From a virus: a stretch of DNA of 23,309 bases. Positions 1 through 23,309 of this stretch are shown in pieces. Below the pieces are notes generated by a model that was not told the origin of the DNA, did no database searches, and saw only the letters and a program-made list of their open reading frames with translations. The position numbers were made by a program, and so were the translations under genes. The DNA lies in IMG/VR virus record IMGVR_UViG_3300008219_000104, positions 1 to 23,309 of that record; one strand, 5' to 3'. The first letter of the stretch is position 1. Each line of letters starts with the position of its first letter.

Positions 1-2
1 AT

Positions 3-524
3 GGATGTGAGGCACAATGTTGTGAAGATAAAGAGTATTGTAGTAGACTTGCAATTCAGTGTTATATGAGAAGATACACAAGAGGACTATCCGAGTGTCA
101 ATGTGGTAGTTGCCAAGGAGGCGATAACTGTGATTGTCAGGGATCAACATATGTGCCAGGGTGTTGCAGGAAGGATGAATGTATTGCTTATAATGGTGCT
201 TTGACTTGTGAAGAGATAGCAAGAATGCATAACGGTGGACCCTGTGGACACAAGACTACTGCCACTGATCATTATTGGTATGGTTGGCCTTATGAACCTA
301 GTATCCCTTCCACCCCCGATCTCCGATGCATTGATTGTGATTGGTTAAATAGCGCAACAGCGTGTGAAAGGTTTGCCACCTGTAGAGGTATATTGAACCA
401 ATTGTGTTGTATGAAAGAAGAGGGCAGCCAATGTGGAGACCTTTCAGAATGTGTGGATTGTAATATCTCTTATCAAGGATGTGGCACTGGTAAAATCAAA
501 GTAGTGATAGACACTAAAGGATAA
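3..524 (+). CDS. Cysteine-rich repeat protein, C-terminal part (5' end outside window)
   Basis: The reading frame is open to the left edge. Cys-rich sequence (AQCCEDKEYC) precedes the first in-frame ATG at 66, so that ATG is probably internal and the gene begins upstream of the window. About 174 residues are visible. They contain at least three CC-type modules (AQCC, PGCC, NQLCC), each followed by spaced cysteines and an 'EC...C' element, the same pattern as the giant protein that follows. The tail after the last module is short and ends VVIDTKG. No membrane segment is visible. The next gene starts 40 bases downstream. I infer a paralogous Cys-rich structural or appendage protein. The function is not recognisable from sequence, and an LRR tail like that of its neighbour is absent here. 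Confidence 0.8.
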   Translation, partial: GCEAQCCEDKEYCSRLAIQCYMRRYTRGLSECQCGSCQGGDNCDCQGSTYVPGCCRKDECIAYNGALTCEEIARMHNGGPCGHKTTATDHYWYGWPYEPSIPSTPDLRCIDCDWLNSATACERFATCRGILNQLCCMKEEGSQCGDLSECVDCNISYQGCGTGKIKVVIDTKG

Positions 525-564
525 AATTCCGTCTACATATTATGAGGTATATTAAGGAAATTTT

Positions 565-3500
565 ATGAGCATTCAATTCAGAACAAGGTCTAGAGGATTT
601 GGTGTTGACCCAGACACACTCATGGGTGCTTGTTGTGTGGATGATGGTTGTGTACAAACTTCTTTGAGGATTTGTTATGATAATGGCGGAGAGTTTTTCG
701 CAGGTAAGAATTGTAAGGAAGAAAATCCTTGTGCGAAAGGCACAGGAGAATCTCGATCTCTTTATGGTGTTTGTTGTGACGAACATGGATTTTGTTATAT
801 TACCACCGAAGGTGAATGTGAATGTAGAAATGGAACATGGAAGGGTAAAGAATTCGATTGCCTGTCTTACGACTGTTGTGCTGGATCAACCGCTGCTCAA
901 CAAGCATGTTGTATGGGTAAATACATAAAAGGCGTTTCTGGTGATTACAGTTGGGCTGGACTTTGTAAAGATTTAAAACCATGTGAATGCTTGGATCTTG
1001 GTGGTGTTCCCAGAGGACCAGATTCTAGATGTTCAACAATTAATTCTGCTGGTGGTTGTGGTGTTACTGGTGCAACAGCACATGGTAGTTGTTGTGTAGA
1101 AGGAAATTGCCATAGTCCAGATACAGTAAAGGGAACATTCGTAGATGGGTATACCGCCGGCGATTGTGCTTATCTTGGCGGTCTTTGGGGTGGTTCTGGC
1201 AGCAATTGCAGTGACGGAACTACATTCTCTACTTCTTGGCCTTGTGCTTGGCCAACGGGTTCTTGTTGTTTTGGATATCAACCGTTTCACGGTGTAACAT
1301 ATTGTGATAGTGGAAAAACTTGTGGTGATTGTCTGAATCTTCCGCCTGGTGGAAGTGGCGGAGTAGCATGGATAATCGGTGCAACTTGTGGAAATATAAC
1401 CGAGATTGATGGTGTAAACTGTATTCCACCACAACCAGAAAATAAGGGTGTTTGTTGCATTCCAGAATACTTCGGTGTTGAAGATTCTAGCATTAAACCA
1501 TTCATTGTTGATTATAGTTGTTATGTCACAACAGAAAACCGATGCATCTCTATTGGTGGATTGTGGAGTGAAAAAGAAGAGAGTTGTGATGATGTAGATT
1601 GTTGTTCTCTTTACCAAGATTGCACTTTGGGACCAGAGGGTTCGTGTTGTCAATTCGACCTTGGCAGTGGAAATTATGTGAGGTGTGACAACACCGCAAT
1701 TTATAACTGTGAACAAATTGCTATCAATAATAATAATATTCAAACTCTGTTTTATGAGGGTGAACAGTGTGATGACGAAACTGGATATCCGTGTAGTGAC
1801 AGGATTATGACTACCGATTCGTGTTGTCTGTGGCAGCACAATGGAATTTATATTGGTTGTCAAAACATAGGAGAGAATGATCTATGTCCGCCCACTCCTG
1901 AATATGTTGGGATGAGATTTGACCAGCCATGTGAATCACCAGGCTTTAATTGTTCTACACAGAAAGTAGGAGCATGTTGTCATGGTGTTCAATGCACTTT
2001 GACAAGCAGGGGTGGGTGTGCTAAATTAAGTGGAATTTTCTACGAGGGTTGGAATTGTATAGACAATTGTAATGATCTTCCTTGCTGTTCGGTAACTGAT
2101 GATACAGTTATTGCGTGTTATAATAAGGACAATGCACCAATTGATGTTGTTGGTGCGGATAGATGTTTAGATTCTTGGTCTGTTCCTTCACAGCATTTGA
2201 ATAAAGAATTTGCTGCTGAATATCTAATTGATCTTGGAATTGATAATCCAGTTGCTGTTCATACTAATTCAAATCCATCTTTGTTGTTTAGTTGTGAAGA
2301 TTGTGGTTATGGTTGTTCAAGAAGTAGAGGATCTTGTTGTTGGAATGGAATGTGTGTTCCTTCAAGAACACAAGAAGAATGTAGACAGTTGGGTGGTATC
2401 TTCCAGAGGTGTGAGGGAATACCATTTGTGAATATTTCTGATAGTTGGGCAACTGAAAATCCGTGTATTGAAGCGGGTTGCTCTGGAACTTTAAGAGGGA
2501 CGGAAGAAGAATATTGTGATGAGCCAGAGGATTGCTTTGGAGCATGTTGTACCAATGGTGGTGTTTCGTGTGGCAAAAATAGTGAATGTCCTAACGGACA
2601 ATGTGTAGGAGGATATTGTTCCTGCATTCCTGGCGGGGATTGTGATTATAGACTTCGATCAGAATGCTCTGGATGTTTCTATGGTTGCGGTACGCAATGT
2701 TGTAAGAGTTGTGTAGATCCTAGCGACGGGGTGTGTTGTTTGTCTGGTGATGGTGGTTGTCAATCCGACCTCGATCCAGAACAATGTGATGCTTTTAATG
2801 GAACTTATCATTTTGGTTCATCGTGCGACATTTGTGAAGGTTTCGGTGCAACAGAAGGATCTTGCTGTTATGAGTTTGAACCTTCTAAGTTTAAGTGTAT
2901 TCAGGCAGAAGAACTTGCCTGTTGTAATTTGAATGGAGAATTTTCTGCTGGTGAAAATTGTGTTGATAATTGCTCAGAAGATTGTAGTGAAGAATGTATC
3001 AGTTGTGCTGGCTGCGGTGGGAAAAATTGTGGTGGTGAATTTGGTGCCTGTTGTAATCCTGAAGATGGCACATGTCAACATCTGCCAATAAATGAATGTT
3101 GTGAAAAAAACGGGACGATGGAAGACTGTTTAGAAAAATTTAAACCAAATCTTTCCTGTGAACAGGCAAATTGTCCTTCGTGTGTTTGTTGTGATGTAAA
3201 TGTGTGTCCCGATTGTAAGCCATGTTGCATGTCCCATAGCGAAACAGGAGTTAGTGTCTGTAGGGATATGCCGCCTGGAGAATGTATAAGTGCTGGAGGA
3301 ACACCACAACTAGAAGGAACATATTGTAATAATTACATAAGTGGACAATATACAGAGGGAGACATATATTGCCATTACTGTGCATGGAAATCAGCGGGTG
3401 GTGAAGCACCTTCGGGGTGGGAGGATGACTATATAACAAACCTTGGGTATGTTTGTCGTGCTTGTTGTGAGGGTGGTGGAACACTTGAAACCTGTCATCC

Positions 3501-6500
3501 GCTAGAAACATTCCAAGATCATATTGATTATGACAATTTAGAATGTAATACATTATTCTCAACTGCCGATTTTTGTCAGACTGATGATACTATTTATCTT
3601 CCAGAGGAATGGTGTGTGGAATGTGATTGTCAATCGAAGGGTGCTTGCTGCCATTGTGTTTCTGGTTGTGCTGAACTGTGTCAATTCGGTGAGGGTGAAG
3701 GACCGTGTAGTATAGCAGGGCCCGACGATGATGATAGTGGGTGGACTAAAGAGGACTGTGAAGTCGAAGAAGGGCAGGATGGAAATGGTGGAGTTTGGTT
3801 GGGACCAGGAACAAGTTGTCCTCAAGGACCTGGGGCGGTATCTTGTACTCCACATCTAAGGCCTTGTTGTACATGCGGGGGAGAATTTGGATGGGATGAT
3901 GTAGATAATAGTGATGGAGATTTTGGCCAAGCAGGCCCATGTCCGAGCCTTGGGCCAGGAGAAGTTGGTGATTGTTGTGATATAGGTGAAGGACCAGGAG
4001 TTACAGATCCTCCGTGGTCAGGAACTACCTGTCAGATGAAGTCTGCCTACACTGAAGATACTTGTATAAATTGGGATGATACGCCAGGATATCTGGGAAT
4101 ATACGGCGACACTTGTGGAGATTATGGTGGATCGGCAAACTGCCAGACTTGTGATGATCCAGATTTTGGCAAGGGTGCGTGTTGTTCGTGTCATAGATTT
4201 GCATTCAATTGGCCCTATCATCCAGAGGAGGATCAAGATTGGTCCACCCATGGCGATAGAACTGGTGATTGTCAAGGAGGAGAAACTAAATGTTTATTCA
4301 CAACAAAGAATGAATGCGATCTGTTAAATAAGTGGGGAAATACAAATTCTGAGGCGGGGCATGATTTCGCATTAGGCGAAGTTGCTTTAGGTATATGTGA
4401 TAAATGGGATGAAGATTATTCAACAATAGGTGATTATCCAGAATGTGATTCGTTCCCGTGGGTACACCCATATCCCATAGATTCTGATACTTGGACCGAA
4501 CCTGTTGGAACTTATACTTGGTGGGGACCAAAATCAAATTGTGAAGTTGATAATGAAGAATGGGATTCCTTTGATCAAATAGAACGGCTTTTTGTTTCTC
4601 CTTGTAATTCAGGTCAAGTGTGTCGCAGTTGGTACAGCAATACTTACTTTAATTGTTATCCCAATTCCTTTAGTCCACACTTCCCAACAGAAGATGATCC
4701 CTATATTTGCCATGATGTACCATTTACTTTCTGCGGCACAAACTGGGGTCAAGGAAGTCACGCTCACCGTACTAGTAGTGGTTCGTGGAGTGGTGATACT
4801 TGGCATGGATGGAAATGGATTCCGCCAGAATGGGCAACCCCAGATCGATATTACCCCGATGATAGGGGAACACCATTAAAGCAAGAGGGATATTGTGATG
4901 GCAGAGAACCAGAGTGTGGGACAGGATGCCCAGAGTGTATGTTGGACCAGTTTGTTTCTCGCCCGTGGTATGAAAATGGCCATGGAGTTTGGGCTGGTTA
5001 CGGTCTAGATGTCTATGAACGAGATTGTAGGCGTGGATGTCAAATGTTTGGTGCATGTTGTAATCCAAAATTGGGTGTTTGTAGCAGATGGCCACAAGAT
5101 CAATGTATAAAACTTGGTGGATATTTTATGGGAGCGCCAAGATGTGCAGATATATGCGGTTCTGTTGGCGAATGTATGGATGAAACAACTCATACTTACG
5201 GTGATTCTAAACTTTGGCCGACGCATTGTGGGACATGTACTGCTTGCGAAAATGTTTCTTCTGCTTATAGAAATAAAGGGAACATTAAGTATAGAACTTT
5301 CATACACGGAAGAAAAGATGTAACTGCAACCATTCCGTTCTTTGGGTTTGCAAATGTAGAGACTCCCCCGATTGATATTCCAGAAAATGCTATGTTCCCA
5401 CAGGGAGATGCAAATTCTGTACTCTATTATAAGATATCTAATAGTCGTGATTTATCAAATCCTGTTGTTGAAGCCATTCCTTTCCCAACAGATCCAACAA
5501 GTCATCAATACATTCAGGGGTATTCTGATGTGAATGGTTCTTATAATCTTCTTTCGTGGGGAATAGTTGGGGGAGGGGAAGAGTTATTCAAGAGTTATAG
5601 AAATAGTATTCGGACACTTTGGTTGACAAGAAAACATCAGACTCCAGAAAATGCTGAGTTGGCGAATATGTTTGAACCATATTATCATTCGAAGATTGAA
5701 TTCTCAGAAGTACCGAATCTAGAAATGTTAGTAATAAATCCTGCTAGGTATGGAAACGGTAGAAATGAGTTCGACGAAAATTGGAATTCTTGCAAAAACG
5801 ATACCACTGGATATTATAGTGGAGTCTATCTTACAAGAGATATTTCTAGATCAGTACAAAGAGGAAGTAAATTAAAGACACTCATTGCAGCAGATTCTTC
5901 CATTGATTCGGGTTGCACTCCATTGCAATACTTAAATCTGTCATCTATAAGAAAATTAGAAACCGTTCATGTGAACAATAACGAATTGTATAGGTTGGAC
6001 ATACAAGAAGGAAATAAGATTCGAGAACTGTGGGCACAAGATAATAAGTTGGGTTCGGTTGACGGACCATCTTGGTTAAATTCGCCTGGGTTTGTTGGTT
6101 CCCAAGAAGAGTTCCCAATGAGAAAACTTAATTATATTGAGAGATTAATTGTTTCGGATAATGATATTAAATCTCTCATCTCTTCACCACAAACATTCAA
6201 TAATCTGACATCCTTACTTGCATCTAATAATGCAAATTTACATAGTGGTGTTCCTCTGTATCTTGATGCACCATCTCTTGAGTACCTTGATCTTTCTGGT
6301 TGTGGTCTAGAAGCGGGTATGACAATTCGAAGATCCTCGAAACTAAAGCAAATTCTTCTTCGTGAAACTCATCTCGGAAACGCATCTAAGCAGAAAATAG
6401 ACTATGAACATTTTGCCTTTGGACAAAACAAGATAGATGATTTAATAAATCTAGAAACTATTGTTCTTACAGGCAGCAGACTTCGATTCTTAAACTTGGG

Positions 6501-6939
6501 CGCCGACACCCAGATAGAATGGGGCGACCCTGGAGTTGTTGGAGAATATAATAATTATGGATATGCTTTTTGGAATCTAACATATGCTGATCTGAGCGAC
6601 AACATTCTATTAACGAAAGTTCAACTTCCAAGTCCAACTGATGTATATGCTACTGCACAGAAGAAACATCTCCGCTATGTAAATGTTAATGGAACTGCTT
6701 TGGGTGAGAGCGGAATAAACAGAGAAGATGCACCTGGCTTTGATGCTTTCTTTAGTCAATCTGCATTCATTAATCCAGAAGGATATCCTGTCGGACATGT
6801 TCTTGAAGTATCAGCAAGAAATATCAGAGACTTGAACGGTAATAGAGTTACCCTTTCTGTAGAGAAGTATAATGAAATTACAAATCTTTGGAATGGAAGT
6901 GAAAGATTTATTGTTTTAGATGTTGACATAGATAAATAA
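565..6939 (+). CDS. Giant (2124 aa) cysteine-rich modular protein with C-terminal leucine-rich repeats
   Basis: The start is set by AAGGA at 554-558, six bases before the ATG. Residues 1 to about 1560 hold about twenty modules of the type G-[ASV]-C-C-x(n)-C-x(n)-EC-x-x-x-GG-x(n)-C-x(n)-C. Examples are GACCVDDGCVQTSLRICYDN near residue 21 and FGACCNPKLGVC near residue 1495. By hand count about 187 of these 1560 residues are Cys. Residues of about 1100-1490 are also rich in Trp, Asp, Gly and Pro. A non-repetitive linker (about 1560-1710) leads to roughly ten LRR units (about 1710-2050; LEYLDLSGCGL, IERLIVSDNDI, LRYVNVNGTAL) and a short beta-type tail. There is no signal peptide, fitting a virion protein. 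It sits where T4 has genes 12 and wac, so an adhesin, fibre or whisker role is inferred. The modules resemble Cys-rich repeats I recall from bacterial surface proteins. No enzymatic motif was seen. Confidence 0.9.
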   Translation: MSIQFRTRSRGFGVDPDTLMGACCVDDGCVQTSLRICYDNGGEFFAGKNCKEENPCAKGTGESRSLYGVCCDEHGFCYITTEGECECRNGTWKGKEFDCLSYDCCAGSTAAQQACCMGKYIKGVSGDYSWAGLCKDLKPCECLDLGGVPRGPDSRCSTINSAGGCGVTGATAHGSCCVEGNCHSPDTVKGTFVDGYTAGDCAYLGGLWGGSGSNCSDGTTFSTSWPCAWPTGSCCFGYQPFHGVTYCDSGKTCGDCLNLPPGGSGGVAWIIGATCGNITEIDGVNCIPPQPENKGVCCIPEYFGVEDSSIKPFIVDYSCYVTTENRCISIGGLWSEKEESCDDVDCCSLYQDCTLGPEGSCCQFDLGSGNYVRCDNTAIYNCEQIAINNNNIQTLFYEGEQCDDETGYPCSDRIMTTDSCCLWQHNGIYIGCQNIGENDLCPPTPEYVGMRFDQPCESPGFNCSTQKVGACCHGVQCTLTSRGGCAKLSGIFYEGWNCIDNCNDLPCCSVTDDTVIACYNKDNAPIDVVGADRCLDSWSVPSQHLNKEFAAEYLIDLGIDNPVAVHTNSNPSLLFSCEDCGYGCSRSRGSCCWNGMCVPSRTQEECRQLGGIFQRCEGIPFVNISDSWATENPCIEAGCSGTLRGTEEEYCDEPEDCFGACCTNGGVSCGKNSECPNGQCVGGYCSCIPGGDCDYRLRSECSGCFYGCGTQCCKSCVDPSDGVCCLSGDGGCQSDLDPEQCDAFNGTYHFGSSCDICEGFGATEGSCCYEFEPSKFKCIQAEELACCNLNGEFSAGENCVDNCSEDCSEECISCAGCGGKNCGGEFGACCNPEDGTCQHLPINECCEKNGTMEDCLEKFKPNLSCEQANCPSCVCCDVNVCPDCKPCCMSHSETGVSVCRDMPPGECISAGGTPQLEGTYCNNYISGQYTEGDIYCHYCAWKSAGGEAPSGWEDDYITNLGYVCRACCEGGGTLETCHPLETFQDHIDYDNLECNTLFSTADFCQTDDTIYLPEEWCVECDCQSKGACCHCVSGCAELCQFGEGEGPCSIAGPDDDDSGWTKEDCEVEEGQDGNGGVWLGPGTSCPQGPGAVSCTPHLRPCCTCGGEFGWDDVDNSDGDFGQAGPCPSLGPGEVGDCCDIGEGPGVTDPPWSGTTCQMKSAYTEDTCINWDDTPGYLGIYGDTCGDYGGSANCQTCDDPDFGKGACCSCHRFAFNWPYHPEEDQDWSTHGDRTGDCQGGETKCLFTTKNECDLLNKWGNTNSEAGHDFALGEVALGICDKWDEDYSTIGDYPECDSFPWVHPYPIDSDTWTEPVGTYTWWGPKSNCEVDNEEWDSFDQIERLFVSPCNSGQVCRSWYSNTYFNCYPNSFSPHFPTEDDPYICHDVPFTFCGTNWGQGSHAHRTSSGSWSGDTWHGWKWIPPEWATPDRYYPDDRGTPLKQEGYCDGREPECGTGCPECMLDQFVSRPWYENGHGVWAGYGLDVYERDCRRGCQMFGACCNPKLGVCSRWPQDQCIKLGGYFMGAPRCADICGSVGECMDETTHTYGDSKLWPTHCGTCTACENVSSAYRNKGNIKYRTFIHGRKDVTATIPFFGFANVETPPIDIPENAMFPQGDANSVLYYKISNSRDLSNPVVEAIPFPTDPTSHQYIQGYSDVNGSYNLLSWGIVGGGEELFKSYRNSIRTLWLTRKHQTPENAELANMFEPYYHSKIEFSEVPNLEMLVINPARYGNGRNEFDENWNSCKNDTTGYYSGVYLTRDISRSVQRGSKLKTLIAADSSIDSGCTPLQYLNLSSIRKLETVHVNNNELYRLDIQEGNKIRELWAQDNKLGSVDGPSWLNSPGFVGSQEEFPMRKLNYIERLIVSDNDIKSLISSPQTFNNLTSLLASNNANLHSGVPLYLDAPSLEYLDLSGCGLEAGMTIRRSSKLKQILLRETHLGNASKQKIDYEHFAFGQNKIDDLINLETIVLTGSRLRFLNLGADTQIEWGDPGVVGEYNNYGYAFWNLTYADLSDNILLTKVQLPSPTDVYATAQKKHLRYVNVNGTALGESGINREDAPGFDAFFSQSAFINPEGYPVGHVLEVSARNIRDLNGNRVTLSVEKYNEITNLWNGSERFIVLDVDIDK
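625..5157 (+). repeat. Array of about 20 degenerate Cys-rich protein modules
   Basis: Protein-level repeat inside the giant gene. Module starts are recognisable from CC preceded by GA, GS, GV, KP or RA: for example MGACC, YGVCC, HGSCC, TGSCC, KGVCC, EGSCC, TDSCC, VGACC, RGSCC, FGACC, DGVCC, KGACC. Most modules run 35-60 residues; some in the last third are longer and lose the GG element. DNA copies have diverged and no near-identical tandem units stand out, so the expansion is old or under diversifying selection. Confidence 0.8.
5704..6708 (+). repeat. Leucine-rich repeat segment of the giant protein
   Basis: About ten units following LxxLxLxxNxL spacing: LEMLVINPARYG, LKTLIAADSSI, LETVHVNNNEL, IRELWAQDNKL, IERLIVSDNDI, LTSLLASNNANL, LEYLDLSGCGL, LKQILLRETHL, LETIVLTGSRL, LTYADLSDNILL and LRYVNVNGTAL. 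The unit length is irregular, with insertions between repeats. The segment is nearly free of cysteine, unlike the rest of the protein, so this is a domain fusion. LRRs usually form curved protein-binding or glycan-binding solenoids. Confidence 0.8.
6931..6938 (+). promoter_or_regulatory. Weak late-promoter-like box (GATAAATA)
   Basis: Seven of eight positions match TATAAATA (first base G). The box overlaps the stop codon of the giant gene, 53 bases upstream of the next start. The same stop-codon overlap is seen for the exact box at 20971. It could be chance in AT-rich DNA. Confidence 0.25.
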
Positions 6940-6991
6940 TCCTGTATATTTGTGTATATAATGGATTTGAGTGTACAAAGGATTATAAAGA

Positions 6992-7456
6992 ATGGGTGAA
7001 AAGAAATCAATCAGCGAAAAGATTGGAATGGCAAAGAGTTTCGCTAAATCAATTCTGTCCCGCGGCCTAACAAATAAAAAAACTGATAAGATTACCAAAC
7101 AACTCAGAGTTATTAGTTGCTTTGGGGACGGGGGAGAATTGATACCATGTGAGTATCTTCAAACCAGTAAAGCCGATCCAACCAAAAATTTTTGTGAAGG
7201 GTGTGGATGTGGGGACAGAAAAGGCACATGGTTGGTAGCAAACGAAGATGAATATAGTAAATTAGACTATCCAAAACTTGGTTGTCCTCTTCAGATGCCA
7301 GGATTCACAAACTACGAAGAAAGTGAACCCGACGAAGCAGAAGATCCAGTAACTCGTAGATATTATATTGAACAGTTAGAACCTGAAAGAATTAAAAATA
7401 TTAAAGTCTCATTACCTGAGCCTCCTGATCCTCCTAAAAAGAAAAAGGAAGAGTAA
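6992..7456 (+). CDS. Six-cysteine small protein of unknown function, upstream of gp13
   Basis: 154 aa, preceded by AAAGGA at 6977-6982, nine bases before the ATG. The N-terminus (residues 1-40) is basic and helical-looking. The centre carries Cys43, Cys53, Cys68, Cys71, Cys73 and Cys98, including FCEGCGCGD, a plausible zinc- or iron-sulfur-binding knuckle. The C-terminus is acidic and then ends in a Pro/Lys stretch (PEPPDPPKKKKEE). It is the last gene before a strong terminator, so it is probably co-transcribed with the giant Cys-rich gene rather than with gp13. I have an impression of similar small proteins in other marine T4-like phages but cannot name a function. A metal-binding accessory or structural role is an inference only. 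Confidence 0.8.
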   Translation: MGEKKSISEKIGMAKSFAKSILSRGLTNKKTDKITKQLRVISCFGDGGELIPCEYLQTSKADPTKNFCEGCGCGDRKGTWLVANEDEYSKLDYPKLGCPLQMPGFTNYEESEPDEAEDPVTRRYYIEQLEPERIKNIKVSLPEPPDPPKKKKEE

Positions 7457-7462
7457 TGAAGT

Positions 7463-7486
7463 AGCCCCTAAAGGGGCTTTTCTTTT
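7463..7486 (+). terminator. Intrinsic (Rho-independent) terminator
   Basis: A perfect six-pair stem AGCCCC / GGGGCT closes a TAAA loop (stem 7463-7468 with 7473-7478), followed by TTTCTTTT. It lies seven bases after the stop of the six-cysteine gene and 44 bases before gp13, separating the Cys-rich block from the morphogenesis operon. Confidence 0.9.
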
Positions 7487-7496
7487 GTCTCGATGT

Positions 7497-7504
7497 TATA
7501 CATA
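7497..7504 (+). promoter_or_regulatory. Candidate late promoter for gp13 (TATACATA)
   Basis: One mismatch from TATAAATA, placed directly after the terminator and 26 bases before the gp13 start. Since transcription from upstream is terminated at 7463-7486, gp13 needs a promoter here, which raises the plausibility of this imperfect box. Confidence 0.45.
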
Positions 7505-7530
7505 ATAGAGAAACAAAGGAGATTTATCGC

Positions 7531-8331
7531 ATGGCTGAACCCTATTCATTAGACTCTTTAATTGAATATTCTTTTCGAAGACTTGGCGAACCAGTTATTG
7601 ATGTCAATGTCGATTATCAACAGGCTGTTGAGCGGGTAGAAGATGCACTCCAACTTTTTGCAGAAAGGCATTTTGATGGAGTAGAGAAGCATTATTATAA
7701 GCACAAAGTCACGGCTGATGATAGAAGCAATGGTTACATTGATACAAACAGTTTAACCGATGGAGGAGGATACACGGGCGCCCCGCCTGGTAAAAATATC
7801 TTAGCAGTAACGAAAGCCTTTAGATTTGGTTCACAGCAAGCGAGCATGTTCGATGTTCGATATCAAATGTCACTTCATGATTATTTCGGAATTAATAGAA
7901 ATATTCATTGGGGTGCGGCTCTTGGTGTATCATCGTATGATTCAACAAAGCGTTTTATTAGTTTGATAGAACAGTTATTTGAACCAGAAAAACAAATTCG
8001 TTTCAACAAGGCTACAAATAAATTGTATATTGACATGGACTGGTCAGAAGATATTACTGTGGGCGAATTCCTTCTCATTGAAGCCTATTCTAAATTAGAT
8101 GCTTCCACCTATACAGAAATATATAATGATAAATTATTGAAGGAATATGTTACAGCACTTATAAAGAGACAGTGGGGACAAAATTTATCCAAGTTTGAAG
8201 GAGTTCAGTTACCTGGCGGCGCTACTCTTAGGGGAGCAGAAATACTTTCTGAAGCAAACGAAGAGATACAAAGAATAGAAGAAAAAGTTCAGTTGGAATA
8301 CGAACTTCCAATTAATTTTTCTATTGGGTAG
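7531..8331 (+). CDS. gp13: Neck protein gp13
   Basis: 266 aa (T4 gp13 is 309). The N-terminus MAEPYSLDSLIEYSFRRLGEP, followed by a V(D/E)DALQLFAERHFDG segment, is the familiar opening of gp13 in marine T4-like phages; I recognise it from memory of the family. In T4, gp13 and gp14 form the neck that closes the DNA-filled head after packaging and creates the docking site for the tail. AAAGGAG at 7515-7521 supports the start. It heads a tight cluster: gp14 follows three bases after the stop, implying translational coupling. No membrane segment or unusual feature was seen. Confidence 0.92.
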   Translation: MAEPYSLDSLIEYSFRRLGEPVIDVNVDYQQAVERVEDALQLFAERHFDGVEKHYYKHKVTADDRSNGYIDTNSLTDGGGYTGAPPGKNILAVTKAFRFGSQQASMFDVRYQMSLHDYFGINRNIHWGAALGVSSYDSTKRFISLIEQLFEPEKQIRFNKATNKLYIDMDWSEDITVGEFLLIEAYSKLDASTYTEIYNDKLLKEYVTALIKRQWGQNLSKFEGVQLPGGATLRGAEILSEANEEIQRIEEKVQLEYELPINFSIG

Positions 8332-8334
8332 TAA

Positions 8335-9258
8335 ATGGCAAGAAACAAATATTTTAAAGATTATGCTGGTGAGCAAGACACTGTTGAAAATATAACCATT
8401 GAAATAATTCAAACAATGGGTAGGGATATGGTATACATTCCCAGAGACATCGTAACAAAGGATGATATCTTTGGTGAAGATACATTATCCAAGTTCGAAA
8501 AAGGTTTTAGTCTTGAAATGTATATTCAATCCGTCGATGGGTTTGAGGGTGAAGGTGATATATTATCAAAATATGGTTTACAAATTAATGACAGAATTGA
8601 GTTGATTGTTTCTCGTAAAAGATTTCAAGATGTAGTCACAACTTTAAGTTCAATTGAACGACCAAGAGAAGGCGATTTGATCTTCTTTCCGTTGAGTAAG
8701 ACTCTGTTTGAAATTAATTTTGTCGAACACGAAAATCCATTTTATCAACTCGGCAAACTCTATGTCTATAAACTCTCCTGTGAGACATTTACCTATAGTG
8801 AAAGTATGGAAATTGATACTGGAATTGATGATATTGATATTGTAGATACGGAGCATAAGCAATATGAAATCAAACTTACTCTCGGAGATTTAGTAAGTTC
8901 AACTGTTAATTTCCTCGAAGGAGAAACTATATTCCAAGTTTCTAATACGCTTAGTGGCTCCGCAGCAGATGCAGATGTAACAGCACAGGTGACAAATTGG
9001 GATTCTGATAATAAGATTCTATATGTTTCAAATCTATCTGGAACTTTATCGACTGGTTCTTCGAACGATAGTGTCATTGGTATGACTTCTGGTGCGGAGT
9101 ATAAGTTGTCCACCTCGACTACTACCACCACCATTATTGTGACAGAACCACAGGACAGCGAAACATCTGGAGACAATGAAGATTTAGAATTCTCTGTTGA
9201 CACAGATAATATCTTTGACTTTACTGATACGGACCCATTCTCTGAAGGTAATTACTAA
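8335..9258 (+). CDS. gp14: Neck protein gp14
   Basis: 307 aa (T4 gp14 is 256). The start MARNKYFKDYAGEQDTVENI, and the later KFEKGFSLEMYIQSVDGFEG and NDRIELIVSRKRF segments, match gp14. With gp13 it forms the neck that joins the filled head to the completed tail. The extra length compared with T4 comes largely from a Gly/Ser/Thr-rich beta-type insertion at about residues 200-260 (SNTLSGSAADADVT, followed later by GTLSTGSSNDSVIGMTSGA), then a Ser/Thr/Asp-rich tail ending FSEGNY. It has no good Shine-Dalgarno of its own, so translation is probably coupled to gp13. Its TAA shares its last base with the gp15 ATG. Confidence 0.9.
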   Translation: MARNKYFKDYAGEQDTVENITIEIIQTMGRDMVYIPRDIVTKDDIFGEDTLSKFEKGFSLEMYIQSVDGFEGEGDILSKYGLQINDRIELIVSRKRFQDVVTTLSSIERPREGDLIFFPLSKTLFEINFVEHENPFYQLGKLYVYKLSCETFTYSESMEIDTGIDDIDIVDTEHKQYEIKLTLGDLVSSTVNFLEGETIFQVSNTLSGSAADADVTAQVTNWDSDNKILYVSNLSGTLSTGSSNDSVIGMTSGAEYKLSTSTTTTTIIVTEPQDSETSGDNEDLEFSVDTDNIFDFTDTDPFSEGNY

Positions 9259-10175
9259 TGTTTAGACCATTTTATAACGAGTCTATTCGAAAACTAGTGG
9301 TCGCTTTTGGATCATTGTTTAATGATATTCGTTTGGAGCATACTGACTCTGGTAGTACAAAACAATTTATTAGAGTTCCTTTGTCATATGGAGCAAAAGA
9401 AAAGTTCATTCGGCGAATAGAAGAACAGAGTTCTATATCAGGAACAACGAAAGTTATGATTACTCTTCCCAGATTGGGATTTGATATTACCAATATCTCA
9501 TATGATCCTATGAGAAAGAGAAACACATTAACCAGAAGAAGAACGAATTTATCAGGAGCAACTGGTGGAGCCATATCATATAATTATGCAGAGGTTCCAT
9601 ACAATTTTGATTTTTCTCTATATGGATTTACAAGAACGATGAACGATGCTCTTCAGATAACAGAGCAAATTCTTCCTTACTTTACACCAGAATTTACGGT
9701 GACTGTAAATTTCAATGATGTTAATAAAAGAGTTGATATTCCAATTATTTTGAATAATGTTAGTCTCGAAGAAGAGTTTGAGGGTGATTTTGAAACAAGA
9801 AGAAATATAACAACTCAATATGACTTTACTGCAAAATCATATGTCTTTGGACCTATTCGCAAGACTGGTGTTATTCTTCATACCGAAACTACATTCTTCG
9901 ATCTTGTGGATGATAATTATCTTCGATCTGGACCTACTGGTGCATTGAGCAGAATTGATGTTGGTGTGAGTGGTCCTTCCTACAGTTCAGAATTAACTGG
10001 CGGCACATTCACCGATTACATAACATACAAGAATCTGTATTCAAGAGGAGCAAGCGGATTTGGTCCTACTGGTTCTACACAAGGCGCACATCAATGGACA
10101 AGAGGTTATATAGATACTTACGGAAACACATATCCGTCTGCTACATATAATCCACCCCAAGGAAGTGATTTTTAA
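9258..10175 (+). CDS. gp15: Tail sheath stabiliser / tail completion protein gp15
   Basis: 305 aa (T4 gp15 is 272). The start MFRPFYNESIRKLVVAFGSL, then FNDIRLEH and the segments FIRVPLSYGAKEKFIRR and ITLPRLGFDI, are hallmark gp15 sequence. In T4, gp15 forms a hexameric ring capping the tail tube and sheath; it stabilises the extended sheath and binds the neck. The ATG overlaps the gp14 stop by one base (TAATG), a classic coupled start. The final roughly 90 residues are Gly/Ser/Thr/Tyr-rich (GPTGALSRIDVGVSGPSY and similar) and extend beyond the T4 length; this tail may be surface-exposed. A 30-base gap without a promoter box separates it from gp16. Confidence 0.92.
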   Translation: MFRPFYNESIRKLVVAFGSLFNDIRLEHTDSGSTKQFIRVPLSYGAKEKFIRRIEEQSSISGTTKVMITLPRLGFDITNISYDPMRKRNTLTRRRTNLSGATGGAISYNYAEVPYNFDFSLYGFTRTMNDALQITEQILPYFTPEFTVTVNFNDVNKRVDIPIILNNVSLEEEFEGDFETRRNITTQYDFTAKSYVFGPIRKTGVILHTETTFFDLVDDNYLRSGPTGALSRIDVGVSGPSYSSELTGGTFTDYITYKNLYSRGASGFGPTGSTQGAHQWTRGYIDTYGNTYPSATYNPPQGSDF

Positions 10176-10205
10176 TCCTTAGTTTTAATATGAGAGAGAT
10201 ATTGA

Positions 10206-10706
10206 ATGGTTAATAAAAAGAAAAGCGTGAATGAAAAATTATCTGAAGCACTAGAAGTTGAATATGAAGAAGAGGAAAAGGCCTCGTCTATTGTCAAGAG
10301 AGAGGACAATCTTCCTATCTCTCAGGACAGATTAGATGGAGATCTTCAAAAGGATTATGGTCAAGTTCGTAATAATTTAAAGGATTTAATATCAACTGGT
10401 AGAGATGCCATCGATGGTATTTTAAATGTAGCAATTGAAAGTGATGCACCAAGAGCATATGAGGTTGCATCTCAAATGATTAAAACGGTTTCTGAAATGA
10501 ACAAGGATCTTATTGATCTTCACCAAAGAATGAATTCGATAAGAAAAGAAGATATTGAAGTAACCAACACAACGAACAATTCAATTTATGTTGGTTCTAC
10601 TAGTGATTTACAAGATCTAATTAATCAATCAAGAAGTGCAAAGAAAGCACTTCAAAATTATGATGATATTTTGGAAGTAGATGCTGAGATAATAGATGAC
10701 CAATAA
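10206..10706 (+). CDS. gp16: Small terminase subunit gp16
   Basis: 166 aa (T4 gp16 is 164). The order of features matches T4 gp16: an acidic N-terminus, then a DYGQVRNNL segment (T4 has DYGVVRRN), a central ESDAPRAYEVASQMIKT coiled-coil segment, NKDLIDLHQRM, and a YVGSTSDLQDL motif near the C-terminus. gp16 oligomerises as a ring, recognises concatemeric DNA and regulates gp17 ATPase and nuclease activity. Only a weak GAGAG element precedes the start. Its last 11 bases overlap the gp17 start, as expected for terminase partners translated together. Confidence 0.9.
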   Translation: MVNKKKSVNEKLSEALEVEYEEEEKASSIVKREDNLPISQDRLDGDLQKDYGQVRNNLKDLISTGRDAIDGILNVAIESDAPRAYEVASQMIKTVSEMNKDLIDLHQRMNSIRKEDIEVTNTTNNSIYVGSTSDLQDLINQSRSAKKALQNYDDILEVDAEIIDDQ

Positions 10707-12378
10707 AAAGACAGGATATCTTGGAAACCCTAATTTAAAACAGTCTGGAGTAAATATAGGGTTTAATGAAAATCAAGTTAAAGAATATATTAAATGTTCT
10801 AAAGATCCAGCCTACTTTATTCAAAAGTATATTAAAGTAGTAAGTTTGGATGAAGGTCTAATACCCTTTAATCTTTATGATTATCAACAAGACATGGTGG
10901 AGGTTGTTCATAATAATCGTTTTGTAATTGCAAAACTTCCTAGGCAGTCTGGTAAATCTACAACCATGATTTCTTATATCTTACATTATGTTCTGTTCAA
11001 TCAGAGTATGAGTGTTGCTGTTCTTGCAAACAAGCAAGCAGTTGCAAGAGATATTTTAAGTCGCTTAAAACTTGCATATGAATATCTTCCTCTTTGGTTG
11101 CAGCAGGGAATAGTTGAATGGAATAAAGGAAGTATTCATTTAGAAAATGGTTCTAAGATAATCGCATCCTCTACTTCTGCTTCAGCAGTTCGTGGTGGTT
11201 CATATAATATGATTTTCCTTGACGAGTTTGCACATGTTCCTCAAGGTATTGCTGAAGAATTTTTCAGTTCTGTATATCCAACTATTACTTCAGGACAGAG
11301 TACAAAGGTTCTTATGGTTTCTACACCAAACGGATTGAATATGTTTTATCATTATTGGAGAGGAGCAACAAAGAAATTAGGCGAAATTGGAAAAAATGAG
11401 TATGTTCCTGTTGAAGTACATTGGACGCAAGTTCCGCTGTATCCTGGCGGACCTTGCCGAGATGATAAGTGGAAAATAGAAACTGTTGCAAATACTAGTG
11501 AACAACAATTTGAATCAGAATTTGAATGTGACTTTGTTGGTTCTCAGCACACACTTATATCTTCATATAAATTAAAGGCTCTTTCTTGGATTTCACCTCT
11601 TGTTCATAATCAAGAGGGTTTGGATATTTATGAAGAACCTATAGAAAACCATACCTACATTTCTTGTGTTGATACAGCAAGAGGGCAAGGATTAGATTAT
11701 AGTGCGTTTACGATAATTGATATAACACAGATGCCATATAAAGTGGTAGCGAAGTATAGAAATAATATAATATCACCAATGGTGTATCCAACTATAATAA
11801 AAAGATTATGTGAACAGTTCAATGAAGCGTTTTGTTTAATAGAAATCAATGACATTGGTGGTCAGGTTGCGGATGTCTTACATGGTGATCTTGAATATGC
11901 AAATGTTCTTATGGTTTCTACTAGAGGAAGAAAAGGACAAGTCGTTAGTGGTGGTTTTGGTGGAAGTTCAACGCAGTTGGGTGTAAGAACTACGCAGGTA
12001 GTGAAAAAACTCGGATGTTCTGTTTTAAAGAGTTTGATTGAAGAAGATAAACTCATAATAGAAGATATGGATATTGTGAATGAATTGATTACTTTTGTTG
12101 CTAAGAAGCAATCATTTGAAGCAGATGCTGGACATACAGATGATTTGGTTATGACCCTGGTGTTGTTTGCATGGTTGTCTAGACAAGATTATTTTAAGGA
12201 CTTGACAAATGTTGATACCAGAACTGCTATCTACGAAGACAAGATTCATCAATTGGAAGAAGACATGTCTCCGTTTGGTTTTATTGTTGATGGAAATGAA
12301 GAAGTAGAGAAAAGTGTTTGGGACGGGGAAGATAGGTGGTATATGAATGATGATAGGAATTTTCGAGGAGATTTTTGA
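10696..12378 (+). CDS. gp17: Large terminase subunit gp17 (packaging ATPase and nuclease)
   Basis: 560 aa (T4 gp17 is 610). The N-terminal ATPase domain has Walker A PRQSGKST at residues 82-89, Walker B MIFLDE at 172-177 with catalytic-type Glu177, and a coupling motif STPNG at 209-213. The C-terminal RNase H-fold nuclease has candidate metal ligands Asp326 (SCVDTARGQG), Glu383 (LIEINDIGG) and Asp482/Asp483 (GHTDDLVM), paralleling T4 Asp401, Glu458 and Asp542. The enzyme cuts concatemeric DNA and pumps it through the gp20 portal into the prohead using ATP. All key motifs are intact, so it should be active. The start overlaps gp16. It is followed by the largest gap in the window (91 bases), which holds the gp18a promoter. 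Confidence 0.97.
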   Translation: MTNKKTGYLGNPNLKQSGVNIGFNENQVKEYIKCSKDPAYFIQKYIKVVSLDEGLIPFNLYDYQQDMVEVVHNNRFVIAKLPRQSGKSTTMISYILHYVLFNQSMSVAVLANKQAVARDILSRLKLAYEYLPLWLQQGIVEWNKGSIHLENGSKIIASSTSASAVRGGSYNMIFLDEFAHVPQGIAEEFFSSVYPTITSGQSTKVLMVSTPNGLNMFYHYWRGATKKLGEIGKNEYVPVEVHWTQVPLYPGGPCRDDKWKIETVANTSEQQFESEFECDFVGSQHTLISSYKLKALSWISPLVHNQEGLDIYEEPIENHTYISCVDTARGQGLDYSAFTIIDITQMPYKVVAKYRNNIISPMVYPTIIKRLCEQFNEAFCLIEINDIGGQVADVLHGDLEYANVLMVSTRGRKGQVVSGGFGGSSTQLGVRTTQVVKKLGCSVLKSLIEEDKLIIEDMDIVNELITFVAKKQSFEADAGHTDDLVMTLVLFAWLSRQDYFKDLTNVDTRTAIYEDKIHQLEEDMSPFGFIVDGNEEVEKSVWDGEDRWYMNDDRNFRGDF

Positions 12379-12399
12379 TATTTCTGAATATTGAGAATG

Positions 12400-12407
12400 T
12401 ATAAATA
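12400..12407 (+). promoter_or_regulatory. T4-type late promoter upstream of gp18a
   Basis: Exact TATAAATA in the 91-base gap between gp17 and gp18a, with no conserved -35, as expected for promoters read by a gp55-type late sigma factor. The predicted leader is about 55-60 bases and ends in AAGGAG before the gp18a ATG. Confidence 0.85.
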
Positions 12408-12469
12408 CTGTGAGATAAGAACTATAATGGTTATCGGTAAGTTATATCAGTATCCACAAGGAGAGCAAA

Positions 12470-14338
12470 ATGCCGTTTAGTGTTAGCCCTAGTGTCACCG
12501 TAATAGAAAAAGATCTGAGTGCAATAATTCCATCACTCTCTACAACGGTAGCAGCATTTGTTGGTAGATTTGACTGGGGTCCAGTTGATGAAGTCATGGA
12601 CATCGGAAGCGAAAAAGAATTATATGAAGTCTTTGGACCACCCTCTCCCGAAGAACGGGGTACAGATTGGTTTTGTGCTGCTAACTTTTTAAATTATGGT
12701 GATAGATTAAAGATTGTTCGCGTTGATGAGAGCCGTGTAGCAGGCAATCCTGGCACTTCTGCATATAGTGGAGCAACGGCCGCGCGTGTTCTCAGCGGAG
12801 CAACTTCTGCTCGATTTGAAGCAAGAGGAGCAGGACAAAAGGGCAATGCTCTTCGATTGTTAGTTTGGAACAACGGGCAACCAGAACCCAAACTTGCTAA
12901 TGGAGATAAGGTGTTTTCTTATGCACCGACATCCACTCAAGCAGTTTATGAAAGTTTCAAGAACGGTGTTTTGAAAGCAGGCCCGCCTGGTACTACATTA
13001 GATGAATGTCATATTGCAATTCTCGACACATTGGGTAAGTATGGATCATCTGGTGATGTTCTTGAACTACACCAAGGACTTTCTCGATGGAGAGGTGTTT
13101 CTGATCCTGTAGGAAAAAGTCTTTATTATAAGGATGTGATTAACTCATATTCTAATTATGTCAAGATTGAAACAAATACTAAAAGAACTATCTGGCACGC
13201 AGGCACAACGGGAGATCCTTCTTGGACACCAGAAACTACTGGTCCCATCAAAGAACATGCTCTTGGTATTGCTACTGATGCACAAGGTCCATTCCAATCA
13301 TTTTTAGGAAGAGGTAGTGCCTACGCTCTCACTCCTTCTTGGAGATTCCAAAAGGGTTCTGGTTCTGGTGTTACATGGCCCTATGAGGGTGTTGGAACCA
13401 GTACCGCTGCGGTGGCATCTGAGAATCCTAATGCTTACAGTATAATAGAAGCATGGACAAAGCACTTCTCTGATCCTGAGTTTATAGATGTTGATATCTT
13501 AATTTCTGGATCAGCAGAACAATTAATTTCTAGGCATCTAGTCAATCTTGCAGAAAGAAGAAAGGATTGTGTAGCATTCCTTTCGCCGCCAGCATCACCA
13601 GCAGGATCAGAATACAATGATACCGTTTATAATACCACATGGTCTGGATACTCTGGTCCTGCTGATGTTGTAAATTATAGAAATAACACATTGAATATTA
13701 ACAGTTCATATACGGTTATGGATAGCGGTTGGAAGTACATGTATGATTCTTATAATGATACGAATAGATGGGTTCCATTAAATCCTGATATCGCTGGATT
13801 GACTGTTCGCACCGAACAATCAACGGATCCTTGGTATTCACCAGCAGGATTTAATCGAGGAAGAATCCAAGGGGTTATAAAACTTTCTATGAATCCAACC
13901 AAGCCACAGAGGGATAAATTATATTCTAACGGAATTAACCCTGTGGTGTCTTTCCCAGGCGAAGGAACTGTTCTGTTTGGAGACAAAACTTTACAGAGAA
14001 GAGCAACAGCATTAGATAGAATTAATGTTAGAAGACTCATGATCCATCTTGAGAAAGCAATTGCTACGGCTTCCAATTTTAATCTTTTCGAATTCAACGA
14101 TGATTTCACAAGAAGATCATTCGTTAGTACAGTTAATCCATTTTTAAGAAGAGTTCAATCACAAAGAGGCATTACAGATTTCAGGGTAGTGTGCGATTCT
14201 ACGAATAACACTTCACAGGTAATTGATAACAACGAGTTTGTTGCAGATATCTTTATTAAGCCTGCTAGAAGCATCAATTATATTCAACTCAACTTTACTG
14301 TCCTAAGAACGAATGCTGTTTTTGAGGAATTGATATAA
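12470..14338 (+). CDS. gp18: Tail sheath protein gp18, copy A
   Basis: 622 aa (T4 gp18 is 659). The start MPFSVSPSVTVIEKDLS, then FVGRFDWGP and ELYEVFGPP, and the C-terminal RINVRRLMIHLEKAI, FNLFEFNDDFTRR, PFLRRVQSQRG and FIKPARSINYIQLNFTVLR segments are gp18 signatures. gp18 polymerises around the tube and contracts to drive it through the cell envelope. AAGGAG about five bases upstream and the promoter at 12400 support strong late expression. A second complete sheath gene follows after 30 bases. Compared with it, copy A is 42 residues shorter, chiefly near residues 88-105 and 255-330, where sequences diverge. Both ends, which form the conserved sheath core in this family, are intact, so this is not a pseudogene. 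Confidence 0.95.
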   Translation: MPFSVSPSVTVIEKDLSAIIPSLSTTVAAFVGRFDWGPVDEVMDIGSEKELYEVFGPPSPEERGTDWFCAANFLNYGDRLKIVRVDESRVAGNPGTSAYSGATAARVLSGATSARFEARGAGQKGNALRLLVWNNGQPEPKLANGDKVFSYAPTSTQAVYESFKNGVLKAGPPGTTLDECHIAILDTLGKYGSSGDVLELHQGLSRWRGVSDPVGKSLYYKDVINSYSNYVKIETNTKRTIWHAGTTGDPSWTPETTGPIKEHALGIATDAQGPFQSFLGRGSAYALTPSWRFQKGSGSGVTWPYEGVGTSTAAVASENPNAYSIIEAWTKHFSDPEFIDVDILISGSAEQLISRHLVNLAERRKDCVAFLSPPASPAGSEYNDTVYNTTWSGYSGPADVVNYRNNTLNINSSYTVMDSGWKYMYDSYNDTNRWVPLNPDIAGLTVRTEQSTDPWYSPAGFNRGRIQGVIKLSMNPTKPQRDKLYSNGINPVVSFPGEGTVLFGDKTLQRRATALDRINVRRLMIHLEKAIATASNFNLFEFNDDFTRRSFVSTVNPFLRRVQSQRGITDFRVVCDSTNNTSQVIDNNEFVADIFIKPARSINYIQLNFTVLRTNAVFEELI

Positions 14339-14368
14339 TAGATTTAAGAGCAATCAGGAGAGAACGAA

Positions 14369-16363
14369 ATGCCATTTAGTGTCAGCCCTAGTGTAACAGT
14401 AATAGAAAAAGACTTGAGTTCTATTATTCCTTCAGTCGCCACAACCGTCGGCGCATTTGTTGGTAGATTCGATTGGGGTCCAACCAATGAAATCGTAACC
14501 ATCGGAAGCGAAAAAGAATTATATGAAGTCTTTGGACCACCAAGTCCAGATGAGAGAGGAACCGACTGGTTCTGTGCTGCTAACTTTTTAAATTATGGTG
14601 ATAGGTTAAGGGTTGTTCGTGTTGATGAAGGATATTCTGGTGGAGGAGGCCAGGCGGGTAATGCGGATACGGTCACTGGCTCTTATACTGGAGCAACTGC
14701 TGCATTTGTTAATAGCGGTGCTACTTCTGCACGACTAGAAGCCAAATTTGCAGGCAATAAGGGAAATGCTCTGGTATGGCATTCTTGGCTTCATGGTCAA
14801 CCAGAACCAATACTTGTGAATGGAGAATCAGTTTTTAGTTATGCACCGACATCCACACAAGGAGTGTTTGATAGTTTTAATAATAATGTATTAACGGCAG
14901 GAATTCCTGGCAGTACATTGGATGAATGTCATATTGCAATTGTTGATAGGTTAGGTTATTATGGAGCATCTGGTGATGTTCTTGAGAGGTGGGAAGGACT
15001 TTCCCGTTGGAGGGGTGCTGTTAATAGTCAAGGAGAAAGCCTTTACTACAAGGATGTAATCAATTCTAACTCGAATTATATTACGATAGAAGACACCACA
15101 AATAGAAGTATTTGGCATGAAGGCACAACAGGTGATCCTACTTGGACATCATCAACTACTTCTGTTCTAGAATTTGGACTTACTGGACATAATGTTGTTG
15201 GCGGGGCGTGCGGGGCTCTTGAAGGCCCATTTAGTGGTATTCGAGGACAGACTTTCACTGACTCTGGCGCAACTCGACAGAACAGGTCTCATTATTGGTT
15301 GATGAGAGGAGCAAGTCCTGGCAATGGCACCATTAGCGGTCATAGCCCGAGGTTCTCCTTTATCCAATTCGCTGGTGGTGTGAAATCTGGAGTAACATGG
15401 CCTTATGAACAAGATTCCACTACTTCAAATGCAACTAATGCAATTGCAAATCCTAACATTTATAATATCAAGAATGCATGGACTGAGCATTTCTCTGATT
15501 CTGATACTGTGGATGTCGATGTTCTAATCTCAGGAGCAGCAGGAAAATTGATATCGAGGCATCTGGTTGATCTCGCAGAAAGAAGAAAGGACTGCGTTGC
15601 ATTCCTTTCGCCGCCAGCGTCACCAGCAGGAACAGAATATAATAGCGTTGATGGGGATACCACATGGGGTGGATACTCTGGTCCCTCTGATATTTTAACT
15701 TACAGAAATGAAACATTAAACGCTAGTACTTCATATGCAGTTATGGATAGCGGTTGGAAGTATATGTATGACTCATATAATGATAGTTATCGATGGGTTC
15801 CATTAAATCCTGATGTTGCTGGATTGGTTGTCCGAACCGAACAAACGACAGATCCTTGGTTCTCGCCAGCAGGGTTTAATCGAGGTCAGATTCAAGGAGT
15901 TATAAAACTTTCAATCAATCCAAACAAAGTACAAAGAGATGAATTGTATTCTGTTGGAATTAACCCTGTGGTTTCTTTCCCAGGCAAGGGAGTTGTGCTT
16001 TTTGGGGACAAGACGCTTCAAAGAAGACCATCGGCTTTGGATAGAATCAATGTTAGAAGACTCATGATCCATCTTGAGAAGGCAATTTCTACTGCTGCTA
16101 AGTTTAATCTTTTCGAATTCAATGATGATTTTACTCGAAGAGCATTCACAAATACGGTGAATCCATTCTTACGAAGGGTTCAATCGCAGCGTGGACTGAC
16201 GGACTTCAGAGTTGTTTGTGATGAAACAAATAACACTTCGCAGGTAGTTGATAACAACGAGTTTGTTGCAGATATCTTTATTAAACCTGCTAGAAGCATT
16301 AACTACATTCAACTCAACTTTACGGTGTTACGAAGTAATGCAGTTTTTGAGGAATTAATTTAA
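14369..16363 (+). CDS. gp18: Tail sheath protein gp18, copy B
   Basis: 664 aa, close to T4 gp18 (659). The first 85 and last about 250 residues are nearly the same as copy A. The middle differs: a Gly-rich insertion near residues 88-100 (SGGGGQAGNADTVTG) and a longer segment around 265-335 (LTGHNVVGGACGALEGPF and beyond) absent from copy A. A good Shine-Dalgarno (CAGGAG) precedes the ATG, but no TATAAATA lies in the 30-base gap, so its mRNA probably comes by read-through from the gp18a promoter. Its length suggests it may be closer to the canonical sheath and copy A the shortened derivative, but this is not certain. Both reading frames are intact, implying that both are made and may co-assemble. 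Confidence 0.95.
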   Translation: MPFSVSPSVTVIEKDLSSIIPSVATTVGAFVGRFDWGPTNEIVTIGSEKELYEVFGPPSPDERGTDWFCAANFLNYGDRLRVVRVDEGYSGGGGQAGNADTVTGSYTGATAAFVNSGATSARLEAKFAGNKGNALVWHSWLHGQPEPILVNGESVFSYAPTSTQGVFDSFNNNVLTAGIPGSTLDECHIAIVDRLGYYGASGDVLERWEGLSRWRGAVNSQGESLYYKDVINSNSNYITIEDTTNRSIWHEGTTGDPTWTSSTTSVLEFGLTGHNVVGGACGALEGPFSGIRGQTFTDSGATRQNRSHYWLMRGASPGNGTISGHSPRFSFIQFAGGVKSGVTWPYEQDSTTSNATNAIANPNIYNIKNAWTEHFSDSDTVDVDVLISGAAGKLISRHLVDLAERRKDCVAFLSPPASPAGTEYNSVDGDTTWGGYSGPSDILTYRNETLNASTSYAVMDSGWKYMYDSYNDSYRWVPLNPDVAGLVVRTEQTTDPWFSPAGFNRGQIQGVIKLSINPNKVQRDELYSVGINPVVSFPGKGVVLFGDKTLQRRPSALDRINVRRLMIHLEKAISTAAKFNLFEFNDDFTRRAFTNTVNPFLRRVQSQRGLTDFRVVCDETNNTSQVVDNNEFVADIFIKPARSINYIQLNFTVLRSNAVFEELI

Positions 16364-16372
16364 TTTTTAAAG

Positions 16373-16421
16373 ATGGCTAATATAAATACTCTTAGGAGGA
16401 GCAACAAGTAATGGCTAATAT
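16373..16421 (+). repeat. 11-base direct repeat flanking the gp19 promoter
   Basis: ATGGCTAATAT occurs at 16373-16383 and again at 16411-16421, where it is the start of gp19. The first copy contributes the first three bases of the TATAAATA box. The first ATG opens a 12-codon frame (MANINTLRRSNK) whose TAA shares its last base with the gp19 ATG. Confidence 0.7.
16381..16388 (+). promoter_or_regulatory. T4-type late promoter upstream of gp19
   Basis: Exact TATAAATA, 22 bases before the gp19 ATG. The strong ribosome-binding site TAGGAGGA (16393-16400) follows almost immediately, so a transcript from this box would have a very short leader starting at or near the Shine-Dalgarno. Confidence 0.8.
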
Positions 16422-16923
16422 TCAAGAATTCGCACAACAGTTTGGACAAGGTGTTCGTCCAACGCTATTCCAAGTGACTGGTTCAGTTGGAACCTTTAAT
16501 GATCAGCAGAAATTAGATTTTTTCGTCAAGGCTGCTCAGATTCCCGCTTCAACAATTGGAATGATAGAGGTTCCATATAAGGGAAGAAAGATTAAAAGAC
16601 CTGGAGACAGGACATTTGCAGAGTGGACAGTTACAGTTCTTGCATCTGATGATTTTCCAATTAGAACTGCATTCAATCAATGGATGAATGATATTAATAG
16701 TCATATTGAAGTAACGCAGAATCCCACTCTACCACAAGGAGTAGAGTGGACAGTAAGTTCATTGAAGCCAGACGGAACCGTACAAGGTAATGGTTCATAT
16801 ACTTTTATTAATGTATTCCCAACAGAAGTTGGTGCAATTGATTTAAATTATGATACAGTAGACACTATCGCAGAATTTCCAGTAACATTACAATATGATT
16901 TCTGGACTGGCGGCGGTGTTTAA
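16411..16923 (+). CDS. gp19: Tail tube protein gp19
   Basis: 170 aa (T4 gp19 is 163). The start MANIQEFAQQFGQGVRPTLF, FFVKAAQIPASTIGMIEVPY, KGRKIKRPGDRTFAEWTVTV and the C-terminal VTLQYDFW are typical of the T4 tube family, which shares a beta-barrel fold with Hcp and phage tube proteins. Hexamers stack on the baseplate to form the inner channel for DNA ejection, and the two gp18 proteins of this window would polymerise around it. Only one tube gene is visible, in contrast to two sheath genes. It has its own promoter and the strongest Shine-Dalgarno near any tail gene here, consistent with high copy number. Confidence 0.96.
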   Translation: MANIQEFAQQFGQGVRPTLFQVTGSVGTFNDQQKLDFFVKAAQIPASTIGMIEVPYKGRKIKRPGDRTFAEWTVTVLASDDFPIRTAFNQWMNDINSHIEVTQNPTLPQGVEWTVSSLKPDGTVQGNGSYTFINVFPTEVGAIDLNYDTVDTIAEFPVTLQYDFWTGGGV

Positions 16924-16969
16924 TTATAGGGTGATTTTTAGTGGAATAGAATTATAAAGGATTTATATT

Positions 16970-18532
16970 ATGCCTATCGAACTCTTTGGTTTTAGTATTG
17001 GTAGACAAGGGAAAGAACCACCCAAACCTATCAGCAGTGAAATAGAAAGAAATAAAAAAGTAAAGTCTTTTGTTGGCCCAGACGAATATGATGGAAGTTT
17101 TGAAGTATCTGGTGGGGGTGTCTATGGGCAATATGTTGATCTCTCTGGCGAAATAAAGAATGAGTTTGATCTTATTCGTAGATTTCGTTCTATGGCACTC
17201 TTTCCTGAAGTTGATCAGGCAGTAACAGATATTATTAATGATGCCATCGTCATCGACGATGAGAAAAAACGAGTTGAAATTAATTTGGATAGTGTAAATG
17301 TTTCGGCTAGCATTAAAACAAAAATTGAAACTGAATTTGACAACATCAAAAAAATTCTAAACTTCAAGAATAAAGGCGGAGATATTTTTCGTAGATGGTA
17401 TGTAGATAGTAAATTATACTATCATATTATTTTAGATGAAAAGTCTCCACAAAAAGGTATTCAAGAACTTCGACCAATCGATCCTGTAAAGATTCGGAAG
17501 GTTAGAAAAGTAGAAAAGGACATTGTTTCTCAGAATGGAATAAGTGTTCCTATTGTATCGTCAGTTGAAGAGTTTTTCCTTTTCACCGAAACCGATAAGA
17601 ACTCATTAACTCCTACCCCACAAACGGGACTTAAAATTGCACCCGATTCTATCTGTTATGTACATTCGGGAGTTATAGACAGCGGATCAAAACGAGTGGT
17701 AGGGTATCTGCAAAAAGCCATTCGTCCTTTAAACTTGCTTCGTCAGATTGAAGATGCTGTTGTAATCTATAGAATATCTCGCGCACCTGAACGAAGAATT
17801 TTCTATATCGATGTTGGTAATCTGCCAAAACAAAAAGCAGAACAATATCTTAATGACATCATGAATCGTTACAAGAACAAGATTGTTTATGATGCAAGCA
17901 CTGGGGAGATTCGAGATGATCGACGGCACATGTCTATGCTTGAAGATTTCTGGCTTCCAAGAAGAGAAGGTGGCAGAGGAACTGAAATCACCACACTTGA
18001 AGGTGGACAAAACCTTGGAGAGATGGAAGATGTTGCATATCTTCTAAAGAAACTCTATCATGCATTGAATGTTCCCGTGAGCAGAATGGAAGCAGAAAAT
18101 GGCTTTAACATGGGACGATCTGCTGAAATCACCAGAGATGAAGTAAAGTTTTATAAGTGGGTTGATAGACTTCGAAATAGATTTTCCGATCTATTCCTGC
18201 AACTATTAAGAACACAACTCATTCTCAGAGGAGTACTCAAACAAGAAGATTGGGATGCAATCAATCAGGATATATCATTTACATATAAGAAAGACTCTTA
18301 TTTTACAGAATTAAAAGAATCTGAGATGATGAAGGAACGATTGGAGATCGTGAGAGAGTTAGAAGAATATATAGGTAAGTACTACTCTATTGAACACATT
18401 CGAAAGAATGTATTACATCAATCAGAGCAAGACATTAAAGAGATTGATTCTCAAATTAAGAAAGAAATAGCAAGCGGTAAAATTGAAGGGGGAGACTCCG
18501 AAGAAGAGGAAGAAGGAGGGAGTGAATACTGA
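16970..18532 (+). CDS. gp20: Portal protein gp20
   Basis: 520 aa (T4 gp20 is 524). MPIELFGFSIGRQGKE, then FVGPDEYDGSFEV, the FDLIRRFRSMALFPEVDQAVTDI segment and later VYRISRAPERRIFYIDVGNLP and YHALNVPVSRMEAENGFNMG blocks are classic T4-family portal sequence. The dodecameric portal nucleates head assembly at one vertex, docks gp17 for packaging and later binds the gp13/gp14 neck. AAAGGA at 16956-16961 supports the start. The C-terminus is very acidic (SEEEEEGGSEY). Its TGA overlaps the next ATG by one base, coupling portal synthesis to the prohead-core-like gene. No exact late box was found in the gap after gp19, although TTATAAAGG lies there. Confidence 0.96.
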   Translation: MPIELFGFSIGRQGKEPPKPISSEIERNKKVKSFVGPDEYDGSFEVSGGGVYGQYVDLSGEIKNEFDLIRRFRSMALFPEVDQAVTDIINDAIVIDDEKKRVEINLDSVNVSASIKTKIETEFDNIKKILNFKNKGGDIFRRWYVDSKLYYHIILDEKSPQKGIQELRPIDPVKIRKVRKVEKDIVSQNGISVPIVSSVEEFFLFTETDKNSLTPTPQTGLKIAPDSICYVHSGVIDSGSKRVVGYLQKAIRPLNLLRQIEDAVVIYRISRAPERRIFYIDVGNLPKQKAEQYLNDIMNRYKNKIVYDASTGEIRDDRRHMSMLEDFWLPRREGGRGTEITTLEGGQNLGEMEDVAYLLKKLYHALNVPVSRMEAENGFNMGRSAEITRDEVKFYKWVDRLRNRFSDLFLQLLRTQLILRGVLKQEDWDAINQDISFTYKKDSYFTELKESEMMKERLEIVRELEEYIGKYYSIEHIRKNVLHQSEQDIKEIDSQIKKEIASGKIEGGDSEEEEEGGSEY

Positions 18533-19434
18533 TGAGGGATAAGTCAATAACAAAAATGGTAGACGCAATTGTTTCCAAGGACCGAGATACTTTTTGCTCT
18601 GAGTTTGATTCGAGTGTTAAAGATCGAATCGCGTTGGAAGTAGAAGCAGAAAGTTCTCGCATTTCATCAAACCTCCTTAAATTTGATGATGAGGATACAA
18701 ATTCTGATACTGTAAATGAAAGGCAAACCAAATCTGACAAGGATCTGCCTGGCAGTAGAGATAATGTAAATCCAAACGATGTTTCAAGACCCTCTACAAA
18801 TCATAACAGGTCTCTGTGTGGTTGGATTAATGGATTGTGCCTAGATGAAAAAACTGCTGATTCAATGGATACTCGATCAGACGATATAAAAAGGTTAGAA
18901 AAGGAATATGCCAGTTCCAAGGAAAAGAAAAAAAACATAGTGGCGGTGAGCAAGGCTATGAAAACTCTGAAGATAAACAAAGAAGAATTTGTAGCAGAGA
19001 TAAAGGTAGCATCAAATAATTTTACTTTTAAAAGCCCAGCGGATGCGAAGAAATTTGCATCTGCTGTGGTTAATGCAGGAATTAAAAGAAAAAATATACA
19101 GTCGAAAGGAAAAACCATAACCCTTTCAGGATTTGGAGACAAAGAAACTGAAGAAGTTGTTTCTCTTCTTGCGAAAGATATGAAAGCCATTCGAGAGAAT
19201 AATGAATTTGTTTCAATCATCAAGGACATTATTGAAAATAAAACTGCCTATAAACTTCACTTATTAGATGAAAGTTCAATAGTTCTTAATGATAAATCGG
19301 CAAAACTTCTTGTTAGACTTCATGATTCCCTAAATAATGATAATCAGGAAACTATGAGAAATACTATTTTTGAATCAAAAAACACTTACGAGGAAATGAT
19401 AAATCTCGCAAAGGAAAATGAAGATGACATCTAG
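18532..19434 (+). CDS. Putative prohead core/scaffold-associated protein, gp67/gp68 position
   Basis: 300 aa. AAGGAGGGAG lies about ten bases upstream of the ATG, which overlaps the gp20 stop. T4 has the small core proteins gp67 (80 aa) and gp68 (141 aa) at this position between 20 and 21. The N-terminus (residues 5-48: ITKMVDAIVSKDRDTFCSEF, followed by a helical segment ending ISSNLL) resembles the short helical segment recurring in marine T4-like prohead-core proteins. Residues of about 50-110 look disordered and polar with two cysteines. Residues of about 120-210 are Lys-rich and contain a possible alpha/beta unit (FKSPADAKKFASAVVNAGIK, then a TITLSGFG strand). The C-terminus is helical and acidic. 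The role as an inner core component, possibly cleaved by gp21, is inferred from position and the N-terminal segment; the central domain is unrecognised. Confidence 0.65.
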   Translation: MRDKSITKMVDAIVSKDRDTFCSEFDSSVKDRIALEVEAESSRISSNLLKFDDEDTNSDTVNERQTKSDKDLPGSRDNVNPNDVSRPSTNHNRSLCGWINGLCLDEKTADSMDTRSDDIKRLEKEYASSKEKKKNIVAVSKAMKTLKINKEEFVAEIKVASNNFTFKSPADAKKFASAVVNAGIKRKNIQSKGKTITLSGFGDKETEEVVSLLAKDMKAIRENNEFVSIIKDIIENKTAYKLHLLDESSIVLNDKSAKLLVRLHDSLNNDNQETMRNTIFESKNTYEEMINLAKENEDDI

Positions 19435-20311
19435 AAATATTATCAAATCTCTAAGTAGCGGAGAGTTAATCAAAGCAAAAGAAATGACCGAATATCTTTT
19501 GTATTCAAAGGTGTCAGATCAATTGGCAGAGAGATATCCTGAATTATCTCCTGAACTTTTTGAGGCAAAATTAAATCCTGTTGATAAAGGTGAGTTAAAG
19601 GGTAAGCACAAAGATAGAGAAGATAAAGATATTGACAATGATGGTGATGTTGATAAAAGCGACAAATATCTCCACAAGAGGAGAAAGGCAGTCAGCAAAG
19701 CAATAAAACGAAGAAATGGTGGAGCCCTGGCCACTAATGAAGATCATCCAGAAATTACTCATAAAGGTTCTTGCAAACAAGCACACCCAGACATGTCCCA
19801 CGAAGAGTGGGAAGATGATCAAGAAGTAGAAGAGGGTTTTAAAAGTGCTGTTAAGAAAGTTGCGAAAGCCGCAGGGGAAGTCGGAAAGTACGCTGGTAGA
19901 ATGGCAACTGGACGAGAACCAACGCCAATCGAACGCGAGCGGGAGGCCAAGAGAAAAGATCAAAAGAAGAAAGAATTAGCCCGTAAACGAGAAGCCTTGG
20001 GCAAAGAGCGGGCAAGGGTAGAGAAAGAGTCGATAGAATATGATCATACACTACAACCCAAAGTGGCAGAGATTTTCTCGAAAAAAGAATTAGAATACTT
20101 TGCTTCCCTTCATAATGAACAAGCAGATGACCAGTTATCGTTTGGAATGCGTTCTACAGATTTTGCATCAAAGTCTCCTGAACAAAAATCTCAGATAAGG
20201 CAAAAATATTATTCTGATAAAGAGAAACAGGAAAGAGACAAAGAAAAAGATCGCAAAGAAACAGAAAGATCCAGAGAAGCCAGAAAAAGAGAATTAGGGG
20301 CGGCTAGATAA
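19424..20311 (+). CDS. Putative prohead core protein with EF-hand-type calcium loop and charged helical tail
   Basis: 295 aa from the ATG at 19424. I prefer this start over 19418 because AAGGA at 19411-19415 lies eight bases before 19424 but only two before 19418. Residues 1-48 (IIKSLSSGELIKAKEMTEYL, then KVSDQLAERYPELSPELFEA) again resemble the helical segment of phage core proteins. Residues 69-80 (DIDNDGDVDKSD) fit a canonical 12-residue EF-hand/dockerin-type loop, with Asp at loop positions 1, 3, 5, 7, 9 and 12 and Gly at 6, followed by a basic helix (KYLHKRRKAVSKAIKRR). Residues of about 145-200 and 255-295 are extremely charged Lys/Arg/Glu helices. It overlaps the previous gene by 11 bases and ends four bases before gp21, so it belongs to the same translational unit. 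A prohead inner-core role is inferred. Confidence 0.65.
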   Translation: MTSRNIIKSLSSGELIKAKEMTEYLLYSKVSDQLAERYPELSPELFEAKLNPVDKGELKGKHKDREDKDIDNDGDVDKSDKYLHKRRKAVSKAIKRRNGGALATNEDHPEITHKGSCKQAHPDMSHEEWEDDQEVEEGFKSAVKKVAKAAGEVGKYAGRMATGREPTPIEREREAKRKDQKKKELARKREALGKERARVEKESIEYDHTLQPKVAEIFSKKELEYFASLHNEQADDQLSFGMRSTDFASKSPEQKSQIRQKYYSDKEKQERDKEKDRKETERSREARKRELGAAR

Positions 20312-20315
20312 TAAT

Positions 20316-20975
20316 ATGAAGTTGATAACAGAAATGACAGAAGATGTCCAGTGTTTAACTGAACTTGATGAAAAAAATGGTCAAAAGAACTATTACATCG
20401 AGGGTGTCTTTATGCAATCTGAAGTTAAAAATAGAAACGGTAGAATTTATCCCAAGTCTATTCTTGAAAAAGAGGTGGATAGGTATAATAAAGAATATGT
20501 TAAACAAAGCCGTGCAATGGGCGAATTGAACCACCCACAGGGACCAACTGTAAATCTTGATCGTGTTTCTCATATTATTAAAGATTTGCAGGTTGAAGGA
20601 TCTGATGTTGTTGGAAGAGCAAAAATAATGGATACTCCTATGGGTAAGATTGCAAAAAATCTTATAGATGAAGGTGCAAAACTTGGTGTTTCTTCAAGAG
20701 GAATGGGTTCATTAAAAACAAATAAAGAGGGTGTCAATGAGGTTCAAAAGGACTTCATGTTATCAGCCGTGGATATTGTTGCAGATCCTTCAGCACCAAA
20801 TGCCTTTGTAAATGGTATTATGGAAGGTGCAGAGTGGATTTGGAATAATGGAATGTGGTCTCAAAAAGATTTGGAACAATCTGTACAGATAATAGAAGAA
20901 GTGTCCAGAGAAGATAGAGAAGAAACAACTTTAAACTTGTTTGAAAATTTAATTCGAAAATTGAAAAATATATAA
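20316..20975 (+). CDS. gp21: Prohead protease gp21
   Basis: 219 aa (T4 gp21 is 212). YYIEGVFMQSEVKNRNGRIY followed by PKSILEKEV, then GELNHP with candidate catalytic His73, and GVSSRGMGSL with candidate nucleophile Ser126 or Ser127, match T4 gp21 closely (T4 has GELNHP and GVSSRGLGSL). This serine protease of the herpesvirus-assemblin-like fold sits in the prohead core, and after assembly cleaves gp22, core proteins and the gp23 N-terminus, usually after (L/I)-x-E. The start is only moderately supported (weak AGGGG at 20296-20300); an alternative ATG exists at 20334. The stop codon overlaps the late promoter of gp22. Confidence 0.94.
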   Translation: MKLITEMTEDVQCLTELDEKNGQKNYYIEGVFMQSEVKNRNGRIYPKSILEKEVDRYNKEYVKQSRAMGELNHPQGPTVNLDRVSHIIKDLQVEGSDVVGRAKIMDTPMGKIAKNLIDEGAKLGVSSRGMGSLKTNKEGVNEVQKDFMLSAVDIVADPSAPNAFVNGIMEGAEWIWNNGMWSQKDLEQSVQIIEEVSREDREETTLNLFENLIRKLKNI

Positions 20976-20978
20976 ATA
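20971..20978 (+). promoter_or_regulatory. T4-type late promoter upstream of gp22
   Basis: Exact TATAAATA that includes the gp21 stop codon (TAA at 20973-20975). The gp22 ATG is 37 bases downstream of the box, preceded by AAGGAG at 21002-21007. Confidence 0.85.
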
Positions 20979-21014
20979 ACCGTAGATAGATCTGAATTAC
21001 CAAGGAGTAACCAA

Positions 21015-22271
21015 ATGGAATATCTTGATCCGATTGAAACCGCTAGAAGAATTCTTACAAGAGAACCTCTCAATGATGAGGAAGAAGGACTTCTGGAGGA
21101 TAATGATACAGAAGAAACAGAAGAAATAGTCGATGAGTTAGACGACATCGATCTTGATGCTCTTCTTTCCGAAGATGATGATGATGATGAAGAAGATGAA
21201 GAGGAAGAGGATGAAGAGGATGAAGATAAAGTCAAAGAAGGAAAGTTACCTCCTTGGTTGAAGAAGAAGAACGGCAAGAACGGCAAGAACGGCAAGAACG
21301 GCAAGAACGGCGATGATGATGAAGACGAAGACGAGGTCGAAGAAGCAGCCAAAGCCAAAGAAACTCCTACTTTAGATACTAGCAAAGTTGAAGATCCTAA
21401 ACTTTATCAGGATGCAGAAGGCGGCCATGCTAAAATTGATACCGATAAAGGCACAGAAGGTAAAGATAAGAAGAATAAAGCAGACATTAAAGCCAAGAAG
21501 GCTTCTGCTTCGGGTAAAGTTGAAAAGCCGAAAGAAACAAAAGAACATATTGAAATCTTGTTTTCTGGCGAAGATCTTTCTGAAGAGTTTAAAGAAAAAG
21601 CAACTACCATCTTTGAAGCAGCCATCAATGAACGAGTCTCTGATATCGAAAGCGAATTAAGAGATGATTATGAGAGAGTCATTGCTGAACACACAGAGAC
21701 AATTTCTAAGGATCTTTCTGAGAAGTTAGATGACTATCTGGGATATGTCGTTGAGCAGTGGATGAAGGAAAATGAAATTGCTGTAGAAAACGGGATTCGT
21801 ACAGATGTAACTGAAAACTTCTTAGTTGGTCTTAAGAATCTCTTTGAAAGTAATTATATTGACATTCCTGACGAGAAGTATGATCTTCTTGGAGAACTTT
21901 CAAATAAGATTTCTGATCTTGAGAGTATGTTAGAGAATGAAATGGAAAATAGCATTACTCTTCGCAAAGAAGTTCTTGAAAGTAAATGTGAAACAGTATT
22001 TACAGATTGTTCAGACGGACTAGTAGATACCGAAGTTGAAAGGCTTCGTTCACTGTCTGAAGGAATTGAGTTTGAAGACGAAGATCAGTATCGAGATAAA
22101 GTAAATATTCTTAGAGAAAGTTACTTTGGAGATAATGCATCTTCGGACTTTGATTTTGATAATGGAGATGAAGAAAGTAAGACAGTTGAATCTTCGTCCC
22201 CCACCATGCAAGGTTATATGGATGCTCTCAGCCGAACGGAAAAAACAGCAAAAAGAAATTCTGTTTCCTAA
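21015..22271 (+). CDS. gp22: Major prohead scaffold protein gp22, long acidic form
   Basis: 418 aa, much longer than T4 gp22 (269). The C-terminal half (about 180-418) is helical and Glu-rich, with heptad-like spacing, and ends with the gp22-type motif MQGYMDALSRTEK. The extra length is at the N-terminus: residues of about 50-75 are nearly all Asp/Glu, followed by PPWLKKKNG, five KNG units, another acidic run (DDDEDEDEVEE) and a Lys/Glu/Ala-rich linker. In T4, gp22 forms the core around which gp23 assembles and is then degraded by gp21. It has its own late promoter, a good Shine-Dalgarno (AAGGAG) and gp21 and gp23 as neighbours, so the identity is secure despite low-complexity sequence. Confidence 0.9.
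   Translation: MEYLDPIETARRILTREPLNDEEEGLLEDNDTEETEEIVDELDDIDLDALLSEDDDDDEEDEEEEDEEDEDKVKEGKLPPWLKKKNGKNGKNGKNGKNGDDDEDEDEVEEAAKAKETPTLDTSKVEDPKLYQDAEGGHAKIDTDKGTEGKDKKNKADIKAKKASASGKVEKPKETKEHIEILFSGEDLSEEFKEKATTIFEAAINERVSDIESELRDDYERVIAEHTETISKDLSEKLDDYLGYVVEQWMKENEIAVENGIRTDVTENFLVGLKNLFESNYIDIPDEKYDLLGELSNKISDLESMLENEMENSITLRKEVLESKCETVFTDCSDGLVDTEVERLRSLSEGIEFEDEDQYRDKVNILRESYFGDNASSDFDFDNGDEESKTVESSSPTMQGYMDALSRTEKTAKRNSVS
21267..21311 (+). repeat. 9-base tandem repeat in gp22 (five perfect copies)
   Basis: Unit AAGAACGGC, five exact copies, encoding (Lys-Asn-Gly)5. It lies between two Asp/Glu tracts, of which the upstream one includes a GAT/GAA simple repeat at about 21173-21225. Perfect conservation at the DNA level suggests recent slippage expansion and possible length variation between isolates. 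Confidence 0.95.
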
Positions 22272-22283
22272 ACAGAAAGAATT

Positions 22284-22291
22284 TATAAATA
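22284..22291 (+). promoter_or_regulatory. T4-type late promoter upstream of gp23
   Basis: Exact TATAAATA in the 54-base gap between gp22 and gp23. The gp23 ATG is 35 bases beyond the box, preceded by AAGGAG (22312-22317). Confidence 0.85.
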
Positions 22292-22325
22292 GAAGTAGAT
22301 CAAACTCAACCAAGGAGAATTCAAA

Positions 22326-23309
22326 ATGAGTATGGATTTTAATAACCAATCGCCGTATGACCAATTGGTAGAGAAATGGTCACCAATTCTCGATCATGAG
22401 GAATGTACTCCTATTGGAGACGGCTATAAGAAAAAGGTAACTGCTGCTCTTCTTGAGAATCAAGAAAGAGCATTACGAGAAGAATCAGGCTATTTGACGG
22501 AAGCCCCCCCACTAAACCAAGCCGCCGGCGGTCTAAAGGGTGTTGATGGTGAACAGCGTCCTATGGGCGGTTATGATCCTATTCTCATCTCACTCGTTCG
22601 CCGTGCAATGCCTAACCTGATGGCATATGATGTTGCTGGTGTTCAGCCCATGAGCGCACCAACAGGACTCATCTTTGCCCTCAAGGCACAATATGACTCA
22701 GTAGGTTCAAGGGAAGCAAACGAAGCACTGTTCAACGAAGTCGGAAATCATGGTGGTACTGGTGGTAATACTTATGCTGCTGCTTGGGATCCCCTGCTAG
22801 GTTATACTGCTGGTGATATTAGCGTTGGAAGAGCAATGAGTCGAGGAGAGGCGGAAGTCCTTGGACACGCTACTACAAATGCAGGTTTCGCCCAAATGGC
22901 ATTCAGTATTGAGCGTACATCGGTTACTGCTAAGACTCGCGCCCTCAAGGCTGAGTACACCACTGAACTGGCACAGGACCTCAAGGCTGTTCATGGTTTG
23001 GATGCAGAAACTGAACTCGCTAATATTCTTAGCACCGAAATTCTCGCTGAGATTAACCGCGAAATTGTCCGCACCATCTATGGTGTTGCTAAACTCGGTG
23101 CCCAGCAACTTGATCTGAAGCATGCAATCGGAGGCACAGAACACATCTTATCGGATAAGTTGGGTGGTCTCTATGATTTAAATGACGACTCAGACGGTAG
23201 ATGGAGTGCAGAGCGTTGGAGAGGACTCATGTTCCAGATCGAGCGTGAAGCAAATGTTATTGCGAAGCAAACTCGTAGAGGAAAGGGCAATGTGGTCATC
23301 TGTGATTCA
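22326..23309 (+). CDS. gp23: Major capsid protein gp23 (3' end outside window)
   Basis: 328 codons are visible with no stop before the window edge; T4 gp23 is 521 aa. MSMDFNNQSPYDQLVEKWSP begins the propeptide. GGYDPILISLVRRAMPNLMA, VQPMSAPTGLIFALKAQY, AQMAFSIERTSVTAKTRALK and AEYTTELAQDLKAVHGLDAE are strongly conserved gp23 segments (HK97-fold capsid). A likely gp21 cleavage site is YLTE|APP after Glu59, fitting the (L/I)-x-E rule and the place of the T4 cut after residue 65. The gene uses more G/C-ending codons (CTC, CGC, GCC) than its neighbours, as expected for the most highly expressed phage gene. A run of seven C at 22504-22510 is read in frame without disturbing the protein. Confidence 0.97.
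   Translation, partial: MSMDFNNQSPYDQLVEKWSPILDHEECTPIGDGYKKKVTAALLENQERALREESGYLTEAPPLNQAAGGLKGVDGEQRPMGGYDPILISLVRRAMPNLMAYDVAGVQPMSAPTGLIFALKAQYDSVGSREANEALFNEVGNHGGTGGNTYAAAWDPLLGYTAGDISVGRAMSRGEAEVLGHATTNAGFAQMAFSIERTSVTAKTRALKAEYTTELAQDLKAVHGLDAETELANILSTEILAEINREIVRTIYGVAKLGAQQLDLKHAIGGTEHILSDKLGGLYDLNDDSDGRWSAERWRGLMFQIEREANVIAKQTRRGKGNVVICDS

Follow-up and report, generated by a model that had tools for sequence, protein, structure and literature searches.

The gene at positions 565-6939 (plus strand) of the analysed window, a fragmentary virus record of 23,309 bases, encodes a giant fusion of a Cys-rich region with an LRR domain and is best read as a virion-associated adhesin, which probably belongs to the tail-fibre cassette in a clade of T4-like phages that have not been cultured. 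This reading is supported indirectly by synteny, by a constant N-terminal peptide combined with changing C-termini, and by LRR partners that are either fused to the Cys-rich part or split from it. The ORF begins with an ATG start, has orthologues in related contigs, and its product comprises 2124 aa. An earlier, sequence-only reading had placed about 187 Cys in the first 1560 residues. We counted 186 in this part, 187 in residues 1-1600, and three in residues 1601-2124, which agrees with the description of the C-terminal part as nearly Cys-free. The protein contains 28 CC pairs, His is scarce according to a composition count, and the N-terminal sequence bears no likeness to a signal peptide, as had also been stated. 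Cys makes up 8.9% of all residues, compared with 0-1.25% for phage core genes in the same window, where the only other ORFs with a raised Cys share are 6992-7456 (154 aa, 3.9%) and the partial ORF 3-524 (14.5%). A comparison with 50,697 phage records yielded no match to the whole protein, and it is not known from any cultured phage. A twin contig (L002) encodes the same protein (approximately 99% identical, seven amino-acid differences), and an orthologue of 2097 aa in contig L286 is 51% identical. The orthologue in L289 is also full length, and partial ones occur in L284, L285, and L006. An assembly artefact was considered and ruled out by the independent orthologue in L286; judged by the sequences, the gene is real.

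The Cys-rich region (625-5244, plus strand; residues 21-1560), recognised by a module profile and in the orthologue alignment, contains many GACC-type modules, the typical pattern being GACC-x(2-8)-C-x(5-14)-C-x(3-4)-GG-x(5-14)-C. With a profile built from phage modules only, 272 modules scored at E<1e-3 among the phage ORFs, and the twin of the window protein was matched as well; block-shuffled copies that preserved the composition and the CC pairs gave none. Chance composition as the source of the modules was ruled out by this control. Between the window protein and its orthologue in L286, 160 of the 176 aligned Cys (91%) are kept, whereas the other residues of the same region are 46% identical. 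Because of this difference, the alignment indicates that the Cys are under strong constraint, which fits structural residues. Co-loss of Cys was uninformative as a guide to disulfide pairing, because the modules are detected by their Cys. Since our searches of Pfam, PHROGs, and NCBIfam revealed no family that matches the module, GACC-type proteins remain unannotated at present, and the open-access literature searched did not describe Cys-rich phage fibres of the GACC type. A monomeric structural model of residues 1-350 had low confidence (pLDDT 50), with recurring beta-beta-alpha-beta units; a fold search with this model returned nothing at E<0.001 and gave no evidence for a new fold. The material of the proposed fibre is new to the libraries searched; the tail-fibre adhesin as a kind is already known.

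The same module occurs in bacteria. A DNA pattern for GACCxxDGxCx7C matched at least 119 stretches in bacterial genomes, and among the matches listed 96 are from Planctomycetota by record title, mostly Phycisphaerae. In the planctomycete-dominated set, the module profile found at least 373 modules at E<1e-3 in at least 104 ORFs, and none in the shuffled controls. Because the first four Cys are already part of the DNA pattern, the comparison of phages and planctomycetes rests on the remaining module and on the profile. The spacing of five to six Cys and the GG are common to both groups, and one profile finds both. The N-termini differ, however. Judged by a crude rule, a signal-like N-terminus is present in 65 of 97 planctomycete-set ORFs among the matches listed versus 1 of 62 ORFs from viral contigs, many of which begin with a short GSS motif and GPTGPTG repeats. 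Bacterial copies thus mostly stand behind a signal-like N-terminus, while the phage copies lack one and often stand behind collagen-like N-termini. The planctomycete proteins with the module apparently are secreted, and disulfides are the usual state of secreted proteins. That phages and Planctomycetota have this module in common may reflect gene exchange or give a clue to the host.

These observations bear on the state of the Cys in the phage protein. Disulfide formation after lysis is plausible, because the same module is found in apparently secreted planctomycete proteins and because of an analogy with phage Milano, for which disulfides in the assembled tail, including the baseplate and the fibre attachment, have been solved (PMC10811340). 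Alternatively, the Cys might serve as intracellular ligands of zinc or iron and thereby stabilise the fibre or store metal, with no disulfides being formed. Such a metal-binding protein would be in line with synthesis in a reducing cytoplasm, as the sequence has no signal peptide, and weakly also with a negative search for sulfhydryl oxidase in 30 large related contigs, a weak result in that control genomes also gave nothing. Thioredoxin was not detected above cut-off in these contigs. However, His residues are few, and the CC-rich six-Cys modules match those of the apparently secreted planctomycete proteins, in which disulfides are to be expected. We consider metal binding unlikely.

The surroundings of the gene, as seen in related contigs, are those of a tail-fibre locus. 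Upstream in the window, ORF 3-524 (plus strand; 173 aa with 25 Cys) represents the C-terminal portion of another giant collagen-like/Cys-rich gene. The complete gene on the twin contig (L002:177-3680) codes for 1167 aa with 84 Cys and has a collagen-like N-terminus with GPTGPTG repeats; PHROG tail-fibre matches cover this collagen part and are subject to the caveat of low complexity. In related contigs, the baseplate wedge gene gp6 (phrog_219, E to 5e-114) and a gp7-like wedge gene are followed, in this order, by a tail-fibre gene (phrog_4492), collagen-like Cys-rich genes, the Cys-rich/LRR family, a small Cys-containing gene, and gp13. A search for Baseplate_J was negative in six contigs, though the PHROG gp6 was present. 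In one relative (L231:3-13765 with L291:3-3944), giant genes of the Cys-rich or collagen-like kind stand in a row of at least five, and the upstream Cys-rich protein of L083 (L083:1-2658) carries a von Willebrand A domain (PF00092, E 4e-13).

Downstream lies a small conserved gene (6992-7456, plus strand) for a protein of 154 aa with 6 Cys, which occupies the same slot in nearly all relatives. It had no match in Pfam, PHROG, or the 50,697 phage records, and perhaps encodes a putative assembly factor. Its counterparts comprise 154-226 aa with 6-10 Cys and are kept in L031, L033, and L055, which have no Cys-rich fibres. A terminator-like hairpin detected in a consensus scan (7463-7478, plus strand; eight such hairpins were found in the window versus 6.4 expected by chance) stands between the Cys-rich/LRR unit and gp13. 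The order from there is gp13-gp14-gp15-gp16-gp17-gp18 (twice)-gp19-gp20-gp21-gp22-gp23, which follows T4 except that the sheath gene is duplicated. On the plus strand, this series starts with the neck protein gp13 (head-tail adaptor Ad2; 7531-8331; phrog_211, E 3e-36), the neck protein gp14 (8335-9258; PF11649, E 3e-39), and the tail sheath stabiliser gp15 (9258-10175; PF16724, E 1e-63). The two tandem tail sheath genes (12470-14338 and 14369-16363) match phrog_23 with E of 2e-113 and 7e-115, respectively. The middle of the second one is visibly unlike its counterpart in L002 and is a possible hypervariable stretch. T4-type late promoter motifs (TATAAATA) occur on the plus strand at 12400, 16381, 20971, and 22284, just upstream of structural genes. 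These four in the window compare with 1.5 expected, and the scan found none directly upstream of 565.

At the corresponding place, T4 has the gene order 6-7-8-9-10-11-12-wac-13. From this position, the sequence-only reading had proposed a new type of adhesin or whisker. The adhesin part of the proposal is backed indirectly by the synteny, by the constant N-terminus with its changing tips, and by the fused and split LRR forms, whereas an identity with gp12 or the whisker has position in its favour and no sequence match. As the nearest large gene before gp13, like wac in T4, the gene could encode a neck whisker that takes the place of fibritin, is anchored at gp13/gp14, and retains the tail fibres or senses them. 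However, the window protein matched neither the tail collar fibre (gp12) nor the fibritin families in Pfam and PHROGs. Moreover, the small conserved gene and the terminator-like hairpin separate it from gp13, and it reads as the end of a fibre array and not as a neck gene. A whisker function is quite improbable.

The C-terminal part (5302-6936, plus strand; residues ~1580-2124) is the proposed binding tip of the adhesin. Based on an input alignment of 11 homologues, AlphaFold2 predicted for the monomer, with good confidence (pLDDT 80.1, pTM 0.84), that it takes the fold of an LRR solenoid. In searches with Foldseek and VIA-align, the top rows for this model were LRR proteins (Z 17-20), the best structural neighbours being SDS22, SspH2, internalin, and Leptospira LRR proteins (Z 19-20). 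The Pfam signal of the window protein itself is weak (LRR_6, E 0.025), and LRR_8 and LRR_1 rise above cut-off in relatives only. The LRR solenoid of the sequence-only reading is thus borne out by the agreement of structure prediction and fold search, and by the relatives that pass the Pfam cut-offs. A PDB search revealed no close sequence relative of the domain. Cys-rich region and LRR are fused in the window protein and in L002, L286, and L289, and the fusion is partially seen in L284, L285, and L006. In L007, L224, L287, and L011/L288, the LRR is encoded by a separate, adjacent gene. In a gp13 tree, the fused and split forms fall into one clade (support 98/99).

The opposite end of the protein carries a conserved peptide (MSIQFRTRS...; 565-621, plus strand; residues 1-19), for which we propose a function as virion-docking tag. 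When a profile of these 19 Cys-free residues was searched against 7079 ORFs, it retrieved mostly proteins encoded upstream of gp13, which were matched at their own N-termini (E 1e-5 to 0.2) and included proteins with an Lcl_C tip. In other clades, proteins in the same slot share the peptide, and their C-termini are an LRR with a cupredoxin-like insert or an Lcl_C-like domain. For the latter, 9 of 21 members match Lcl_C of Pfam (best E 6.9e-5), with the bit scores listed falling below the 34.9-bit cut-off. In the type represented by L012, the insert in the LRR-bearing C-terminus matches annotated virion structural and tail-fibre proteins. This cupredoxin-like insert, which has a CxxHxxMGG motif, is present in L012:1369-4449, L014, L016, L017, L018, and L057, and is common to virion structural and tail-fibre proteins of cyanophages and pelagiphages. 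Apart from the L012-type insert, the Lcl_C-tipped relatives and the upstream Cys-rich genes had no match among the 50,697 phage records. A reverse transcriptase (RVT_1) indicative of a DGR was not detected in 30 large related contigs, mostly fragments, with a positive control. Receptor-binding proteins usually combine a constant N-terminus with a changing tip. A role outside the virion is quite unlikely. By mimicry of planctomycete-type surface proteins, such a product might act on the host cell during infection or be set free when the cell lyses, and might, for example, clump or cover cells or keep out superinfecting phages. The host recognition cluster of marine T4-like phages does contain non-virion genes as well, and coinfection avoidance and curli-like capture have also been discussed (PMC7029224). 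However, the protein has no signal peptide, its neighbours are structural, and its N-terminal peptide is common to differently tipped proteins in the same slot.

If the gene encodes a virion-associated adhesin, the short conserved N-terminus would dock on the baseplate or the neck, and the long run of small Cys-rich modules would form a stalk. In the cytoplasm, the modules would be synthesised with their thiols free, and intramodule disulfides would lock the stalk once the particle is outside the cell. The C-terminal LRR solenoid may then bind a ligand on the host surface. Such an architecture of stalk and tip is plausible, the model of the Cys-rich part having a pLDDT of 50. The same docking and stalk design would bear other tips in related phages, and the adhesin would belong to an array of several giant Cys-rich/collagen-like fibres encoded side by side. 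A more far-reaching idea, which we regard as possible but tentative, is that an uncultured T4-like lineage possesses disulfide-hardened fibres, namely arrays of giant proteins built from planctomycete-type modules that are made reduced in the cytoplasm, turn into rigid stalks by an oxidation that occurs only after lysis, and bear exchangeable LRR, cupredoxin-like, or lectin-like tips. The rigidity of phage fibres usually stems from triple beta-helices or coiled coils. A fibre that is rigidified by oxidation after release would, if real, represent a different building principle and imply a redox-timed maturation step. Among uncultured phages, it would also define a class of receptor-binding protein that is new and recognisable.

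Several known systems resemble the proposed adhesin in part. With LRR adhesins and receptors of bacteria and eukaryotes, such as internalin, Leptospira LRR proteins, and decorin, it shares the predicted solenoid fold (Z 18-20); in contrast to these, the phage LRR domain is fused to a Cys-rich region and has no close sequence relative in the PDB. Like T4 gp12 and the wac fibritin, the protein is encoded just upstream of gp13 at the tail-fibre end of the baseplate operon. However, it shows no sequence match to them, is about four times longer, and has Cys-rich modules and an LRR where those proteins have fibre domains of beta-structure or coiled coil. The region from VrlC to gp14 in marine T4-like phages has been termed the host recognition cluster and contains tail fibres, and its structural operon encodes collagen repeats and Mtd-like domains (PMC7029224). 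This cluster of pelagimyophages and cyanomyophages is similar in that it forms a hypervariable island of tail fibres, with baseplate genes (VrlC) on one side and neck genes on the other, and in the collagen repeats and lectin-like domains of its structural operon. It differs in that HTVC008M has no Cys-rich gene in that slot, and the main text of the paper contains no match for 'cystein' or 'LRR' (PMC7029224). Agrobacterium phage Milano provides a precedent for many disulfides in an assembled tail (PMC10811340). The structural proteins of Milano average 2.1% Cys, and their disulfides are interchain locks between tail proteins, whereas the protein described here contains 8.9% Cys, arranged in repeated small modules.
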